Shown: positions 1-64,000 of the stretch, one piece after another
Layout: each line of letters opens with the position of its first letter
How positions within the stretch are numbered: position 1 is the first letter of the stretch
From: Thermococcus thioreducens
Lineage (GTDB): Archaea > Methanobacteriota_B > Thermococci > Thermococcales > Thermococcaceae
Assembly (NCBI RefSeq): GCF_002214545.1
Contig: NZ_CP015105.1
Span: 1,302,001-1,366,000, forward strand
DNA: 64,000 nucleotides
Direction: 5' to 3'
Translations under genes and position numbers: made by a program
The notes under the pieces: model-generated
What the model saw: only the letters and a program-made list of their open reading frames with translations
Database searches by the model: none
What the model was told of the DNA's origin: nothing

Positions 1-1
1 G

Positions 2-103
2 GTTGAACGGCTTTTCAGGACCCTTGAGAAGTACGCTAAAGCTCTAAGGCCAATAAGGGAGGAGGTAAGGGAGAGACTGAGGGAGAAGACAGAGGGAGTC
101 TAA
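2..103 (+). CDS. C-terminal end of an unidentified protein (partial)
   Basis: An open frame enters the window from the left and stops at TAA 101-103, giving about 33 residues that are very rich in Arg, Glu, Lys and Leu (ending REKTEGV), probably a terminal helix. Nothing in this fragment identifies a family. Its last 68 bases overlap, in the opposite direction, the 3' end of the Lrp-type regulator gene that follows, so the two genes converge. It could also be a chance frame, but the charged helical composition and the synonymous G/C-ending codons look like Thermococcales coding sequence. Confidence 0.5.
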   Translation, partial: VERLFRTLEKYAKALRPIREEVRERLREKTEGV

Positions 104-665
104 TCCCTCCCCCTCCCACCAACCCCATGAAGTAAACCGTCGCCGGACAGCCCATACATTTCTTGCCGTAGATGTAGCACTCCGTGCAGACCTTCCCGCA
201 GGGGGCAACTTTCCTCGTCGGCTCCAGCTTGAAGTCAACGAACTCTGGATAGGCTGGAGACGAACCGAGGGAGACGTCCATCTCCTTAACCGACTCCATG
301 GGCCGTATCGTGTTTTCTATGGTAGCCTCAAGGGCAGAGTAGCTCTCCGCTATGAGAGCCAGGTTTAGGTTGTACTTACCGGTTGTCGTGGCGACGAAGA
401 CCGTTCTCGGGCACCTTGCAAAAACATCGGCCAGCTTCTCGGCCTCGTCCATGCTCCGAACCTTGAGGTTCACCACCGCGGAGACAAAGTTCCTCTTCCT
501 GATGTTCAGCAGTGCCTGAACCCTTAAGTCCCCCCGCCTCTCCAGCTTTTCAAGCCTCTCCCTCGCGGAGGGGTGGCTTATCCCCAGCTCCCTCGCTATC
601 TCGGACACCTTCATCCTGCCGTTCTTCCTCAGCAGGCGGTATATCAGCAGGTCGCGTTCGTCCAT
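36..665 (-). CDS. Lrp/AsnC-family transcriptional regulator with C-terminal Cys cluster
   Basis: An N-terminal winged helix-turn-helix of the Lrp/AsnC type (about residues 1-60, containing VSEIARELGISHPSARERL) is followed by a RAM-like ligand/oligomerisation domain (about 65-145). A Cys-rich segment of the form Cx3Cx2Cx5Cx2C (CGKVCTEC, then KKCMGC) could bind a metal or sense redox state; this is inference. The start at 665 is chosen because GGTGG lies 5 nt upstream, and a longer frame upstream would run through the promoter. The last ~22 residues (Gly/Pro/Leu-rich) overlap the converging gene at the window edge and may be read-through rather than a conserved end. A palindrome over the promoter and RBS (672-700) suggests autoregulation. 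Confidence 0.85.
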   Translation of the reverse strand: MDERDLLIYRLLRKNGRMKVSEIARELGISHPSARERLEKLERRGDLRVQALLNIRKRNFVSAVVNLKVRSMDEAEKLADVFARCPRTVFVATTTGKYNLNLALIAESYSALEATIENTIRPMESVKEMDVSLGSSPAYPEFVDFKLEPTRKVAPCGKVCTECYIYGKKCMGCPATVYFMGLVGGGGIRLPLSSPSVSPLPPPLLALEL

Positions 666-671
666 AAAACC

Positions 672-700
672 ACCTTCATTTTGAAGGTTTTTGCCTTCAA
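672..700. promoter_or_regulatory. Palindromic operator over the Lrp-type gene's promoter and RBS
   Basis: ACCTTCA-TTT-TGAAGGT (672-688) is a perfect 7+3+7 dyad. The right arm pairs again with CCTTCAA (694-700), giving three half-sites in 29 bp. It lies between an A/T-rich TATA-like block (709-722, usable on both strands) and the regulator's start at 665, and it includes the RBS. Lrp/AsnC proteins commonly bind such arrays to repress their own genes, so autoregulation is inferred. Confidence 0.6.
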
Positions 701-757
701 TTTCCTGGGAAATAAATATAACCATTTCGAAATTTTCTAAAAATCGAGGTGATTTTA

Positions 758-955
758 ATGGAGCGGAACGAGGGAACCCTCGACAGGCTTTTGAGGATAG
801 TTATAGGAATAGTACTGCTCGGCATATGGGCGGGCATGAACGTGCCCTACGAGACCGTGCTTTTGATAGTCGGCCTCATCGCACTGGTGACCGGACTTAC
901 CGGCTTCTGTGCAATTTATAAACTCCTGGGCATAAGTACCTGCAAAGAGTGCTGA
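758..955 (+). CDS. DUF2892 (YgaP-like) small membrane protein
   Basis: A 65-residue protein with two hydrophobic helices (about residues 12-30 and 34-55) and the N-terminal pattern NEGTLDRLLRIVIG typical of DUF2892 proteins, which are small inner-membrane proteins often found near sulfur-transfer or redox genes. It ends in CKEC, with another Cys in the second helix (GFCAIY). The ATG at 758 is preferred over the GTG at 749 because GAGGTG at 746-751 is the RBS. The gene lies 9 nt before the cytochrome b5 gene and is probably cotranscribed. Its molecular function is unknown. Confidence 0.8.
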   Translation: MERNEGTLDRLLRIVIGIVLLGIWAGMNVPYETVLLIVGLIALVTGLTGFCAIYKLLGISTCKEC

Positions 956-964
956 GGTGAAAGG

Positions 965-1588
965 GTGAAGCGCGTAACCAAGGTGCTCATAGCATCGGGG
1001 GAGCTGCTGATAGCGGCCAGTCTGGCACTGATGGTAACCGGCCTGGCAATGAACGACCCGACGTCAACCCTTGGGTCTCTGATGAGCTACGAAACTGCCA
1101 GGAGAGTCCACACCATAGCGTCGTACCTCTTCATCCCCCTCTTTTACGTCCACACTGCGGCGGGCCTCCTCGTTATTGCGAACAGAACGGAGAGGCTGAA
1201 AACAGAAAAGGCCAGAAGGACACTCGTCGGGGCCTGGACAGTCCTCACGGTGCTCCTCGTGGTGGCAGGATTTACCGCCTTCGGCACGGGGCGGTTGGCG
1301 TTAGGAAGCGTCCAGGCCACAGCAGTGCTGACCCTCGAAGAGGTCGCGAAGCACAGCAGCGAAAACGACTGCTGGGTCGTAGTCGAAAACAGGGTCTACA
1401 ACGTCACGTCGCTGATAGACACCCACCCCGGCGGCAGGGATGCAATACTGAAATACTGCGGCACAAACGCGACCGAGGTCTTTTTCCTTGAACACAACCA
1501 GAACGACTACGAGGCACTCCAGGCGTACTACATCGGCACAATCAACGGGCCGATCGTTAATCAAGGAAATGGCACAGAAAAAGGCTGA
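965..1588 (+). CDS. Membrane protein with C-terminal cytochrome b5-like heme domain
   Basis: This 207-residue protein has three predicted membrane helices (about 7-28, 47-71 and 86-106) followed by a cytochrome b5-like domain (about 121-195). The heme ligands expected of b5 domains are visible: His154 in HPGG and His177 in FFLEH. The second helix carries His49 and His63, spaced as for a membrane heme b. The start is GTG 965, with GAGGTGAAAGG just upstream. The b5 fold is scarce in archaea, and here it is fused to a helical domain resembling the small membrane protein at 35350-35694. A role as a membrane electron-transfer protein is inferred; the partner is unknown, though the DUF2892 gene upstream may be in the same operon. 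Confidence 0.85.
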   Translation: MKRVTKVLIASGELLIAASLALMVTGLAMNDPTSTLGSLMSYETARRVHTIASYLFIPLFYVHTAAGLLVIANRTERLKTEKARRTLVGAWTVLTVLLVVAGFTAFGTGRLALGSVQATAVLTLEEVAKHSSENDCWVVVENRVYNVTSLIDTHPGGRDAILKYCGTNATEVFFLEHNQNDYEALQAYYIGTINGPIVNQGNGTEKG

Positions 1589-1622
1589 TGGGGACGGTTG
1601 ACGTCTCCCTTTTAATGTTTTA

Positions 1623-3620
1623 TCAGCTGCTCCCCCCGTTGCCCGGAGCGAAGACGCCGATTCTGACGGGTTTGTCCCTGACCACCGTCATTGCCCTGAT
1701 TGAGACCTTTCCGTTCTCGTCGAGAACCTTGAGGGCAATCACGGAAATCTCCTTACCCGTCTGGGGGTTTCTGCCCGTCCACACTTCGAGGAACGTTCCT
1801 CCGAGGTACTCAGGCGGCATCTTTGATGTCATAGCCGGGCCGGCCACAGCCACGAAAACCTCTCCGCCCGAATCCATAACCGCCAGCTCAACGGGCGGGA
1901 TGAACGGGCCAGTTCCAAAGTCCGTTACGTTGATGTACCTGAACTCGGGAAGCGGCGCGGGGTTAAAGGGTCCGGTACCGAAGTCTCCAAGGATGCCCTT
2001 AAGGAACGGGGCTGTGTTCCCGCGCTCCATGCGGAAGGCGGTGTACTCACCGGTTTTCATCGGGGTAACCCCTCTGATGTCGTTCACCCGCTCACCCACG
2101 GGTGCATCCCTTACCCATCCTGCTCCCGTGGCTCCTGCGGCAAACCTTCCGGTCTCGGCCCTGAAGTTCACGAGCTGCTCCGCCAACTGTTTGAGGTCTG
2201 CCCTCTGGCTTGAAACCGGTTCAAAGGTCTCGTTGGTTGACGGCTCGAAGATGATTGGCATCATCGTGAACTCTTCCTCGCAGATCTCCATGGGTTCAAG
2301 TGTTGTGTTGATGTTGAGTTCAAGCGGCCGGTAACAGAAGCCTCCGTTCGGAGGGTCTGCCTTCGCCACAAAGCCTATGACCTCTCCATCTATTCCAGGT
2401 ATCCGGTAAATTCCCTTCTTGTCGGGCGTTATCCTGTCTATCTCCCTTCCGGTTTTGGGATCCATGAGCACCATGACCCCGGGCTTTGATGAGTTGCTGA
2501 GAACCCGTATCCCAGTCCCGTTCTCCGGAACACCCACGAGGAGCACGGTTCCGTTCCTTCCAAGCATTCCAAGGGGTGCCACTGCAAGCTCAAAGGTTAT
2601 CCCGCCGTAGGTCTTTCCGGTGAGGTAGGCATCCTCGAAGGGAACAGGCTCGACGGTGACGTCCCTGGTGCCGGGCTCAAAGATGAAGGGCGCCAGTCCC
2701 GGTGATGGACATATCAGGGGGTCTTCCGGCTCCTCAGGAATTGTGTTCATGGTGTTGCTGTCGAGTGGAAGAGGCCGGTAACAGAAGCCTTCGTCGTCAG
2801 CTATGCCAACAAGTGTGGTGTTCACCGGCGGAACCTGATAAACCCCGTTTCCATCGGGTTTGACCCGCAGGACGGTCCTTCCGGTGCCGGGGTCAATGAG
2901 GCGCATGATTCCGGGTGAGTCCCCAAGGGCCTGGATCATGAAACCCTTCTTCGGAACACTTATCCTGACAACTGCCAGCTGACCGGCCCCCACGGTTCTG
3001 CCTCCCTCGCGAATTTGAAGGAGCGAACCGCTGCCGAAGTGATATATCTCCATGCTCCGGGTTTCATAGCCCTTGGTGAGCTCCATCATCCTGGCCACCA
3101 TTTCGTCCCTGCTCAGGGGCACCATCTTTCCGTTATCCACGATGAAGAGCTTCCCGTCTTCTCTGTAAAACCCTTCTATCGGCTCGCCCGTGGTGGCGTT
3201 CTCCCAGTAGGCCGTCTCAACGGCGCTTATAACAATTAAATTCCTGAGCTCTGCCAGCTGGAGAGACTTCAAATACGCCAGCTTTTCCAGCAACAGAGTC
3301 TTTTCCCTTCCGGTCGAGTGCGTCGCATCGCGCTCAAGTGCCTTGGTCTCCTCAGCCAGACCGCTCAGCGTAGAAGGCTTAAGTCTGCTTTCAATATCCA
3401 CAATCTCCGCATCGTATGTGGCGATCGCTTTCAAAAGGTTGTTCTGGTATTTTTCTTCCTCCGAGATGTCCGGTGAAGTTGTGGTGGGCTGGGACGTGGT
3501 CCCCCCGGTTTTGGTTCCGGTCTCGGTAGCGTTTCCCTGGTCGATACAGCCCGAGATAAAGGCCCCGACCATCACAATTCCCAAAAGCAGGGCAAGGCCC
3601 GCTATCGTTTTTCCTTTCAT
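1623..3620 (-). CDS. Secreted lipoprotein with two internal repeats
   Basis: A 665-residue protein with a signal peptide and lipobox (FISGC, Cys25), then a Thr/Ser/Gly-rich linker typical of surface-anchored archaeal lipoproteins. A mostly helical part (about 55-135) precedes two repeats of about 115 residues (about 205-322 and 352-466). These share GIM-x-L-x-DP-x-TGR, a PD-x-x-G-[VI]-Y-x-[VI]-P segment, GFCYRPL and IFEP. The C-terminal third contains two DFGTGPF units. The start at 3620 is chosen because it begins the signal peptide; the longer frame adds 18 unlikely residues. No enzymatic motif was recognised. The gene is monocistronic and converges with the b5 gene. Confidence 0.8.
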   Translation of the reverse strand: MKGKTIAGLALLLGIVMVGAFISGCIDQGNATETGTKTGGTTSQPTTTSPDISEEEKYQNNLLKAIATYDAEIVDIESRLKPSTLSGLAEETKALERDATHSTGREKTLLLEKLAYLKSLQLAELRNLIVISAVETAYWENATTGEPIEGFYREDGKLFIVDNGKMVPLSRDEMVARMMELTKGYETRSMEIYHFGSGSLLQIREGGRTVGAGQLAVVRISVPKKGFMIQALGDSPGIMRLIDPGTGRTVLRVKPDGNGVYQVPPVNTTLVGIADDEGFCYRPLPLDSNTMNTIPEEPEDPLICPSPGLAPFIFEPGTRDVTVEPVPFEDAYLTGKTYGGITFELAVAPLGMLGRNGTVLLVGVPENGTGIRVLSNSSKPGVMVLMDPKTGREIDRITPDKKGIYRIPGIDGEVIGFVAKADPPNGGFCYRPLELNINTTLEPMEICEEEFTMMPIIFEPSTNETFEPVSSQRADLKQLAEQLVNFRAETGRFAAGATGAGWVRDAPVGERVNDIRGVTPMKTGEYTAFRMERGNTAPFLKGILGDFGTGPFNPAPLPEFRYINVTDFGTGPFIPPVELAVMDSGGEVFVAVAGPAMTSKMPPEYLGGTFLEVWTGRNPQTGKEISVIALKVLDENGKVSIRAMTVVRDKPVRIGVFAPGNGGSS

Positions 3621-3753
3621 CTTAAACACTCTCTTCCAGTCACGAAGCGGTAAAAAACCAAGAAGAAATGGCAAGTGACTTATAGATGAAGTTAGTCGCC
3701 ATGATTTATAACAGTTGTGTTTTCAAAGTGGAAAAGGTAAAGCAGGAACGCTT

Positions 3754-4284
3754 TCAGTCCTTAATTGCAACCAGTAGAGTGAAAGCCATTATCAAGGCTA
3801 TCTCATATGTCTCTATCAGCGCCACCGAGGGCCAGTTTACGAGCGTCCCCAGCACTGCCAGTGCGAAGAGCAGGACGGAACCATACCGGATGGCCTTCTC
3901 TTTCGAACCCACTCCGTAGAGGAGCATCCCCAGGAAGAACTGGACGAAGAAGTATGTCGAGACGAAGGAGTGGGGCCTTGTGCCGGCGTGGAAGACCCCG
4001 ATGAGTGCGAGAAATATTGCTGAGATGCTTATGTAAGCCCCTCCAACGGTTTGGAGCTTGTTCCCTGCGGAGAGAATCAGATAAACCGAGAAGGCCACCA
4101 TGAAAACTGCCGTGACAATGAGGCCGTAGTTGTATATCCATGAAGCCATAGCCATTTCTGGCGAACCCAGGTCGCTCAGGGCGTTGCTCCAGAAGGAAAA
4201 CCAGGGGTTTTTGTCTATGCTCCATGCGACAAAGAGCCAGTATACTACAACGCCGGCTATCCCGGAGTATTTGAGGTGTTCCAT
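3754..4284 (-). CDS. DUF998-family integral membrane protein
   Basis: A 176-residue protein with five to six hydrophobic segments. It has the DUF998 hallmarks NALSDLG near the N-terminus and a short GVFH loop in mid-protein. Members are uncharacterised archaeal and bacterial membrane proteins. ATG 4284 is preferred because GGGGGTGG sits about 6 nt upstream; an in-frame TTG at 4308 would overlap the stop of the SDR gene. It lies immediately downstream of that gene on the same strand and is probably cotranscribed with it. The transported or bound substrate cannot be inferred. Confidence 0.85.
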   Translation of the reverse strand: MEHLKYSGIAGVVVYWLFVAWSIDKNPWFSFWSNALSDLGSPEMAMASWIYNYGLIVTAVFMVAFSVYLILSAGNKLQTVGGAYISISAIFLALIGVFHAGTRPHSFVSTYFFVQFFLGMLLYGVGSKEKAIRYGSVLLFALAVLGTLVNWPSVALIETYEIALIMAFTLLVAIKD

Positions 4285-4304
4285 TGCCGCCACCCCCGCC
4301 AATC

Positions 4305-4997
4305 TCAAAACTTCGGCTCCTGATACACCGAACGGAGCATAAGCTCTTCCACGCGAACGTCTTCTGGAAGTTTAAGAAGACATATCAGAGCCCGAGCTAT
4401 CTCTTCCGGCTTTAGGAAGCCCTGCTCCCGGGGTTTCCCGGGTTTACTGCCCGCAAAGTATGTGTCGGTGGCACCGGGCCTCAGCTCCAAGAATCTGACC
4501 TCCGGGTTCTCCATCTGAAAAACACGGAGCAGCGCGCGGGCCCCCCATTTTGTGGAGGTGTATGCACCTCCCCCTGGAAATACCCTGGCAGACACGTCGG
4601 AAGTGACCGCTACAACCTGGCCCCTTCTTCTCTTGAGACTGGGCAGAAAAGCCTTCACTGTTCTCCAAAGGCCCAGAAGGTTTACCTGAACCATTGCCTC
4701 AAAATCTTTCTCTTGTATTTCGTCCAGCCTGCCGAAATATCCTACCCCCGCGTTTGCCACAACGAGGTCAACGCCCCCAAAGCGATCCAGAACCCGTTCC
4801 GCAAAGCGCACGACGCTCTCGGCATCTGATACATCGAGGTAGTCGTAAAAAACATCCGTTGGAAGCGTCTCGGCAATTTCTCTTAAGGTTTCAACGCTCC
4901 TTGCCCCCAAAGCAAGTGTGTAACGCTCATCTGCGAGTGCTTCGGCAATGGCTTTCCCAATACCCCTTGAAGCTCCAGTCACAACGGCAACCTTCAT
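4305..4997 (-). CDS. Short-chain dehydrogenase/reductase (SDR)
   Basis: A 230-residue classical SDR: Rossmann motif TGASRGIG (about residues 8-15), the NAG motif (about 88-90), a Ser in VTSDVS, and the catalytic pair Y-x-x-x-K in YTSTK (about 150). It should be a soluble NAD(P)H-dependent oxidoreductase acting on a carbonyl or alcohol; the substrate is not identifiable. ATG 4997 has GGTGATG upstream. It is separated from the iorB end by only 30 nt on the same strand, so it may be transcribed either with or just after that operon; the DUF998 gene follows closely. Confidence 0.88.
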   Translation of the reverse strand: MKVAVVTGASRGIGKAIAEALADERYTLALGARSVETLREIAETLPTDVFYDYLDVSDAESVVRFAERVLDRFGGVDLVVANAGVGYFGRLDEIQEKDFEAMVQVNLLGLWRTVKAFLPSLKRRRGQVVAVTSDVSARVFPGGGAYTSTKWGARALLRVFQMENPEVRFLELRPGATDTYFAGSKPGKPREQGFLKPEEIARALICLLKLPEDVRVEELMLRSVYQEPKF

Positions 4998-5026
4998 TCA
5001 CATCACCGGTAAAAATGGGAAAAGAA

Positions 5027-5629
5027 TCATAAAGACCTTTTCATGGCATCATAACCCAGTCCAAATGCCCTTATGTTTGCCTCAACGGCCCTCTCGGGCA
5101 CGCTGGCCTTAACTGCTTCGAGCATGGTTTCCCTGTCTATCGGGAACCCGGGAAGGGCGCTGAGGGCACCGACGAGGACAACGTTCTGGGCTAAGGCAGT
5201 GCCGGCCTCTTCGGCGAGCTTGAGGGCGTCTATCTCATAGAGCTCCGCCCCCGATTCCCTTATCTTGCCGACTATCTCGTCGTAGGTGACGTACTTGTCA
5301 ATCCTGCCCTTCACGAATCCTTCAGTCTCGTATGGGTGGTGGATGAGGCGCGTGTTCGTTATGACCGTTCCTCCGGGTTTGAGGAAGTAGATGTACCTAA
5401 GCGCCTCCATCGGCTCAAGGGCTAAGATAACGTCCGCCTCGCCGTAGGGTATGAGGGGTGATATGCCCTCACCTATGCGCTGGTGGACTATCACCGAACC
5501 GCTCCTCTGGGAGAGACCGTGTAGCTCGCCGCTGACGACGTGAATCCCCTTCCGGGCACAGGCCTCCCCCACTATGTTGGACATCAGCACTATGCCCTGT
5601 CCGCCGACGCCGCAGTAGATGACGTTCAT
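5027..5629 (-). CDS. iorB: Indolepyruvate:ferredoxin oxidoreductase, beta subunit
   Basis: A 200-residue subunit with the 2-oxoacid:ferredoxin oxidoreductase gamma-type fold, beginning with the N-terminal motif YCGVGGQGIV and carrying HGLSQRSGSV. With IorA it oxidatively decarboxylates aryl pyruvates, made by transamination of aromatic amino acids, to aryl-acetyl-CoA while reducing ferredoxin; this is established for Thermococcales IOR. Its start overlaps the iorA stop by 4 nt (ATGA), showing translational coupling. Confidence 0.93.
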   Translation of the reverse strand: MNVIYCGVGGQGIVLMSNIVGEACARKGIHVVSGELHGLSQRSGSVIVHQRIGEGISPLIPYGEADVILALEPMEALRYIYFLKPGGTVITNTRLIHHPYETEGFVKGRIDKYVTYDEIVGKIRESGAELYEIDALKLAEEAGTALAQNVVLVGALSALPGFPIDRETMLEAVKASVPERAVEANIRAFGLGYDAMKRSL

Positions 5630-7626
5630 TCTCCTTCCCTCCCGATGAGCTTTTCCAGCTCGCGGTAGTCCTCAACCGTCACGTACGGCTTATCTTCGCC
5701 ACCGTAGAGGACTGCCGTCGAGTGGATCGCGTTGTGTGGACAGAGCTGGGCGCAGACGCCGCAGCCGACGCAGACCTCCGGGAGTATCTTGGCCTTCTTA
5801 TCGTTCTCGTCGATGACTATTGCCGGACATCCGAAGTCGCGGATGCAGTTGTAGGCCCTCTCACAGGCGTCCTTGTCCACGAAGTAGGGGACTATCTTCC
5901 CCCCGGCACGGCGGTATTCGCGGAAGTGGTAGAGGGCACACTCCCCGCGGGATATTATCACGGAGAGGCCGTCGTACTTCAAAGCCTCTCTGAACTTGCC
6001 TATGTTCTTCCTCGCCTGGAATGAGTCAACGACGACTATCTTCTCTATGCCCAGCCCCCTCAGAACGGCCTCTATGTCGAGCCTCTTCTCGTACTGGTTG
6101 ACCTTCTTCGGACTGCCCGGGTGGGCCTGCTGGCCAGTCATGGCCGTTACCGCGTTGTCGAGGATTATCAGCGTCATCTTGGAGTTGTTTCTGATCGCGT
6201 TGACTATGCCCGGTAAAGCCGCGTGGAAGAAAGTTGAATCGCCGACAACTGCTACAACTCTCTCCTCGGCCGAATGCTGGACGCCGTGGGCTATGCCGAG
6301 GGAAGCGCCCATGGCCAGGAGGGAGTCCGTCCAGCCGATGTGCTCAAGGGCCAGCATGGAATAGCAGCCGATATCGTTGGCGAGGTAGTAGTTTTCTATC
6401 CTGCCCATCGCCCTTCTGAGCGTCCAGAAGGTGGCCCTGTGGGGACAGCCGGCGCAGAAGGTCGGCATCCTCGGCGGGGCGAACTTGGCGAGCTCCCACA
6501 TCTTCCTGAAGTGTCCCTCGTAGTCGAATGGCAGGTTTTTCCCAAGAACCTCCGCGAGAACCTTTATGACTATCGGCACGTTGTACTCCAGCATCTCAAG
6601 GAAGTGGCCGCTCTTCTTGCCGATGATCTCAAGCCCCGGGTTCCTGTCCTTGGCGATTTCCCTCACGAAGCCCTCGATGTACGGCGAAAGCTCCTCGACG
6701 ACGATGACCTTATCGAGCCCCTCTACGAAGTCGCCGATGAGCTTCTCCGGAAGGGGATTAAGAACTCCGAGCTTTAGGATGTAAGCTTCACCACCGAGCT
6801 TTTCAAGGCTCTCAAGGACATAGGAGTACGGGACGCCGGAGGTTATGATGCCTATTCCATTCACTTCTTCTGGCTTTGCCTTTCTGAGCTCCTTTCCATC
6901 GAAGAACTCGACGCGGTTTAAGGCCAGTAACTCGGGGTCGTCCTTCATTTTTTCAACTTTTTTCAAAAGCTCCGCCTTGAACTTCCTCGCGAGGGAACCC
7001 ACGGTCGCGTAGCCCCTCCGGTTCTCCTTCCAGGAGAGTCTTTCAAAGGGCTTCCTCTCAAGCTTCCTGACATTCACCAGGCCGCTCTGGTGGTTCACCC
7101 TCGTTGTCGTCCTGACGAGAACCGGGCTCCCGTACCTCTCGCTTATCTCGAAGGCCTTCCTGACGAGATCATAGGCCTCCTGCGGATTTGCCGGCTCAAG
7201 CATTGGCAGGTAAGCGGTGTAGCCGAACCACCTGCCGTCTTGCTCCGACTGGGAGGAGTGTGCGTAGGGGTCGTCCGCTATGACCACCACCAAGCCGGCT
7301 TTCACGCCGGTGTAGGCAAGGGAGTAGAGCGTATCGGAGGCAACGTTTCCGCCGACGCTCTTCATCGAGGTGAAGCCCCTCAGACCGACGAAAGACGCTC
7401 CTGCGACGGTCTCTAGGGCGACCTTTTCGTTCGCGGCTATCTCGACCACGATGTCGTCGCGGTAGCGGGAGGCCCTGTCAAAGGTGTCCAGAATCTCGGT
7501 CTGGGGGGAACCGGGGTAGAAGGCCGTTACCTTGACGTCCGCCTCCAGCGCGGCCCTGACGATCGCTTCGTTGGCCAGCATGTAGCCCACGTGGGGCTCC
7601 TCTTTCAGAACTTCCTTCAAGGACAT
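5626..7626 (-). CDS. iorA: Indolepyruvate:ferredoxin oxidoreductase, alpha subunit
   Basis: A 666-residue catalytic subunit: an N-terminal pyrimidine-binding domain (YPGSPQTEILD near residue 35), a thiamine diphosphate-binding domain (around GDSTFFH and DNAVTAMTG), and a C-terminal 2x[4Fe-4S] ferredoxin domain. One cluster shows the regular CVGCGVCAQLCP; the other has the divergent spacing CERAYNC with CP further on, as is known for IorA. ATG 7626 is supported by GGTGTTGTT immediately upstream; the longer frame adds 24 residues over the promoter. It is first in a two-gene operon with iorB and acts in peptide fermentation. Confidence 0.94.
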   Translation of the reverse strand: MSLKEVLKEEPHVGYMLANEAIVRAALEADVKVTAFYPGSPQTEILDTFDRASRYRDDIVVEIAANEKVALETVAGASFVGLRGFTSMKSVGGNVASDTLYSLAYTGVKAGLVVVIADDPYAHSSQSEQDGRWFGYTAYLPMLEPANPQEAYDLVRKAFEISERYGSPVLVRTTTRVNHQSGLVNVRKLERKPFERLSWKENRRGYATVGSLARKFKAELLKKVEKMKDDPELLALNRVEFFDGKELRKAKPEEVNGIGIITSGVPYSYVLESLEKLGGEAYILKLGVLNPLPEKLIGDFVEGLDKVIVVEELSPYIEGFVREIAKDRNPGLEIIGKKSGHFLEMLEYNVPIVIKVLAEVLGKNLPFDYEGHFRKMWELAKFAPPRMPTFCAGCPHRATFWTLRRAMGRIENYYLANDIGCYSMLALEHIGWTDSLLAMGASLGIAHGVQHSAEERVVAVVGDSTFFHAALPGIVNAIRNNSKMTLIILDNAVTAMTGQQAHPGSPKKVNQYEKRLDIEAVLRGLGIEKIVVVDSFQARKNIGKFREALKYDGLSVIISRGECALYHFREYRRAGGKIVPYFVDKDACERAYNCIRDFGCPAIVIDENDKKAKILPEVCVGCGVCAQLCPHNAIHSTAVLYGGEDKPYVTVEDYRELEKLIGREGE

Positions 7627-7721
7627 AACAACACCATAGGGTTTTGGAAGCGAACCTATATATGGTTTTTCTGGACGGGAAGGGACAGTATTAAACAATC
7701 TTGGGTGTGAAAGTGGAAGTG

Positions 7722-9089
7722 TTAACCTCGCGGAACCTCAAGATCATCAAGGTCCCACACGTTAAAACCCTCTTCCTTCAGACCCCATTTTCCCTCAACT
7801 TTCCTTGCCATGAGACCAAAATACGCCTCCCATCCTTCGAGGCCCATAAGTTTGAATTTCCTTTTCAAATCTTTCAGAACTCCACGGGCTTCCCGTTTTC
7901 TCATGTCTTTCCACTTTACTTCAACAAGAAGGACTTTTTTCATGTTACCCTCCTCTGCCACCAGGTCGATTTCCTCGCCCCTGTGCCACCAGCGGCCTAT
8001 CCGGGTGAACTTAAAAGGCAGCTTCTCAGCTTTGTTCAGCTCGATCAGAAACTCCCTCGCGACGTCTTCAAAGCGAGTCCCTAAAACCCTCTGGAGGTCT
8101 TCTTTAACGTCGTCGTAAGTCACGAGACCTAGCTCTATGCCCGTTCTGTTCTTGGGCACTATCGAAAACCATGTGAGCAGCATCGGGTCTTTTAGTCTGT
8201 AGATACCGCGCTTCTCCTTTTTTGCAACCGGCAGTTCCCTTTCCACAAAACCGAGGCGGATGAGGTTCTCCAGATAGGGATACACTTTTCTCCCATCCAG
8301 TCCGGCGTAGCTTGCTATCTCCGAGGGTCTGGTTTTCCCGTGGGCCATCGCGGAGAGTATGGAGAAGTAAGTCTTCAGCTCCCTGAGTTCCCCTGAGAGG
8401 AGGATGTATGGCTCGTCGTAGAAGAAACCCTCCGGCTTCAGAAAGTTCTCCTCGACGAACGTTTTGGTGTCACCGTATCTGGAAGCCACTATAAGGTAAG
8501 AGGGGATACCCCCTATGAGCATGTACAGCTCCAGGCCAGTTCTGAAATCGCTGAAGAACTTAAGGGAGTCGAAGACGGTAAGGGGTCTGAGCCGAAAACT
8601 CGCGGTTCTCCTGCCATGGAGGGGGGAGGAATAGCTGAGGACTTCATCGACCATCATGCCTATGAGCGAGCCGGACAAAACCAGCATAACCGGCTTTCTT
8701 GAGAGGTCGTGATCCCAGGCCCTCTGCAGGGCACTTAGTATCGTCCTGTCACTCTTGAGGGCGTAGCTGAACTCGTCGAGGATTATCAACGTTTTTTCCT
8801 CGATTTTTAATGATAGGTACCTGAACAGGGAATACCAGTCGTCGAGGCTCAGAAACAGCTCATCTTTGAAAAATGCGGCCAGTTCCTCCCGGAGTTTCCT
8901 TATCTGCCTTTCCCGCGTGTCCTCCATAAATGTGTGAAAGAACGCCCGCTTCCCCTTTGAAAACTCGACCAGAAGCCTGGTTTTTCCCGTCCTCCGCCTC
9001 CCGTATAAGACCACAAACGAAGGGAGATTCGCCCACTGCTCTTCAAGCAACTTAAGCTCGTTTTCACGGTCAATAAATTCACTAATCAT
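7722..9089 (-). CDS. Archaeal AAA-type ATPase with C-terminal DUF234 (PD-(D/E)XK-like) domain
   Basis: A 455-residue member of the archaeal STAND/ATPase family. Walker A is GRRRTGKT (about residues 30-37) and Walker B is LIILDEF (about 118). A winged-helix segment (about 255-305) and a DUF234 domain follow. The latter shows FEDVAREFL, then EIDLVA and EVKW, the arrangement of a PD-(D/E)XK nuclease-like fold. These proteins expanded in Thermococcales and their role is unknown; links to mobile elements or defence have been suggested. The ATG lies inside a 14-bp palindrome, with no RBS and a TATA-like box about 25 bp upstream, so the mRNA is probably leaderless and tightly controlled. Confidence 0.88.
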   Translation of the reverse strand: MISEFIDRENELKLLEEQWANLPSFVVLYGRRRTGKTRLLVEFSKGKRAFFHTFMEDTRERQIRKLREELAAFFKDELFLSLDDWYSLFRYLSLKIEEKTLIILDEFSYALKSDRTILSALQRAWDHDLSRKPVMLVLSGSLIGMMVDEVLSYSSPLHGRRTASFRLRPLTVFDSLKFFSDFRTGLELYMLIGGIPSYLIVASRYGDTKTFVEENFLKPEGFFYDEPYILLSGELRELKTYFSILSAMAHGKTRPSEIASYAGLDGRKVYPYLENLIRLGFVERELPVAKKEKRGIYRLKDPMLLTWFSIVPKNRTGIELGLVTYDDVKEDLQRVLGTRFEDVAREFLIELNKAEKLPFKFTRIGRWWHRGEEIDLVAEEGNMKKVLLVEVKWKDMRKREARGVLKDLKRKFKLMGLEGWEAYFGLMARKVEGKWGLKEEGFNVWDLDDLEVPRG

Positions 9090-9111
9090 GATTAGTACTA
9101 ATCACGATTAG
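9082..9111. promoter_or_regulatory. Two tandem palindromic operators spanning the ATPase start codon
   Basis: CTAATCATGATTAG (9082-9095) is a perfect 14-bp palindrome containing the start codon at 9089-9087. CTAATCACGATTAG (9098-9111) is the same palindrome with one mismatched pair, 16 bp away centre to centre. On the minus strand a TTTAAAT box (about 9112-9118) abuts the second copy. A repressor bound here would cover both the transcription start and the start codon. Confidence 0.65.
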
Positions 9112-9149
9112 GATTTAAAGCTTTCGTCGTAATGGAGATAAAAGAGAGT

Positions 9150-10250
9150 TCATAGGAGCTCCCCAACGAGCTCCACGGTGGCGCTTCTGGCCTTGCTCCT
9201 CAGCCTTTCGAGGTGACTGCTTAATGCCTCTCCAATGCCGTGGACGAAGAGGCTCATCGCCTCGTCGCTGTCGAGTCCCCTCGACCTCAGGTAGAAGAGG
9301 GCGTCCTCGTCGAACTGTCTAACAGCTGAGGAGTGGAATGCTGAGTCGATTTCTCCTGTGTCGACCTCAAGCATCGGCACGCTGACGCCGAGTGAACCCT
9401 CGTCCATTATGGTTATCTGGGAGACCACACCGCTCGATGAGTTCTTGGCGCTCTCAAAGACCTTCGCAACCCCCCTGTGAACCGTCCAGCCGTTCTCGTA
9501 TGAAAAGCCGTGAACCCTCGTCTCGCTTTTGCTCCTTTCGCCGTACTGGAGGACGTTAGTGAGGTAGTCCACCGAGCTTCCAATGGCTATGGGCATGCCC
9601 CTGAGTATCAGCTCACTCTTTGCCCCTTCAAGGGAGTAGTCCTCGCGGTGGTGGCTCATTTCCCCGGCGCTTATGACCGTGAATGCCTTAACTCTGGTTC
9701 CTCCCCCGAGGCTTGCCCTGAGGAGGTAGTGCGAAAGGCTCTTATGCCTTCCAACGGTCAGAACCTCAAGCTCGGCGTTCTTAGCTTTGAGCTCGACCAC
9801 GAAGGATTTAGTCCCTTCTTTAGTTAAATCGTAGATTATTATCGGGGCCCTGACGTTCTCGGCCTCGATGCTTATGTGGTGGCTGATGAATGCCTTAGCT
9901 GAGAGGTGGGAGACTATGACGAGGGGTTCCACCAGGTCTCTGGTAATCCTCAGCCTGTACGCTTTCCTGAGGGCGTAGAAGTGGAAGCCGAGGATTCTCG
10001 ACTCTTCGGGCTGGGAGAGGCCTAAAGTCCCCTCGCTCAGCTCAACACCGGACGGAAGGCTAAACTCGGCATCGCTTCCAGATAAAACGACGTGCCCCTT
10101 TATCGGAACGTCCCCTGCTTCCGCCTCTGTCGGCAGTTTGAGCGGCGAGTTCTCCTCGAAGAGCTTCCACTTGGTGTAGCTCTTTATGGTTGGGCTGTCG
10201 CCGTACTTCTGGTAGGTTAGCCTTTCGAGTGCTTCCCTCTCAATGAACAT
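9150..10250 (-). CDS. sufD: Fe-S cluster assembly scaffold SufD
   Basis: A 366-residue SufB/SufD-family beta-helix protein, the smaller of the two adjacent paralogues. The C-terminal conserved region is present: HSSAVRQFDEDALFYLRSRG, followed by a short run with LFVHGIGE. With SufB and SufC it forms the SUF scaffold that builds [4Fe-4S] clusters in the cytoplasm. Its ATG shares one base with the sufB stop (TGATG), so it is translationally coupled and last in the sufCBD operon. Confidence 0.93.
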   Translation of the reverse strand: MFIEREALERLTYQKYGDSPTIKSYTKWKLFEENSPLKLPTEAEAGDVPIKGHVVLSGSDAEFSLPSGVELSEGTLGLSQPEESRILGFHFYALRKAYRLRITRDLVEPLVIVSHLSAKAFISHHISIEAENVRAPIIIYDLTKEGTKSFVVELKAKNAELEVLTVGRHKSLSHYLLRASLGGGTRVKAFTVISAGEMSHHREDYSLEGAKSELILRGMPIAIGSSVDYLTNVLQYGERSKSETRVHGFSYENGWTVHRGVAKVFESAKNSSSGVVSQITIMDEGSLGVSVPMLEVDTGEIDSAFHSSAVRQFDEDALFYLRSRGLDSDEAMSLFVHGIGEALSSHLERLRSKARSATVELVGELL

Positions 10251-11677
10251 CAGCCAACACCCCCGACCTCGCTGAACTCAAGCTCTATGACCTTCTTGAG
10301 AACCTCGACGTACTCGAAGGGCAGTCCCTCAAGGATTTCGCTGATGAAGCCGAGAACTATGAGGCTCTTGGCCTCTTCCTCGCTTATACCGCGCGAGTTC
10401 ATGTAGAAGAGCTTGTCCTCGCCGAGCTTCCCGGTCGTTGCCTCGTGGATTATGCTCGCTGTGGGCTCGTCGCTCTGGTTGTGCGGATAGGTATACGCCT
10501 TGCTCTCCTCGTCGAGGATTAGCGAGTCACACGAGACCGTCGCGGTGGAGTTCTTCGCGCCCTTGAGGATCCTCACCAGCCCGCGGTATATGTTTATGCC
10601 GCCGTTGGCGCTTATGCTCTTGGAGACTATCTTTGAGCTTGTGTTTGGAGCGAGATGCCAGGTTTTGGCGCCGGTGTCCTTGAGGTAGGGCCCGTTGCTC
10701 AGCGAGACTACGTACTGAGCCGTCCTCGCCCCCTCGCCCTTAAGGACGCTTGACGGGTAGGTGTAGGTTATCTGGCTGCCGATGCTGCCCTCAATCCACT
10801 CGACGTAGGCGTTTTCCTCTATTATTGCCCTCTTGTTGTTGAAGTTGATGACGTTCCTGCTCCAGTTCTGTATCGTGGTGAACTTGACGGTGGCGTTTTT
10901 GTGGGCGTAAATCTCGACCATGCCGTCGTGGAAGGAGAAGCCCTTGTACATCGGCGCCGAACAGCCTTCAATGAAGTGTATGTAGCTCCCCTCGTCCGCG
11001 ACCAAAAGCGTGTGCTCGAACTGCCCCTCCAATGCGGAGCCTATAACGAAGAAAGCCTCGACCGGGAAGGGGATTCTGACACCCTTCGGCACGTAAACGA
11101 AGACCCCACCGCTCCAGAGGGCGTGGTGTAAGGCCGAAAACTTGTGCTCTCCGGCCGGAAATACCCTGCCGAAGTACTTCTTCACAATGTCGGGGTACTT
11201 CTGAACAGCCTCCTCCATGGGGAGCATGATGATCCCCATCTTCTCGAACTCGGCCTTTAAGTTGGAGTAAACGCTCTCGCTGTCGAAGACCGCCGTCAAG
11301 CCGGAGAGGAACTTTTTCTCTATCTCGGGTATATTTAAGCGCTCGAAGGTTCTCCTGATGTTCTCGGGCAGATCGTCCCAGTCTTTAACTTCGTTGCCTA
11401 TCTCTGGCTTGGAGTAAAGGGTGAGGTTCTCAAGGTCGAGCTCCTCAACACCGACGACCCACTTGGGCATCGGGAGCTTCTGGAACAGCTCAAGGGCCTT
11501 CAGGCGGTGCCTGAGCATCCACTCCGGCTCGTTCTTTATCCTCGAAAGCTCCTCGATCATGTCCCTTGTCAGTTCTCCTTTGAGCTCTATCTCCTTGGGG
11601 TATGGTACCGCCGTCCCGAGTATCTCCTCAAGTGATCCAGCTTTGAGTATCTCCTCAAGCCTTGACTGCTGTCCCAT
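10250..11677 (-). CDS. sufB: Fe-S cluster assembly protein SufB
   Basis: A 475-residue scaffold subunit. SufB-type segments are visible: VYVPKGVRIPFPVEA in the middle, HFIEGCSAP with a Cys, KFTTIQNWS, and the C-terminal SDEPTASIIHEATTGK followed by LFYMNSRGISEEEA. ATG 11677 has a strong GGTGGAGG 5 nt upstream and lies 23 nt inside the end of sufC. SufB assembles and hands over Fe-S clusters using ATP hydrolysis by SufC. No SufS/SufE gene is adjacent, as is usual in these archaea. Confidence 0.95.
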   Translation of the reverse strand: MGQQSRLEEILKAGSLEEILGTAVPYPKEIELKGELTRDMIEELSRIKNEPEWMLRHRLKALELFQKLPMPKWVVGVEELDLENLTLYSKPEIGNEVKDWDDLPENIRRTFERLNIPEIEKKFLSGLTAVFDSESVYSNLKAEFEKMGIIMLPMEEAVQKYPDIVKKYFGRVFPAGEHKFSALHHALWSGGVFVYVPKGVRIPFPVEAFFVIGSALEGQFEHTLLVADEGSYIHFIEGCSAPMYKGFSFHDGMVEIYAHKNATVKFTTIQNWSRNVINFNNKRAIIEENAYVEWIEGSIGSQITYTYPSSVLKGEGARTAQYVVSLSNGPYLKDTGAKTWHLAPNTSSKIVSKSISANGGINIYRGLVRILKGAKNSTATVSCDSLILDEESKAYTYPHNQSDEPTASIIHEATTGKLGEDKLFYMNSRGISEEEAKSLIVLGFISEILEGLPFEYVEVLKKVIELEFSEVGGVG

Positions 11678-12398
11678 TTTCCTCCACCGCCGCGAAGCCC
11701 TTCTCCTCTATGAGCTTTACAAGCTCCATCCCGCCGGAGACGACGAGTTTACCCTCCTTCAGCACGTGCACCCTCTGGGGGTTCAGGTACTCCAGAATCC
11801 TTCCGTAGTGGGTGATTAGGAGTATCGCCGTCCCCTCGCTGTGCAGCTTGGCTATAACCCCTGCGATGACCTTGAGGGAATCCACATCAACTCCGCTGTC
11901 CGGCTCGTCGAGGATGAGAAGCTTGGGCCTCACGAGATATGCTTGGAGCATCTCCAGCTTTTTCCTCTCACCGCCTGAAAAGCCTACGTTGAGCTCCCTG
12001 GAGAGAATCGAACTGTCAAAGCCGAGATCCTCAACGGCCTTGAATATCATGTCGTAGGCCTCGACCTCGTCTATCCCCTGCAGGTTCTTCAGAGTCCTCT
12101 GGAGGAAGTTGATGACCTTTACCCCTTCCACCTCAACCGGGTGCTGGAAGCTGAGGAAGATGCCCTTCCTGGCCCTCTCCTCGGGCTTTTCTCCGGTTAT
12201 GTCCTCCCCTCCAAACAGTATTCTCCCGTCCGTAACCCTGTACCTCGGGTGTCCTGCTATTGTCAAAGCCAACGTGGACTTTCCGCTGCCGTTCGGCCCC
12301 ATGACGACGTGGAGCTCGCCCGATGCGAGTTCAAAGTCCACTCCCTTCAGGATTTCCTTATCGGCAACCTTAACATGGAGATTTTCCACTTTCAGCAT
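11655..12398 (-). CDS. sufC: Fe-S assembly ATPase SufC
   Basis: A 247-residue ABC-type soluble ATPase: Walker A GPNGSGKST (about residues 32-40), signature VGFSGGERKK (about 142), Walker B LLILDEPDSG, and an H-loop ITHYGR. These are the features of SufC rather than of a transporter ATPase. ATG 12398 is chosen over in-frame ATG 12404 and GTG 12407 because GGTGAT at about 12409-12404 would be the RBS. It is the first gene of sufCBD; the operon promoter lies in the 114-nt gap after ferritin. Confidence 0.94.
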   Translation of the reverse strand: MLKVENLHVKVADKEILKGVDFELASGELHVVMGPNGSGKSTLALTIAGHPRYRVTDGRILFGGEDITGEKPEERARKGIFLSFQHPVEVEGVKVINFLQRTLKNLQGIDEVEAYDMIFKAVEDLGFDSSILSRELNVGFSGGERKKLEMLQAYLVRPKLLILDEPDSGVDVDSLKVIAGVIAKLHSEGTAILLITHYGRILEYLNPQRVHVLKEGKLVVSGGMELVKLIEEKGFAAVEENGTAVKA

Positions 12399-12512
12399 GA
12401 GCATCACCGTTTTTTCTTTACCCGCGTTTGGGTAGAAAAGTACACTTTTAAAACCTTTCTTCGCAGAACTGTGTATTCCCTGCTCAAGAAGGCAGAAGGG
12501 AAAAAGGGAACT

Positions 12513-13037
12513 TCAACCTCCTGCCTGGAGGAGAAGTCCCGGAAGCTGGGGCTGCCTCTGGCCGAGCTCCTGATCGAGCATGAATATGACCTGCGGGCTG
12601 TCCTTGGCGAACTTGAGCTTGTCCACTATCTTCTTGACGTTTGCCTCCTCCTCGACCTGCTCGTTGATGAACCACTCAAGGAACGCCCTCGTTGAGTAGT
12701 CCTTCTCCTCCTCGGCTAAAGCCGCTAACTCGTGTATGTGTCTGGTTATGAACTGCTCATGCTCGTAGGCGGCCTCAAAGGCAGCAAGCGGTGAGTCCCA
12801 CTCCTTGGGCGGTTCCTGGACGGCCTTGAGCTCGACCCTGCCGTTCCTGTCGTAGATGTAGTTGTAGAACCTCAGAACATGGCCAAGCTCCTCTTCAGCT
12901 TGTGCCTTCATCCAGTTCGCAAATCCCTCCAGGTTCATGTCCTCGAAGTAGGCCGCCATCGAAAAGTACAGGTAGGCCGAATAAAGCTCCCTGTTCAGCT
13001 GTTCGTTGAGGGCCTTCAGCATCCTCTCGCTCAGCAT
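12513..13037 (-). CDS. Ferritin
   Basis: A 174-residue ferritin close to the family's usual length, with a four-helix fold and ferroxidase ligands in the expected places: Glu in [12 protein letters not shown]-x-x-H in EEELGH, Glu in the third helix, and a Glu in FINEQVEEE. It oxidises and stores iron as a 24-mer. ATG 13037 is preferred to GTG 13043 because GGAGGT then sits about 7 nt upstream. It lies next to sufCBD on the same strand but with its own gap, linking iron storage with cluster assembly. Confidence 0.93.
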
Positions 13038-13086
13038 CTCCACAACCTCCGGGTATAGTTACACCCGGTTACTTTAAAAGCTTTCC

Positions 13087-14178
13087 TCATACCAGCCCCT
13101 CCCGCTCCAGCACCTCAAGCACGCGCTGAAACTCCTCAAGCTTTCCGCCCGTAACGACCCTCTCCGGCCGGAAGGGGCAGTCGCAGTAGGGGTACTCAAG
13201 GAAAGCCTGGTATGTCCCGATCCTCCTGGCTATCGCCACTATCTCCTCCTTGTCCATGCCGAGGAGGGGCCTGTGAACCGGGAAGCGGACGCTCATCGTC
13301 TCAAAATACAGGTTCGAGAGGGTTTGACTGGCAACCTGTCCGAGGCTGTCACCGGTCACTATGCCGAGGGCGCCCCTTTCCCTCGCTATCTCAGCGGCGC
13401 GCCTCAGCATTGCCACCTTGCAGACGACACACGTCCACTCCCCCTTTCTCGCCCTGATGAGGGCCCTGACGTAGGGCTTCAGTATCTCGAAGTGGTTCTC
13501 GACTATGAGCTCTATCGGCTCGGGGGAGTAGTCCTCAAGTATGTCGACGACCTTCTCGACGACGTTTCTCGCGTTCAGCCCCTGGTCAAAGTGCACCGCG
13601 ATGACCTCTGCACCCCTCTTGAGCATGAGGAAAGCGGCAACGGGTGAGTCAATGCCGCCGCTGAGCAGGACGACGACCTTTCCCTGCGTGCCAACCGGCA
13701 GGCCGCCAACGCCCCTGAGCTTTTCGAGGAACACGTATGCCTTCCCGGCTATTATCTCTATCCCAACGACCAGCTCGGGGTTTTTGAGGTCGACCTTCCA
13801 GCCGAAGTTCTCGACGATAAATGCCCCGATCTCGCGGTTTATCTCCACGGAGGTCTTTAGGAAGGTCTTGTCGAGCCTCTGGGTTTCGACCTTGAAGCTT
13901 TTTGGACTCAGTCCCTTTAGAGCCTCCCTCAGGTAGGCGGGAACCTCTTCGTACTCCATCTCCTTCGCAGGGGACACAGAGACGACGCCGGGGACTTTGG
14001 CGATTATTTGGGCCGTTTCGTCGGGGGCATCGACCAGTATACGCCCCCTGATTATCCTCGCCTTCCCGTCTACCCCCCTCCTCCTCAGAGCGGCGAGTAT
14101 GTTGTCCCTTAGTTTTCTCTCGAACTCCCTCCTTTTGCCGCCCTTGACCCCTATCTCGCCGTAGCGCACGATTATCAC
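13087..14178 (-). CDS. thiI: tRNA 4-thiouridine synthase / ThiI-like sulfurtransferase
   Basis: A 363-residue ThiI: ferredoxin-like and THUMP domains (about 1-165), then a PP-loop ATPase with SGGIDSP (about 180). A Cys pair in WTCVVCK and a terminal CDCPF are present, while the rhodanese domain of bacterial ThiI is absent. It adenylates U8 of tRNA and inserts sulfur. GTG 14178 is chosen: GGTGGTT precedes it, and a longer frame would overlap the upstream gene. It follows the ThiF/MoeB-like gene by one base, so the two are coupled and probably share a sulfur-relay role. Confidence 0.9.
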   Translation of the reverse strand: MIIVRYGEIGVKGGKRREFERKLRDNILAALRRRGVDGKARIIRGRILVDAPDETAQIIAKVPGVVSVSPAKEMEYEEVPAYLREALKGLSPKSFKVETQRLDKTFLKTSVEINREIGAFIVENFGWKVDLKNPELVVGIEIIAGKAYVFLEKLRGVGGLPVGTQGKVVVLLSGGIDSPVAAFLMLKRGAEVIAVHFDQGLNARNVVEKVVDILEDYSPEPIELIVENHFEILKPYVRALIRARKGEWTCVVCKVAMLRRAAEIARERGALGIVTGDSLGQVASQTLSNLYFETMSVRFPVHRPLLGMDKEEIVAIARRIGTYQAFLEYPYCDCPFRPERVVTGGKLEEFQRVLEVLEREGLV

Positions 14179-14179
14179 T

Positions 14180-15136
14180 TCAACCACCCAGGTAGCGGGC
14201 AAAGAAGTTCTTGGCTTCTTTCTCGTCCTCGGCACCGCGGATTACCATCCTGCCCGTCCTGAACACCAGTATCTCGGCGTAGTCGTCCTCGAACTGGATG
14301 AACTGGCTCGTTTTCAGGTACTCGATGCCGAGCTTTTCAAGCCTCTCCGCGAACTCGTCGAGGTTTATGCTCATGGGCATGGGCGGCGTCACCTGTATGG
14401 AGCCGTCGCACATGCGCTCTATCTTTATCCTCTTCTCCAGGAATGTGAACTCCCTCCTCACACAGGCGGGGCAGTCCTCCCTCCTCGGTATCCTGACCTT
14501 CTCGAAGTCCATGCTCTTGAGGTCGAAGAAGAACAGCTCGCTTTCAACCTCTTCGCCGAGCAGAATCTTTGCCGCCAGGGCAACGGCCAGTGATGCCGCG
14601 AAGCTCGGGACGTAGCTCATTATTCCGGCTATCGCGCAGGTCGGAAGGGGCCTCTCAGGGAGCCTTGGCATCAGGCACCGGAAGCAGGCGGTTTTTCCTG
14701 GGATTATCGGCATTATGTTGCCGTATGTTGAGAGGACACCGACGTAAATCCACGGCTTTTCGGTCTTTATTGCATAGTCGTTTATCACCTGCCTCGTGTA
14801 GATGTTGTCCGTCCCGTCGATTATCAGGTCGGCCTCGTCGAGTAGGCCCACCGTCCCAGGGTTCAGGTCCTCGAAGTGGCCGATTACTCCAAAGCGCTCC
14901 TTGAGGACTTCCACCTTCGGCTTCCCGACGTCCTCTTTGGTGTACATCGTCCTGGGAAGGTCGCTCTCGTCCACGAAGTCCCTGTCGATGACTATAATCC
15001 TTCCAACGCCGAGCTTGTGGAGGAAGTAGACCTCCCAGCTCCCCAGGGCTCCAGCCCCGACCACCGCTACCGTGCTCTCGCTCAGCTTCCTCTGCCCCTC
15101 GATTCCTATGATCGGGAAGTGCCTCGAAAAGTCCAT
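14180..15136 (-). CDS. HesA/MoeB/ThiF-family adenylyltransferase
   Basis: An E1-like enzyme of about 318 residues. The nucleotide motif is VAVVGAGALGS (near residue 23), followed by the catalytic-Cys region PTCAIAGI and two Zn-binding CxxC pairs (CFRC, CPAC). After about residue 225 there is a non-canonical C-terminal extension of some 90 residues. Family members adenylate the C-terminal Gly of a ubiquitin-like sulfur carrier (MoaD/ThiS/SAMP). Start 15136 (GGGGTGAC upstream) is used; ATG 15151 is equally open. Directly upstream of thiI, it probably feeds sulfur or carrier proteins to tRNA or cofactor thiolation. Confidence 0.88.
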   Translation of the reverse strand: MDFSRHFPIIGIEGQRKLSESTVAVVGAGALGSWEVYFLHKLGVGRIIVIDRDFVDESDLPRTMYTKEDVGKPKVEVLKERFGVIGHFEDLNPGTVGLLDEADLIIDGTDNIYTRQVINDYAIKTEKPWIYVGVLSTYGNIMPIIPGKTACFRCLMPRLPERPLPTCAIAGIMSYVPSFAASLAVALAAKILLGEEVESELFFFDLKSMDFEKVRIPRREDCPACVRREFTFLEKRIKIERMCDGSIQVTPPMPMSINLDEFAERLEKLGIEYLKTSQFIQFEDDYAEILVFRTGRMVIRGAEDEKEAKNFFARYLGG

Positions 15137-15292
15137 CGTCACCCCTACCATACTCCCACCACATCCGGCTTGGACGAGGGGATAAAAAGGGTTTTGGAAA
15201 CCAAAGGTTTATCTTGCAGGGGCTCACGGGAAATTCTGATCCACCAAAAGGGATTTCTATCCCAACGGCCAACGATGCAGTGGGGGGTTGAA

Positions 15293-15832
15293 ATGCACCG
15301 CTTCAGTCCAGAGCATGCGCACGTACTGGACTCCGAATGGAGGCGGAAGGTCTTCCCTGCCAGGGAGGTCATAGGCTTCGCTCTTCCCGAAGTTCCCCAA
15401 AGAGAAGCCGCCGTAGACGTTGGCGCGGGTACGGGATACCTGACCGTCCCCCTGGCGAGGGCCTTCAAAAAGGTCTACGCCATCGAAGCAAGCCCAAAAA
15501 TGGCGGAGATTCTGAAAAGGAGAATCGAAGACGAAAAGCTGAATAACGTCGAGGTGGTGGTCACCGAGAGGCCGCCGGATATAGGCGACTTCGACCTTGT
15601 GGTCTTCTCAAGTGTCCTGCACGAGATGGAGAGACCCGAGGAATACCTCCGCTGGGCTGGAAGGGCGTTCATCCTCGTGGCCGAGTGGAAGAAGGAGCCG
15701 ATGCCATTTGGCCCTCCGGTGGAGGAAAGGCTCTCCCCGGAGGACATCCTCAGACTTGCCGAAAACTTCGAATTGGTGAAATACAGGGAGCTTGAGTACC
15801 ACTACCTGATGCTTCTGAAACCAAAAACGTGA
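15293..15832 (+). CDS. Class I SAM-dependent methyltransferase
   Basis: A 179-residue protein starting MHRFSPEHAHVLDS, with the SAM-binding motif I VDVGAGTGYLT (about residue 40), the acidic end of the next strand (YAIEAS), and motif IV-like LVVFSSVLHE. This matches UbiE/Methyltransf_11-type enzymes; the substrate is unknown. ATG 15293 follows GGGGTTGA. Two nucleotides of in-frame upstream sequence are also open but run antisense through the ThiF-like gene. It is 9 nt before the nitroreductase gene and likely cotranscribed. Confidence 0.87.
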   Translation: MHRFSPEHAHVLDSEWRRKVFPAREVIGFALPEVPQREAAVDVGAGTGYLTVPLARAFKKVYAIEASPKMAEILKRRIEDEKLNNVEVVVTERPPDIGDFDLVVFSSVLHEMERPEEYLRWAGRAFILVAEWKKEPMPFGPPVEERLSPEDILRLAENFELVKYRELEYHYLMLLKPKT

Positions 15833-15841
15833 GGTGGTAGC

Positions 15842-16378
15842 ATGGAGTTCTTTGAGGTTCTCCGGAAAAGACGGAGCGTTAGGAGGTTCCAGGACAAGCC
15901 CATTCCAAGAAAGCTCGTTGAGAAGCTCCTTGGGGCGGCTTTCCTCTCACCCAGTTCCTTCAACAAGAGGCCCTGGCACTTCATCGTGGTTGACGATAGG
16001 GAAAAGCTCCTGGCACTCTCAAAGGCCAAGCTCGGCGCCTCCGGTCTGGCAACGGCTCCTCTGGCGATAGTTATCACAGCGGACGAAAGCCGGAGCGACG
16101 TCTGGGTGGAGGATTCCAGCATAGCGGCGGAACACATACAGCTGGCGGCGTTCGACCTGGGGCTGAGCTCCTTCTGGGTTCAGATAAGGAACAGGATGCA
16201 CGATGAAAGAAGAACCGCCGAGGACTACGTGAGGGAGCTTTTGGGGATCCCGGAAAACTACCGCGTCCTCTGCATAATCGGAATCGGCTATCCAGCTGAG
16301 AACAAGCCTCCCCACGGCGATGAGGTTTTCGAGTGGGACAAGGTGAGCCTCAACCGCTTTGGCAAACCCTGGAAGTGA
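15842..16378 (+). CDS. Nitroreductase-family FMN protein
   Basis: A 178-residue nitroreductase-fold protein. It shows the N-terminal FMN phosphate-binding signature KRRSVRRF (about residues 8-15), then LSPSSFNKRPWHF, and C-terminal GIGYPAE. These dimeric flavoproteins use NAD(P)H to reduce diverse acceptors; the substrate here is not identifiable. ATG 15842 follows GAGGTGGTAGC. It ends a two-gene unit with the methyltransferase; a T-rich stretch (about 16397-16415) downstream may terminate transcription. Confidence 0.9.
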   Translation: MEFFEVLRKRRSVRRFQDKPIPRKLVEKLLGAAFLSPSSFNKRPWHFIVVDDREKLLALSKAKLGASGLATAPLAIVITADESRSDVWVEDSSIAAEHIQLAAFDLGLSSFWVQIRNRMHDERRTAEDYVRELLGIPENYRVLCIIGIGYPAENKPPHGDEVFEWDKVSLNRFGKPWK

Positions 16379-16471
16379 CTTCATATTGTCAACTGCTTTT
16401 CTGTTTAATTTTTCAAGACGCAAAAAATAAACGCCATAAAGCGGCCAGAGTATAAACCGTTGGTGGTGTCC

Positions 16472-16711
16472 ATGGGCAAAAATGGATGCAACGTATTTCC
16501 AACTGCAAAGGTCTGCAAGTTCTGCGCCGGGGAGCGTCTCGATGATGTTGTCTCAATACTGAAACGAAAAGGCTACGAGGTAAGCGTCGAGGGCTGCCTC
16601 GGCCTGTGCGCCAAGTACGACTGCGGCAACATAAACGTCATAGCGGGGAAGGTCGAGATCTCCGTGAGGAACATGGAGGAGCTGGAGACTGCGGTGGGAG
16701 GGGGTGTGTAG
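16472..16711 (+). CDS. Small Cys-rich protein, likely thioredoxin-fold [2Fe-2S] type
   Basis: A 79-residue protein with Cys in KVCKFC, EGCLGLC and YDC, the spacing seen in thioredoxin-like [2Fe-2S] ferredoxins, though the two Cys pairs differ from the NuoE pattern. It starts at ATG 16472 with GGTGG 5 nt upstream. It overlaps nothing, but its TAG directly touches the ATG of the DsrE-like gene, indicating an operon. An electron-transfer or thiol-relay role is inferred; metal content would need to be measured. A TATA-like AAAAAATAA lies about 45 nt upstream. Confidence 0.75.
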   Translation: MGKNGCNVFPTAKVCKFCAGERLDDVVSILKRKGYEVSVEGCLGLCAKYDCGNINVIAGKVEISVRNMEELETAVGGGV

Positions 16712-17041
16712 ATGGTGAAGGTTCTCGTGATAATCACGAGCCCGGACGAAAGGGCCCTTCCGGGGTTCATGTGGGCGGTCAACGCGATAAAAAACGGCTG
16801 GGCTGAGGATGTTGAGGTCATACTCTTCGGACCGGCGGAGAGGGCGGTGGCAGAGGGTGACGGGCTCTTCATACAATGGATAAAAAAGCTGGCAGAAATG
16901 GGCAGAACCCCAACGGCGTGCAGGAGACTAGCCGAGGTCGAGGGCTTTGTGGGGCCTCTGGAGGAGTACACGAAGGTCGAGTACGTCGGGAGGATAATAG
17001 CGGAAAGGCTTGAGGAGGGCTACGTCCCGATGACGTTTTGA
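16712..17041 (+). CDS. DsrE/DsrF-like protein
   Basis: A 109-residue protein with the DsrE-type alpha/beta start VLVIITSPDE, then AVNAIKNGW, VEVILFGPA and a central ACRRLAE containing its only Cys. DsrE-family proteins are small sulfur-relay proteins; the Cys position is compatible with persulfide transfer but not proof of it. It is immediately downstream of the [2Fe-2S]-like gene and upstream of the thioredoxin-CcdA fusion, so a shared thiol/sulfur function is likely. Confidence 0.8.
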   Translation: MVKVLVIITSPDERALPGFMWAVNAIKNGWAEDVEVILFGPAERAVAEGDGLFIQWIKKLAEMGRTPTACRRLAEVEGFVGPLEEYTKVEYVGRIIAERLEEGYVPMTF

Positions 17042-17103
17042 TGAAAAAAGCTTCAAAAAAAGGCTTTTTAACCACCCTCTCAATCTCTTTTCAGGTGAAA
17101 GGG

Positions 17104-18408
17104 GTGCGCAGGGCGCTTTTAATGCTGGTAGTCCTATCGCTTCTCATACCGCTGGTCAGCGCGGGAACCGTCAAATACGGCAATTTGTCCTTTCATGACG
17201 TCACGACCGAAAAGGAGCTCCAGGAGCTGGTCTCCTCGAACGAGGGGAGGTACTTCTTCGTCTTCTACCACTCCGAGAGCTGTCCCGCCTGTCAGTACAT
17301 GAAAACGAGTGTCTTCCCAACTACCACAGCTGAAAAGGCCCTTAAGGGGCTTGTACTCGTTTCGGTGGACGTTTACAAAGGCCGCCCGATAACGACGCTC
17401 CGGTATAAGGTTTACAGCCCGGTGATAGTCATCCAGCCGGACAACGCCGGCTACTACAGACCCAAAACGCCCGGAGAGGAGATAAGCGTCGGCGTCCCGG
17501 GAACGCCAACCATGGTCGTTTTCAAGGCCGTTAACGGGACTATGGTTCTGAGGGGAGTAGCGGTAGGCGCTCTGAACCCCGACGGGCTGACGTACTTCTT
17601 GGAGAAAGCCACGGAAGGGGGGAACCTCACTCAGGCCACCACTCAGCCCAGTGGACAAAAGCCCCAGACGGAGGACCTTTCAGGAAACCCCAGCGGGAAG
17701 AGCAACCTCGGCCTGGCAGTGCTCCTGCCGATATTCTCCGCCGGGATCGTCAGCGTCTTCTCACCCTGTGTTTTGCCGGTCATAGTTGGAGCGCTCTCCC
17801 TGACATTCGCCAGGAGGAAGGTTGAGGCGATAATAGCCGGAATGATGGCCTCCTTCGCCCTGCTAGGTGCTCTCGTCGGTAGCCTTGGTTCCTATGCCTC
17901 TCAGATACAGGGCGCCCTCTACATCATCGGTGGAGTCGGCTTCGTTGTCATAGGTGCGAGCTTCGTGAGCGAGAGGGTGAGCGCGAGGATGGAAAGGCTA
18001 CTGAGCTTCTCGGCCACTGATAGGGTGGCCTCAAAGAGGGGCCTGGCGTATGACTTCGCACTCGGCTCGGCGTTGGGGGCGACATGGCTCGGATGCATTG
18101 CCCCCTACGTCGGCTTCGCGGTGATAACTGCCGCCCTGAGCGGGGACACGCTGAGCGGGGTTATCGTCATGGGCACCTACGGCCTCGGGATGGGTCTCAC
18201 AGTTTACCTGCTGACGGCATCGAAGGACCTCGGCGAGTGGGTGAACAAAAAGTTCCTGTCCGGAAGGCTCTCCCTGGGCGGAAGGAGCAGGGCAAGGTGG
18301 GAGCAAGCTCTTGGGGTGATCCTGATACTTCTCGGCCTGCTGATGCTGACCGAGCTCACGCCTCTCAAGCTCTGGAGCTCCCTATTCGAATCGCTCTCAC
18401 AGCTTTGA
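17104..18408 (+). CDS. Membrane thiol transporter: extracytoplasmic thioredoxin-like domain fused to CcdA/DsbD
   Basis: A 434-residue protein: a signal-anchor (residues 1-20), a thioredoxin-like domain with CPAC in SESCPACQYM (about residue 60), a Thr/Gln/Pro linker (about 180-205), and a CcdA/DsbD transmembrane domain with PCVLPV (about 220) and a second conserved Cys in WLGCIAPY. It should move reducing equivalents across the membrane to outside thiols. GTG 17104 is chosen: AGGTGAAAGG precedes it and it starts the signal peptide. CTTTTTAACC at 17064-17073 is its TATA-like box, inside the tail of the preceding gene region. Confidence 0.88.
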   Translation: MRRALLMLVVLSLLIPLVSAGTVKYGNLSFHDVTTEKELQELVSSNEGRYFFVFYHSESCPACQYMKTSVFPTTTAEKALKGLVLVSVDVYKGRPITTLRYKVYSPVIVIQPDNAGYYRPKTPGEEISVGVPGTPTMVVFKAVNGTMVLRGVAVGALNPDGLTYFLEKATEGGNLTQATTQPSGQKPQTEDLSGNPSGKSNLGLAVLLPIFSAGIVSVFSPCVLPVIVGALSLTFARRKVEAIIAGMMASFALLGALVGSLGSYASQIQGALYIIGGVGFVVIGASFVSERVSARMERLLSFSATDRVASKRGLAYDFALGSALGATWLGCIAPYVGFAVITAALSGDTLSGVIVMGTYGLGMGLTVYLLTASKDLGEWVNKKFLSGRLSLGGRSRARWEQALGVILILLGLLMLTELTPLKLWSSLFESLSQL

Positions 18409-18421
18409 GGGAGGTGGTCTG

Positions 18422-18775
18422 ATGTACAGGTACAGGAGGAAACTCAGCCTGGGCCTCAAGGAGGCCGAGGAGAAGTTTAAGGCAAAGCTGGAGGAGAAGG
18501 GCTACAAGGTTGTGCTTGAGTTTACCCCAAGTGACGTCGTCAGGGCCAAGGTCGGTGTCGATATGGAGCCCTACAGGATTCTCTGGGTCTGCAATCCAAA
18601 GATATTCTACGAGATGACCAAGAAGGACTACGAGATAGGCTCCTTTGCACCGTGCCCTGTGCTCTTCTACCGGAAGGACGGCGAGACCTACGTTGCCATA
18701 AACACCGCCGACGACGTGCTGGAGATTATCAAGGAGCCCCTTGAGGTCGTCAGGGGAGTCATAGAGGAGCTCTGA
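18422..18775 (+). CDS. DUF302-family protein
   Basis: A 117-residue soluble alpha/beta protein with the DUF302 pattern: an N-terminal amphipathic helix (EAEEKFKAKLEEKGYKV), VCNPKIFYEM in the middle, and APCPVLFYRKDG followed by the acidic helix. It contains two Cys (VCNP and PCPV). DUF302 function is unknown; members are sometimes encoded beside redox or sulfur genes, as here. It starts 13 nt after the CcdA fusion gene with GGTGGTCTG before the ATG, so it is probably in the same transcript. Confidence 0.85.
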   Translation: MYRYRRKLSLGLKEAEEKFKAKLEEKGYKVVLEFTPSDVVRAKVGVDMEPYRILWVCNPKIFYEMTKKDYEIGSFAPCPVLFYRKDGETYVAINTADDVLEIIKEPLEVVRGVIEEL

Positions 18776-18784
18776 ACCCCCTCC

Positions 18785-19801
18785 TTATTTGAAAAGCTCC
18801 TCATAAGCAACGTAGCCGTACCTCTCTAGTTCTTCCCTTTTGATGAACCTCAGCGAGGCGGAGTTTATACAGTAGCGCCTCCCCGTAGGTGTTGGTTCTT
18901 CAAAGACGTGGCCAAGATGCGAATCTGCGAAGCGGCTTCTGACTTCTTTCCCGCAGAGGAAGCCCTCGTAGTGCTCGGCTTCAACTACCGCCCACTCCTC
19001 AAGGGGTTTGGTGAAGCTCGGCCAGCCTGTTCCTGAGTCAAACTTGTCGAGTGAGCTGAAGAGCGGTTCACCGGAAACTACATCTACGTAAATACCCTCC
19101 TCGTGATCCTCCCAGTATTCGTTCTGGAAGGCCGGTTCGGTCAGTCCAAGCTGTGTTACTCCATACTGGAGGGGAGTTAGAAACTTCCTCAGCTCTGAAT
19201 TCGAAGGTTTAACCCAGCCGAACCAGTAGTGTTCCCTCTCCGGAAAGAGACGAAAATGGGCGTTCTTCTCCCAGACGGACTTTATGAAGCCCAGCCTTCC
19301 GGAGTAGAACTTGTAGCGTTTGTAGTACCCAGGGAAGGCCAGGTAATAGCCTTGGTGGTATTTTTCGGCCGGATAAAACTCTTTAGCGGGGAGTATCTCC
19401 GTTGCTATCGGTTCATCGAAGATTCCCGAGAGTTCGAGCCTTCTCTTCGATTCTTCAGCCAGCTCCCTCTGCCCCTCATTCAGGTAGAAAATCGCCGTTC
19501 TGTACTGCTCGCCCCTGTCGGCGAACTGGCCGTAGGGATCGGTCGGATCTATGTTCCTCCAGAGGACTTCGAGGAGCCTCTCGTAGGAGACCTCTGAGGG
19601 GTCGTAGATGACCTTAACTGCCTCGCGATGGCCGGTTTCACCGGTTGAGACCAGCTCGTAGGTCGGGTTCTCGATCCAGCCACCGGTGTAGCCGGCGATG
19701 GCATCAACCACTCCGGGAAGCCTCTCAAAGGCCTCTTCCATGCACCAGAAGCAGCCGCCCGCAAAGATTGCAACACTCAAATTGAAGTGGTTTCCCTCCA
19801 T
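18785..19801 (-). CDS. msrAB: Bifunctional peptide methionine sulfoxide reductase MsrA-MsrB
   Basis: A 338-residue fusion. The MsrA domain (about 8-165) has the catalytic motif GCFWC (Cys17) and YTGG. The MsrB domain (about 205-335) has [15 protein letters not shown] and the catalytic Cys in RRYCINS. It repairs S- and R-methionine sulfoxide in proteins, which fits the neighbouring thiol-exporting CcdA fusion and the downstream oxidative-stress island. The start at 19801 gives a normal MsrA N-terminus. It is divergent from gapN; the 75-nt gap holds promoters for both. Confidence 0.93.
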
Positions 19802-19876
19802 TTCGCTGTCCCCAATTACATAATAAAGGGCAAGTTTTAAATAGTTTTGGGCATTATTACATTTTGGTGATTAAAA

Positions 19877-21397
19877 ATGTCCCTTGTTGTTCATCATCCA
19901 ATTTTTAAAGAGATATATCGGATCGGCGAGGATGGAGTGCCGGAGTTCAAGGCGTTCGTAGATGGCCGGTGGGTCTGGGGCCAGAAATTCAGGGACATCC
20001 TCAGTCCAGTGGATGGGAGTGTTATAACAAGGATCAGCGTTCTTTCAAGGGAGCAGATCGAGAGAGCAATTGAAGGCGTTTATGGAGAAGGTAGGCACCT
20101 CATTAGAAACTATCCCGGAGAAAAAAGGATAGAGAGCTTCCTAAGGGCAGCAGAACTTATGGAAGATGCGTTTGATGACTTTGTAAGAACCCTTATACTC
20201 GATGCTGGGAAGCCCAAGGGAAACGCCGAGGGAGAAGTGAAGGCAACCATCGAACGGCTTAGGAAGACGACCTTTGAATCTAGAGCAATCCTGGGAGACT
20301 ACATCCCCGGGGACTGGAGCGAAGAAACCCTGGAGAGCGAGGGGATAGTAAAACGGGAACCATACGGTGTTGTGCTCGCCATAACCCCCTTTAACTACCC
20401 GCTCTTCATACCCGCTGCGAAGGTCGTTCCGGCACTGCTTGCGGGGAATGCAGTTCTGTTAAAGCCGGCCTCCGCCGACCCACTGGCAGCGATTCTCTTT
20501 GTCAGAGCTCTCGAAAAGGCTGGATTTCCCGCAAAAAGCATATCACTCCTGACCATACCTGGAAGGTTCATGGACGATGTCGTTGCTGACAGAAGGATAC
20601 GGGCTATAACCTTCACGGGCAGCACGGAGGTTGGGGAGCACATTGTAAAAATCGGTGGAATAAAAGCCTATCACTTAGAGCTCGGAGGAAAGGACCCTGC
20701 AATAGTCCTCGACGATGCTGACGTTGAGCTGACGGTCGATAAAATAGTCAGAGGGGTGATCAGCTTCTCGGGACAAAGGTGTGATGCCATAAGGCTTGTC
20801 CTGGTCCAGGAGGGCATCTACGGTGAGGTCAGGAGAAAGCTCGTGGAAAAGCTCAGGGAGATCAAACCAGCAAACCCCATCGAAAACGAAAATGCCGTGA
20901 TGGGGCCGTTGATTGATGAACAGTCCGCCCGCTATATTGAGGAAATATGGAAGGATGCAGTGGACAAAGGGGCCAGATCCCTCACTGAGTTCAGAAGAGA
21001 AGACAACTACGTGTGCCCCGTGTTACTTGAAGTTGACAAAAGTATCCTGCCAGAACTACGAGCGTTCAACGAAGACGTGTTTGGACCTGTGGTGATACTC
21101 GTAAAGGTAAAGGACGATGATGAAGCCGTGGAGATAGCAAACTCCTCAAGATTTGGACTCGATGCCGCTGTCTTTTCATCCTGTGAAAGAAGGGCCAGAA
21201 GGGTTGCAAGGCTGCTTGAAGTTGGGAGTGTGTTCATAAACGAGTACCCGAGACACGGAATAGGGTATTACCCCTTCGGAGGGGTAAAGGACAGCGGCGT
21301 TGGGAGGGAAGGAATAGGCTATTCTTTATTCCAGCTGACCACTACCAAGACTATCGTCCACAACTTCAAGGGATACGGGGTCTGGGAGTATATGTGA
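19877..21397 (+). CDS. gapN: Non-phosphorylating glyceraldehyde-3-phosphate dehydrogenase, NADP-type
   Basis: A 506-residue aldehyde dehydrogenase. The catalytic Cys302 lies in FSGQRCDA and the general base Glu268 in LELGGKDP; the NAD(P) segment is FTGSTEVG (about 256-263). Length and sequence style match Thermococcales GapN, which oxidises glyceraldehyde-3-phosphate directly to 3-phosphoglycerate in the modified Embden-Meyerhof pathway. GGTGATTAAAA precedes the ATG; TTTTAAATA at about 19835-19843 is a TATA-like box. Codon use is somewhat richer in A/T than in neighbouring genes. Other aldehyde dehydrogenases cannot be wholly excluded. Confidence 0.85.
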   Translation: MSLVVHHPIFKEIYRIGEDGVPEFKAFVDGRWVWGQKFRDILSPVDGSVITRISVLSREQIERAIEGVYGEGRHLIRNYPGEKRIESFLRAAELMEDAFDDFVRTLILDAGKPKGNAEGEVKATIERLRKTTFESRAILGDYIPGDWSEETLESEGIVKREPYGVVLAITPFNYPLFIPAAKVVPALLAGNAVLLKPASADPLAAILFVRALEKAGFPAKSISLLTIPGRFMDDVVADRRIRAITFTGSTEVGEHIVKIGGIKAYHLELGGKDPAIVLDDADVELTVDKIVRGVISFSGQRCDAIRLVLVQEGIYGEVRRKLVEKLREIKPANPIENENAVMGPLIDEQSARYIEEIWKDAVDKGARSLTEFRREDNYVCPVLLEVDKSILPELRAFNEDVFGPVVILVKVKDDDEAVEIANSSRFGLDAAVFSSCERRARRVARLLEVGSVFINEYPRHGIGYYPFGGVKDSGVGREGIGYSLFQLTTTKTIVHNFKGYGVWEYM

Positions 21398-21484
21398 GAG
21401 TTAGGGCACTGAAAGAAAATTATATAAACCTAATTCACAAACCTTATGATGTCGAAAGTCGAACTTATGTGGAAGTGATGTGAT

Positions 21485-23197
21485 ATGACCGAGTTTAAAG
21501 AGGACGTTTCTATAGTTCTCGGTGGAGCGGCCGGGCAGGGAATTCAGACCGTCGAGGGGATTCTGACCTACGCCCTAAAGCGCTCCGGCTACCACGTCTA
21601 TGCAAACAAGGAGTACATGTCCCGCGTGAGGGGCGGGATAAACACCACCGAGATACGCGTTTCTTCCAGACGCGTCAGGGCCTTCGTGAAGAGAATAGAC
21701 ATCCTCGTTCCCTTCAAACAGGGTGTTCTGAGCTGGGTCTCCGACAGGCTCTCCAAGGAGACCGTCGTCCTCGGAGAGAGGGAGAACGTCGAGGAAGAGT
21801 TCCTTGGAAGGGTAAACCTCGTGGAAGTGCCCCTCACGAAGCTCGCCCTCGAAACGGGAAGCCAGCTCTACATCAACACGACCGCAGCAGGCCTGATAGT
21901 CGGCCTCTTCCACGGCGACTTTGGGGCGGTCGAGGAGTACATAAGGAAGCGCTTCGGGAGCAAGGGTGAGAACGTCGTGAACAAGAACATCGAAGCCGCT
22001 AAAAAAGGCTACGAGCTGGGCGTTAAGCTCTGCGAGGAAGGGACGATAAGGGTCGAAGTCGGGAGAGACGAGAAGGTCAGGGAAGAAATCCTGCTCAGCG
22101 GGACCGAAGCTGTAGGGATAGGTGCCCTCGCCGGAGGCATGAACTTCCTCAGCTTCTACCCTATGAGCCCCTCAACTGGCGTCTCGACCTTCGCTGCACA
22201 GAAGGCGGAAGAGTTCGGGATAATAGTCGAGCAGGTCGAGGACGAGATTTCGGCGATAAACATGGCCCTCGGAGCGTGGTTCGCGGGAGCGAGGGCGATG
22301 GTGAGCACCTCCGGCGGCGGCTTCGCCCTGATGAGCGAGGCTTTGAGCCTCGCCGGAATGGCGGAGAACCCGATAGTCATACACCTCGCCCAGAGGCCCG
22401 GGCCTGCAACGGGCCTGCCGACGAGGACAATGCAGGGCGACCTAAACCTCGTCCTCTACGCGGGCCACGGCGACTTTCCGAGGATAATCCTCGCACCTGG
22501 AAGCATGGAGGAGGCGTTCTACCTAACTGCTGAGGCCTTCAATTTAGCTGACAAATACCAGGTTCCTGTAATAATCCTCACTGACCAGTACTTCGTGGAC
22601 ACCTACTACAACCTGCCCAGGCCGGACTTAGGCAGGGTGAGGTTCGAGAAGTATATCGTCGAGGCAAAGCCAGGCTATAGGAGGTACGAGCTGACCGAGG
22701 ACGGGATCTCGCCGAGGGCCGTCCCGGGCTACGGCGAGGAAGTAGTCATAGCCAACGGCAACGAGCACGACGAGTGGGGCGACATAACAGAGGAGGCGGA
22801 GCTTACGAGGGAGATGCAGGAGAAGAGGGCCATCAGAAAGCTCGAAACGATAAGGAAGAACGCACCCCTGCCGAGGCTAATCGGGAGCGAAAACGCCAGG
22901 TACCTCGTGGTTTCATGGGGCTCAACGCTCCACGCCGTTGAGGAAGCCATCGAGAAACTCGGAAGGGACGATGTAGCGTTCCTCCACTTCAGCTGGGTCT
23001 ACCCGCTCAACCCGGAGACAAAGCGGTTCTTCGAGGGCAAAACGGTAATCGTCGTCGAGAACAACGTCACCGGCCAGTTCGCAGACCTTCTGAAAAAAGA
23101 ACTCGGCGTCGATGTTCATCACAGGGTTCTCAAGTACGACGGGAGGCCGTTTTCGGTGGAAGAGGTTTTTGATGCCCTGAAGGGGGTGGTAGAATGA
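21485..23197 (+). CDS. 2-oxoacid:ferredoxin oxidoreductase, fused gamma-alpha subunit
   Basis: A 570-residue subunit: an N-terminal gamma domain (about 8-185; VLGGAAGQGIQT and MSRVRGGINT), followed by the alpha pyrimidine-binding part (about 205-460; FYPMSPST and VEDEISAIN) and a C-terminal transketolase-like domain. This is the two-subunit KorA layout. Substrate is uncertain (2-oxoglutarate, pyruvate or another oxoacid). TTATATAA at 21420-21427 is the TATA box. Its stop overlaps the beta subunit's ATG by 4 nt. No ferredoxin-like delta subunit is encoded alongside. Confidence 0.9.
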   Translation: MTEFKEDVSIVLGGAAGQGIQTVEGILTYALKRSGYHVYANKEYMSRVRGGINTTEIRVSSRRVRAFVKRIDILVPFKQGVLSWVSDRLSKETVVLGERENVEEEFLGRVNLVEVPLTKLALETGSQLYINTTAAGLIVGLFHGDFGAVEEYIRKRFGSKGENVVNKNIEAAKKGYELGVKLCEEGTIRVEVGRDEKVREEILLSGTEAVGIGALAGGMNFLSFYPMSPSTGVSTFAAQKAEEFGIIVEQVEDEISAINMALGAWFAGARAMVSTSGGGFALMSEALSLAGMAENPIVIHLAQRPGPATGLPTRTMQGDLNLVLYAGHGDFPRIILAPGSMEEAFYLTAEAFNLADKYQVPVIILTDQYFVDTYYNLPRPDLGRVRFEKYIVEAKPGYRRYELTEDGISPRAVPGYGEEVVIANGNEHDEWGDITEEAELTREMQEKRAIRKLETIRKNAPLPRLIGSENARYLVVSWGSTLHAVEEAIEKLGRDDVAFLHFSWVYPLNPETKRFFEGKTVIVVENNVTGQFADLLKKELGVDVHHRVLKYDGRPFSVEEVFDALKGVVE

Positions 23198-24072
23198 ACC
23201 TTCCAACCGGCAGGGAGGCCTTTGAGCCCAGGAGGCCGACCAGCAAGGACGTCGCCTGGTGCCCTGGGTGTGGAAACTTCGGCATAAGGAACATCCTCAT
23301 CTCAGCCTTAGCCGAGCTTGGCCTGAAGCCGAGCGAAGTGGCGATAATCAGCGGGATAGGACAGGCCGCAAAGATGCCCCACTACATCAACGCAAACGGC
23401 TACCACACACTCCACGGAAGGGCAATACCGATAGCTACAGGCGTAAAGGCGGCAAGCCCCGAGCTGACGGTCATAGCGGAAGGTGGAGACGGCGACATGT
23501 ACGCCGAAGGCGGCAACCACCTGCTCCACGCGATAAGGCGCAACCCTGACATAACCGTCCTCATCCACGACAACCAGATATACGGCCTCACGAAGGGGCA
23601 GGCGTCGCCGACGACGATGGTCGGAATGAAGACGCCGACCCAGCCCTGGGGAGTCTTTGAGGAGCCTTTCAACCCAATCGCGTTGGCCATAGCCATGAAC
23701 GCCTCCTTTGTCGCCAGAACCTTCATGGGCTACTTCAGGGAGAGCGTGGAGATAATCAAGAAAGCCATCCAGCACAAAGGTCTCGCGATAGTTGACATCC
23801 TCCACCCGTGCGTCAGCTTCAACAAGGTGAACACCTACGCCTGGTACAGGGAGCACACCTACTGGATGGACGATCACGATCCGCACGACAGGGAGGCGGC
23901 ATTCAAGAGGGCCCTGGAGGAGGATCCGCTCCCGCTGGGAATCTTCTACGTCAACGAGAAGCCGACCTTTGAGGAGAGCGTTCCGGCTTACAGGGTGGAC
24001 AAGAGACCGCTATGGCAGAGGGAACCAAAGCTCGACCTCGTTGAGAAGTTCTTCGAGGACAAGAAGGCCTGA
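23194..24072 (+). CDS. 2-oxoacid:ferredoxin oxidoreductase, beta subunit
   Basis: A 292-residue thiamine diphosphate-binding subunit: WCPGCGNFGI (about residues 22-31) and HPCVSF supply Cys for a [4Fe-4S] cluster. The ThDP/Mg motif is EGGDGDMYAEGGNH with a following N in DNQIYG. It pairs with the fused gamma-alpha subunit upstream through a 4-nt overlap, together catalysing CoA-dependent oxidative decarboxylation of a 2-oxoacid with ferredoxin. The substrate cannot be read from sequence. Confidence 0.92.
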   Translation: MNLPTGREAFEPRRPTSKDVAWCPGCGNFGIRNILISALAELGLKPSEVAIISGIGQAAKMPHYINANGYHTLHGRAIPIATGVKAASPELTVIAEGGDGDMYAEGGNHLLHAIRRNPDITVLIHDNQIYGLTKGQASPTTMVGMKTPTQPWGVFEEPFNPIALAIAMNASFVARTFMGYFRESVEIIKKAIQHKGLAIVDILHPCVSFNKVNTYAWYREHTYWMDDHDPHDREAAFKRALEEDPLPLGIFYVNEKPTFEESVPAYRVDKRPLWQREPKLDLVEKFFEDKKA

Positions 24073-24118
24073 GGAATCTTTCATTTTTCTAATTTGAGAG
24101 CACTGGAGGTGCACCATC

Positions 24119-24571
24119 ATGAAGATTGGAGAATATGCCCCGGATTTCGTTCTGAAAGACCAGAACGGTGAGGAATTCAGGCTGGGCGATTTCAGGGGAA
24201 AGAAAGTTCTGCTGTCCTTCCACCCGCTGGCGTGGACTGGGATATGCGAGAAACAGATGAAGGCCCTGGAGGAGAACCACGAGCGCTTTGAGAGCCTGAA
24301 CGTCGTCCCCGTCGGGATAAGCGTTGACCCTGTGCCGAGCAAGAAGGCCTGGGCCGAGCACATCGGCCTTAAAAAGCTCAGGATTCTGAGTGATTTCTGG
24401 CCGCACGGAGCTGTTGCGAAGCTCTACGGCCTGTTCCGCGAAAAGGAGGGCTTCTCAGAGAGGGCAAACGTCCTCATAGACGAAGAAGGAAAGGTTGCGT
24501 TCTTCAAGGTCTACCCTATAAAGGAAGTGCCCGACCTGGATGAGATATTCAAGCTTTTGGAGGGAGACTGA
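24119..24571 (+). CDS. Peroxiredoxin, AhpC/TSA type
   Basis: A 150-residue thioredoxin-fold peroxidase: N-terminal APDFVLKDQNGEEF and a peroxidatic Cys in WTGICEKQM (about residue 44). No second Cys is visible in the rest of the chain, so this looks like a 1-Cys or AhpE-type enzyme. In most peroxiredoxins the Cys follows a PxxxT/S-x-x-C pattern, and PLAWTGIC fits. It reduces H2O2 or organic peroxides. It precedes the oxidative-stress island by one gene gap and has GGAGGT upstream of ATG. Confidence 0.88.
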   Translation: MKIGEYAPDFVLKDQNGEEFRLGDFRGKKVLLSFHPLAWTGICEKQMKALEENHERFESLNVVPVGISVDPVPSKKAWAEHIGLKKLRILSDFWPHGAVAKLYGLFREKEGFSERANVLIDEEGKVAFFKVYPIKEVPDLDEIFKLLEGD

Positions 24572-24615
24572 GTCCCCTTTCAAAATTTTAACCCTACCCA
24601 ATTTCGTCCTTAACT

Positions 24616-24640
24616 TTTTGGTCAGGAAAGGCTTTTTATG
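24616..24640 (+). promoter_or_regulatory. Flavodiiron gene promoter with upstream TTTTGGTCaGGAAA element
   Basis: TTTTGGTCAGGAAA (24616-24629) is followed 3 nt later by a TATA box, TTTTTATG (24633-24640). The same element with one base change and the same 3-nt gap to the TATA box occurs before rubrerythrin (27620-27633). Its place just upstream of the BRE/TATA fits an activator or a shared regulator site. Confidence 0.5.
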
Positions 24641-24670
24641 CTTCCGCACCAAATAGGTTCGGTGGTGAAA

Positions 24671-25900
24671 ATGCCCGAGATATGGGTCGAAAAGATACTC
24701 GATGAACCCGAACTCTACATTCTGAGGATTGACGATGAGAGGATAAAGTACTTTGAGGCCACCTGGGACATCCCCGAGGGGATAACCTACAACGCTTACC
24801 TCATGAAGACAGGCGATGCGGTTGTTCTCTTCGACGCCTGGAAGAAGGACTACACCGAAGAGTTCCTTGAGACCCTGCGGAAGCTCGTTGATCCGAAGGA
24901 GATAACCCACATTATAATCCACCACACGGAGCCCGACCACAGCGGGGCAATTCCAGCGGTTCTTGAGGCCAACGGCTACAGGGCTCAGCTCATAGGAACG
25001 ACCTTTGCCAAGCGCTTTATGGAAGGCTTCTACGGTGAAAAAGTGGTGGAGAACTTCTACACCATAAAGGACGGCGAGGAAAGGAACATAGGTGGAAAGA
25101 CCTTCCGCTTCATAACCGTTCCCTGGCTACACTGGCCGGATACAATGATAACCTATGTGGTCGAGGATAAGCTCATATTCAGCTGCGACGCCGGGGGCGG
25201 CTACGGAATTCCGGAGGCAATAGACGACAGCGATGAGGAGGTCGTGAAGAGGTACCTGCCCCACGTGACCAAGTACATAGTCACCGTCATAGGCCACTAC
25301 CACAAGTACATCGTCCAGAACATCAAGAAGCTCAAAAGCCTTGGAATAGTTGAAGAGGCCAGGATGATACTCCCGGGGCACGGCTTAATCTGGCGTAAGA
25401 ATCCGATGAGGATATTCGAGCACTATGAGCGCGTTGGGGCCGGAATTCCTGAGAAAGACAAGATTCTGGTAATCTACGACTCCATGTACGGATTCGTTGA
25501 GAGGAGAATGGAGGTCGTCATAGACGAGCTCAGGAAGCACGGGAAGAAGCCCGTCGTCTACAGGTTCACCGACAAGGAAGCTCCAGCTGTAAGCGACATT
25601 CTCGGGGAAGTCCCTGACAGCGAGGCAATAATCATCGGTGCCTCTACCTACGAGGCCGAGATACACCCGAGGATACGTTACACCCTCTATGAGATACTGG
25701 ACAAGGCCAACTACGAGAAGCCCGTGCTTATCGTTGGGGCCTTTGGATGGGCCGGCGTTGCTGGCAAGAAGATAGAGACCCTGATAACGAGGAGCAAGTT
25801 CGACCTCGTCGATGTAGTTGAGAGCCGCGGCATGCCGAGGTCAGAGGACGAGGAAAAACTCAGAGAGGGCGTCAGAAAACTCGTGGCCTGGGCAGGCTGA
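24671..25900 (+). CDS. Flavodiiron protein (FprA-family A-type flavoprotein)
   Basis: A 409-residue protein: an N-terminal metallo-beta-lactamase-like di-iron domain (about 1-250) with ligands His85, Glu87, Asp89 and His90 (HTEPDH), His154 and Asp173, spaced as in the family, and a later His in LPGHG. A flavodoxin domain (about 258-409) begins VIYDSMYG. Flavodiiron proteins reduce O2 to water, and/or NO, taking electrons from rubredoxin. ATG 24671 with GGTGGTGAAA is chosen over the longer frame, which would cover the promoter. It starts the oxygen-defence island. Confidence 0.94.
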   Translation: MPEIWVEKILDEPELYILRIDDERIKYFEATWDIPEGITYNAYLMKTGDAVVLFDAWKKDYTEEFLETLRKLVDPKEITHIIIHHTEPDHSGAIPAVLEANGYRAQLIGTTFAKRFMEGFYGEKVVENFYTIKDGEERNIGGKTFRFITVPWLHWPDTMITYVVEDKLIFSCDAGGGYGIPEAIDDSDEEVVKRYLPHVTKYIVTVIGHYHKYIVQNIKKLKSLGIVEEARMILPGHGLIWRKNPMRIFEHYERVGAGIPEKDKILVIYDSMYGFVERRMEVVIDELRKHGKKPVVYRFTDKEAPAVSDILGEVPDSEAIIIGASTYEAEIHPRIRYTLYEILDKANYEKPVLIVGAFGWAGVAGKKIETLITRSKFDLVDVVESRGMPRSEDEEKLREGVRKLVAWAG

Positions 25901-25901
25901 T

Positions 25902-25924
25902 CCTTCCCTTCCCTTCCCTTCCCT
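25902..25924. repeat. Short CCCTT tandem repeat after the flavodiiron gene
   Basis: About four and a half copies of CCTTC/CCCTT lie in the 69-nt gap between the flavodiiron and ferritin-like genes, directly before a TATTTAAATAC promoter. A pyrimidine-rich tract in this place might aid termination of the upstream gene; this is inference. It has no coding role. Confidence 0.6.
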
Positions 25925-25940
25925 CATATTTAAATACTGA

Positions 25941-25956
25941 ACTGACATAACTGACA
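25941..25956 (+). promoter_or_regulatory. Direct repeat ACTGACA-TA-ACTGACA downstream of a TATA box
   Basis: Two 7-bp direct repeats with 9-bp period lie between the TATTTAAATAC TATA-like box (about 25927-25937) and the ferritin-like gene's start at 25969, with a third partial ACTGA at 25936. The position suggests a repressor or transcription-start element for this gene and the NROR gene behind it. Confidence 0.4.
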
Positions 25957-25968
25957 GTGGTGGTATAT

Positions 25969-26508
25969 ATGGAGGACATTTTTGAAAAACTTGCTGGGCT
26001 GTCGCCCAGAGAAATACTGGGCTACGCCCTGGCCTCTGAACAGGAGGCAAAGGAGTTCTATGAGCACCTCGCGTCAAAGAGCGGGGCGCTCCTTGGAGAG
26101 TTTTTTAAGGACCTCGCCAAGGCCGAGGAGAACCACAAGAGAATACTCCTCAAGCTGTACGAGGAGCTCTTTGGAGACACGGAATACCCCGTCCCCGAGG
26201 GCATACCCCTTGCCGAGACGTCTGTAAAGGTAGATACCGTCGCGAACCTCATAGAGGCCATGAGGGTTGCCCTGGAGAACGAGAAAAACGCAGAGAGGAT
26301 ATACTCGCACCTCGCCGAAACGCTCCCCGAACATGGGGGCATATTCAAGTTCCTGGCGGCCCAGGAAAGGGCGCACTACGCAGCGATAAGGAGCCATACA
26401 GAGTACCTTGAGGACGTGACGCAGGGACAGCAGGAGTACGTGAACGCACCGATAGAATTCTTCGGTGCCCAGCTGGAGCTCTACCTGGGACCACGCACCA
26501 GGCGGTGA
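25969..26508 (+). CDS. Ferritin-like / rubrerythrin-family di-iron protein
   Basis: A 179-residue four-helix protein with two E-x-x-H motifs (AEENHKR and AQERAHY) and matching helix-1 and helix-3 glutamates (SEQEAKEFY, ENEKNAERIY), the bacterioferritin/rubrerythrin di-iron set. It lacks a C-terminal rubredoxin domain. It might act as a peroxidase or iron oxidase; its partner is unknown. ATG 25969 follows GGTGGTATAT. It lies 9 nt upstream of the NAD(P)H:rubredoxin oxidoreductase gene, suggesting it receives electrons from that enzyme via rubredoxin. Confidence 0.85.
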   Translation: MEDIFEKLAGLSPREILGYALASEQEAKEFYEHLASKSGALLGEFFKDLAKAEENHKRILLKLYEELFGDTEYPVPEGIPLAETSVKVDTVANLIEAMRVALENEKNAERIYSHLAETLPEHGGIFKFLAAQERAHYAAIRSHTEYLEDVTQGQQEYVNAPIEFFGAQLELYLGPRTRR

Positions 26509-26517
26509 GGTGACAGC

Positions 26518-27600
26518 GTGAGGGTCGTTATAGTCGGCAACGGGCCGGGGGGCATTGAGCTCGCCAAGAACCTGAGCAGAGAATTCGACGTGACCATAGT
26601 CGAGAGGGAAAACCTGCCCCACTACTCCAGGCCCATGCTGAGCCACTACATAGCAGGCTTTCTGCCGGAGGAAAAGCTCTTCCCATATTCCCTGGACTGG
26701 TACGAGAAGAATGGGATAAACCTGCTCCTTGGAGCTGAGGCAAAGCTGATCGACAGGCTCAGGAAGGTTCTCGTAACCGATAAGGGCGAGGTGCCCTACG
26801 ACGCCCTCGTCATAGCGGCCGGGGCGAGGGCCAGAGAACCCTCGATTCCAGGAAGGGAGCACATCCTAACACTTAGGACCCTCGAAGATGCAAAGCTGAT
26901 AAAAGAGCGCCTTGAGGACGAGGGCGAGGTGACGATCCTCGGCGGTGGCTTCATAGCGCTTGAACTGGCGGGAAACCTCGCCAAAGCCGGGTACACCGTC
27001 AGGGTGGTCCACCGGGGGGAGGCCCTTCTCGGCCTGGACCGTGAGCTGAGCGAACGCATCAGGGAGGAGCTTGAAGGGGCTGGGGTCGAGTTCCATCTGA
27101 AGTCGCAGGCCATAAGCGCCGACGAAGACGGCCTGAACACCGAAACGGGGTACATTCCGGGGAAGCTGAAGGTCTGCGCCTTCGGAATAGTGCCGAACAG
27201 GGAGCTGGCAGTTAAAAGCGGCATCCACGCCGGCAGGGGAATACTGGTCGACGATCACCTCAGAACCTCCGCGAGAGACGTCTACGCCATAGGGGACTGC
27301 GCTGAACTGGGAGGGATCATCGGAGGAACCGCCAAAACGGCGGTGGAACAGGCGAAGGTTCTCGCAAGAATACTGGCCGGGGAGGAAGCCAGCTACGTCC
27401 CATTCAGGTCGGCGTTCTTCAAGTTCGCGGACTTCAGCGTTGCAGTTATTGGACAGATCAGGGGGCGGGGTGAATGGCTCGATGAAAAGGCCAGGGTCTT
27501 TTACGATGGAGAGAGGGCCATCGGAGCCGTCGTCCTCGGTGACCTCAGGAAAGCCTTAAGGCTCGAAAAAATTATCAGAGAAGGACTACCTCTTGACTGA
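26518..27600 (+). CDS. NAD(P)H:rubredoxin oxidoreductase
   Basis: A 360-residue two-dinucleotide-binding flavoprotein: FAD site [10 protein letters not shown] (about residues 7-16), NAD(P)H site [10 protein letters not shown] (about 142-151), a second FAD segment [10 protein letters not shown] (about 256-265), and CAGA-type loops. It matches Thermococcales NROR in length and in lacking the redox disulfide of thioredoxin reductases. GTG 26518 follows GAGGTGACA. It passes electrons from NAD(P)H to rubredoxin for superoxide reductase, rubrerythrin and the flavodiiron protein, all encoded within 4 kb. Confidence 0.9.
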
Positions 27601-27619
27601 AGTGCACATCTCATCAAAC

Positions 27620-27645
27620 TTTTGGTCTGGAAAATCGTTATATAC
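27620..27645 (+). promoter_or_regulatory. Rubrerythrin promoter with upstream TTTTGGTCtGGAAA element
   Basis: TTTTGGTCTGGAAA (27620-27633), then 3 nt, then a GTTATATAC TATA box (27637-27645). Thirteen of fourteen bases match the element before the flavodiiron gene (24616-24629) and the gap to the TATA box is identical. Confidence 0.5.
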
Positions 27646-27691
27646 TCCTGGCGCGGAAGTATTAATGCAACAACGTTTGTAGGTGGTAGGC

Positions 27692-28207
27692 ATGGCAGTG
27701 AAAAGGAAAATGACCCGGAAGTTTCTGGAGGATGCCTTTGCCGGCGAAAGCATGGCACACATGAGGTACCTGATTTTTGCCGAGCAGGCCGAGAAGGAGG
27801 GATTCCCCAACATAGCCAAGCTCTTCAGGGCCATCGCCCACGCTGAGTTTGTCCACGCTAAAAACCATTTCATAGCCCTTGAGCACCTGGGCAAGACCCC
27901 GGAGAACCTGCAGGCGGGTATAGACGGTGAGACCTATGAGGTCGAGGAGATGTACCCGGTCTTCAAGAACACCGCCGAGTTCCAGGGCGAGAAGGACGCG
28001 GTGAGGACGACCCACTACGCCCTTGAGGCAGAAAAGATACACGCCGAGCTTTACGCCAAGGCCAAGGAGCTCGCAGAGAACGGAAAGGACATCGAGATAA
28101 AGAAGGTCTACATCTGTCCAGTGTGTGGATACACCGCCGTTGATGAGGCCCCCGAGTACTGCCCGATCTGTGGGGCCCCGAGAGACAAGTTCGTGGTCTT
28201 TGAGTGA
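27692..28207 (+). CDS. Rubrerythrin
   Basis: A 171-residue rubrerythrin: an N-terminal di-iron four-helix domain (Glu in FAGESMAHMRY, E-x-x-H-type AEFVHAKNH, later EAEKIHAE) and a C-terminal rubredoxin-like [Fe(SCys)4] domain with CPVCG and CPICG (about 140-171). It reduces H2O2 to water with electrons from rubredoxin and NROR. ATG 27692 has GGTGGTAGGC upstream. It follows the NROR gene after a 91-nt gap with its own promoter and precedes rubredoxin and superoxide reductase. Confidence 0.95.
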   Translation: MAVKRKMTRKFLEDAFAGESMAHMRYLIFAEQAEKEGFPNIAKLFRAIAHAEFVHAKNHFIALEHLGKTPENLQAGIDGETYEVEEMYPVFKNTAEFQGEKDAVRTTHYALEAEKIHAELYAKAKELAENGKDIEIKKVYICPVCGYTAVDEAPEYCPICGAPRDKFVVFE

Positions 28208-28229
28208 ACTTTTCGTTTTTTCATTTCTC
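28208..28229 (+). terminator. T-rich likely terminator after rubrerythrin
   Basis: Directly after the rubrerythrin stop the sequence is ACTTTTCGTTTTTTCATTTCT. Oligo-T runs without hairpins end transcription in Thermococcales. The next promoter (rubredoxin) begins right behind it. Confidence 0.45.
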
Positions 28230-28230
28230 A

Positions 28231-28273
28231 GGTTTGAGGCGCAAACCTTATAAGGTCGAACTAATAACATTAG
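28231..28273 (+). promoter_or_regulatory. Rubredoxin-superoxide reductase promoter with two dyads
   Basis: GGTTTG-AGGCG-CAAACC (28231-28247) is a perfect 6+5+6 inverted repeat ending directly at the TATA box TTATAAG (28248-28254). CTAAT-AAC-ATTAG (28261-28273) is a perfect 5+3+5 dyad between TATA and the RBS. The first would suit an activator, the second a repressor; both are inferred from position. Confidence 0.45.
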
Positions 28274-28286
28274 GGTGGTGAAAGAA

Positions 28287-28448
28287 ATGGCCAAATGGAA
28301 ATGTATAGTATGCGGATACATCTACGATGAGGATGAGGGCGACCCCGACACGGGCATCGAGCCCGGAACCAAGTTTGAGGACCTTCCCGAAGACTGGGTC
28401 TGCCCGCTCTGCGGTGCACCAAAGGAAATGTTTGAAAAGATAGAGTGA
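28287..28448 (+). CDS. Rubredoxin
   Basis: A 53-residue rubredoxin, easy to overlook because of its size. Fe ligands are Cys6, Cys9, Cys39 and Cys42 in CIVCGY and CPLCG, with [11 protein letters not shown] and LPEDWVCP as in hyperthermophile rubredoxins. ATG 28287 follows GGTGGTGAAAGAA. It carries electrons from NROR to superoxide reductase and rubrerythrin. The superoxide reductase gene starts 10 nt downstream, so the two are one transcript. Confidence 0.96.
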
Positions 28449-28458
28449 GGTGATGGGG

Positions 28459-28806
28459 ATGATAAGCGGAACCATAAGGAGTGGAGACTGGAAGGGGGAG
28501 AAGCACGTCCCCGTTATAGAGTACGAGAAGGAGGGCGACCTCGTTAAGGTGGAAGTCCAGGTCGGCAAGGAGATACCGCACCCCAACACGCCAGAGCACC
28601 ACATCGCCTGGATCGAGCTCTACTTCCACCCCGAGGGGGAGAACTTCCCGATCCTCGTCGGAAGGGTCGCCTTCACAAACCACGGTGACCCGCTGACCGA
28701 GCCGAGGGCGGTCTTCTTCTTCAGAACTGCCAAGAAAGGCAAGCTCTACGCCCTGAGCTACTGCAACATACACGGCCTCTGGGAGAACGAGGTCACGCTT
28801 GAGTGA
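28459..28806 (+). CDS. sorA: Superoxide reductase (neelaredoxin type)
   Basis: A 115-residue class II superoxide reductase. The iron centre is readable: Glu14 and His16 (EKHVPVIE), His41 and His47 (HPNTPEHH), Cys102 and His105 (YCNIHG). It reduces superoxide to H2O2 without making O2, using rubredoxin. It is about nine residues shorter than the Pyrococcus furiosus protein as I recall it, in a loop before the Cys ligand. ATG 28459 is preferred to two upstream in-frame starts since AGGTGAT then sits 4-5 nt away. Confidence 0.95.
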   Translation: MISGTIRSGDWKGEKHVPVIEYEKEGDLVKVEVQVGKEIPHPNTPEHHIAWIELYFHPEGENFPILVGRVAFTNHGDPLTEPRAVFFFRTAKKGKLYALSYCNIHGLWENEVTLE

Positions 28807-28918
28807 ACCTTTCCTTTTCGCCCCAACCCCCTCTTTTTAATGTTTCTCCATGAGCCCGGAAGGTTTATTTATACTGCAGATAACGGTACTTCACAAGGAA
28901 TGACTGAGATGATAGAAG

Positions 28919-29524
28919 ATGTACCAGTACCACGTTATCATGAGCGTCGGTGGAATCCTGGTCCTTCTCGGGATTTTTCTGACGTGGAACCTTTCAAGGG
29001 ATATAGAGAAGTTCCGGCTCGGGACAAAGAGTATCTCACGGTTCATGTTCCTCGGCGGGCTCCTGACGGCGCTCGGATTTATCGGGCTGATGCGGGGTAG
29101 GGGGACAGAGGTCATGGCACTGCCCGCCATTCTCGGGCCGGCCCTGATAGTCTACGCCCTTTCCGAAAGCGGCCTCGTGAGGGCGAAGCCGGAAATGCTC
29201 ATCCAGGTGGCGGTAATAGTGGGCTCGCTCGTGCTGAGTGGAAACAGGACCCTGTATGTTATCGAATCGTTCTCTGCCATAGCCGTTGTGATACTTATGG
29301 ACGCCGCAGCCTTCTACGTCCACACCCCCCAGCCCCACAGCAGGGCGGCGAGGCTCTCAGCGTGGCTGTTCACCCTTTTCGTGCCCCTGAATGCAGCTGA
29401 ACCCGGAAATCCGGTCGCCATGGGGCTGTACATCATCTCGACCGCCCTCTGGGTCGCAATACTAGTTGCGCTCCACGGCGTCCTTAGAGAACGCTTCCCC
29501 AGAACTGCCCAGGAAAGCTTATAA
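28919..29524 (+). CDS. Integral membrane protein of unknown function
   Basis: A 201-residue protein with about six hydrophobic helices (roughly 6-24, 42-60, 68-85, 93-110, 116-134 and 158-185) and short charged loops (LSRDIEKFRLG, HTPQPHSRAAR). I do not recognise a family. It has its own TATA-like sequence (TTTATTTATAC, about 28863-28873). ATG 28919 has only a weak RBS (GATAGAAG), so the start is uncertain; ATG at residue 8 is the next choice. It lies between the superoxide reductase and DUF59 genes. Confidence 0.7.
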   Translation: MYQYHVIMSVGGILVLLGIFLTWNLSRDIEKFRLGTKSISRFMFLGGLLTALGFIGLMRGRGTEVMALPAILGPALIVYALSESGLVRAKPEMLIQVAVIVGSLVLSGNRTLYVIESFSAIAVVILMDAAAFYVHTPQPHSRAARLSAWLFTLFVPLNAAEPGNPVAMGLYIISTALWVAILVALHGVLRERFPRTAQESL

Positions 29525-29556
29525 CTGGACACTCCAACTCCCCCAAGGTGAGGAAA

Positions 29557-29916
29557 ATGAAGGTTTACATGCCCGGCAGGGAGTGGCCCCAGCACTACAG
29601 GGCTGTCCTCGACGAGCTCGCGAAGATAACCGACCCCGTTACTGGGGGAGACATACTCGACTCGGGAGTGGTTGCGGGGCTTGAGGTTTCCGGGGATACC
29701 CTCAGGGTCTGGCTCAACTTCGAGAGCCACGCCGAGTACAACATAACCGGTGCCAGTGCTATAGCATACTCAAAGATAATCGGGGACATAATCGAGCGCT
29801 TTGCCCTGGTGAAGTTCCAGAAAGTCTACGTCTACGACCTCAAGAACAACCCCGTTGGAGTTTTTGAGAACAGGAAGGGATACACCATCGAGGATATAAG
29901 CACGGAGAAGGTATGA
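29557..29916 (+). CDS. DUF59 (MIP18-family) protein
   Basis: A 119-residue protein of the DUF59/MIP18 fold: DELAKITDPVTGGDILDSGVV, followed by a beta strand and a helix bundle; the fold is linked to Fe-S cluster assembly (SufT, Mrp/ApbC partners). No Cys is present, although many family members have one. ATG 29557 follows GGTGAGGAAA. The next gene, a second DUF59 protein, begins 3 nt after its stop, followed at once by a ferritin-like gene, so the three form an operon joining iron handling with cluster metabolism. Confidence 0.85.
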   Translation: MKVYMPGREWPQHYRAVLDELAKITDPVTGGDILDSGVVAGLEVSGDTLRVWLNFESHAEYNITGASAIAYSKIIGDIIERFALVKFQKVYVYDLKNNPVGVFENRKGYTIEDISTEKV

Positions 29917-29919
29917 GCC

Positions 29920-30270
29920 TTGGGACTATTTGAACTCTTCAGGACAAAGAAGAAGCCCAAAAAGGGGCCAAAAAGAGACCTGCCGGCAGAGGTTTCCAGG
30001 GTAGTCCAGATTCTTCGAAACGTCCATGACCCAGAGACCGGGTTGAACATAGTCGATGAGGGACTCCTCTATGGGCTGACCGTGGAAGGTGAAAACGTGG
30101 ATGTGTTTCTCCTCATAGCCCGCTCAACGCCGGAGTGCCATTTCTGCCAGATGCTGGCTATAAACGTGCAGGAGAGAATTCTCAACGACATAATCCAAAT
30201 TTTGAAGGAGGAAGGGTTTAATAGGATAAGGGTATATAATGAACTTGGACTCTTACTGGAGGAGGGATGA
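29920..30270 (+). CDS. DUF59 (MIP18-family) protein with Lys-rich N-terminus
   Basis: A 116-residue second DUF59 protein: a basic N-terminal tail (TKKKPKKGPKR), then VVQILRNVHDPETGLNIVDEGLLYGL and STPECHFCQM with a CxxC that the neighbour lacks. It uses a TTG start at 29920; an ATG at 29913 is out of frame. It is closer to canonical Fe-S assembly DUF59 proteins than its neighbour. The downstream ferritin-like gene starts 3 nt after its stop, so it is the middle gene of the operon. Confidence 0.82.
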   Translation: MGLFELFRTKKKPKKGPKRDLPAEVSRVVQILRNVHDPETGLNIVDEGLLYGLTVEGENVDVFLLIARSTPECHFCQMLAINVQERILNDIIQILKEEGFNRIRVYNELGLLLEEG

Positions 30271-30273
30271 GTT

Positions 30274-30798
30274 ATGGTTCCACCAGAGTTAGACGAGGGG
30301 CTTCCCCTCGAAAAGGTCAAGGACTTCTCCCTTGAGGAGCTCCTCGGGATGGCCATAAAGGCTGAGATAGGAGCAAGGAAATTCTACCAGAGCCTTGCAG
30401 AGAGGATAGAGGTTGAGTCCTTAAAGGAAAAGATTGAGTGGCTCGCCGGCGAGGAGGGCAAGCACGAGGCGCTCCTGAGAAAGATGTACGAGAGCATGTT
30501 CCCCGGAAAGGGGGTATTCTTCCCGAAGGAGCACATAGGGCCCGAACTGAAGCCCGTGGCAAGGGAGCTTCATAGTGCTCAAGACATCATAGAACTCATA
30601 CGCTGGGCTATGCGTGCCGAGGAGATAGCGGCTCACTTCTACGAGGAAATCGAAAAAATCGTGGAGACCGATGACAGGAAAAGGCTCATGCGCTACCTCA
30701 GCGACATGGAGAAGGGTCACTATTACACCCTACGCGCCGAATACGAGCTCCTCCTCGACTGGGAGATGTACAGCCAGATGATGCACGTCGGACCGTAG
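30274..30798 (+). CDS. Ferritin-like / rubrerythrin-family di-iron protein
   Basis: A 174-residue four-helix protein with both carboxylate-bridge motifs: GEEGKHEALL and DMEKGHYYTL as E-x-x-H, with helix-1 KAEIGARKFY and helix-3 RAEEIAAHFY glutamates. No rubredoxin domain. It is the third gene of the DUF59-DUF59 operon (ATG 30274, GGAGG upstream). Its similarity in layout to the proteins at 25969, 33614 and 39639 suggests a paralogous family; whether each is a peroxidase or an iron oxidase is unknown. Confidence 0.84.
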   Translation: MVPPELDEGLPLEKVKDFSLEELLGMAIKAEIGARKFYQSLAERIEVESLKEKIEWLAGEEGKHEALLRKMYESMFPGKGVFFPKEHIGPELKPVARELHSAQDIIELIRWAMRAEEIAAHFYEEIEKIVETDDRKRLMRYLSDMEKGHYYTLRAEYELLLDWEMYSQMMHVGP

Positions 30799-30803
30799 TC
30801 CAG

Positions 30804-30814
30804 TTTTTCTTTTT
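30804..30814 (+). terminator. T-rich likely terminator
   Basis: TTTTTCTTTTTC follows the stop of the ferritin-like gene closely, in a 63-nt gap between converging genes. It fits oligo-T termination in Thermococcales. Confidence 0.45.
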
Positions 30815-30861
30815 CAACCCACAAATTAAAAAGAAGCCAGAAAGGGATACGCCTCCGTTAT

Positions 30862-31305
30862 TTACTCCCTGTACTTTGCTATCAGCTCCGCAAGAATCCT
30901 GTGGTGCTCCTTCTCGTTTTCAATAAGTGCCTCGGCGAGGCCTTTAAACAGGGGGTGGGTCATCTTCTCGGCCATCCTCTGGTAGGTCTCTATCATGTCC
31001 TTTTCAATCTCCAGATGCATCTCGGCAAAGCGCTTGACCAGGGCCTTCTGCTCCGGTACAAGTTCGACCTCCTTGACCTCCTCTATGGGCCCTTCTCCCG
31101 CGAGCTTCTCCAGCTCCTTCTGGGCCTCCAGAATGGCCTTCATCAGGTGCTTGTGTATTATCGTGTCTACGGCTATCCTGCCGACGACTTCCTCAACCTT
31201 GGTGTACTTCAGACCCTGCCCTCTTATGAGGCCGAGACCGTCCGTGTAGCTCGCGGCGGCCTTCTTTTCGGTCTCGTAGGCCCTCTTAACAAGTGGTTCA
31301 ATCAT
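30862..31305 (-). CDS. Ferritin-like di-iron protein
   Basis: A 147-residue helical protein with di-iron ligand candidates spread over four helices: ETEKKAAASY, VDTIIHKHLM, HLEIEKDMIETY and ENEKEHHRIL (E-x-x-H). It is more divergent than the neighbouring rubrerythrin-like proteins; the helix-2 site is D/H rather than E-x-x-H. ATG 31305 has GGTGATGTG upstream. Its promoter contains CGTTATTAAGG, a TATA variant shared with the next genes. Substrate unknown. Confidence 0.8.
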   Translation of the reverse strand: MIEPLVKRAYETEKKAAASYTDGLGLIRGQGLKYTKVEEVVGRIAVDTIIHKHLMKAILEAQKELEKLAGEGPIEEVKEVELVPEQKALVKRFAEMHLEIEKDMIETYQRMAEKMTHPLFKGLAEALIENEKEHHRILAELIAKYRE

Positions 31306-31431
31306 GCACATCACCAGAACTATATGAACGTCGAACCTTAATAACGTTTTTCATTGAGCAAAAGGGTGCATCAACCCACTGCTTAGTGCACGAGAATCGA
31401 AAGGAAGCGAGGGAAAAGAGGAATGAAGAGG

Positions 31432-31734
31432 TCACAGTTCGACCTTTATGCCGGTCTCTTCCTCAACTTCCTCGAAGCCTTCCTTCATGTACTTTGCTAA
31501 CTCCTTATCAACTTCAAATAGCGCCGCCAGGAACTCACCGAAGTGCTCCTTCTCCTCGTTGGCGACGTCGTAGAAGATGTGCTTTATCCTTTCGTCCTCT
31601 ATGAGCTCCGCCAGCTGTTCGTAGAAGCTTATAGCGTCGAGCTCGGCCTCGATGGCCCAGCGTAAGGCCTGGGCTATTTCCCTCTTTGAGAGGGGCTTTT
31701 CCCTCCCCAGGAGGTAGGGCTTTTCAGCGAGCAT
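31432..31734 (-). CDS. Stand-alone encapsulated-ferritin-like (EncFtn) protein
   Basis: A 100-residue protein with two long helices and EncFtn-type motifs: AELDAISFYEQLAE (Glu) and NEEKEHFGEF (E-x-x-H), then GFEEVEEETGI. From memory this closely resembles the N-terminal EncFtn-like segment of the Pyrococcus furiosus encapsulin fusion (PF1192). Here it ends after 100 residues and no encapsulin shell gene is adjacent. Half-ferritins of this type form dimeric di-iron sites and need a shell to store iron. The TATA is GGTTATTAACC (about 31764-31774). Confidence 0.82.
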   Translation of the reverse strand: MLAEKPYLLGREKPLSKREIAQALRWAIEAELDAISFYEQLAELIEDERIKHIFYDVANEEKEHFGEFLAALFEVDKELAKYMKEGFEEVEEETGIKVEL

Positions 31735-31776
31735 GGTACCACCACAGGGTAATACGTCCGGAGGTTAATAACCCTT

Positions 31777-32328
31777 TCACCTCAGGAACTTCGAGACGAA
31801 GGGGCTCTCTCCAGGCTTGGTTCTTCTGAAGTGGCCGCTCGGCTTTCCTGTAAGGAGCTCCTCAAACCATGCCTCGTGCTCTATCTCCTCGTGGAGTATT
31901 GCTAGAGCCAGGTCGTACGTCCTCGGGTCTTTCCCAAAGGTGTACTTGCATATCTCGGTGTAAACGCCGACTGCACAGCGCTCTGCCTCAAGGAGAACCT
32001 TGAGGATGTTCTCAACGGTCGGCTCCTCGGGGAGGTAAGCGTCGCGGCACCAGGCCATCTTGGAGAAGTCAACGATGTCCCTCGGGAGCTCACCGCCAAG
32101 CTCGTATATCCTAGGCACCAGCGCCTCAAAGTGGTTCCTGTCCTCAAGGCGGGCATCCTCGATTATCTCCTTTATCGTCTCGCCCTCCATGCCTGCCGCA
32201 TGGTTCCTCAGAACCGTGTAGTAGTAATAGGTCGTAAACTCCGCGGCTGCGGCCCTTACCAACATATCCAGAAGTTTTTCCACGTCTATTCCGGCCTTCT
32301 CAACAAGTCTTCGGTTGTGTTCAGACAT
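31777..32328 (-). CDS. Dps-like (DPSL / thioferritin) protein
   Basis: A 183-residue ferritin-superfamily protein with a bacterioferritin-like di-iron set: Glu in [14 protein letters not shown]-x-x-H in [10 protein letters not shown], Glu in LEAERCAVG, and E-x-x-H in EEIEHEAW. The Cys pair of DPSL proteins is visible in WCRDAY and ERCAVG, with another in TEICKY. DPSL dodecamers oxidise iron with H2O2 and protect DNA. It is divergent from the Fur-family gene across a 105-nt gap holding a palindrome. Comparable linkage with Fur exists in Pyrococcus furiosus. Confidence 0.9.
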
Positions 32329-32382
32329 AGGTTTTCACCGAAAACCCTAGGTATTTCTACTTAATAAATTTTTCTATCTCGA

Positions 32383-32396
32383 AATTAGTTCTAATT
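32383..32396. promoter_or_regulatory. Palindrome in the DPSL/Fur divergent promoter region
   Basis: AATTAG-TT-CTAATT is a perfect 6+2+6 dyad placed between the DPSL TATA (AAATTTATTAAG on the minus strand, about 32360-32371) and the Fur gene TATA (CTTATAAAC, about 32403-32411). It is well placed to control both genes, and the Fur-family protein next door is the obvious candidate ligand. Confidence 0.5.
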
Positions 32397-32433
32397 AGAA
32401 AGACTTATAAACTCGTCATCATAGCCCTGAACC

Positions 32434-32811
32434 ATGTGGAAGAAAAAAGCCATTAAGAGGCTCAAAGAGCATAACTACAAGCTCACCCCCCAGAGGCTCA
32501 AACTGGTGGAGATACTCGACAGAATCGGGGGCGAACACCCGTCCCTCAAAGAGGTTCTCGATGAAATCAGGGAGGAATTTCCGACCGTGAGCTTCTCCAC
32601 CCTGTATTCCAACGTCCTAACGCTGAAAGAGCTTGGCCTGCTCGAACTCTTCTCCCTGGACGGGGAGACGAGAGTCGAACTGAACACCGAGCCACATATT
32701 AACCTGATAAGCGAGGGAGAAGTCGTCGACCTCAACGACCCTGAGATAATAGAAAGAATCCGGGAGAAGATCGGCCGAGACGTTAAGCTCGTCAACGTTT
32801 TGGTGAAATGA
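32434..32811 (+). CDS. Fur-family transcriptional regulator
   Basis: A 125-residue Fur-family protein: an N-terminal winged helix with KLTPQRLKLVEILD (about 16-29) and VSFSTLYSNVLTL recognition helix (about 52-64), then a short dimerisation domain (DGETRVEL, DVKLVNVLV). It has no cysteine at all, so the structural CxxC zinc site of many Fur/PerR proteins is absent, and only His87 lies near the usual metal site. ATG 32434 is about 25 nt from the TATA box, so the mRNA is probably leaderless. It likely controls the divergent DPSL gene and perhaps other genes of the island. Confidence 0.88.
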   Translation: MWKKKAIKRLKEHNYKLTPQRLKLVEILDRIGGEHPSLKEVLDEIREEFPTVSFSTLYSNVLTLKELGLLELFSLDGETRVELNTEPHINLISEGEVVDLNDPEIIERIREKIGRDVKLVNVLVK

Positions 32812-32932
32812 AGTGCAAAATACAGAAGGGCCGCGCATTAATTCTCTTTTTTCGTCTGGAAGCGTGGAAACAATTCTATGGCAAAGTCTTTTATAGTACA
32901 TGTTCTCTAAACACTACAAAGGACGTGATATT

Positions 32933-33633
32933 ATGAAAGTTTTAGTTCTCTCTACCTTGCACCAGTTCCACGGCCACGTGGATTACTACACATACGAGCA
33001 CCTTTCAAACATAATCGAGGCATTTTCACCGGACATCCTCGCCGTTGAGCTGAGGCCTTCAGACGTTGATGGCAGGGTGCCACAGACAATAAAGCAGGAG
33101 TACCAGAAAAGCGTTTATCCCCTGATTGATAAACTGAAGTGCGAGGTTATCCCCCTCGAACCGCCCGAGCCGAAGTATTCCGAACTCATAGGGATGGCAA
33201 AGAGATCAATGAAGAACCTGAAGGAGAGCAATCCCCAAGCACTGGAACACTTTAAACTCTACGTGGAAGCTCTATACGGCGTGCTTTTCAACTGGTGGGG
33301 TTCGGTTCTCGATGTCAACTCTCACGAGACGGACAGGCATTTCGAGATCAAAAGGAACTACCAGAATTCGCTGTTCGGCAAAGATGAGAAAGCTGCATGG
33401 GAAAAGTGGAATGGATATTTTTGGAACAGATCCTCAAGGCAAATGAGGGGAAGACGGACGGTAAGATGCTGGTCCTGGTTGGAGTGGAGCATTCGTACTG
33501 GCTGCGCAGGGAGCTCCGTAAAAGGCACGACGTCCAGCTACTGGAAGCCCCTGAAGTTTTGCCAGATATCATTGGAGTCCGAGGTTCACGCCCTGGCAGT
33601 GGAGAGCAGGAATTCAGTCCACCTCAAGGCTGA
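32933..33633 (+). pseudogene. Frameshifted gene, possibly TraB/TIKI-like
   Basis: The first frame runs from ATG 32933 to about 33421 (VLSTLHQFHGHVDYY, then ILAVELRPSDVDG). The reading then continues in another frame (FLEQILKANEGK, MLVLVGVEHSYWLRRELRKR, then LLEAPEVLPDI) to TGA 33633. One T missing from the T5 tract at 33417-33421 explains the break; six T would rejoin the frames. The two halves recall TraB/TIKI proteins only weakly (an ELRP segment and a late GxxHxxWL). Whether this is a real inactivation, a sequencing error or a slippage site is open. TATA: CTTTTATAG (32888-32896). Confidence 0.75.
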
Positions 33634-34093
33634 AGTCCTGGTAGTCCATCCAGATGCCGGTCTTCATCACCGAGTCGTATTGAGCTTTCAGGAGTTCGTA
33701 GTGGGCCTTCTCCACCCTCGCCAGCTCTTCAAAGACCCTCCTCACCGACTCGCTTTCCGCTTCCCTCGCGGCCTTCTCATAGAACTCCCATGTCAGCTTT
33801 TCCTGCTCCATGCCTATCCTGACAGCATCCACTTCGCTAAGGTCTTCCTCATCCACACTGACGAGGAGCCTCTCCAGCATGGATCCGTCAACGACGGGGG
33901 GTTTGCATTCATCTATTAGTTTCTCGACGAACTTCTCCTCAAAGATGCCCCAGTGTTCCGCCTCTTCCCTTGCCAGAAAGAGGAACATCCTCTTGGCCCT
34001 CTCATCGCTGGCCTTTCTTGCCAGGCGTATGTAGAAGTTGAGCTCCGCCTTTTCAACCTCAAGGGCTAGAGCTAAAGCTTCAAGCTCGTTCAT
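33614..34093 (-). CDS. Ferritin-like / rubrerythrin-family di-iron protein
   Basis: A 159-residue four-helix protein: EVEKAELNFY and MEQEKLTWEFY (Glu), AREEAEHWGIF and ARVEKAHYELL (E-x-x-H). Same two-repeat layout as the products at 25969, 30274 and 39639; no rubredoxin domain. ATG 34093 has GGTGGTATT upstream; a longer frame adds only ten residues over the promoter. It converges with the frameshifted gene, overlapping by 20 nt, and is divergent from the GNAT gene. Confidence 0.84.
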   Translation of the reverse strand: MNELEALALALEVEKAELNFYIRLARKASDERAKRMFLFLAREEAEHWGIFEEKFVEKLIDECKPPVVDGSMLERLLVSVDEEDLSEVDAVRIGMEQEKLTWEFYEKAAREAESESVRRVFEELARVEKAHYELLKAQYDSVMKTGIWMDYQDFSLEVD

Positions 34094-34148
34094 AATACCA
34101 CCAAAAAACTTTAGGAACTCCACACATAATAACCTTTGGTGGACAGTT

Positions 34149-34676
34149 ATGAGGATTGAGAGGGTGGATGAGCCGCTTAGCCTTAAGGACGAACTGGTTC
34201 GCTTCGTCTTCAGGGTCTACCAGGGGACGAACGGGGCCTATCCCGCGCTGGAGTGGGTGGAGAACAAGCCATCAACGGACGATTTTGAGGGATTCAGAGA
34301 AGTTTACGAACCGTTCCTTGAGTTCCGCCTCGGAAAGGAGTTTGACGAGCTCTACGTTCTAAGGGACGACGAAGGAAAAATCGCCGGAACGGTTGCCCTC
34401 GTCTACAACCTCGAAGGCAAGGACGTCTGGTGGGTGCCGGACGAAATCAAGGACGGGAGGACGGGGCTCGTCGAGTTCTTCATGGTCGATCCGGCGTACA
34501 AGGGCAGGGGATACGGCTCCCGGCTGCTGGAATTTGCCATCCAGCGCCTCAGGGAGCTCGGAAAGGTTCCCTACGTGATAACCTTCCCGGAGCTTGAGGC
34601 TTATTCATATTATATAAGAAAGGGCTTCACCAAGGTGATGGACTATAAGGAGTTCGTGGTGCTCAAGAAGGCATAA
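34149..34676 (+). CDS. GNAT-family N-acetyltransferase
   Basis: A 175-residue GNAT protein: the acetyl-CoA-binding motif A VEFFMVDPAYKGRGYGSRLLEFA (read in part; the pattern Rx2GxGx is RGYGSR, about residue 120), followed by motif B with YYIRKGFTKV. The substrate is not identifiable. ATG 34149 shares its gap with the divergent ferritin-like gene and has no clear Shine-Dalgarno sequence, which may mean a short leader or none. Confidence 0.87.
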   Translation: MRIERVDEPLSLKDELVRFVFRVYQGTNGAYPALEWVENKPSTDDFEGFREVYEPFLEFRLGKEFDELYVLRDDEGKIAGTVALVYNLEGKDVWWVPDEIKDGRTGLVEFFMVDPAYKGRGYGSRLLEFAIQRLRELGKVPYVITFPELEAYSYYIRKGFTKVMDYKEFVVLKKA

Positions 34677-34723
34677 ACCATTCAGTACCCAGAACTGCCC
34701 AAGAACCCTTTTATACACCGATG

Positions 34724-34746
34724 AGTAGGGCAGTTAAGGCCCTACT
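34724..34746 (+). promoter_or_regulatory. 8-bp inverted repeat in the leader of the molybdopterin oxidoreductase gene
   Basis: AGTAGGGC-AGTTAAG-GCCCTACT is a perfect 8+7+8 inverted repeat just downstream of the TATA box TTTTATACA (about 34709-34717) and before the RBS. It overlaps GGGCAGTT (34728-34735), whose complement AACTGCCC lies at 34693-34700 on the other side of the TATA box. It may act as an operator or an mRNA hairpin. Confidence 0.5.
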
Positions 34747-34766
34747 TTGGGCAAGGTCGTGATGTT

Positions 34767-35345
34767 ATGAGAAAGGACGTTTTCGCATTTTTTACAATCA
34801 TACTCCTCCTCGGCGGGACGTACCTCCTGGCCGGAAACGGGATGAAGGAATCGAAAACCGGGGATTACGGCTCTCCGATTGAAGGGGTCATCCAGGTCAC
34901 GGGGCTCGTTGAAAGGCCCTACAACCTCACCTACGACGAGCTCTCAAAGCTCCCCTCAAAGGAGGTGGAGGCGGCGCTCTACTGCGTCGGCGAACCCGGG
35001 AAGGTCAGGAAGAACGGGACGTGGAAGGGCGTTCCACTAAAGACAGTCCTTGAGCTGGCAAAGCCCGCGGGCGGGGCATACAAGGTGGCCCTCTACGCCA
35101 GCGACGGTTTTACGACGGACTTCTACCTTGATACAGTGATGAGGGAAGAGGACATCATCATAGCCTATGAACTCAACGGCGAGCCGATAACCCCCAGGAT
35201 AGTCGCTCCGGGCAGGTGGGGATACAAGTGGATAAAGTACCCCACGAAAATCGAGCTCGTGAGCTACGACTTCAAGGGCACGTGGGAGAGTGCAGGTTAC
35301 CCAGACGATGCATACATAACAGATGGCTCGTCGCCGGGTAGGTGA
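34767..35345 (+). CDS. Membrane-anchored or exported molybdopterin-binding oxidoreductase (sulfite oxidase/YedY fold)
   Basis: A 192-residue protein: an N-terminal hydrophobic segment (8-24), then a PF00174-type Mo-cofactor domain with GLVERPYNLTYDEL, the cofactor-ligating Cys73 in YCVGEP, and ITPRIVAPGRWGYKWIKYP near the end. It is about 190 residues, much shorter than YedY/MsrP (about 330), so it is a minimal catalytic domain. It likely acts on the outer face of the membrane. Start ATG 34767. The next gene encodes a small membrane protein with paired His, likely its electron partner. Confidence 0.85.
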   Translation: MRKDVFAFFTIILLLGGTYLLAGNGMKESKTGDYGSPIEGVIQVTGLVERPYNLTYDELSKLPSKEVEAALYCVGEPGKVRKNGTWKGVPLKTVLELAKPAGGAYKVALYASDGFTTDFYLDTVMREEDIIIAYELNGEPITPRIVAPGRWGYKWIKYPTKIELVSYDFKGTWESAGYPDDAYITDGSSPGR

Positions 35346-35349
35346 GGGC

Positions 35350-35694
35350 ATGAAGGCAAAAACGGCCATAGCGATTGTAGAGTGGACGTCCCTGCCCCTG
35401 CTCCTCTTTGCTGGGCTGCTCGTCATAAGCGGCTACGGGCTGACGAGCGAGGCAGCAAGAAACGCCTCGCTGGGGCTCTTGACCTTTTCACGCTCTCAAG
35501 CTATCCACCTCAGCCGGCTGGTTAAACTGGGCTTCGTCTCGCTCCTGCTCCTCCACACCTACGCGGGAACGGAGGTTCTGGCAAAGAAGGTAGAAAAGAG
35601 GAACCAGAGACTCGCGGCATTCATGGAGTACTCCGTGCTGGCCTTTCTAATCTACGTGGGCTGGATAGCGGTGAACGGGGAGTTCGGGGGATGA
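35350..35694 (+). CDS. Three-helix membrane protein with His pair (heme-binding candidate)
   Basis: A 114-residue protein with three hydrophobic helices (about 8-28, 52-74 and 92-110). The second has His53 and His69 in AIHLSRL and LLLHTYAG, the layout of the membrane part of the cytochrome b5 protein at 965-1588 (His49 and His63). The region resembles DUF4405-like heme proteins. ATG 35350 follows GGTGAGGGC, 4 nt after the stop of the molybdopterin gene, so it is likely its membrane electron partner, in place of YedZ. Heme binding is inferred. Confidence 0.75.
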   Translation: MKAKTAIAIVEWTSLPLLLFAGLLVISGYGLTSEAARNASLGLLTFSRSQAIHLSRLVKLGFVSLLLLHTYAGTEVLAKKVEKRNQRLAAFMEYSVLAFLIYVGWIAVNGEFGG

Positions 35695-35696
35695 CC

Positions 35697-36404
35697 TCAG
35701 CCGGGGCTGCCGTTCTTGATCCCCAGCGGTCGGAACATTTCGGCCACGTCATCGGCTATCTCCCTGAACTCCCCCTTTAGATAGACCTTCCCGCCGCTGA
35801 TGACCACCCCGTAATCTGCCAGCCCCTCAAAGGGCTCCCATATGTGGCTTATGATGACGAAGCTCCTGCCCTTTCCCTTCCATTTGCATATGACCCGCAC
35901 GATTTCGGCGACGCTCTCGAAGTCCACGTTGGCCAGGGGCTCGTCGAGGAATATCACGTCGGGTCCCCCCACAAAGGCCTGGGCAAGGCTCAGCCTCTTC
36001 AGCATTCCCGAGGAGTAGCCCTCTATGCGCCTGTCGAGGGCGTCTTCGATGCCGAAGAGTCGGGCGGCCTTTTCCACATCGCTCCTATCTGCCCCTCGTG
36101 CCCTGGCTATGAACTCCAGCCATTCCCTTCCGGTAGTTAGCTTCGGGAACCTCCCTGGGTCGAAGGCCACCCCGATGCCCTTCCTCACATCCGGGTGTTT
36201 CCAGGGGTTCTTTCCGAGGAGCTTCACGGTTCCCTTAGTCGGCTTGTAGAGGCCCAGCGAGACCTTCATGAAGGTGCTCTTTCCACCACCGTTGGGCCCG
36301 AGGATCAGCGTCAGACCTTCCAGTATCTCCACCGTAACCCCCTGCAGGGCTTTTATCGGCCCAAAGTGCTTGTGAAGATCCCTTGCCTCGATTATTGCGC
36401 TCAT
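35697..36404 (-). CDS. ABC transporter ATP-binding protein
   Basis: A 235-residue ABC ATPase: Walker A GPNGGGKST (about 37-45), signature YSSGMLKR (about 131-138), Walker B VIFLDEP, and ISHIW as the H-loop. The subfamily is of the ABC-2 export type with one ATPase and one membrane subunit. ATG 36404 follows GGTGGAAGGAG and overlaps the previous stop by 4 nt. It is last of a four-gene operon with a membrane-anchored surface protein, a permease and a small signal-bearing protein. Confidence 0.92.
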   Translation of the reverse strand: MSAIIEARDLHKHFGPIKALQGVTVEILEGLTLILGPNGGGKSTFMKVSLGLYKPTKGTVKLLGKNPWKHPDVRKGIGVAFDPGRFPKLTTGREWLEFIARARGADRSDVEKAARLFGIEDALDRRIEGYSSGMLKRLSLAQAFVGGPDVIFLDEPLANVDFESVAEIVRVICKWKGKGRSFVIISHIWEPFEGLADYGVVISGGKVYLKGEFREIADDVAEMFRPLGIKNGSPG

Positions 36405-36838
36405 CTCCTTCCACCTCCAAGCAGGGTAAGCGCTAAAAGCCCCCCGAATAAGGCCGAAGCCCACAGGTGTGCCGACTTCTGCTTCCCCGGGAAGCCTACG
36501 TCAATTGGGGTTATCGTTATCGTGATGCCCTGACTGGAGTTACCGCTGAACTCGTAGAAGCCGGGATTGGGGAAGATCAGGGCAAATGCACTGCTGTTCC
36601 TTACCTCTCCGGCGAATATCGTCTCCCCCGTCTGCAGGTCCTTCACCTTGAACTCCCCGGTTCCAACGGCGTAGAGCTTCACCGACGCCATTGATGATAT
36701 GTAAACGGCGGTCGCTTCCCTCCCGGACACGAAGACCGTTTTGTAGTGGACGTCGCTCGGTTTGAGGTTCGACTGCAGGCCAAAGCTTACAAGCGAGACG
36801 AGCATGAGGGTGAGGAGGAGAGCCCTGAAAAGCTTCAT
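36401..36838 (-). CDS. Small exported/membrane protein of the ABC module
   Basis: A 145-residue protein with an N-terminal signal or anchor (LFRALLLTLMLVSLVSFG), an extracytoplasmic beta-rich part (about 25-110) containing FEFKV-like strands, and a C-terminal hydrophobic helix (LFGGLLALTLLGG). ATG 36838 is used because it overlaps the permease stop by 4 nt (ATGA); a longer frame would run through the permease gene. It belongs to the four-gene ABC operon and probably assists its membrane complex. No family recognised. Confidence 0.75.
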   Translation of the reverse strand: MKLFRALLLTLMLVSLVSFGLQSNLKPSDVHYKTVFVSGREATAVYISSMASVKLYAVGTGEFKVKDLQTGETIFAGEVRNSSAFALIFPNPGFYEFSGNSSQGITITITPIDVGFPGKQKSAHLWASALFGGLLALTLLGGGRR

Positions 36839-37578
36839 CTCACGTCCCTCCAGTTGCCGACAAGTATGTAAAGGACAAGGAACGCCAGCGCCGGGAAGAG
36901 GGTCATCTTCAGGAAAGTCCACGAAAACACCGGGTCAGACCACGCTGAAATCGTCGCGGATTTGTAGTCTATCAGGACATTCCTCCATGGCACCGGCCCG
37001 TACCACCCCGTCCCCAGAAACTCCGGAAGGTAGAGCGCTATGAATCCACCGAAGATGGAGACGTAGGTGTTCGGTGATGCTATCGCTATCAGGGCCGCGA
37101 CCGAGGTCATGAAGAGCAGGACGGAGAGGTAGAAGAACACCATTGGAGCGGTGTGGATTTTCAGGACGCTGAGCACCGCACTTGGAGTTGCCGAGAAGTG
37201 CAGGGCAAAGACGAGGAGATAAACCGCAAAGACAAAGATGAAGAGCACGAGAAAAGCCGCCAGGAACTTGGCGAGGAGGATTCTAACCCTCGAAACTGGG
37301 AGGGAGTACACCGAGAGGGCAACCCCCTCGTCCCTTTCGAGCCTCACCGCCAGGGTTATTATGAAGGGCACGAGTATAGCCAGGAGCAGGTAAACGTCGC
37401 CGGTGAAGGCCGTGCGGAAGACCGAACCAAGTATACCCACCCCGTAAGGCCCGCCGTGGGAACCGGCGCTCCAGGTCAGGTAGTACCTCTTCATCACGGT
37501 TCCAACGAGAACCGCTCCGGCCGAAGCCAGGGCCAGATTTAAGGGAGAGCGGAGCTCCCAGCGGAGGACTTCCTTCAC
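36835..37578 (-). CDS. ABC-2 type transporter permease
   Basis: A 247-residue integral membrane protein with about six helices, starting VKEVLRWELRSPLNLA and having the ABC-2 permease-like charged loop RLERDEGVALSVYSLPVSR (about 83-101). Start GTG 37578 overlaps the previous stop (GTGA) and has GGAGGTGGAGGC upstream; the GTG nine nt further on is less supported. It pairs with the ATPase encoded downstream. Export of a surface molecule or maintenance of surface proteins is inferred from the family. Confidence 0.85.
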   Translation of the reverse strand: MKEVLRWELRSPLNLALASAGAVLVGTVMKRYYLTWSAGSHGGPYGVGILGSVFRTAFTGDVYLLLAILVPFIITLAVRLERDEGVALSVYSLPVSRVRILLAKFLAAFLVLFIFVFAVYLLVFALHFSATPSAVLSVLKIHTAPMVFFYLSVLLFMTSVAALIAIASPNTYVSIFGGFIALYLPEFLGTGWYGPVPWRNVLIDYKSATISAWSDPVFSWTFLKMTLFPALAFLVLYILVGNWRDVR

Positions 37579-38615
37579 CGCCTCCACCTCCAGAGGAAGA
37601 GCGCGCCGAGAACGGCAACGATACCAACAACCGCAATGATAGCCGTTTTTGAGGGCCCCTCCTCAGGGAGCTCCGCGGGCTTTGTAAAGTCTATGTTGGT
37701 CTCGGCCAGGACGAGGCCGAAGGGCGGCATCTTGTTGCTCTCTTTGATCTCCTCCTCGTGCTCCCTCGCTAACTCAGTGTCCTGGATCATAGCCTCACTT
37801 ATTCCAAGAACTTTCCACAGGGGACTGAAAGGGGTGAAGAAAGCTATTGCCAGACCACTTGAGCCGTCGTAGAGGAGGACGCATTTTCCAAAGCCACTCG
37901 CCCCCTTCATCATGTTCGTGTGGGCCATGTAAACTGGAGCGTTGAAGTCGCCGTAGTATGTCAAAGCAGTCGAGTTTATCATCTTGACGTTCTCAACCTG
38001 CAGCCCCGGCAGTATCTCAAGCCCTGTGATGTTGGCGGGGTTTTCGGTCCAGAGGAAGTTCTTTCCCACAGGACTCCCGTTGACGTAGATATCGCCCGTC
38101 TTCAGGTCGAGCTCAAAAGCATTTCCCCATGAGGGAGTCTCGGGTATAAGGGATTCGTTAAAGAGATGACCAACCCCTTCCTCAATTGTCAGTCCTATTC
38201 TCCCACTGACTCCCACCTCGGAATAGCTGTTTTCGCAGATGGTCACGTTCTTTAACTGACTGCTAATTTCCAGACATTCCCCACCGGTGAAGTTGTACTT
38301 CTCCTGATACCTTCGGAGTATCTCCCTTGCCGTTTCCTCATCCAGGGTTTTCTGAACACTTTTCGTGCAGTTAAAACCTCGGAGAAGGACGGACATTTGG
38401 GCTCGATCTCCAGTAACTTTAAGGACGCGCCACGTAAGTTCAATCCCCTGACAAGCGTATGTGATATATCCATCAGAAGTATTGGTCTCGATAGTAAGCA
38501 TCTGACCCCTGGAAATGTATTTCGCATAAATCCCTTCCTTGAACCAGTAGGGCGTTGCCGAGACGAGCGGTACCATCAAGACAAGGACTATTACCAACAC
38601 TGCCAGACGCCTCAT
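37575..38615 (-). CDS. Secreted surface protein with C-terminal membrane anchor
   Basis: A 346-residue protein: signal peptide (LAVLVIVLVLMVPLVSA, about 4-21), a long extracytoplasmic beta-rich domain with four Cys (ACQG, NCTK, ECLE, CEN) and several NxT/S sites, a Pro/Glu linker (about 310-320), and a C-terminal hydrophobic helix ending WRWRR. This layout is typical of Thermococcales surface-anchored proteins. It is the first gene of the ABC module; ATG 38615 is chosen for the signal peptide. The function is unknown. Confidence 0.8.
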   Translation of the reverse strand: MRRLAVLVIVLVLMVPLVSATPYWFKEGIYAKYISRGQMLTIETNTSDGYITYACQGIELTWRVLKVTGDRAQMSVLLRGFNCTKSVQKTLDEETAREILRRYQEKYNFTGGECLEISSQLKNVTICENSYSEVGVSGRIGLTIEEGVGHLFNESLIPETPSWGNAFELDLKTGDIYVNGSPVGKNFLWTENPANITGLEILPGLQVENVKMINSTALTYYGDFNAPVYMAHTNMMKGASGFGKCVLLYDGSSGLAIAFFTPFSPLWKVLGISEAMIQDTELAREHEEEIKESNKMPPFGLVLAETNIDFTKPAELPEEGPSKTAIIAVVGIVAVLGALFLWRWRR

Positions 38616-38829
38616 AGAATCGCCCCCTCGTACGCGAGAAGGGTCCAATCGGATTCTATTTCCCATCGCCCCCCCAAACGGGGTTTTGCACTCAATGTTA
38701 CATCTTAATCGTTTATTAGCCTTTCGGTGTTAGGGAGTTTTAACAAGACACCTCAATCAATTACAAAGACAAAACTCATTATGCAAATCAAGCTGAACAC
38801 TGAAAAAAGTAATTGCAGGCCAGAGTTCA

Positions 38830-39243
38830 TCAGCATTCGGCCTTGAGAACCTCATGGTAGAACTCGATCGGCTTGAGTATCATGACGACGTGGGTTCCAA
38901 GGCTTAGAGTTTTGTTGTCGCCCCTCAACTCCAAGAGGTCCTTGTCCCACGTTAGGATGTATTCAGCCTTCGCTTTATAGGCTATACCCAGCCATTTATT
39001 ATCGTCCGGATCTCTGGAGAAGTTAAACGTTTCAAAAGAGGGAACCACAACCGAGCCCTTCAGGTATCTCGCCAGGATTCTCTTCCAGTCCTCCGAAAGC
39101 TTCCCCTTTTCGGCTAAGATGCCCATCTTGATGCTAAGTTCATACAACGCCTCTTCAGTAGTGTAGTTCGTTATAAACTCGCCGTCCAGGATCTTTACGA
39201 GAAGAGCCGCCAGGACGACGTTGGTGTCCATAACGACCCTCAT
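38830..39243 (-). CDS. PIN-domain ribonuclease (VapC-type toxin)
   Basis: A 137-residue PIN protein starting RVVMDTNVVLAALL (Asp6), with further acidic positions Glu35, Asp80/Asp81 and Asp100/Asp102 (DPDDNKWLGIA, TWDKDLLEL) suitable for a Mg-dependent RNase. Its start overlaps the upstream RHH-protein gene by 4 nt (ATGA), the classical antitoxin-toxin layout. It probably cleaves RNA when freed from the antitoxin. The last ~10 residues end in KAEC. Confidence 0.92.
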   Translation of the reverse strand: MRVVMDTNVVLAALLVKILDGEFITNYTTEEALYELSIKMGILAEKGKLSEDWKRILARYLKGSVVVPSFETFNFSRDPDDNKWLGIAYKAKAEYILTWDKDLLELRGDNKTLSLGTHVVMILKPIEFYHEVLKAEC

Positions 39244-39563
39244 TCCCCAGCACCTGTGAGCCTCCGAAATTCCCCTTCAACCTCTTTCAAAACCTTCTCC
39301 ACTTCCGGCCATTCGTCATCGAATTCTCCCTTGGCCAGCATCCTTCGAGCTTCTTCCACTTCGGCTTTAATATCATCTCGTGTGAGCCCTCTGGCCACTT
39401 CTCTGGCTTCTTCCAACATTATCTGGCCAAGAGTTACTGTAACAGCGAATTTGATAAAATCGGAGCGGCTCCTGAACTCTTTTTTCATTACCAGCTCGTC
39501 TATTTTCTTGACCACATATCCCGGGAGTCTCACAGAGATCGGGTATTTCACCCTCTCCGCCAT
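39240..39563 (-). CDS. Ribbon-helix-helix antitoxin (VapB-type)
   Basis: A 107-residue protein: an N-terminal ribbon-helix-helix (VKYPISVRLPGYVVKKIDELV with FRSRSDFIKFAV, about 5-42) and a charged C-terminal segment (about 55-107) likely to wrap the PIN toxin. ATG 39563, with GGTGGTGTG upstream, is the first gene of the pair. An 11-bp dyad (39585-39595) next to a TTTAAATAC TATA box could be its autoregulatory operator. Confidence 0.88.
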   Translation of the reverse strand: MAERVKYPISVRLPGYVVKKIDELVMKKEFRSRSDFIKFAVTVTLGQIMLEEAREVARGLTRDDIKAEVEEARRMLAKGEFDDEWPEVEKVLKEVEGEFRRLTGAGE

Positions 39564-39584
39564 TCACACCACCAATACAAATTC

Positions 39585-39595
39585 ACTACAATAGT
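39585..39595. promoter_or_regulatory. Short dyad at the antitoxin promoter
   Basis: ACTA-CAA-TAGT, directly downstream of the minus-strand TATA-like TTTAAATAC (about 39595-39603). RHH antitoxins usually repress their own operons from such sites. Four-base arms make chance occurrence possible. Confidence 0.3.
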
Positions 39596-39638
39596 ATTTA
39601 AAACTGATGGAGGCTCCCAAGAAAAATGTAGAGGGCAA

Positions 39639-40163
39639 TCAGAAGTTGAAGTTTATGTCCTTCATCAGCTGGTCGTAGAACTCCTCCTTGTATATCTCCG
39701 GGTAGCGCGTTATGTAGTCGTACTGCTTGCGGAGGATGTTGTAGTGGTTCCTCTCCATGTCGGCGAGCATCTCAAGGACGAGCTTCGTCTTCTCGGTGGC
39801 GGCGTAGCCAGCCAACTCATTGTAGAGCTTCTCGCTGACGAGCTCAGCCTGCATCGCTATTTCATAGACCTCGTCGACGTTAACGTCGGGCTTCTTGATC
39901 GCCTCGGCCATCTTCTCGGCTATGACCCTGAACTCGCCCATGACGTCGATGTTTATCTTCTTCGGCTCGGTTCTCTCGCCTTCAAACTTCTCGGCCATCT
40001 TTGATATTATCTCGCGGTGCTTGTCCTCTTCCTTAGCGAGAAACAGGAGTTCATCCCGTATAATGTCGCTCTTGGTCAGTGAGGCGAGCTTTTCATAGGC
40101 CTCTTTTGCCCTTATTTCGGCGTTTATGGCAATCTCAAAAACTTCCTTGTCCGTTATCTCCAT
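39639..40163 (-). CDS. Ferritin-like / rubrerythrin-family di-iron protein
   Basis: A 174-residue four-helix protein: NAEIRAKEAY and QAELVSEKLY (Glu), AKEEDKHREI and DMERNHYNIL (E-x-x-H). Same layout as the proteins at 25969, 30274 and 33614, and again without a rubredoxin domain. ATG 40163 has GGTGATTCTTG upstream. Its promoter GGTTAATATCC resembles the TATA variants of other ferritin-like genes in the island. It is separated from them by the ABC operon and the TA pair, so it may be a displaced paralogue. Confidence 0.84.
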   Translation of the reverse strand: MEITDKEVFEIAINAEIRAKEAYEKLASLTKSDIIRDELLFLAKEEDKHREIISKMAEKFEGERTEPKKINIDVMGEFRVIAEKMAEAIKKPDVNVDEVYEIAMQAELVSEKLYNELAGYAATEKTKLVLEMLADMERNHYNILRKQYDYITRYPEIYKEEFYDQLMKDINFNF

Positions 40164-40260
40164 CAAGAATCACCACTACAATATAAGCGCCGGAGGATAT
40201 TAACCTTTTGGATGATATCAAGCGAAGTTCTTCGGGTAGAAACCTCAGCCATCCTCAGGC

Positions 40261-40275
40261 CTGTCATAATGACAG
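40261..40275. promoter_or_regulatory. Perfect palindrome upstream of the histidine operon
   Basis: CTGTCAT-A-ATGACAG is a perfect 7+1+7 dyad, flanked further out by CCTCAG (40253-40258) and CTGAGG (40283-40288). It lies about 45 bp upstream of the TATA box (about 40322-40330) that would serve the his leader and operon. It is in the 380-nt gap after the ferritin-like gene. It suits a regulator of histidine synthesis, but an operator for the divergent ferritin-like gene is possible too. Confidence 0.5.
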
Positions 40276-40320
40276 CTGTAATCTGAGGGATTGATTAAAC
40301 GACAATAAATCGAGGGATAA

Positions 40321-40330
40321 TATTTTAAAC
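40321..40330 (+). promoter_or_regulatory. TATA-like box of the histidine operon leader
   Basis: TATTTTAAAC, preceded by purine-rich GGGATAA, places a transcription start near 40350-40355, just before the small leader ORF. The rest of the 40164-40543 gap holds the palindrome upstream, the leader ORF, and a short unassigned stretch (40469-40530). Confidence 0.45.
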
Positions 40331-40354
40331 CCCTTCAACCTATGGGGGGCACCA

Positions 40355-40468
40355 ATGGAGGGAAATAAGATGTTCCGGAAAGAGGCGACGGTTGGGAGAT
40401 ATTTCAGGTATTCAGACGCGAGGTGCCTTAGCGTACCGGCCCTTCTGGTGAGCTACCGCCATCATTGA
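40355..40468 (+). CDS. Small leader ORF before hisZ (37 codons)
   Basis: ATG 40355 is preceded by GGGGGGCACC and opens 37 codons that end YRHH just before TGA 40466-40468. The predicted transcription start is only a few nt upstream. The location ahead of the histidine operon and two terminal His codons recall leader peptides of amino-acid operons, but a single His-His pair is weak evidence and archaeal attenuation is not established. It may be a non-functional chance frame. Confidence 0.35.
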   Translation: MEGNKMFRKEATVGRYFRYSDARCLSVPALLVSYRHH

Positions 40469-40543
40469 CTCTTCTGGAACTTCGTTATACCGGGATAGTT
40501 CTGGCATCCTCTGTCTTGTGGATAAAACTCAGGAGGGGTTAGT

Positions 40544-41434
40544 GTGAGAAAGGGTTTGCTGGCCGAGTCAGAGAAGTTATCGGAGATTGGAAAGTATCTG
40601 AGGAGAACCTTCGAGCTGTGGGGCTACCGGGAGGTCTTCCTCCCCGTCATCGAGGAGTACAGCGAGAATCTGAGAAAGGGGACGAAATTCGCCTACAACA
40701 ACGGGTTCTACGTTATAAAACCGGACATAACGTCGCAGATACTGGAGAACATCAAGGAGCCGCCTGAGAGGCTCAAGGTCTACTACATCAGCGAGGTTCT
40801 TGACGGTGGTGTAAGGGGACAGTGGCAGGCCGGGGTGGAGTACATAGGCGGAGACGTCACGAAGATGGCGGCGGAAGTGCTGCTCACGGCCATAACCGCC
40901 CTCGAAGCCCTGGGGATAGAAGAGTTCTACATAGACATAGGGAGCCTGAAGGTCTGGGAGAAGGCGACCGAGGACGTGAAGGAGTTCCGGGAGGAAATCT
41001 ACAGGGCACTCGTGAGGAGGAACTTTGAGATAATAGAGCGCCTCCCGATAAGCGGGGAGAAAAAAGAGGAGCTGTGGAGGCTTTTCAACTTCTGGGGAAA
41101 GGAGAGCGGTTACGAAAAGCTCGACAGGATAGTGCAAGCCGTCAACGACGAGAGACTCTTCATAGACTTTGGAACCGTAAGGCCCCTGCCGTACTACCGC
41201 GACATACTCTTCGAGGTTTACTCACCGGAACTCGGAAAGCCCCTAGGGGGTGGGGGAGAGTACACCTTCAAGGGGAAGCCAGCGTTCGGCTTTGCCTTCG
41301 ATATGGGAGCACTCTCGAAGCTCTTCAAAAGGAAGGGAGACAGGAACCGGAAGAGGCTGAGAGGAGAGCCCGGGAAAGTCTTTGCCGAGGCCAAGAGGCT
41401 CGTGAGGATGGGTATCCCGGTGGAGGTGGAGTGA
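40544..41434 (+). CDS. hisZ: ATP phosphoribosyltransferase regulatory subunit HisZ
   Basis: A 296-residue class II aminoacyl-tRNA-synthetase-like protein: YREVFLPVIE (motif 1 region, about 26-35) and GGGGEYTF near the end, with no tRNA-binding domain. This is the HisRS-like regulatory subunit needed with short-form HisG. GTG 40544 follows GGAGGGGTTA. It is the first gene of a long operon; hisG starts directly after its stop. HisG-HisZ catalyse and control the first step of histidine synthesis. Confidence 0.9.
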   Translation: MRKGLLAESEKLSEIGKYLRRTFELWGYREVFLPVIEEYSENLRKGTKFAYNNGFYVIKPDITSQILENIKEPPERLKVYYISEVLDGGVRGQWQAGVEYIGGDVTKMAAEVLLTAITALEALGIEEFYIDIGSLKVWEKATEDVKEFREEIYRALVRRNFEIIERLPISGEKKEELWRLFNFWGKESGYEKLDRIVQAVNDERLFIDFGTVRPLPYYRDILFEVYSPELGKPLGGGGEYTFKGKPAFGFAFDMGALSKLFKRKGDRNRKRLRGEPGKVFAEAKRLVRMGIPVEVE

Positions 41435-42076
41435 ATGAAGCGCTCCAACGGCGCCCCAATAAGGTTCGTCCTCCCCAAGGGGAGGCTCCTCCAGGGCTCA
41501 CTGGGCCTCCTCCAAAAAGCGGGAATCAGTCTAAGGCCACCGGGCGAAAGAAGGCTCATCGAAAGGGTTGGTAACTACGAAGTTCTCCTGGCGAGGGCAT
41601 TCGATGTGCCGGTTTACGTCGAGTACGGGATAGACGTTGGAATAACTGGAAGCGACGTCCTTGAGGAGCGCGGGAGCGACGTTCTGGTACCCCTCGAACT
41701 GCCCTTCGGGAAGTGCAGGCTCAGCTTGGCCATGCCGGGGGAGAGGATCGCTGAGCCCGAGGAGATGGACGGCTATCGGATAGCCACAAAGTATCCAAGG
41801 ATAACGAGGCGCTTCTTCGAAGGGCTCGGCGTGGAAGTGGAAATCCTGAAGCTCCACGGGAGCATTGAGCTCGCCCCAAAGATCGGAATAGCCGACGCGA
41901 TAGTGGACATCGTCGAGACCGGCGAGACACTCCGGGCCAACGGGCTCGTTGAAGTGACCAAGGTGATGGACGTCTCGGCTCTGCTCCTCGTCAACAGGAT
42001 AGCCCAGAAGACGAAGTTTGAGGAGATAAACGAGCTTGTTTTTTCCATAAAGGAGGTGATTAGGGATGGGACTTGA
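41435..42076 (+). CDS. hisG: ATP phosphoribosyltransferase, short form
   Basis: A 213-residue short His[13 protein letters not shown] near the N-terminus, [15 protein letters not shown] (about 69-83), and the PRPP loop-like [19 protein letters not shown] (about 151-169). It lacks the C-terminal regulatory domain, consistent with hisZ next to it. It joins ATP and PRPP to start histidine synthesis. Its ATG touches the hisZ stop, and it overlaps hisD by 11 nt. Confidence 0.95.
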
Positions 42077-43199
42077 CCTTGAGGAATACGTTAGAGAGAT
42101 TTTGAGGGACATCAGAAAGAGGGGTATCGAAGCCGTGGTGGAGTACTCCAAGAAGTTCGACGGCTATGACGGCCCCTTCCGCGTAACCGAAGAAGAGTTT
42201 AGAGAAGCTGTGGAGAGCATACCTGAGAGGGACAGGGAGATAATCCTCCGCACAGTTGAGCGCCTGTGGGAGTACCACGAGAGACAGAAGCCGAAGGAGG
42301 AACTTTTCGTTAAAAACGGTTCCCTCTACGGCCTCATCTACCGTCCGATAAGGAGGATAGGCATCTACGTCCCCGGTGGAAAGCCCCTTCCCTCAACGCT
42401 GATGATGGTTGCGGTGCCGGCGAAGATAGCCGGAGTCAAGGAGATAGCCGTGACGATTCCGCCGAAAGACGGTAAGGTGAACCCCTACGTGCTCTACGTG
42501 GCGGAACTGCTCGGCATAGACGAGGTCTACAAGCTCGGCGGGGTTCAGGCGATAGGGGCCATGGCCTACGGAGTAGGGATGAAGAAGGTGGACAAGATAT
42601 TCGGGCCTGGAAATAAGTTCGTGAACGAGGCCAAGAGGCAGGTCTTCGGTGTCGTCGGCATAGACAGCCTGGCCGGGCCCTCGGAGATAGCGGTGATAGC
42701 GGACGAAACCGCTGAGAGGGAGTACGTCCTGGCTGACCTTCTCAGCCAGCTTGAGCACGGGAAGGACAGCAGGGCTTGGCTTCTAACCACCTCGAAAGAG
42801 CTGGCCGAATACTGCTCGCGCGAGGGAATAGAGGTCGTCCTCTGCGATACACTTGAGGAGTGCGCCAGGAAGGTCAACGAAATCGCTCCGGAGCACCTTG
42901 AGATAATCACAGCAGAACCAATGGAGCTCGTTGACCTCATCGAGAACGCTGGCGCGATTTACCTCGGCAGCTATACTCCCGTCCCGGCAGCAGATTACTT
43001 CCTCGGCGTCAACCACGTCCTCCCGACGGGAGGAGCCGCGAAGTTCAGCGGTGTGCTGACGGTCAGGGACTTCCTCAAGCCGATAAGCCTGGCCCAGGTT
43101 GGCAGGGAGGAGTTCCTTGCGGAGAGGGAGCTCGGAATTAGATTAGCCGAGATAGAGGGGATGGCCTTCCACAGGAGGAGCATGGAGGTGAGGAAATGA
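42066..43199 (+). CDS. hisD: Histidinol dehydrogenase
   Basis: A 377-residue His[24 protein letters not shown] (in part), [36 protein letters not shown] and HEAEHxx-type metal-site residues ([12 protein letters not shown]). It oxidises histidinol to histidine in two NAD-dependent steps with Zn. It is slightly shorter than the usual 420-430 residues at the N-terminus. It overlaps hisG by 11 nt and hisB by 4 nt, indicating tight coupling. Confidence 0.94.
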
Positions 43200-43732
43200 A
43201 GAGGAAAACGAGGGAAACCGACGTGACGGTGGAGCTCGACGTGGCCGGGGAGATAAGGACGGGCGATGGAGTCCTCGACCACCTCCTCACCGCCCTCTTT
43301 TTTTACATGGGGCGGGAAGCCAACGTTAAGGCCAGCTACGACCTCAGGCACCACCTGTGGGAGGACGTTGGTATAGTCCTCGGCGAGGAGCTCCGCTCCA
43401 AGCTTCCGGAGAGGTTTGCCCGCTTCGGGAACGCGGCGATGCCCATGGACGATGCTTTAGTCCTCGTCGTGGTGGACATCTCGGGGAGGCCCTACGTGAG
43501 CGCTGAGCTGACCTTTGAGGAAAGTGAGGAGGGTTTTGAGGTTTCGCTCGTCAGGGAATTCCTATGGGGATTAGCAAGGTCTCTAAAGGCTACAATCCAC
43601 GTGAAAACGCTGAGCGGGGTCAATGCCCACCACGTTATCGAGGCGGCATTTAAAGGCCTCGGTGTGGCTCTCGGAAGGGCAATTCAGGAGAGCGGAAAGC
43701 TGGAGAGCACGAAGGGCCTGCTGGAGGTGTGA
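43196..43732 (+). CDS. hisB: Imidazoleglycerol-phosphate dehydratase
   Basis: A 178-residue monofunctional HisB: the two-metal motifs HLLT and [10 protein letters not shown] (about 50-59), then [15 protein letters not shown] (about 144-158). There is no HAD phosphatase domain, so histidinol-phosphatase must be a separate protein. It removes water from imidazoleglycerol phosphate. ATGA overlap with hisD; its stop overlaps or nearly touches the hisH start. Confidence 0.95.
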
Positions 43733-43734
43733 GG

Positions 43735-44322
43735 GTGATAGCGATAGTTGACCTTGGGATCGGCAACCTCGCCAACGTGAGAAAAGCCATTGGAGGGGTC
43801 ATTACGAGCGACCCCTACGAGATCGAAAAGGCCGAGAAGATCGTCCTTCCTGGAGTGGGGAACTTCGGGGCAGTCCTGGAGAAACTCGAACCGCTGAGGG
43901 GGGTCATACTCGACGCAATAAACGATGGAAAGCCCTTCCTCGGGATATGCCTTGGCCTCCAGCTCCTCTTTGAGGGGAGCGAGGAGAGCCCCGGAAAGCC
44001 CGGCCTCGGGGTTTTCAGGGGAGATGTGGTCAGGTTTCAGGGAGTCAGAACCCCGCACATCGGCTGGAACCAGCTGTGGAAGAGGAAGGACTGCCCGCTC
44101 TTCGAGGGGATCCGCGATGGGGCGTACTTCTACTTCGTCCACTCCTACTACGCGGTTCCGGGAGAGGACATCGTTGCGGGCGTTACCGACTATGAGTCGA
44201 AGGGAAAAAAGGTAGTCTTCACCTCCGCCGTCTGCAGGGGGGACGTCTACGCCGTCCAGTTCCACCCGGAAAAGAGCGGGAAGAACGGATTAACCGTCAT
44301 GAGAAACTTCAGGGGGCTTTAA
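43735..44322 (+). CDS. hisH: Imidazole glycerol phosphate synthase, glutamine amidotransferase subunit
   Basis: A 195-residue class I glutamine amidotransferase: GIGNLANVRKA, oxyanion loop PGVGNFG, nucleophile in GICLGLQLL (Cys about 76) and the His-Glu pair in VQFHPEKSG. It hydrolyses glutamine and feeds ammonia to HisF. GTG 43735 has GGAGGT about 7 nt upstream; GTG 43729, overlapping the hisB stop, is the alternative start. Confidence 0.94.
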   Translation: MIAIVDLGIGNLANVRKAIGGVITSDPYEIEKAEKIVLPGVGNFGAVLEKLEPLRGVILDAINDGKPFLGICLGLQLLFEGSEESPGKPGLGVFRGDVVRFQGVRTPHIGWNQLWKRKDCPLFEGIRDGAYFYFVHSYYAVPGEDIVAGVTDYESKGKKVVFTSAVCRGDVYAVQFHPEKSGKNGLTVMRNFRGL

Positions 44323-44323
44323 G

Positions 44324-45022
44324 ATGGAGGTTTATCCGGCTATAGACCTCATGAACGGAAAGGCCGTGAGGCTCTACAAGGGGAGGAGAGAGGACGTTAA
44401 AGTCTACGGCGAGCCGCTGGAGATAGCGGAGCGCTTCGCCGAGCTGGTGGACAAAGTCCACATAGTTGATCTCGACGGTGCTTTTGAGGGCTTTCCAAGG
44501 AACCTCGATGTGGTCGGGAGAATAATCGAGGAGACAGGTCTCAGAGTCCAGCTCGGCGGGGGCTTCAGGACATACGAGGCTGTAGCCAGAGCCTACGAAA
44601 TCGGCGTCGAGAACGTGATAATCGGCACAAAGGCCCTTGATCTGGACTTCCTTGAGAGGGTTACCGCTGATTTCGACGGGATAACGGTGAGCCTCGACTC
44701 GAAGGGCGGAAGGGTTGCGGTGAAGGGCTGGCTTGAGAGCAGGATGCCGGTTGAGAGGGCCTACAAAGCCCTGAGGGACTACGTGAACAGGTTCGTTTAC
44801 ACCTCCGTGGAAAGGGACGGAACGCTGACCGGCATAGAGGAAATCGAGAGGTTTTGGAAAAGCGAGGAGTTCATCTACGCCGGGGGAGTTTCGAGCGTCG
44901 ATGACCTGAGGAGGCTTGCCGAAACGGGCTTCTCCGGGGCTATAGTTGGGAAGGCGCTGTACGAAGGCCTTGTTACCCTTGAAGAGCTTCTGGAGGTGGC
45001 AGAATGCTCGCCAAAAGGGTAA
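44324..45022 (+). CDS. hisA: Phosphoribosylformimino-5-aminoimidazole carboxamide ribotide isomerase
   Basis: A 232-residue (beta-alpha)8 barrel: [14 protein letters not shown] with the catalytic Asp, LGGGFRTYE phosphate site, and VERDGTLTG-type C-terminal half with the second catalytic Asp region. It performs the Amadori isomerisation of the fourth pathway step. It starts 1 nt after hisH and overlaps hisF by 19 nt. Confidence 0.95.
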
Positions 45023-45762
45023 TCGCGGCGCTGGACATAAAGGCCGGCCGGGTCGTCAAGGGGATAAAGTTCCAGAACATACGCGACGCCGGCGACCCCG
45101 TCGAGCTGGCGAAGCGCTACGAGGAAGAGGGGATAGATGAGATAGTCTTCCTCGACATCACCGCCTCCTACGAGAAGAGGGGAATCCTTCTCGACCTCGT
45201 GGAGAGAATCGCGGGGGAAATATACGTCCCCTTCACGGTGGGAGGGGGCATAAGGACGGTTGAAGAGGCGAGGGAGATAATCAAGCGCGGCGCCGACAAG
45301 GTCTTCATCAACACGGCCGCCGTTGAGAGACCTGAACTGGTGAGGGAGATAGCAGAAATCGTCGGAACTGCCAACCTCGTGGTGGCGATAGACGCCAAGT
45401 GGAACGGCTCCTTCTGGGAGGTCTACACCCACGGCGGGAGGAAGGCAAGGGGAATTGATGCGGTCGAGTGGGCTAAGCGTGTTGAGGAGCTTGGAGCAGG
45501 GGAAATACTGCTCACGAGTATGGACACCGACGGGACAAAGGAAGGCTTCGACATACCCCTGACGAAAGCCGTTGCAGAGGCGGTAGATATTCCCGTCATA
45601 GCCTCTGGAGGGGCTGGAAAGCCCGAACACTTCTACGAGGCTTTCAAAGCCGGAGCCGAGGCGGCATTGGCGGCTTCAATCTTCCATTACGGCGAGTACA
45701 CGGTCGGGGAGCTGAAGGAGTATTTGGCCAAGAGGGGGATTCCGGTCAGACTCGACTACTGA
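45004..45762 (+). CDS. hisF: Imidazole glycerol phosphate synthase, cyclase subunit
   Basis: A 252-residue (beta-alpha)8 barrel with HisF-type motifs: [13 protein letters not shown] (Asp near residue 11), [11 protein letters not shown] phosphate site, [15 protein letters not shown] with the second catalytic Asp, and [11 protein letters not shown]. With HisH it forms imidazoleglycerol phosphate and AICAR. It overlaps hisA by 19 nt and precedes hisIE by 9 nt. Confidence 0.95.
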
Positions 45763-45771
45763 GGTGGTAGA

Positions 45772-46401
45772 ATGAACGTGGAGGAACTCATCGAGAAGGT
45801 CAACTGGGAGGAGAACGGCGGGGTTGTTCCGGTCGTCGTTCAGGATACTAAGGGCGAGGTGCTGACGCTCGCCTACATGGACAGGGAAGCACTGAGGAGG
45901 ACTCTCCAGACCGGCTACGCCCACTACTACTCCCGCTCCCAGAAAAGGGTCAGGATGAAGGGTGAGGTGAGCGGGAACCTTCAGCGCGTTAGGGAGATAA
46001 AGGTTGACTGCGACGACGATGCACTCCTCCTCATCGTCGAGCAGAAAGGAGCTGCCTGCCACACGGGGAACTACTCCTGCTTTTACAGAAAGCTCGGCGA
46101 GCCGGAAAGGGTTCTGCCGATGGACTACTCCCTTGAGGTACTCCGGGAGCTTGAGGAGCTTATACGGAAAAGGAAAGAAGAGCCCGTGGAAGGCTCCTAC
46201 ACCTCAAGGCTGCTCCGGGAGGGCAGGGAGAGGATATACAAGAAGTTCGGAGAAGAAGCGGTCGAGGTTCTCGTTGCAGAGACGCGGGAAGGCCTGATAT
46301 ACGAAACCGCCGACATGCTCTACCACCTGCTCGTCCTTCTCGCCTACAACGACGTTTCCCTCGGCGAGGTGATGGCCGAGCTGAGGAGGCGGCGGGGATG
46401 A
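45772..46401 (+). CDS. hisIE: Bifunctional phosphoribosyl-AMP cyclohydrolase / phosphoribosyl-ATP pyrophosphatase
   Basis: A 209-residue fusion. The HisI part (about 1-110) has VDCDDDALL and [14 protein letters not shown], with the Zn and Mg ligands. The HisE part (about 122-209) shows [27 protein letters not shown]. It does the second and third steps. ATG 45772 follows GAGGTGGTAGA; the gene overlaps hisC by 4 nt. Confidence 0.95.
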
Positions 46402-47417
46402 GGATCCGGGAACTCGTTAGGTCGTTCGAGCCGTACCGCGTTGTGGAAGAAGACTACCCGATAAGGCTCGATAAGAACGAGAGCCCCTACGATTTACCCG
46501 GCTGGGTGAAGGAGGAGATATTCGAGGAGCTGAGGGAGCTTTCCTTCAACCGCTACCCTCACATAACCTCGATGCCGGCCAGGGAGGCCGTAGCCAGCTT
46601 CTACGGCCTGTCTCCGGAGAACGTCGCCGTCGGGAACGGCGGTGACGAGCTGATAGGCTACCTCGTCCGGCTCTTCGAGGGGGACTACGTAGTCACGACG
46701 CCGCCGACCTTCGGCATGTATTCGTTCTACGCGAAGCTGGAAAAAGTTCCGGTTGTTGAAGTGCCCCTGAGGGAGGACTTCACGATAGACGGCGACGCCA
46801 TAGCGGAAAAGGCAGGGAACGCGAGGGTAGTCTTCATAGCCTCCCCCAACAACCCGACCGGTAATTCACAGCCGGAGGAGGAAATAGTCAGGGTTCTCGA
46901 CACTGGGAAACCTGTTGTCCTCGACGAGGCCTACGCTGAATTCGCAGGAAGGAGCCTCTGGAGGCTTATCGAGGAGTACCCGAACCTCATCGTGCTGAGG
47001 ACTTTCTCCAAGGCCTTTAGCCTAGCTGGGGTCAGGGCGGGCTACTTCCTGGCAAACGAGGAGGTTGTCGATGCCCTCTACAGGATAAAGTCCCCCTTCA
47101 GCGTCGGGATAATGACCGTGGCGGCCGTGAAGGTTGTGCTCAGGCACTACGACCTCGTGGAGAGGCGCGTGGCAAAGATAGTCGAGGAGAGGGAAAGGAT
47201 AAGGAGGGCCTTTCGGGAGTTCACCTATCCCAGCGACGCAAACTTCCTCCTGATGAGGCTGGACGCCTACGAGTTTCTCCTGGAGAAGGGTATAGTCGTC
47301 AGAAAGCTCTCGGGGAGGCTCGACGGCCACATACGGGTCACCGTCGGGAGGAAGTGGGAGAACAGGAAGCTGGTGGAGGCCCTCAGGGAATACCTGGAGG
47401 TGGAAGGATGTGGATAG
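46398..47417 (+). CDS. hisC: Histidinol-phosphate aminotransferase
   Basis: A 339-residue class I/II PLP aminotransferase: [34 protein letters not shown] and the PLP-lysine region [11 protein letters not shown] (about 197-207). It makes histidinol phosphate from imidazole-acetol phosphate and glutamate. It overlaps the downstream HAD gene by 10 nt, so that gene belongs to the operon. Confidence 0.94.
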
Positions 47418-48133
47418 TCTTTGACGTTGACGGTGTGCTCATAGACGTGAGGGAGAGCTACGATGAAGCTACGAAGCTCACCGCGGAGTACTTCCTGGGG
47501 CTCTTCGGGGTTGAAAGGGAAATCAAGCCCGAATGGGTCAGGGAGCTCAGGAGGAAGGGCTCCTTCGGCGACGATTTCAAGGTCAGCGAGGCGCTGATAC
47601 TCTTTGCCCTCTCCGGAAGGGCGGAGGAGCTCGTCGAGGAATTCCCGGAGGGTGGAACCATAGAGTGGGTTCGCGAGAAGTTCGGCTTCCAGGTCTTCGG
47701 CGGAAGCATCGAGAGGGTATTCAACACGTTCTACCTGGGGAGGGAGTACCCGGAGAGGCTCTTTGACTTCCCGGGGCTGTGGAAAAAGGAGCGTCCCATC
47801 GTCAGGAGGGGACTCCTGGAGAGGGCCTCCAAGCACTTCAAGCTGGGGGTCGTCACAGGAAGGAGCGCCCTGGAGATGGAGCTGGCCGAGAGGATAATCG
47901 GGTTCAAGTTTGAAAACGCCGTTACGAGGGAGGCCTACCTCAAACCAGATCCCAGGGCACTGTGGGAGCTCGTGAGGGGCGAGCCAGGGGTTTACATAGG
48001 CGATACAATCAACGACGAGCTTTTCGTCGAGAACTACCGGGGGAAATACGGGGATTTTGACTTCGTCATGGTCGGACGTGATGTTAAAGACGTCAATGAG
48101 TTTCTGGAGAATGCACTGGAGGGTGGCCTGTGA
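47408..48133 (+). CDS. HAD-superfamily hydrolase, candidate histidinol-phosphatase
   Basis: A 241-residue HAD phosphatase: nucleophile motif I FDVDGVLID (about 4-12), motif II VVTGRS, and a motif III/IV region YIGDTINDEL. It resembles the archaeal/bacterial subfamily IA group often found beside histidine genes. The operon otherwise lacks histidinol-phosphatase, because hisB is the dehydratase only, so this is a natural candidate for the missing step; that is inference. ATG 47408 has GAGGTGGAAGG upstream and lies within the end of hisC. Confidence 0.82.
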   Translation: MWIVFDVDGVLIDVRESYDEATKLTAEYFLGLFGVEREIKPEWVRELRRKGSFGDDFKVSEALILFALSGRAEELVEEFPEGGTIEWVREKFGFQVFGGSIERVFNTFYLGREYPERLFDFPGLWKKERPIVRRGLLERASKHFKLGVVTGRSALEMELAERIIGFKFENAVTREAYLKPDPRALWELVRGEPGVYIGDTINDELFVENYRGKYGDFDFVMVGRDVKDVNEFLENALEGGL

Positions 48134-48909
48134 GGATAGCGGTTATAGGTGCGGGGACGATTGGGGGTGCCATTGCTGCCGCTCTAAAAGAGGCCGGGCA
48201 CGATGTCGTGGCGACCCGTAGGAACGTGGACAAGGCCGCGTGGCTGAAGGATAGAGGAATCCCAGTCCTAAGGGACAACAGAAAAGCCGTCGAAAGTGCC
48301 GAAGTCGTTTTCCTCGCCGTCAAGCCAAGCAAGGTCAGGGCGGTCCTTGAGGAGACAGCGGACGCAATTGAAGGAAAAATCGTGATATCTGTGGTTGCTG
48401 GGATAAGACTCAAAGAACTCAAAAGACTCGCCAATGCCAAGTTCGTGAGGGCCATGCCCAACATAGCCATACTTGTCAGGGAGTCGTTCACGGCGTACTC
48501 GACGGACGACCTTGACAGCGGGGAGATACGGCTCGTCGAGAGCCTGATGAAGACCTTCGGCGTGTGCGCAAGGGTGGAGGAAGAACACATGGACGCCATA
48601 ACGGGGCTGAGCGGCTCCGGGCCGGCCTACGTCACTGTTTTTCTTGAGGCCATGATGTACGGAGGACTGAGGACGGGGCTTCCGAGGGACATCGCAAAAC
48701 TCGCCGCGCTCCAGACCCTGCTCGGCACCGCGAGGCTCCTGATGGAGACCGAAGCACATCCAGCGGAGGTGAGGGAGTGGGTGATCACCCCCGGCGGGAC
48801 GACCATAGACGGCGTGTTTGAGCTGGAGGAGGGAAAGATAAGGACGGCCGTCATGAAGGCGGTGGATGCCGCCGCCAAAAAGTCGAGAATACTCTCAAGG
48901 AGGGTATGA
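48130..48909 (+). CDS. proC: Pyrroline-5-carboxylate reductase
   Basis: A 259-residue ProC: N-terminal IAVIGAGTIGGAIA NADP site, FLAVKPSK, VRAMPNIA, and the C-terminal family signature ITGLSGSGPAYVT followed by VITPGGTTIDGV. It performs the last step of proline synthesis. GTG 48130 overlaps the HAD gene stop by 4 nt, placing it as the last gene of the histidine transcript, an unusual link. Confidence 0.92.
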   Translation: MRIAVIGAGTIGGAIAAALKEAGHDVVATRRNVDKAAWLKDRGIPVLRDNRKAVESAEVVFLAVKPSKVRAVLEETADAIEGKIVISVVAGIRLKELKRLANAKFVRAMPNIAILVRESFTAYSTDDLDSGEIRLVESLMKTFGVCARVEEEHMDAITGLSGSGPAYVTVFLEAMMYGGLRTGLPRDIAKLAALQTLLGTARLLMETEAHPAEVREWVITPGGTTIDGVFELEEGKIRTAVMKAVDAAAKKSRILSRRV

Positions 48910-48913
48910 GAAC

Positions 48914-48923
48914 CCTTAAAAAC
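48914..48923 (+). promoter_or_regulatory. TATA-like box of a leaderless gene
   Basis: CCTTAAAAAC lies about 25-30 nt before ATG 48944, which has no RBS, so the transcript of the tRNA methyltransferase is probably leaderless or nearly so. It lies directly after the proC stop. Confidence 0.45.
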
Positions 48924-48943
48924 CCCCGCGGAAAGCTCCAACC

Positions 48944-49936
48944 ATGCTCTACGTTGAGATACTCGGAAACCTGCCTGGAATGGCAAGGGACGAGGTAAAG
49001 GCGATGCTGGAACTGGCCGGCGGAAGGATAGCCGGCCGGGACTACCTTTTCCTCAAGGTCGAGGCAGATGAAAGGGCGTTCCCATACTTAAACCGTCTCG
49101 GCCTGGCCCACGAGTACGGGGAGCTTATTGTTGAAGCTGAGTCGGTGGAGGGGCTCCTGGAGAAGGCGAAAGAAGTCAAGTGGCCGATTGAGGGGACCTT
49201 TAAAGTTGACACGGAGACGATGGCCAACTGCAGGCACGATATTTTAGACCTGCCCAGGAAGCTCGGCGCTGTTATTCACGCCCAGGGATTCAGGGTGAAC
49301 CTCTCACGGCCGGACACGCTCGTCCGGGTTTACTGCGGCGAGAGGCTCTACGCGGGGATAAGGCTCCGCTTCTTTGACCCTAAGGACTTCGAGGGCAGAA
49401 AGGCCCATCACAGGCCGTTTTTCAGGCCGATTTCCCTCCACCCGAGGGTCTCCCGCGCGCTGGTGAACCTCACGAAGGCCAAGAGAGAGCTCCTCGACCC
49501 CATGATGGGCGCTGGCGGGATCCTCATGGAGGCCGGACTGCTCGGCCTGAAGGTCTACGGGGTGGACATAAGGCCGGAGATGGTTGAAGGCGCCGAAATG
49601 AACCTCAGACACTACGGAATAAGGAACTACGAGCTGAAGCTCGGCGATGCGACAAAGCTGGAGGAGCTGTTTGATAAAAAGTTCGAGGCCGTAGCCACAG
49701 ACCCGCCCTACGGGACCTCGGCAACCCTCGCTGGAAGAGAACGGGAGGTGCTGTACAGGAAGGTATTGGAGAGCATCTATGGTGTTCTTGATAAGGGCGG
49801 AAGGCTGGCGATAGCCTTTCCCGCGAGCTTTGACGGGAAAAAGGAGGCTGAAAAGGTCGGCTTCAAACTGGTCGGGAGGTACTACCAGCGGGTTCACAAG
49901 AGCCTCGACAGGTACTTCTACGTTTTTGAAAAGTAG
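48944..49936 (+). CDS. tRNA (guanine-N2)-methyltransferase, Trm-G10 type
   Basis: A 330-residue protein: an N-terminal THUMP domain (about 50-150) and a Rossmann methyltransferase domain with [12 protein letters not shown] (about 185-196), [11 protein letters not shown] and motif IV DPPYG (about 254). It matches the archaeal enzyme that makes m2G/m22G at position 10 of tRNA. Its last 74 nt overlap the EEP-family gene on the other strand. Confidence 0.9.
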
Positions 49937-50705
49937 CGTCTCCTTCGCCGAGGATAGAGTAAACGCCAAGATGGTCGCTCAGGCCTTCTTCCATTATCCT
50001 TCCCGCGTAGAGCACTTCAAGACCTCCCTTCACCAGGATGTAGTCTATTCTCATGCTCGGAGATGGAGCGGGAAAAGTGTAACCGGGGTCATCGTTGCAG
50101 GTGCGGTATGCATCTATGAAGCCGTTTTCTTTCAGGAGTCTCAGGGCGGGAGAGTCCTCGGTGTCGTTGAAGTCCCCCGCCAGGATTACGGCGGCGTATC
50201 CGCTGTAGTGGCTCTCAAGCTCTTCAAGGAGCCTCTCAACCTGGAGCTTCCTCACCAGCGGGTTTTTGTGGTGGTCGAGGTGAACGGAAACGAAGAGTAT
50301 CCTTCTTCCCTCAACCTCAACCCCGGAAACGGCCGCGTGGCGCGGGAGAAGAGGCGAGAGCTCGCCTAGGTCGTTGAGGTCTATGACGCCCACTTCCCTA
50401 AAAGGGTATCTCGATACGACGGCCACGCCCTCTGGATACATCTCATAGAAGAGGTGGGACTCAACGAAGTGCACGCGGTAGTCCTCACCCGTCAGACCCT
50501 CCAGCATCTCCGCGAGTCTCTCGGCGGTGTTTTTGTCGCCATCGACCACGACCTCCTGGAGGGCGCATAGGTCGAGCTTCAGCTCCGAGAGCCTCTCCGC
50601 TATCGCCCTCAGCCTCGTCCCGTCGTTTTCTTCCTTTCCGTGGAGGTTGAAGGTGCAGACCGAGAGCAGGATACCGTTTTTCGCTGTCCACTTCATCTCG
50701 CTCAT
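49863..50705 (-). CDS. Endonuclease/exonuclease/phosphatase-family protein
   Basis: A 280-residue EEP-fold enzyme: TFNLHG (about 18-23), LQEVV with the Glu, HLDHHK, GDFND and the late SDHLGV, the Mg-dependent phosphodiesterase set. The substrate (nucleic acid, sphingomyelin-like lipid or other phosphodiester) is not clear. ATG 50705 and 50696 are both possible; neither has a strong RBS. The C-terminal ~24 residues overlap the tRNA methyltransferase gene in the antisense direction and may be extra. Confidence 0.85.
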
Positions 50706-50879
50706 CCCACGCTTTTTGTATCTGAATTGAAAATACGTTAGGATTATTTAGCCCTTATCTTTTTTGCTGCCAGTATTGAGAGTTGTAAACCCTAAAAAGA
50801 TGTTTATCGTCGGATGGAAGTTGCCGCAGTGGGTTTACTAATCAGAAAAGTTTTTAGTTCATGAGTTCAAGAGATAACC

Positions 50880-52058
50880 ATGAGGTCCGTTCCACTACTT
50901 ATGGTGGTTCTACTGGTAACACCCCTGACTGCAGCATGGAACACCACCATAGAGATCCCCGAAAGACCATACCAGGTGATTGACGATCTTACAATAAACG
51001 TAACATCCCAATGCCCTCAATGGGTGTTTCTCGTCTTCCAGGGGCCGGAGGAAAGCAGAGTATCTTCATTCTTTGCCAACGGAAGCCAAGTGCTTCAGCT
51101 CTACAACCTATCTCCACCCCTACACTCTCTGCTCTGGAAAAACGTGAGTGTGTTAGTAACATCCCAGTGCCCCCTGAACATCTCGATAACCCCAATCTAC
51201 TACCCGGATGTATGTGGTGAGGAATACTACATCTCAAGATGGAGGTACAGGATAGTTAAGATGCCGCTTCGGAAGATTGGGAATAATAGCTACGAGCTGA
51301 ACAGCCCTCTGAGAATGGAAGCAGTTTATTTTTCCACGGAGAGACCGTACATCAATGGCACGAAGGTATCAAAACTCCCCTTGAAAGCAAGGATAACGCT
51401 GAATGGTAAAAGCATCATTGTGGAACCACGACCCATTGGAGATTCTTATTGGTGGTACCATCTAAAGACTCCAGAATCAGGAAACCTTAGGGTAACCCTA
51501 GGGGGTGAAGCGGCAAAACACGTAAGCGCCTCCTACGTTCTTGCACTGCTCCCCCAAGAGGAGGAAGGATTCTGGATTCCAAGTAACGAGAATGGCTACC
51601 ATCCACCCCACTGTGGCCCCCTGGGCTACCTTAAACTCAGTGGTGAGGCCCTCTGGACGGGCGAAAATTTCACCCTTTTCGAATACATGACCGACAGGGG
51701 GGAAGAAGGAGAGATCTACGTTGAAAACGGCTTTGTCTGCACAAAGCTAAACATAAAGGGCGGAAAAACCTGCAGCGGCCCCCTGCTTCCTGGACCCGTA
51801 AGGTTTGAGGTATTCTTCTCCAACGGCGTTTTAGAAATAAGAGAATGGGACAGAACTCTCCTAACGCTTGAACTTGAAAGGGAGGGACTTTCTCCGATAC
51901 TATTCCTTGGACTCCCAGATGGGAACCTCTACGGTATGGAGATATACGGCAAGAAACCGGTTCCATGGAAGGAAGAAAGAAGAGACTGGGCATCCGTAGC
52001 AGGCATAATAATCATTGCCGTCACTGTGTTCGTGATTATCAAAGCTTCAAAGCGCTAA
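50880..52058 (+). CDS. Secreted membrane-anchored protein of unknown function
   Basis: A 392-residue protein: signal peptide (VPLLMVVLLVTPLTAA, about 4-18), a long extracytoplasmic beta-rich region with repeated Cys-containing segments (TSQCPQWVF and TSQCPLNIS), then a region resembling LamG/jelly-roll strands (about 280-350), and a C-terminal hydrophobic helix (ASVAGIIIIAVTVFVII). Codon use is richer in A/T than in neighbours, which may mean an accessory gene. Start ATG 50880 lacks a clear RBS. It overlaps the converging AlaX gene by 4 nt. Confidence 0.75.
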   Translation: MRSVPLLMVVLLVTPLTAAWNTTIEIPERPYQVIDDLTINVTSQCPQWVFLVFQGPEESRVSSFFANGSQVLQLYNLSPPLHSLLWKNVSVLVTSQCPLNISITPIYYPDVCGEEYYISRWRYRIVKMPLRKIGNNSYELNSPLRMEAVYFSTERPYINGTKVSKLPLKARITLNGKSIIVEPRPIGDSYWWYHLKTPESGNLRVTLGGEAAKHVSASYVLALLPQEEEGFWIPSNENGYHPPHCGPLGYLKLSGEALWTGENFTLFEYMTDRGEEGEIYVENGFVCTKLNIKGGKTCSGPLLPGPVRFEVFFSNGVLEIREWDRTLLTLELEREGLSPILFLGLPDGNLYGMEIYGKKPVPWKEERRDWASVAGIIIIAVTVFVIIKASKR

Positions 52059-52696
52059 TCCTCCAACCATATCTCCAGCCTCTGTTTTCCTTTTCCCAGA
52101 CTGGAGCGCTTGAACTTCTTCAGATGGCCTATCTCCTTTATGTCCCTCACGTGCGTCCCGCCGCAGGGTATGACCTCGAAGTCCCTTATCTGGGTGTATC
52201 TTGTTTCCCCTTCCCACCATATCTTCATCTCACCGCCCTCGTCAACGAGCCGGTTAAAGGTCTCGATGATTTTCTCCTTGTACTGATTGACGTTCTCCGG
52301 GTAGAGTATGTCGTAGCGGCCCTTTTCAGCGCTCATGCCGCTGCCGTAGAGCTGCCACTCGCCGGGCAGAACCTCGTTCAGCACGTGCTCAAGCAGGTGC
52401 ATCGCGCTGTGAATCCTCATGAGCCTGTACCTGTAGTCCCAGTCTATCTTGAGCTCAACCTCTTGGCCGGGATTAAACTTCTCTGGCTCAGCGACGACGT
52501 GCCAGACGTTGCCGGCATCGTCCTTGTAGACGTCGAGGACTTCAACACCGTTTATCGTCCCCCTGTCGTGGGGCTGGCCGCCGCCGGTCGGGTAGAAAAT
52601 CGTCCCGTCGAGCAGAAGGGCGCCATTTTTAACCTCAAGAACCTTCGCCTTCGCTTCCTTCATGTAGGCATCCTCGTAGTAGAGCTTGCGGGTCAC
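52055..52696 (-). CDS. alaX: Alanyl-tRNA editing protein AlaX
   Basis: A 213-residue AlaX-M protein: the Zn site is HSAMH (H-x-x-x-H, about 108) plus CGGTH (about 182), with FYPTGGGQPHDRG (about 38-50). It removes Ser or Gly mischarged on tRNA-Ala. GTG 52696 with GGGGTGAT upstream is chosen; a longer frame adds 11 residues. From memory it is nearly collinear with the Pyrococcus horikoshii AlaX-M. Confidence 0.93.
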   Translation of the reverse strand: MTRKLYYEDAYMKEAKAKVLEVKNGALLLDGTIFYPTGGGQPHDRGTINGVEVLDVYKDDAGNVWHVVAEPEKFNPGQEVELKIDWDYRYRLMRIHSAMHLLEHVLNEVLPGEWQLYGSGMSAEKGRYDILYPENVNQYKEKIIETFNRLVDEGGEMKIWWEGETRYTQIRDFEVIPCGGTHVRDIKEIGHLKKFKRSSLGKGKQRLEIWLED

Positions 52697-52756
52697 CTTT
52701 ATCACCCCAGAAGAGTTTGGCTTCAGCATTTAAATGAATATCGAAAAGGAAAAGGC

Positions 52757-54223
52757 TCAGCGCCTCTTCCAGAAGACTATGGCACCGACCACCAGCAGGA
52801 GTGCCACCGCTATTGCTATCACCTGCTGGGTCTCGCTCAGGCGGCTCCTCTCCTCCGGAACGGTGTACCTTATCGTTGCCGTGGTGTGGTTGGAGAGCAT
52901 TTTGGTTATGTCCTCAGCGGGAGCACCGTAGCGGATAAAGACGTTTGAGACAATCTTGAGGCTGTTCCCTTCTCTCAGAACGGTCATGGTGAACCTGTTG
53001 CCGTTGAGGCTCTCGCTTATGTTGTCCGGCACCTCAAGGAACTTCCCGCCGTCGGGGAGGTTTATGGTGAGGTAGAGGGTGTGGTTGACCTCGTACTCCA
53101 TTCTGTCCGTGAGGCCGCTCGTGAGGCCAAGGGTCGGGTCGAACTGGTAAACGTATGAACCGTTCTCAAAGGTCGTGAAGTTCCGCAGCATGTACTCGGC
53201 GTCTATCACCAGGGGAGCATCGGTCTCGTTGAGGCCGAGTATCTTAACCTTGCCGTTGTCAACGAGGGCTCCCCTGTAGCCGAGGGCTATCGAGTAAGTC
53301 CTCAGAATGTACTCCGTAGCGTTTTCAACGCCGTAGGAGATTATCTCCTTCTTCCTGGCCTCGACCTCGGACTTGGGTTCGATGTACTCGTCCCTCATGT
53401 GGAGCCTGACGCTGCCGTTGCTGTATATGTCCAGTGTGACGTATTCGTTCATTACACTGCTCTGGTAGTGCTCCTTTCCCTTGTACGGGGCCCTGTAGCG
53501 GATGTAGTAGTCCTTGTAGTCACCGAAGAGGGCCTTGTATCCGTCGGGCGGAAGGAACGGCTCAATGTAGATATACGAGTTCACGATGACGGTGTCCCCT
53601 TTAGCCTCCGAAGTCACGAAGAACTTGCTCGTGTTGTACTGCTTCGCAAAGGCCTTCGGATAGCCGATCAAGGTGGCGTTCTCCGGGAGCTTGATGATGA
53701 AGGTGCTGTTGATGTCTATGGCAAAGGGAAGACCCGTGTCCGGGATGTTTATCGTCGCGTAGCCCCTCGTGGGGTCTATGCGGACCTCCCAGTAGTCGCC
53801 GTAGGAGTAATACTTAGAAAAGTTGAGGGCTATGGCGTTGAAAACGATTGTCACGTTGTTGCCCTCGGCGATGCCGTAGGACTTTATGCTCTCATTGGTT
53901 AGGTTCATCCCCGACTGTGTAAGGCTCTCAACGTACCTTCTGAGCTGTTCCTGCTCGAACTTTGCTATGGCCTCCTCCACGGTCATACTGCCGTTCTGGG
54001 TCTCATTGAGGATTTTTTCAATCTGCTTCTGAATCTCGTCCTTGGGTTCGAGCCAGACGGTCTTCATTGTGATGTTGGCGTTTCCGTTGGGCATGACCAC
54101 TATAGTAAAAACGAAGTCCTGCTTGTACGTTTTCGGCTGAAAATCCTCCGCAAGCCCGAGATCCGGGCCGATGAGAGGAGTCAGCAGAATCGCGACGAAA
54201 AGCACCGCAAGCACTCTCTTCAT
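52757..54223 (-). CDS. Secreted surface protein with two-part repeat and C-terminal anchor
   Basis: A 488-residue protein: signal peptide (LAVLFVAILLTPLIGPDLG), many NxS/T sites, two related halves (about 28-215 and 262-455; each with a long first strand pair, a YG-I/V segment such as SYGIAEGN and SYGVENATEY, and a NIPD/NLPDGG-type strand), and a C-terminal helix ending FWKRR. It has the Thermococcales surface-protein style and no enzymatic motif. ATG 54223. Confidence 0.8.
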   Translation of the reverse strand: MKRVLAVLFVAILLTPLIGPDLGLAEDFQPKTYKQDFVFTIVVMPNGNANITMKTVWLEPKDEIQKQIEKILNETQNGSMTVEEAIAKFEQEQLRRYVESLTQSGMNLTNESIKSYGIAEGNNVTIVFNAIALNFSKYYSYGDYWEVRIDPTRGYATINIPDTGLPFAIDINSTFIIKLPENATLIGYPKAFAKQYNTSKFFVTSEAKGDTVIVNSYIYIEPFLPPDGYKALFGDYKDYYIRYRAPYKGKEHYQSSVMNEYVTLDIYSNGSVRLHMRDEYIEPKSEVEARKKEIISYGVENATEYILRTYSIALGYRGALVDNGKVKILGLNETDAPLVIDAEYMLRNFTTFENGSYVYQFDPTLGLTSGLTDRMEYEVNHTLYLTINLPDGGKFLEVPDNISESLNGNRFTMTVLREGNSLKIVSNVFIRYGAPAEDITKMLSNHTTATIRYTVPEERSRLSETQQVIAIAVALLLVVGAIVFWKRR

Positions 54224-54347
54224 TACACACTACCTCCATTCCATCTGTACTGGTAACTAGCGCCACGTTGGAGTATTTAACTTTATCCCAGAAGCGGGGA
54301 AAGAAAAACCTGGCAAAAGGCAAGAAAAAGGCAGAAAGAATCAAAAA

Positions 54348-55622
54348 TCACTTCTCCCACTTAGAGAGGTCGACTTCGCCCTCCGTTTTGGCCACGATGG
54401 TCGTTCCTGCAAGGTCGCCTGTGACGTTGACCATGGTCCTGCCCATGTCGAGGATGGCGTCAATGCCGAGTATCATGGCGTAGGCAAGTGCCACAGGACT
54501 CCCTTCGGTCAGGTCGAGACCGACGCTCTGGAGCACCATGGCGAGCATTATGGCTCCGGCACCGGGAACGCCGGCGGTTCCTATCGAGGCCAGCACCGCG
54601 GTGAGTATAACAATCAGCTGCTGTCCAAGGGTCAGTGGCTGGCCGATGGCGTAAGCCACGAAGAGAACCGTGACACCCTGATAGAGCGCCGTGCCGTCCA
54701 TGTTTATCGTCGCACCGAGGGGTAGCGTGAAGGAAAATATTCCTCTGTCAACGCCCATCTCCTCCTCGGCGACGCGCATGGTGATCGGCAGGGTTCCGCT
54801 GGAGCTCCTCGTGACGAAGGCCGTTATCATGGCGTCCTTGGCTTTCTTGAGGAACTTGATGAGGTCGATGCCGAAGACCTTAAGCAGAACGCCGTAGACG
54901 AGCACTATCTGGAGTATGAGGCCGAGGTAAACCGCGACCACGACCTTGACCAGGGGTCCGGCCACGTTGGGCCCGAAAGTGCCGACGACGTAGTAGATGA
55001 GGGCAAAGACACCTATCGGAGCGTACTGCATAACACCCCCAACTATCTTGTACATCGCCTCGGCAGCGGCGTCGACTGCCTTGTAAAGGGTTTCAGCGGA
55101 GGTCTTGAGCCTCTCGTCCTCGCTGTTCATGAGGTAGCTGATGGCTATTCCAAAGACTATGGCGAAGAATATCGTGGGCAGCACCTGGCCGTTTGAAAAA
55201 GCGGCAAAGGGGTTGGTCGGTACTATGCTGAGGAGCGTTTGGACTAGTGAAGGCGCCTCCGCCTGTATTGCCTTCCCCGCACCGGTACCCAGCTCTATCC
55301 CGCTTCCCGGCTTGAAGATGTTGCCCATCAGCAGGCCAAAGAAGACCGCGAAGGCCGACGTGAAGAGGTAGTACACTATGATTTTGACCCCGACCCTTCC
55401 GAGCCTCGCCGGGTTGATGCTTGCTGAGCCGACTATCAGCGAAAACAGTATGATGGGCATCACCAGCATCTTCAGCAGGCGGATGAACAGGTCGCCAAGG
55501 GGCTTGAGAGTGCCTGCATACCCCGGCAGCAGTATCCCGGCGATAATACCAAGAACCAAGCCGGCAAGAATCTTTTGAAGCACGGGTATGTCCAGATACG
55601 TCTTAAGCAGACCCTTTCCCAT
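54348..55622 (-). CDS. Sodium:aspartate/dicarboxylate symporter (GltPh type)
   Basis: A 424-residue glutamate-transporter homologue (EAAT/DAACS family): eight helices and two hairpins, with RSSSGTLP in hairpin 1 (about 272-279), NMDGT (about 308), GVPGAG in hairpin 2 (about 352-357) and MVNVTGD with the substrate-binding Asp/Asn (about 399-405). By the known archaeal homologues this carries L-aspartate with Na+. Start ATG 55622. It is monocistronic. Confidence 0.93.
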
Positions 55623-55724
55623 TGGATACCCCCCATTTAATCGGATATTGATATCAGCAGAAGAGGTAGACGTCTGATGATATATTAACCTTCTGGGTAA
55701 AATGATGGCAAAGTGACAAATAAA

Positions 55725-56444
55725 TTAGAAAAATCTTAACGAAACATCGCCGTACAGGACTCGCCTTAGCTGTCCGCCAATGTCAAGCAACAGTGACCCA
55801 TCATCTAAAACGTCCACCGCACGCCCTATAAGGACATCATCGTCCTCGACGACCCTGACGACTCTCCCGAGGATAAACGTTCTCTCGCGAACTTTGGCCA
55901 TCATAATCTCCGGCCTCTCCTTAAGGACGCGGTACCAGCCGTCCAGATGGAAGAGGAGCCGCTCAAGAACCCGCTCCAGAGGCAGCTTTACGCCTGTGAA
56001 GTTCACCATGGCCGTTGCGGTTTCCCTCAGTTCTTCAGGGATGGGATTGTTGACGTTTAGACCAACGCCCAGAATTGTGTACTCGCCAACCTTCCCCTCG
56101 GTCAGCACGCCGGCGATCTTTTTACCTCCCGCCCACACGTCGTTCGGCCACTTGATCCCCGACGCTATGCCGAAGTCCGCGAGGGTATCAACAACGGCTA
56201 AAGCTCCAACGAAGACCAGCCTCGGATCAACCTTGGGAGGCTTGAGGATTACACTCAGCCAGAGCCCCCCCTCGGGGGAAGTCCACGAGCGCCCTTTTCT
56301 GCCCCTCCCGGCAGTCTGCCTTTTCGCAACCACCACCGTGCCCTCGGGAACCTCACGGACGATGGACTTGGCGTATTCGTTCGTGGAATCCACTTCGTCG
56401 AGGGTTATGACCCTGATACCTACAACCTGCTCTATTTTTACCAT
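55725..56444 (-). CDS. birA: Biotin-[acetyl-CoA-carboxylase] ligase
   Basis: A 239-residue class I biotin protein ligase without a DNA-binding domain: GRGRKGRSW (about 46-54) binds biotinyl-5'-AMP, with KWPNDVW and [10 protein letters not shown] nearby. It attaches biotin to the Lys in the EAMKM motif of the carrier domain encoded 2 kb away (57500-59278). ATG 56444 follows GGTGGTTGA. It is divergent from the aldolase gene. Confidence 0.93.
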
Positions 56445-56514
56445 TCAACCACCATCCAAAACTCAATCCCAGCCTTAAACAACTTTGCCAAAAACCTTAA
56501 ATCCTTAAAGGATA

Positions 56515-56531
56515 TATCACCCCCGGTGATT
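56515..56531 (+). promoter_or_regulatory. Thermococcales glycolytic motif (TGM) before fba
   Basis: TATCAC-CCCCG-GTGATT matches the TGM consensus TATCAC-N5-GTGATA at 11 of 12 fixed positions. It lies downstream of a TATA-like TTAAATC (about 56497-56503) and overlaps the RBS. By the known Tgr (TrmBL1) mechanism a downstream site represses glycolytic genes when maltodextrin is absent. Confidence 0.7.
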
Positions 56532-56534
56532 AGT

Positions 56535-57380
56535 ATGGACGCGTACCAGAACGTTGGCATCAGGCGTAGGATGGCCAGGTTCTTCCGCAGGGACGGAAGG
56601 GCGCTTATCTTCGCGATGGATCACGGCTTTGAGCACGGGCCGACCGACTTCGAGGAGCACTGGGAGCACGTCAACCCGAGGATAATCCTCAGGAAGGTCA
56701 TCAGGGCCGGTGTGGATGGCGTTATGATGCTCCCCGGCCTGGCCAGAATCGCCGGTGACGAGCTCAGGCCCAACGTGGGGCTCATGATAAAGCTCACCAG
56801 CAAGACCGAACTCAGGCCGAAGGACGACCAGCTCCTCCAGAGCCAGCTGGGCTTTGTTGAGGACGCTGTGAAGCTCGGTGCAGACGCCATAGCCGCGACC
56901 GTTTACTGGGGCAGTCCAGCCGAGGACGTTATGATGCGCCAGTTCGCGGAGATAGCGAGCTACGCCCACGACCTGGGCTTCCCGGTTGTGCAGTTCGCCT
57001 ACCCGAGGGGCCCGTACATCAACGAGCGCTACGGCAAAAAGGAGGACTACCGCGTGGTTATGTACGGCGCCAGGGCGGCCGTTGAGAGCGGCGCGGACAT
57101 GATAAAGACCTACTGGACCGGCTCACGGGAGACCTTTGCGAAGGTGGTTGAAGCCGCAGCTGGAGTCCCCGTCCTTCTGAGCGGCGGCGCCAAGACAGAG
57201 AAGCCAGTTGATTTCCTGAAACTCGTCTGGGAGGTCATCGAGGCAGGCGGTGCTGGAGCCGTCGTCGGCAGGAACATCTTCCAGCGCGAGAACCCGGAGC
57301 CGTTCATAAAGGCCCTCATAAAGGTCGTGCACAGGAACGAAGACCCCGAAGAGGCAGCGAAGGCGGAAGGCCTCCTCTGA
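56535..57380 (+). CDS. fba: Fructose-1,6-bisphosphate aldolase, archaeal class I (DhnA family)
   Basis: A 281-residue barrel: [10 protein letters not shown] (about 29-38), then MIKTYWTGS with the Schiff-base Lys (about 188) and [10 protein letters not shown] phosphate site. It matches the Thermococcales class I aldolase in length and motifs. ATG 56535 follows GGTGATTAGT, which is also the right half of the TGM. The archaeal ADH-synthase family (2-amino-3,7-dideoxy-hept-6-ulosonate) is a related alternative, but the TGM favours glycolysis. Confidence 0.93.
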
Positions 57381-57499
57381 AGTTTACCCTTTTTCGTCTA
57401 TTGACGAACTATTCTTCCCCTCGCGTCGGAACTTTTTTAAGGTTTGACGGCCTTTAGTGGGCATAAACGTAGTGGCGCACAGGGAACCGGGTGATGGCC

Positions 57500-59278
57500 A
57501 TGGTGGAAATAATAGACACAACCTTTAGGGACGCCCACCAGTCTCTCATAGCGACCCGGCTGACGACAGAGGACATGCTGGCGATAGCGGAGAAGATGGA
57601 CAGGATCGGGTTCTACTCGATGGAGGTCTGGGGAGGGGCAACCTTCGACGTCTGCATCCGCTACCTCAGGGAAGACCCCTGGGAGAGGCTGAGGCTCCTG
57701 AGAGAGCACATCAAAAAGACGAAGCTCCAAATGCTGCTGAGGGGGCAGAACGTCGTCGGATACAGGCACTACCCGGACGACGTGGTTGAAAAGTTCGTCG
57801 AGCTCGCCCACAGGAACGGGATAGACATCTTCCGCGTCTTCGACGCTTTGAACGACGTCAGGAACATGGAGGTGGCCATAAGGAAGGCCAAGGAAGTCGG
57901 CGCCGAGGTTCAGGGCTCGATAGTCTACACCACCGGCAGGATCTTCACCAGGGAGTACTACATGGGGAAGGTCGAGGAGCTCCTTGCGCTGGACGTTGAC
58001 GTGATAACCATCAAGGACATGGCGGCGCTCCTGACCCCTGAGGAGGCGTACAGCCTCGTGAGGGACATAAAGGAGACCTACGGCGTGCCCGTAAACGTCC
58101 ACACCCATTCGGCAACGGGCATGGCCGTTGCGACGTACCTCAAGGCCGTTGAAGCCGGGGCCGACTACATAGACACTGCGATAAGCCCGCTCGCCTTCGG
58201 GACGGCACAGCCGGGGATACAGACAGTGTGGCACGCGCTTCCAGGGGACAAAAGCCCTCGCCTGGACAGGGAGCTCGTCCACGAGGTATCGCGCTACCTG
58301 AAGAGGCTCCTGGACGAGAAGTACTCGGGCATGCTCCACAAAGAGGCCCTGATGGTGAACCCGTACATCCTCAAGTACCAGGTTCCGGGGGGGATGTTCT
58401 CGAACATGATCAGCCAGCTCAAGGAGATGAAAGCTTTAGACAGGCTCGACGAGATACTTGAGGAGATACCGCGCGTCAGGGAAGACCTCGGCTGGCCGCC
58501 GCTCGTCACCCCAACGAGCCAGATAGTCGGCACACAGGCGGTGCTCAACGTCCTCTTCGGGAGGTACGAGAGGATAACCGAGGAGGTCAAGAACTACATC
58601 AGGGGGCTCTACGGAAGGCCGCCCGCTGAGATAAACCCGGAGCTGAAAAGGAAAGTTCTCGGGGACGAGGAGCCGATAAGGGAAAGGCCAGGGAAACTCC
58701 TTGAACCGGTGCTTGAGAAATGCAGAAAAGAGCTTGAGGGGCTCGGCTACCTTGAGAAGGAAGAGGACGTCCTCACATACTGCCTCTTCCCGCAGATCGC
58801 AAAGGAGTTCTTTGAGGCCAGAAAAGCCGGAAGGAAGGCCCCGAAGATGCCGCCCTCGGTTCAGAAGTTCAAGCTTTACGTTAACGGCGTCGAGTTCGAG
58901 GTCGGCGTTGAGGGCGTTGATCTTAGCGCCCTGAAGTACCTGCCCCAGATAGCCAACGCGAGCCGGGTTCAGGTCTCTGCCCCGAGTGCCTCTGTGCCTG
59001 TCCCGGCCCCCGCCCCAGCTCCTGCCCCGGCCGCGCCGGCAACCCCAACTCCCGCCCCAGCAGGAGAGGGCGCCGTCACAGCCCCAATGCCCGGCAAAAT
59101 CCTCAAAATCCTCGTCAAAGAAGGCGACCAAGTCAAAACCGGCCAAGGACTCCTAATCCTCGAAGCAATGAAAATGGAAAACGAAATACCCGCACCAAAA
59201 GACGGAGTAGTAAAGAAAATCCTCATCAAAGAAGGCGACACCGTAGACACAGGACAAACACTAATAGAGCTGGAGTAA
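57500..59278 (+). CDS. oadA: Oxaloacetate decarboxylase/pyruvate carboxylase-type carboxytransferase with biotin domain
   Basis: A 592-residue fusion: a carboxytransferase barrel (about 1-285; IDTTFRDAHQS, TIKDMAALL with Lys, and HTHSATG metal His), a PYC_OADA domain (about 290-465), a Pro/Ala linker (PAPAPAPAP, about 495-515) and a biotinyl domain with EAMKME (about 560). It moves CO2 between biotin and pyruvate/oxaloacetate. ATG 57500 has GGGTGATGG upstream. The biotin part (from about 59072) has very different codon use: Lys AAA 8 of 9 and Gln CAA 3 of 3, against AAG/GAG/CAG elsewhere. Confidence 0.9.
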   Translation: MVEIIDTTFRDAHQSLIATRLTTEDMLAIAEKMDRIGFYSMEVWGGATFDVCIRYLREDPWERLRLLREHIKKTKLQMLLRGQNVVGYRHYPDDVVEKFVELAHRNGIDIFRVFDALNDVRNMEVAIRKAKEVGAEVQGSIVYTTGRIFTREYYMGKVEELLALDVDVITIKDMAALLTPEEAYSLVRDIKETYGVPVNVHTHSATGMAVATYLKAVEAGADYIDTAISPLAFGTAQPGIQTVWHALPGDKSPRLDRELVHEVSRYLKRLLDEKYSGMLHKEALMVNPYILKYQVPGGMFSNMISQLKEMKALDRLDEILEEIPRVREDLGWPPLVTPTSQIVGTQAVLNVLFGRYERITEEVKNYIRGLYGRPPAEINPELKRKVLGDEEPIRERPGKLLEPVLEKCRKELEGLGYLEKEEDVLTYCLFPQIAKEFFEARKAGRKAPKMPPSVQKFKLYVNGVEFEVGVEGVDLSALKYLPQIANASRVQVSAPSASVPVPAPAPAPAPAAPATPTPAPAGEGAVTAPMPGKILKILVKEGDQVKTGQGLLILEAMKMENEIPAPKDGVVKKILIKEGDTVDTGQTLIELE

Positions 59279-59352
59279 AAAAGCATTCTCCTTTCTTATT
59301 TATTATAACTCTCCATCTAACAGGTTTTTTCCGCCCGTATAGGAGAAGTTTG

Positions 59353-59365
59353 AAACTCTTAGTTT
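59353..59365. promoter_or_regulatory. Short dyad upstream of cstA
   Basis: AAACT-CTT-AGTTT, about 40 bp upstream of the TATA-like TTTAAATA (59402-59409). It could be a regulator site for the carbon-starvation protein, but the arms are short. Confidence 0.25.
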
Positions 59366-59401
59366 AAAAACGAAAAAGTTTCAGCTTTTTGCCGAAAGAC
59401 A

Positions 59402-59409
59402 TTTAAATA
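59402..59409 (+). promoter_or_regulatory. TATA box of cstA
   Basis: TTTAAATA, about 45-50 nt before ATG 59455. The GGAGGTGCAACC directly before the ATG is a strong RBS. Confidence 0.5.
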
Positions 59410-59454
59410 GACACAATCATACATTATCCCGAAAATCTACATGGAGGTGCAACC

Positions 59455-61185
59455 ATGAACTCAGCTGTGATTATTTTAATAGCGGCCGCGATATACCTCG
59501 GGATGTATTTTACCTACGGCAAGAGCCTTCAGAACAAGGTTGTCAGGGCTGACTCGGGAAGGCCCACACCCGCCCACAAGCTCTACGACGGTGTTGACTA
59601 CGTTCCGGCCCACCCGCTGGTTCTCTACGGACACCACTTCGCGTCAATAGCGGGAGCAGGTCCAATCGTCGGCCCGGCGCTGGCAATGGCCTGGGGCTGG
59701 CTTCCAGGACTCATCTGGGTCTGGTTCGGAAACGTCTTCATCGGTGCCGTCCACGACTACCTGGCACTTATGTCGTCGGTTCGCTACGATGGCAAGTCTG
59801 TCCAGTGGATAGCAGGAAAGCTAATGACAAGGAGAACTGGAATAGCCTTTGAGTTCTACATACTGTTCGCTCTGCTCCTCGTTATAGCGGCATTCATGTC
59901 GGTTATTGCTGGAATCTTCACCAAGACCCCGGAGGCGGCGACAGCTTCAATACTGTTCCTCATCTCGGCCGTTATAGTGGGCTATCTGATGTACAAGACG
60001 AGCCTCCACTTCGCAGGTGCCACCATTGTCGGCCTTATACTCCTTGTGGTCTCCGTCTGGCTCGGCTTTAAGTATCCAATACAGGCCTCATACCACCAGT
60101 GGAACATATTCCTCTTCGTCTACATCATAATCGCGGCATCACTGCCCGTGTGGGTGCTACTGCAGCCGAGGGACTACCTGAACGCATACATACTGTGGTT
60201 CGGCCTGATCCTCGGAGGCGTTGCCTTTGCAATCCTGGGCTCCAAGGGCACCTTCACGGCCCCTGCCTACACCAGCTGGTCGGCAAGCGTCGTCGGCGGC
60301 AAACCATCACCGTTCTGGCCGACGATACCGCTCGTCATCGCGTGTGGTTCTCTCAGCGGATTCCACTCAATCGTCGGTTCGGGAACCACCTCCAAGCAGC
60401 TTGACAACGAGCTTCACGGCCTCATGGTCGGCTACGGTGGAATGTTCACCGAAGGCTTCCTGTCAACCATAGTCATAGCATCGATAGCCGTCTATGGAAT
60501 CAAGGTCTTCGCCGATGCTGGGATCGACATAAACGCCGCCAACTGGGCTTCAATCTACGCCCCCAAGGTCGCGGGGGAGATTGGAAAGGTCGGTATATTC
60601 GCCAAGAGCTACGCCTACGGCCTGCAGGACGCCTTCGGAATACCTTTCAAGACCGGTGCTGTCTTTGCGAGCCTCTGGGTCTCGGCATTTGCCCTGACCA
60701 CCCTTGACACGGCGACCAGGCTCGGTCGCTTTGCCTGGCAGGAAGTTGTTGGGATGCTCATGGACACCAGCGAGGGAATAGGGAAGGCGATTTCCAACAA
60801 GTGGCTCGCATCCTTCGTTCTCGCCCTTGTTGGAATGTGGCTCGCATGGGGCAACCAGTGGCTCATCCTCTGGCCGGCCTTCAGCGGCATGAACCAGATG
60901 CTGGCCAGCATAGCAATGATGACCGGCGCACTGTGGGTAACCAAGGTACAGCAGGCCGGCAAGTGGAGCTACGCCGTCCTGATACCCGCAGTGTTCCTGT
61001 GGATAACCGTAAGCGCCGCACTGGTATGGTTCCTGGCCGTCGTCGTCCCGGGAATCGGCGATGTCGGAACAAGGTACGCGGTTGGCTTCATAACCCTGGT
61101 CGGCATACTGCTGAACCTCATGCTGGTCTTCGACTTCTACGCGGCCTGGAAGAAGCCATCGGAGGAGTATGCCGCCGCCTCGTGA
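59455..61185 (+). CDS. cstA: Carbon starvation protein CstA (pyruvate/peptide transporter family)
   Basis: A 576-residue integral membrane protein with about 14-16 helices and CstA signatures: YVPAHPLVLYGHHFASIAGAGPIVGPA in part (about 50-75), VHDYLALM, and SGFHSIVGSGTTSKQL (about 302-317). CstA proteins import pyruvate or small peptides. The gene has its own promoter and ends in an oligo-T run. The operon of small paralogues starts 37 nt downstream. Confidence 0.93.
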   Translation: MNSAVIILIAAAIYLGMYFTYGKSLQNKVVRADSGRPTPAHKLYDGVDYVPAHPLVLYGHHFASIAGAGPIVGPALAMAWGWLPGLIWVWFGNVFIGAVHDYLALMSSVRYDGKSVQWIAGKLMTRRTGIAFEFYILFALLLVIAAFMSVIAGIFTKTPEAATASILFLISAVIVGYLMYKTSLHFAGATIVGLILLVVSVWLGFKYPIQASYHQWNIFLFVYIIIAASLPVWVLLQPRDYLNAYILWFGLILGGVAFAILGSKGTFTAPAYTSWSASVVGGKPSPFWPTIPLVIACGSLSGFHSIVGSGTTSKQLDNELHGLMVGYGGMFTEGFLSTIVIASIAVYGIKVFADAGIDINAANWASIYAPKVAGEIGKVGIFAKSYAYGLQDAFGIPFKTGAVFASLWVSAFALTTLDTATRLGRFAWQEVVGMLMDTSEGIGKAISNKWLASFVLALVGMWLAWGNQWLILWPAFSGMNQMLASIAMMTGALWVTKVQQAGKWSYAVLIPAVFLWITVSAALVWFLAVVVPGIGDVGTRYAVGFITLVGILLNLMLVFDFYAAWKKPSEEYAAAS

Positions 61186-61186
61186 T

Positions 61187-61199
61187 GTTTTTCTTTTTT
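61187..61199 (+). terminator. T-rich likely terminator after cstA
   Basis: TTTTTCTTTTTT directly follows the cstA stop (61183-61185). A similar oligo-T form ends other genes here. It suggests the next operon has separate expression, though read-through is possible. Confidence 0.45.
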
Positions 61200-61221
61200 A
61201 CCACATTCTTGAGGGATGGAG

Positions 61222-61509
61222 ATGAAAAAGACGCTCCGGAAGGTATTCTCAGTGATTTCACTGCCTTTAAGGGTGCTGTGGGAGTTCCACAAGGGGTTTG
61301 AGCTGTATTACATCCAGGGGGTTAAATGGGAGGAGGAAGAGCTTGAGAACATATTTGCGCTCATCCTGTTCGGGGACTACATAGGGCTGCCCCACCCGCC
61401 AACGGAGCTGACTCTCAGACTGCTTCCCTACGTAATAAGGGAGCTGTATGTTATGGAGGAGAAGAGCACCAAGGAGGTCTCCATGAAGACCGGCTGGATA
61501 GGTGTGTAA
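61222..61509 (+). CDS. Small protein of unknown function, paralogue 1
   Basis: A 95-residue acidic-helical protein: a basic N-terminal helix (about 2-22) then a conserved block (about 38-79) ELENIFALILFGDYIGLP-type, PPTELTLRLLPY and IRELYVM. The block recurs in the next gene. ATG 61222 is favoured over ATG 61216, since GAGGG lies 6 nt before it. No family is recognised. It is first of an operon leading to the ArsA-like ATPase and a DUF59 protein. Confidence 0.75.
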   Translation: MKKTLRKVFSVISLPLRVLWEFHKGFELYYIQGVKWEEEELENIFALILFGDYIGLPHPPTELTLRLLPYVIRELYVMEEKSTKEVSMKTGWIGV

Positions 61510-61520
61510 GGGGGATTAAC

Positions 61521-61802
61521 ATGGTCAGGAAAATAATTGAGGACATAAGGGCCTTCCTGAAGGGATTCGGGGGGTCTTTCAAGGAGCAGTCCACAGAATA
61601 CATCGAATTCGAGGAGAGGGAGCTTGAGAACGTGTTTGCACTCATACTCATGGGCTCTTTCGTCGGAATACCCTCACCCCCCACCACCCTGGTGGTCAGG
61701 CTGATGCCACACATGATAAAGGAGATGCACGTAATGCAGCAGAGGGCTATCAACCTGGACGACATTTTCGGCGAGATAGCGGGAATGTTCGACATAGACT
61801 GA
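61521..61802 (+). CDS. Small protein of unknown function, paralogue 2
   Basis: A 93-residue protein paralogous to the preceding one. It shares ELEN-[IV]-FALIL-x-G-x-x-[IV]-G-[IL]-P-x-PPT-x-L and [LM]-P-x-x-I-[KR]-E-[ML]-x-VM across about 42 residues. Its C-terminal tail (INLDDIFGEIAGMFDID) is distinct and very acidic. A 11-nt gap separates it from paralogue 1, and the ArsA-like gene follows 9 nt later. Perhaps a substrate-holding or adaptor pair for that ATPase. Confidence 0.75.
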   Translation: MVRKIIEDIRAFLKGFGGSFKEQSTEYIEFEERELENVFALILMGSFVGIPSPPTTLVVRLMPHMIKEMHVMQQRAINLDDIFGEIAGMFDID

Positions 61803-61811
61803 GGTGGTAGT

Positions 61812-62804
61812 ATGAGGGAGTTCTTGCTTCCAAAGGAAGGCTTTCGGGCGGTTTTTGTGATAGGCAAAGGCGGTGTCGGTAAGACCACAACCAGCGCCGC
61901 TCTAGCAACGGCCATCGCGAAGAAGGGGTACAAAACGCTCATAGTGTCTCTCGATCCAGCACACAATCTCGGCGACGTTTTCATGGTAAAGCTCTCGGAC
62001 AAGCCGAAGGAGCTGAGAGAAAACCTCTACGCGAGCGAGCTTGACATGGAGAAGCTCATAAAGGGCTACCTTAAGCACCTGGAGGACAACCTCAAGCACA
62101 TGTACCGCTATCTGACCGTGATAAACCTGGAGAAGTACTTTGAGGTTCTGAGCTTTTCCCCAGGAATAGAGGAGTACGCCACCCTTGAAGCCGTTAGGAA
62201 CATACTTCTTGATGGAGATAGTTGGGACGTGATAGTCTTTGACACGCCCCCGACGGGCCTAACACTCCGTGTTCTGGCCCTGCCCAGGATATCCCTGATC
62301 TGGGCCGACAAGCTCATCGAGATAAGGAAGAAGATACTGGAACGGAGGAGGATGATAGCCAAGGTTCACGGTGATCGTAAGTTCCAGCTGGAGGGGGAGG
62401 AGTTCATCCTTCCAAAGGAGGAGGAAGAGGATCCCGTGATGAAAGAGCTTCTGGAATACAGAAAGGAGGTGGAGTTCGTCGAGCGAGTAATAACAGACCC
62501 CAATAAGACATCCGTGGTTGCCGTCATGAACCCCGAGATGCTTCCGCTGTACGAGACAGAAAGGGCCTACGAGAGCCTCAAGAAGTTCCAGATTCCCCTC
62601 AACATGATAGTGATAAACAAAGTGATAACTGTCGAGAGGGAAATACCGGAAATAAAGGTCAAGCTGGACGCCCAGAAGAGGGTTCTCGAAGAGATCGAAA
62701 GAAAGTTCCCGAAGACGGAGATAATCAAAGTGCCTATGTTCGCCGAGGAACCCCGTGGACTGGAATGGCTCGAAAGGCTCGGAGGCATGGTTCTTGAGGG
62801 CTGA
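61812..62804 (+). CDS. ArsA/Get3-like deviant Walker ATPase
   Basis: A 330-residue single-domain ArsA-type ATPase: GKGGVGKTTTSAAL (about 18-31), SLDPAHNLGD switch I (about 46-55) and FDTPPTGLTLR switch II (about 142-152). It has no Cys, so neither the arsenite-binding cysteines of ArsA nor the Zn CxxC of Get3 is present. Its job is thus not arsenite export or zinc-bridged Get3 dimerisation. It overlaps the DUF59 gene by 11 nt and follows the two paralogues, suggesting a chaperone-like or cluster-related complex. Confidence 0.88.
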   Translation: MREFLLPKEGFRAVFVIGKGGVGKTTTSAALATAIAKKGYKTLIVSLDPAHNLGDVFMVKLSDKPKELRENLYASELDMEKLIKGYLKHLEDNLKHMYRYLTVINLEKYFEVLSFSPGIEEYATLEAVRNILLDGDSWDVIVFDTPPTGLTLRVLALPRISLIWADKLIEIRKKILERRRMIAKVHGDRKFQLEGEEFILPKEEEEDPVMKELLEYRKEVEFVERVITDPNKTSVVAVMNPEMLPLYETERAYESLKKFQIPLNMIVINKVITVEREIPEIKVKLDAQKRVLEEIERKFPKTEIIKVPMFAEEPRGLEWLERLGGMVLEG

Positions 62805-63096
62805 GGAGGTACTGGATCTCCTGAGAGGTGTTGAAAACCCCTTCACAGGCATGGACATAGTCAGCGAGGGCCTCGTCACAAAGGTGATCGTGGAGGAGGA
62901 CAAGACCACGATATACGTTGCCTTTGCCCGGAACACTCCGGTACATCCCTTTGCCATGGCAGTCAACTGGCCGATTCAGGCCAGAATCGTGAGGGACATG
63001 GTAAAGGTTTTAGGTGGGAAGCTGGGATACTTTGAGATAGTTGACGACACCACCCTGCAGAGGTACTACCCTCTTGAAGATGAAATGGAGGTATAG
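62794..63096 (+). CDS. DUF59 (MIP18-family) protein
   Basis: A 100-residue DUF59 protein: EEVLDLLRGVENPFTGMDIVSEGLV then VAFARNTPVHPFAMAVNWPIQ. It lacks Cys. TTG 62794, with GGAGGC upstream, is the start; it overlaps the ATPase stop, so the two are coupled. ArsA-family and MRP/ApbC-family ATPases often work with DUF59 proteins in metal or cluster delivery. Confidence 0.8.
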   Translation: MRAEEVLDLLRGVENPFTGMDIVSEGLVTKVIVEEDKTTIYVAFARNTPVHPFAMAVNWPIQARIVRDMVKVLGGKLGYFEIVDDTTLQRYYPLEDEMEV

Positions 63097-63100
63097 GCCA

Positions 63101-63757
63101 ATGGAGTTCTCGTCCACGTGGATACTGGTCATAATGGTGCTGGCGGCACTGACGACGATACAGTTCTATAAGGGCAGGAAGCTCAACCTTCAGCTGATGT
63201 ACCACTACCTCAAATCCATCGAGGAGGTCGTAAAACCTGAAGACAAGGAATACGTATGGCTCGGCGGTTACATAGGGTTCAGGGCAACCTACAAGGTCAA
63301 CCGTGAAAACATTAGAAAATTCGAGTACACACTGACCCTCCTCCCGCGACACAGCCTTCTATACTTTCCGATCGCCCTCATAACCAGCAGGCACGACAAG
63401 CTATACGTGGTCGTCAAGCCCTTCGCCCAGATAAAGCGCGAGGCGCACCTCATCCAGAAGGGATACTACCGGATGAGGCCCGACATAGAGAACGAGCCCC
63501 TCCTGCAGAAGGAGGTAATCGAGATCGCCGGGAAGAAGTACGAAGCACTCTACGAGAAAAGACGGGACATCGAGGGTCTCAGGGCCCTCATTGAGGGTAT
63601 GTCGAAGCCACACAACGTGAAGCACATCTCCCTGACGCCCAAGACGAACGTCTTCTATGTCCTCATGAAGCCCGAGCCGGACACGATCGGGGAAGACGTC
63701 GAAAAGATACTCCGCTTCGCCAACGAGAAGATAAGGGAGAGCCCGTTCTCTTCTTAA
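63101..63757 (+). CDS. Membrane-anchored protein of unknown function
   Basis: A 218-residue protein with one N-terminal helix (WILVIMVLAALTTIQFY, about 6-22) and a basic, alpha/beta cytoplasmic part (about 25-218), with VKPEDKEYVWLGGYIGFRA and FPIALITSRHDKLYVVVKPFAQIK. No motif recognised. ATG 63101 has GGAGGTATA upstream, 4 nt after the DUF59 stop. It closes the operon and could tether the complex to the membrane. Confidence 0.75.
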   Translation: MEFSSTWILVIMVLAALTTIQFYKGRKLNLQLMYHYLKSIEEVVKPEDKEYVWLGGYIGFRATYKVNRENIRKFEYTLTLLPRHSLLYFPIALITSRHDKLYVVVKPFAQIKREAHLIQKGYYRMRPDIENEPLLQKEVIEIAGKKYEALYEKRRDIEGLRALIEGMSKPHNVKHISLTPKTNVFYVLMKPEPDTIGEDVEKILRFANEKIRESPFSS

Positions 63758-63790
63758 CCTTTTGATCCATTGGTGGGCAATGTTTTTATG

Positions 63791-63809
63791 GTATAACAGC
63801 AAGTTATAC
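63791..63809. promoter_or_regulatory. Palindromic operator before the AbrB-type gene
   Basis: GTATAAC-AGCAA-GTTATAC is a perfect 7+5+7 inverted repeat, immediately downstream of the TATA-like TTTTTATG (63783-63790) and before the RBS AGGTGAT. AbrB/SpoVT-fold antitoxins bind such sites to repress their own operons. Confidence 0.65.
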
Positions 63810-63821
63810 AAGGTGATACCG

Positions 63822-64000
63822 TTGGTTAGCATACGCCTTAAGGTCGGCCCGAAGGGACAGATAGTCATCCCCAAAGTTTTCCGTGAGGCTTACGGCATAA
63901 AGGAGGGCGGAGAGGTAATAGTCGAACCGACGGAAGATGGTCTCGTTATAAAAAAGCCCCCAAATAAGGAGGAACTGCTCAGAAAGCTTAAGGAGTATCA
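63822..64000 (+). CDS. AbrB/SpoVT-family DNA-binding protein (partial; truncated by window end)
   Basis: About 59 residues in the window with a swapped-hairpin AbrB domain: RLKVGPKGQIVIPKVFREAYGIKEGGEV, then VIVEPTEDGLVIKKP, and a Lys/Glu-rich start of the toxin-binding tail. It uses TTG 63822 with AGGTGATACCG upstream. Proteins of this shape are usually the antitoxin of a VapBC/PIN pair, and the toxin gene would lie just outside the window. The palindrome before it supports autoregulation. Confidence 0.85.
   Translation, partial: MVSIRLKVGPKGQIVIPKVFREAYGIKEGGEVIVEPTEDGLVIKKPPNKEELLRKLKEY

Follow-up and report, generated by a model that had tools for sequence, protein, structure and literature searches.

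A stand-alone EncFtn-like ferritin gene at the fusion-encapsulin locus of Thermococcus thioreducens, with probable loss of the shell

Results

The EncFtn locus and its neighbourhood

The window, as we call the whole stretch of DNA analysed here (64,000 nucleotides of the Thermococcus thioreducens genome), carries on its reverse strand a complete open reading frame of 100 amino acids, starting with ATG at 31734 and ending with TGA at 31434-31432. The features relevant to it are:

12513..13043, reverse strand: classical ferritin (24-mer type), an independent iron store ~19 kb from EncFtn (PF00210, 164 bits)
24638..28806, forward strand: oxidative-stress genes of the same neighbourhood (Pfam and translation read by eye)
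30274..30798, forward strand: ferritin-like orthologue of P. furiosus PF1190 (2fzf; E 3.6e-84)
30862..31314, reverse strand: rubrerythrin-domain protein (Rbr3), next gene downstream of EncFtn (PF02915; synteny)
31315..31431, reverse strand: gap downstream of the EncFtn stop, the expected place of a shell domain; no shell relic
31432..31734, reverse strand: predicted stand-alone EncFtn-like ferroxidase, 100 aa (Pfam, PDB, AlphaFold, Foldseek, residue tally, ligand numbers mapped on PMC11202242)
31738-31743, reverse strand: GGTGGT, resembling a ribosome-binding site (read by eye)
31763..31778, reverse strand: promoter-like element GAAAGGGTTATTAACC (BRE/TATA-like), ~30 nt before the ATG (read by eye; putative function)
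31777..32328, reverse strand: DPSL (Dps-like 12-mer mini-ferritin), 183 aa (relative of 7stw, E 1.5e-110; PF00210)
32434..32811, forward strand: Fur/PerR-type regulator, divergent from DPSL-EncFtn (PF01475, E 4e-22; position matches PF1195, PMC3401498)
33614..34123, reverse strand: probable counterpart of archaeoferritin (AFR, PF1196), after Fur (synteny; PF02915; PMC3401498)

This gene order agrees with that of the P. furiosus cluster, in which AFR, Dps and Fur occur together (PMC3401498), and in P. furiosus the fusion encapsulin PF1192 lies at the corresponding locus, likewise accompanied by DPSL, Fur and other ferritin-like genes. The original prediction had pointed to a DPSL neighbour as in Pyrococcus, which the 7stw relationship and the gene order bear out. 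The genes at 24638..28806 encode a flavodiiron-type protein, a rubrerythrin-like protein, an NAD(P)H-rubredoxin-type oxidoreductase, a rubrerythrin and a superoxide reductase, with the rubrerythrins and superoxide reductase assigned by Pfam and the other two named by eye. The rubrerythrin-domain protein at 30862-31314 (reverse strand) matches no solved structure at E<0.01. In many genomes its gene comes after the shell or the EncFtn gene, with an Rbr3-type gene behind the shell in 9/10 fused loci, and it may be linked functionally to EncFtn. On the forward strand, an unassigned gene at 32933-33633 is split over two frames near 33400 and lies in one frame in two relatives (L065 and L098); the split represents either a frameshift mutation or a sequencing error.

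The promoter-like element sits in the 42-base gap between EncFtn and DPSL, and a similar one is conserved in front of many orthologues, fused and stand-alone alike. We had considered GTTATTAAC, before the EncFtn gene, as a possible SurR site, a reading that was dropped because the conserved element resembles a BRE/TATA promoter. Downstream, the next gene lies on the same strand and starts ~117 nt past the EncFtn stop. Local alignment of this ~118-nt gap to two shell genes gave no shell relic, as 27/200 and 151/200 shuffled sequences, respectively, scored equally well.

An EncFtn-like half-ferritin with a complete ligand set

The 100-aa protein matches the EncFtn-like family PF22277 with 30.2 bits (gathering score 27), and among solved structures it comes closest to 5n5e, the EncFtn domain of P. 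furiosus encapsulin (E 1.9e-25), and to 2e0z, the whole encapsulin particle of that species. Identity to the P. furiosus ferritin domain (PF1192/PFC_05175) is ~50% over the full length. An AlphaFold model of the single chain, built with 12 relatives (pLDDT 89.9), places helices at residues 17-44, 48-75 and 77-94, that is, two main helices in antiparallel arrangement and a short third one, the layout of EncFtn-like half-ferritins. When this model was submitted to Foldseek, 5n5e ranked first (TM 0.80-0.82), followed by other EncFtn proteins including the stand-alone 3k6c. The originally proposed resemblance to the ferritin-like N-terminal segment of the P. furiosus encapsulin is borne out by identity and fold.

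By alignment, the metal ligands are E31, E61 and H64 plus Y38, with D56, E60 and E67 as outer acidic residues. The first three and the tyrosine correspond to E32, E62, H65 and Tyr39 of R. rubrum EncFtn, in which E32, E62 and H65 have been identified as ligands by mutation (PMC11202242); the P. furiosus fusion shares the same set. These positions are near-invariant: in a tally of 151 proteins (124 stand-alone, 27 fused domains), E31, Y38 and E60 are present in 124/124 and 27/27, and E61 and H64 in 123/124 and 27/27. The window gene encodes an EncFtn-like two-helix half-ferritin with a complete ferroxidase ligand set. A rubrerythrin would combine a four-helix di-iron domain with a rubredoxin domain; the present protein has 100 residues, two long helices and no rubredoxin domain. 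Nor does it resemble a fusion encapsulin, whose HK97 shell domain is C-terminal, since the reading frame ends at residue 100. Its C-terminus, EEETGIKVEL, read by eye, contains no known targeting peptide, and the genome holds no Family 1 or 2 shell, so that the protein does not fit encapsulated cargo, recognisable by such a peptide together with an encapsulin gene. It does fit the short, EncFtn-like type with neither shell nor targeting peptide, known as Non-EncFtn or s-FLP.

No Family 1 or Family 2 shell in the genome

That the protein stops after 100 residues with no encapsulin following, as stated in the original prediction, is confirmed by the complete reading frame and the downstream gap devoid of shell sequence. 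Could the shell be encoded elsewhere? The proposed search of the rest of the genome (a single contig of 2,065,932 bases, 99.86% complete) for an HK97-fold encapsulin returned no Family 1 shell with the PF04454 profile, for which positive controls worked, and no Family 2 shell with PF19307. A Thermococcaceae shell profile gave no match at E<=10; this profile had no positive control of its own, whereas PF04454 recovered all 10 known fusions. Among the loci compared, no non-fused one had a shell match by tblastn at E<1, and no plasmid carriage was found. A shell elsewhere in the genome is therefore excluded for Families 1 and 2. The search did return two Family 4 A-domain proteins (PF08967, ENCP4), at 1738221-1738493 (forward strand) and 2048274-2048501 (reverse strand), both ~400 kb or more from EncFtn.

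A frameshift or contig error might have hidden the shell domain, and the apparently frameshifted neighbouring gene at ~32933-33633 could be taken to point that way. However, the ~100-aa form recurs with the same stop position in 75 genomes, and no shell sequence is present in any frame of the window or the genome, for which reason we consider such an error excluded, its probability being practically negligible.

Fused and stand-alone forms are alleles of one locus

An EncFtn gene is present in 74/74 good-quality Thermococcaceae genomes, which places the observation far beyond chance; the nine genomes of the family without a match are all incomplete (<=82%). Across the 85 genomes with the gene, 75 carry the stand-alone form, nearly always 99-106 aa long, and 10 carry a fusion with an open frame of 346-378 codons, the PF04454 shell occurring in exactly these 10. 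Each genome has one copy, apart from a fragmented genome with a partial second piece. Both forms share a common locus order (rubrerythrin-type gene, EncFtn, DPSL, Fur, archaeoferritin-type gene, acetyltransferase). Given the same locus, mutual exclusivity and one copy per genome, the fused and stand-alone forms are alleles of one locus that never occur together. Strong purifying selection acts on the stand-alone gene, with a median dN/dS of 0.07 in 147 pairs. The truncated form, whose conservation was to be checked, is thus the majority allele and anything but the orphan it had been called. Further stand-alone relatives exist in Archaeoglobi, Bathyarchaeota, Methanomassiliicoccales and some bacteria.

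At four loci in three genomes (L003, L006, L009 and L097; G092, G086 and G091), the EncFtn, DPSL and Fur genes share 88-99% identity with the window, against just ~64-72% for the flanking genes, which points to a cassette of three genes recently moved by horizontal transfer or homogenised by gene conversion. A 258-kb IMG/VR contig classed as viral (L215) also carries a stretch resembling EncFtn at 45% identity.

DPSL adjoins the EncFtn gene wherever the locus was read. It is found in 10/10 fused and 31/75 stand-alone genomes (Fisher p 0.0004, with too few independent pairs for a tree-aware test) and, inside the fused clade, in 10/10 fused versus 0/4 stand-alone genomes. In two fused-encapsulin genomes the DPSL gene is broken or partial (L093 and L094; G077 and G080). 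Ferritin as a substitute for the shell was also considered and showed no pattern, being present in 8/10 fused and 53/75 stand-alone genomes.

Evidence for shell loss

In a tree of 66 EncFtn domains (100 columns), the window protein falls into a clade of stand-alone proteins only (16/16, support 100/96). It therefore belongs to an old lineage and is not the product of recent truncation in T. thioreducens. The sister clade comprises the Thermococcaceae and Archaeoglobales fusions, with nested stand-alone proteins from three Thermococcaceae genomes (G079, G002 and G093) and one Thermoplasmata MAG; a fourth genome, G084, groups with G079 in a larger tree. Fusions from Thermoproteota make up an adjacent clade, in which the linker begins in the same way.

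The clearest case is G079, whose stand-alone gene is 90% identical at the DNA level to the EncFtn part of the fused gene in G075, and the DNA beyond the shell realigns at 88%. These two aligned stretches are separated by a 170-nt remnant, downstream of the shortened gene, in which 19 nt of the shell gene (encoding LQEASK) are retained exactly and in collinear position. We estimate the chance of such a match at ~1e-5 or less; a full local alignment of the region is weakly above shuffles (5/500 reach its score), and it is the exact match and its collinearity that make the case. This relic indicates that shell loss has occurred in Thermococcaceae, as seen in this one relative. Alignments revealed no shell relics in G084, G002 or G093.

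Did the ancestor of the window's own clade also lose a shell? A threonine-glycine pair just before the linker, T94-G95, is present in 27/27 fusions of three archaeal groups. In the window's clade T94 is found in 63/66 and G95 in 66/66 proteins, and the pair occurs in 0/12 stand-alone proteins of sister families. Because this tail is common to every fusion and absent from the sister-family proteins, the ancestor of the large all-stand-alone clade probably lost a shell as well, although the tail may instead have a structural role and predate the fusion. Alternatively, no shell ever existed in the window's clade: the stand-alone form would be original, and the fusion would have arisen or arrived in the sister clade only. 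Such an original state would fit the sister families of the class, in which every orthologue found is stand-alone (12, of 93-110 codons) and encapsulins are absent, their single PF04454 match sitting among phage-like genes; the stand-alone relatives in Archaeoglobi and the other lineages named above fit it too. We nonetheless hold this scenario to be somewhat unlikely, in view of the shared T-G tail, the neighbouring Thermoproteota fusions with the same linker start, and the loss documented in G079. Moreover, the EncFtn domains of Thermococcaceae fusions group with the stand-alone clade and not with the Thermoproteota fusions, a grouping that speaks against the straightforward import of a complete fusion gene.

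Two observations concern the shell sequences themselves. The PF04454 match in a sister family (L210, genome G101) appears to be a phage coat protein judging by its neighbours, so that matches to this profile need context. In Archaeoglobus sp. JdFR-37 (L179:4971-5979), EncFtn and shell share a frame with a single TAG stop between them, and the shell frame is broken further on; the gene may be on its way to losing the shell, the stop may be read through, or the sequence may be in error.

Residue changes specific to the stand-alone clade

The window protein has E63, L79, Y82 and V98 where Thermococcaceae fusions have A63, Q79, E82 and T98. E63 and L79 are each found in 66/66 proteins of its clade, and residue 82 is mostly aromatic (tyrosine in 60, tryptophan in 3, histidine in 2, phenylalanine in 1). 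At these positions, the fusions, the recently uncaged forms and the proteins of sister families carry alanine or threonine (63), glutamine or in one case histidine (79), and glutamate or glutamine (82). Residue 63 adjoins the ligand H64; 79 and 82 belong to helix 3, the helix that connects to the shell in the fusions. Stand-alone relatives from bacteria likewise tend to E63 and F82. This pattern may reflect adaptation to the absence of a shell.

Discussion

What would a ferroxidase of the encapsulin type do without its cage? When isolated, EncFtn shows ferroxidase activity but no capacity to mineralise iron, and it has been described as needing the encapsulin to serve as an iron store (PMC5012862); P. 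furiosus EncFtn has been assayed as a ferroxidase, too (PMC11202242). Our preferred reading, to which we assign a probability of about 0.62, is an uncaged encapsulin-type ferroxidase in a Fur-adjacent iron and oxidative-stress cluster, with the shell probably lost at this locus. At the same position, its ancestor would have been fused to the N-terminus of an encapsulin shell, which probably disappeared later. The two-helix protein would assemble into the EncFtn ring of ten, form di-iron sites between subunit pairs and oxidise Fe(II) with O2 or H2O2. Having neither shell nor mineral storage of its own, it should therefore act as an Fe(II)/peroxide scavenger, with Fe(III) passing to DPSL, ferritin or archaeoferritin where such stores exist. 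Four near-complete stand-alone genomes have no detected DPSL, ferritin or archaeoferritin, so hand-off to a separate store is not general; likewise, 44/75 stand-alone genomes lack DPSL, and the idea that DPSL takes the iron was rejected as a general rule. Of the options originally listed, a lost shell and a protein that works alone are compatible rather than exclusive: the former is backed by the G079 relic and, for the window's clade, by the T-G tail, and the latter is suggested by conservation of the gene without a shell.

Other functions deserve consideration. Rubrerythrins, superoxide reductase and a probable rubredoxin reductase nearby, the anaerobic lifestyle of the hosts, and the clade-fixed E63, L79 and Y82 near the active site and on helix 3 would all suit a protein that is chiefly a rubrerythrin-like peroxidase reduced by the rubredoxin system instead of a ferroxidase. 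We think this unlikely, as the protein has no rubredoxin domain, its ligand set is that of EncFtn and unchanged relative to the fused form, and its sequence is nearer EncFtn than any rubrerythrin. That the stand-alone clade gained a new cage-free job or mode of assembly after shell loss, with E63, L79 and aromatic residue 82 forming a new surface for self-assembly or partner docking, is likewise unlikely. Docking onto the DPSL 12-mer or a neighbouring ferritin-like protein, feeding it Fe(III), would agree with the hydrophobic L79 and Y/W/F82 gained on helix 3 in the stand-alone clade only and with a DPSL gene next door in 31 stand-alone and all 10 fused genomes; the many stand-alone genomes without DPSL, including the four near-complete ones without any of the three stores, render it distinctly improbable. 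Very improbable, finally, is loading into another HK97-type protein such as the Family 4 A-domain proteins. Two ENCP4 genes do exist in the genome, yet they are distant, that at 1738221-1738493 lies behind an OsmC-like gene (named by eye), OsmC being a known Family 4 partner (PMC8346489), the EncFtn-like protein has no known targeting peptide, and Family 4 proteins, at ~100 aa, amount to a third of an HK97 protein (PMC8346489).

How does the uncaged ferroxidase compare with known systems? Relative to P. furiosus PF1192, with its similar fold (TM 0.8) and ligands, it lacks the shell domain. Bacterial EncFtn (R. rubrum 5da5, M. xanthus EncB/EncC) is a two-helix half-ferritin as well, with a di-iron dimer interface that we presume for the window protein; unlike it, the latter has no C-terminal targeting peptide and resides in a genome without Family 1 or 2 encapsulin. 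P. furiosus AFR (PF1196; PMC3401498) is ferritin-like, encoded in the same cluster and likewise has no preformed cage, but is a 21-kDa protein with four predicted helices, monomeric without iron, whose counterpart in the window is the separate gene at 33614-34123. The Non-EncFtn or s-FLP group (PMC5012862, PMC11202242), recognised in 2016 (He et al., eLife; PMC5012862), comprises EncFtn-like proteins of ~95-100 aa without targeting peptide or shell, of which N. europaea NE0167 (3k6c), 26% identical to the window protein, has already been crystallised. In contrast to that group, the Thermococcus form has locus and tail in common with fusion encapsulins and is therefore probably secondarily shell-less.

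In the literature searched, which lay mostly outside subscription journals, we found no report on stand-alone EncFtn in Thermococcales, and allelic, apparently repeated shell loss at an EncFtn locus seems unreported there. New with respect to that literature are the uncaged form as the dominant allele of the fusion-encapsulin locus in Thermococcaceae and the shell-loss scar in one species. The DPSL gene goes with every fusion but with only some stand-alone forms. One gene position that holds either a caged or an uncaged version, with sister species differing, amounts to a natural experiment on the purpose of the cage, and species pairs such as G075 and G079 make that question testable.
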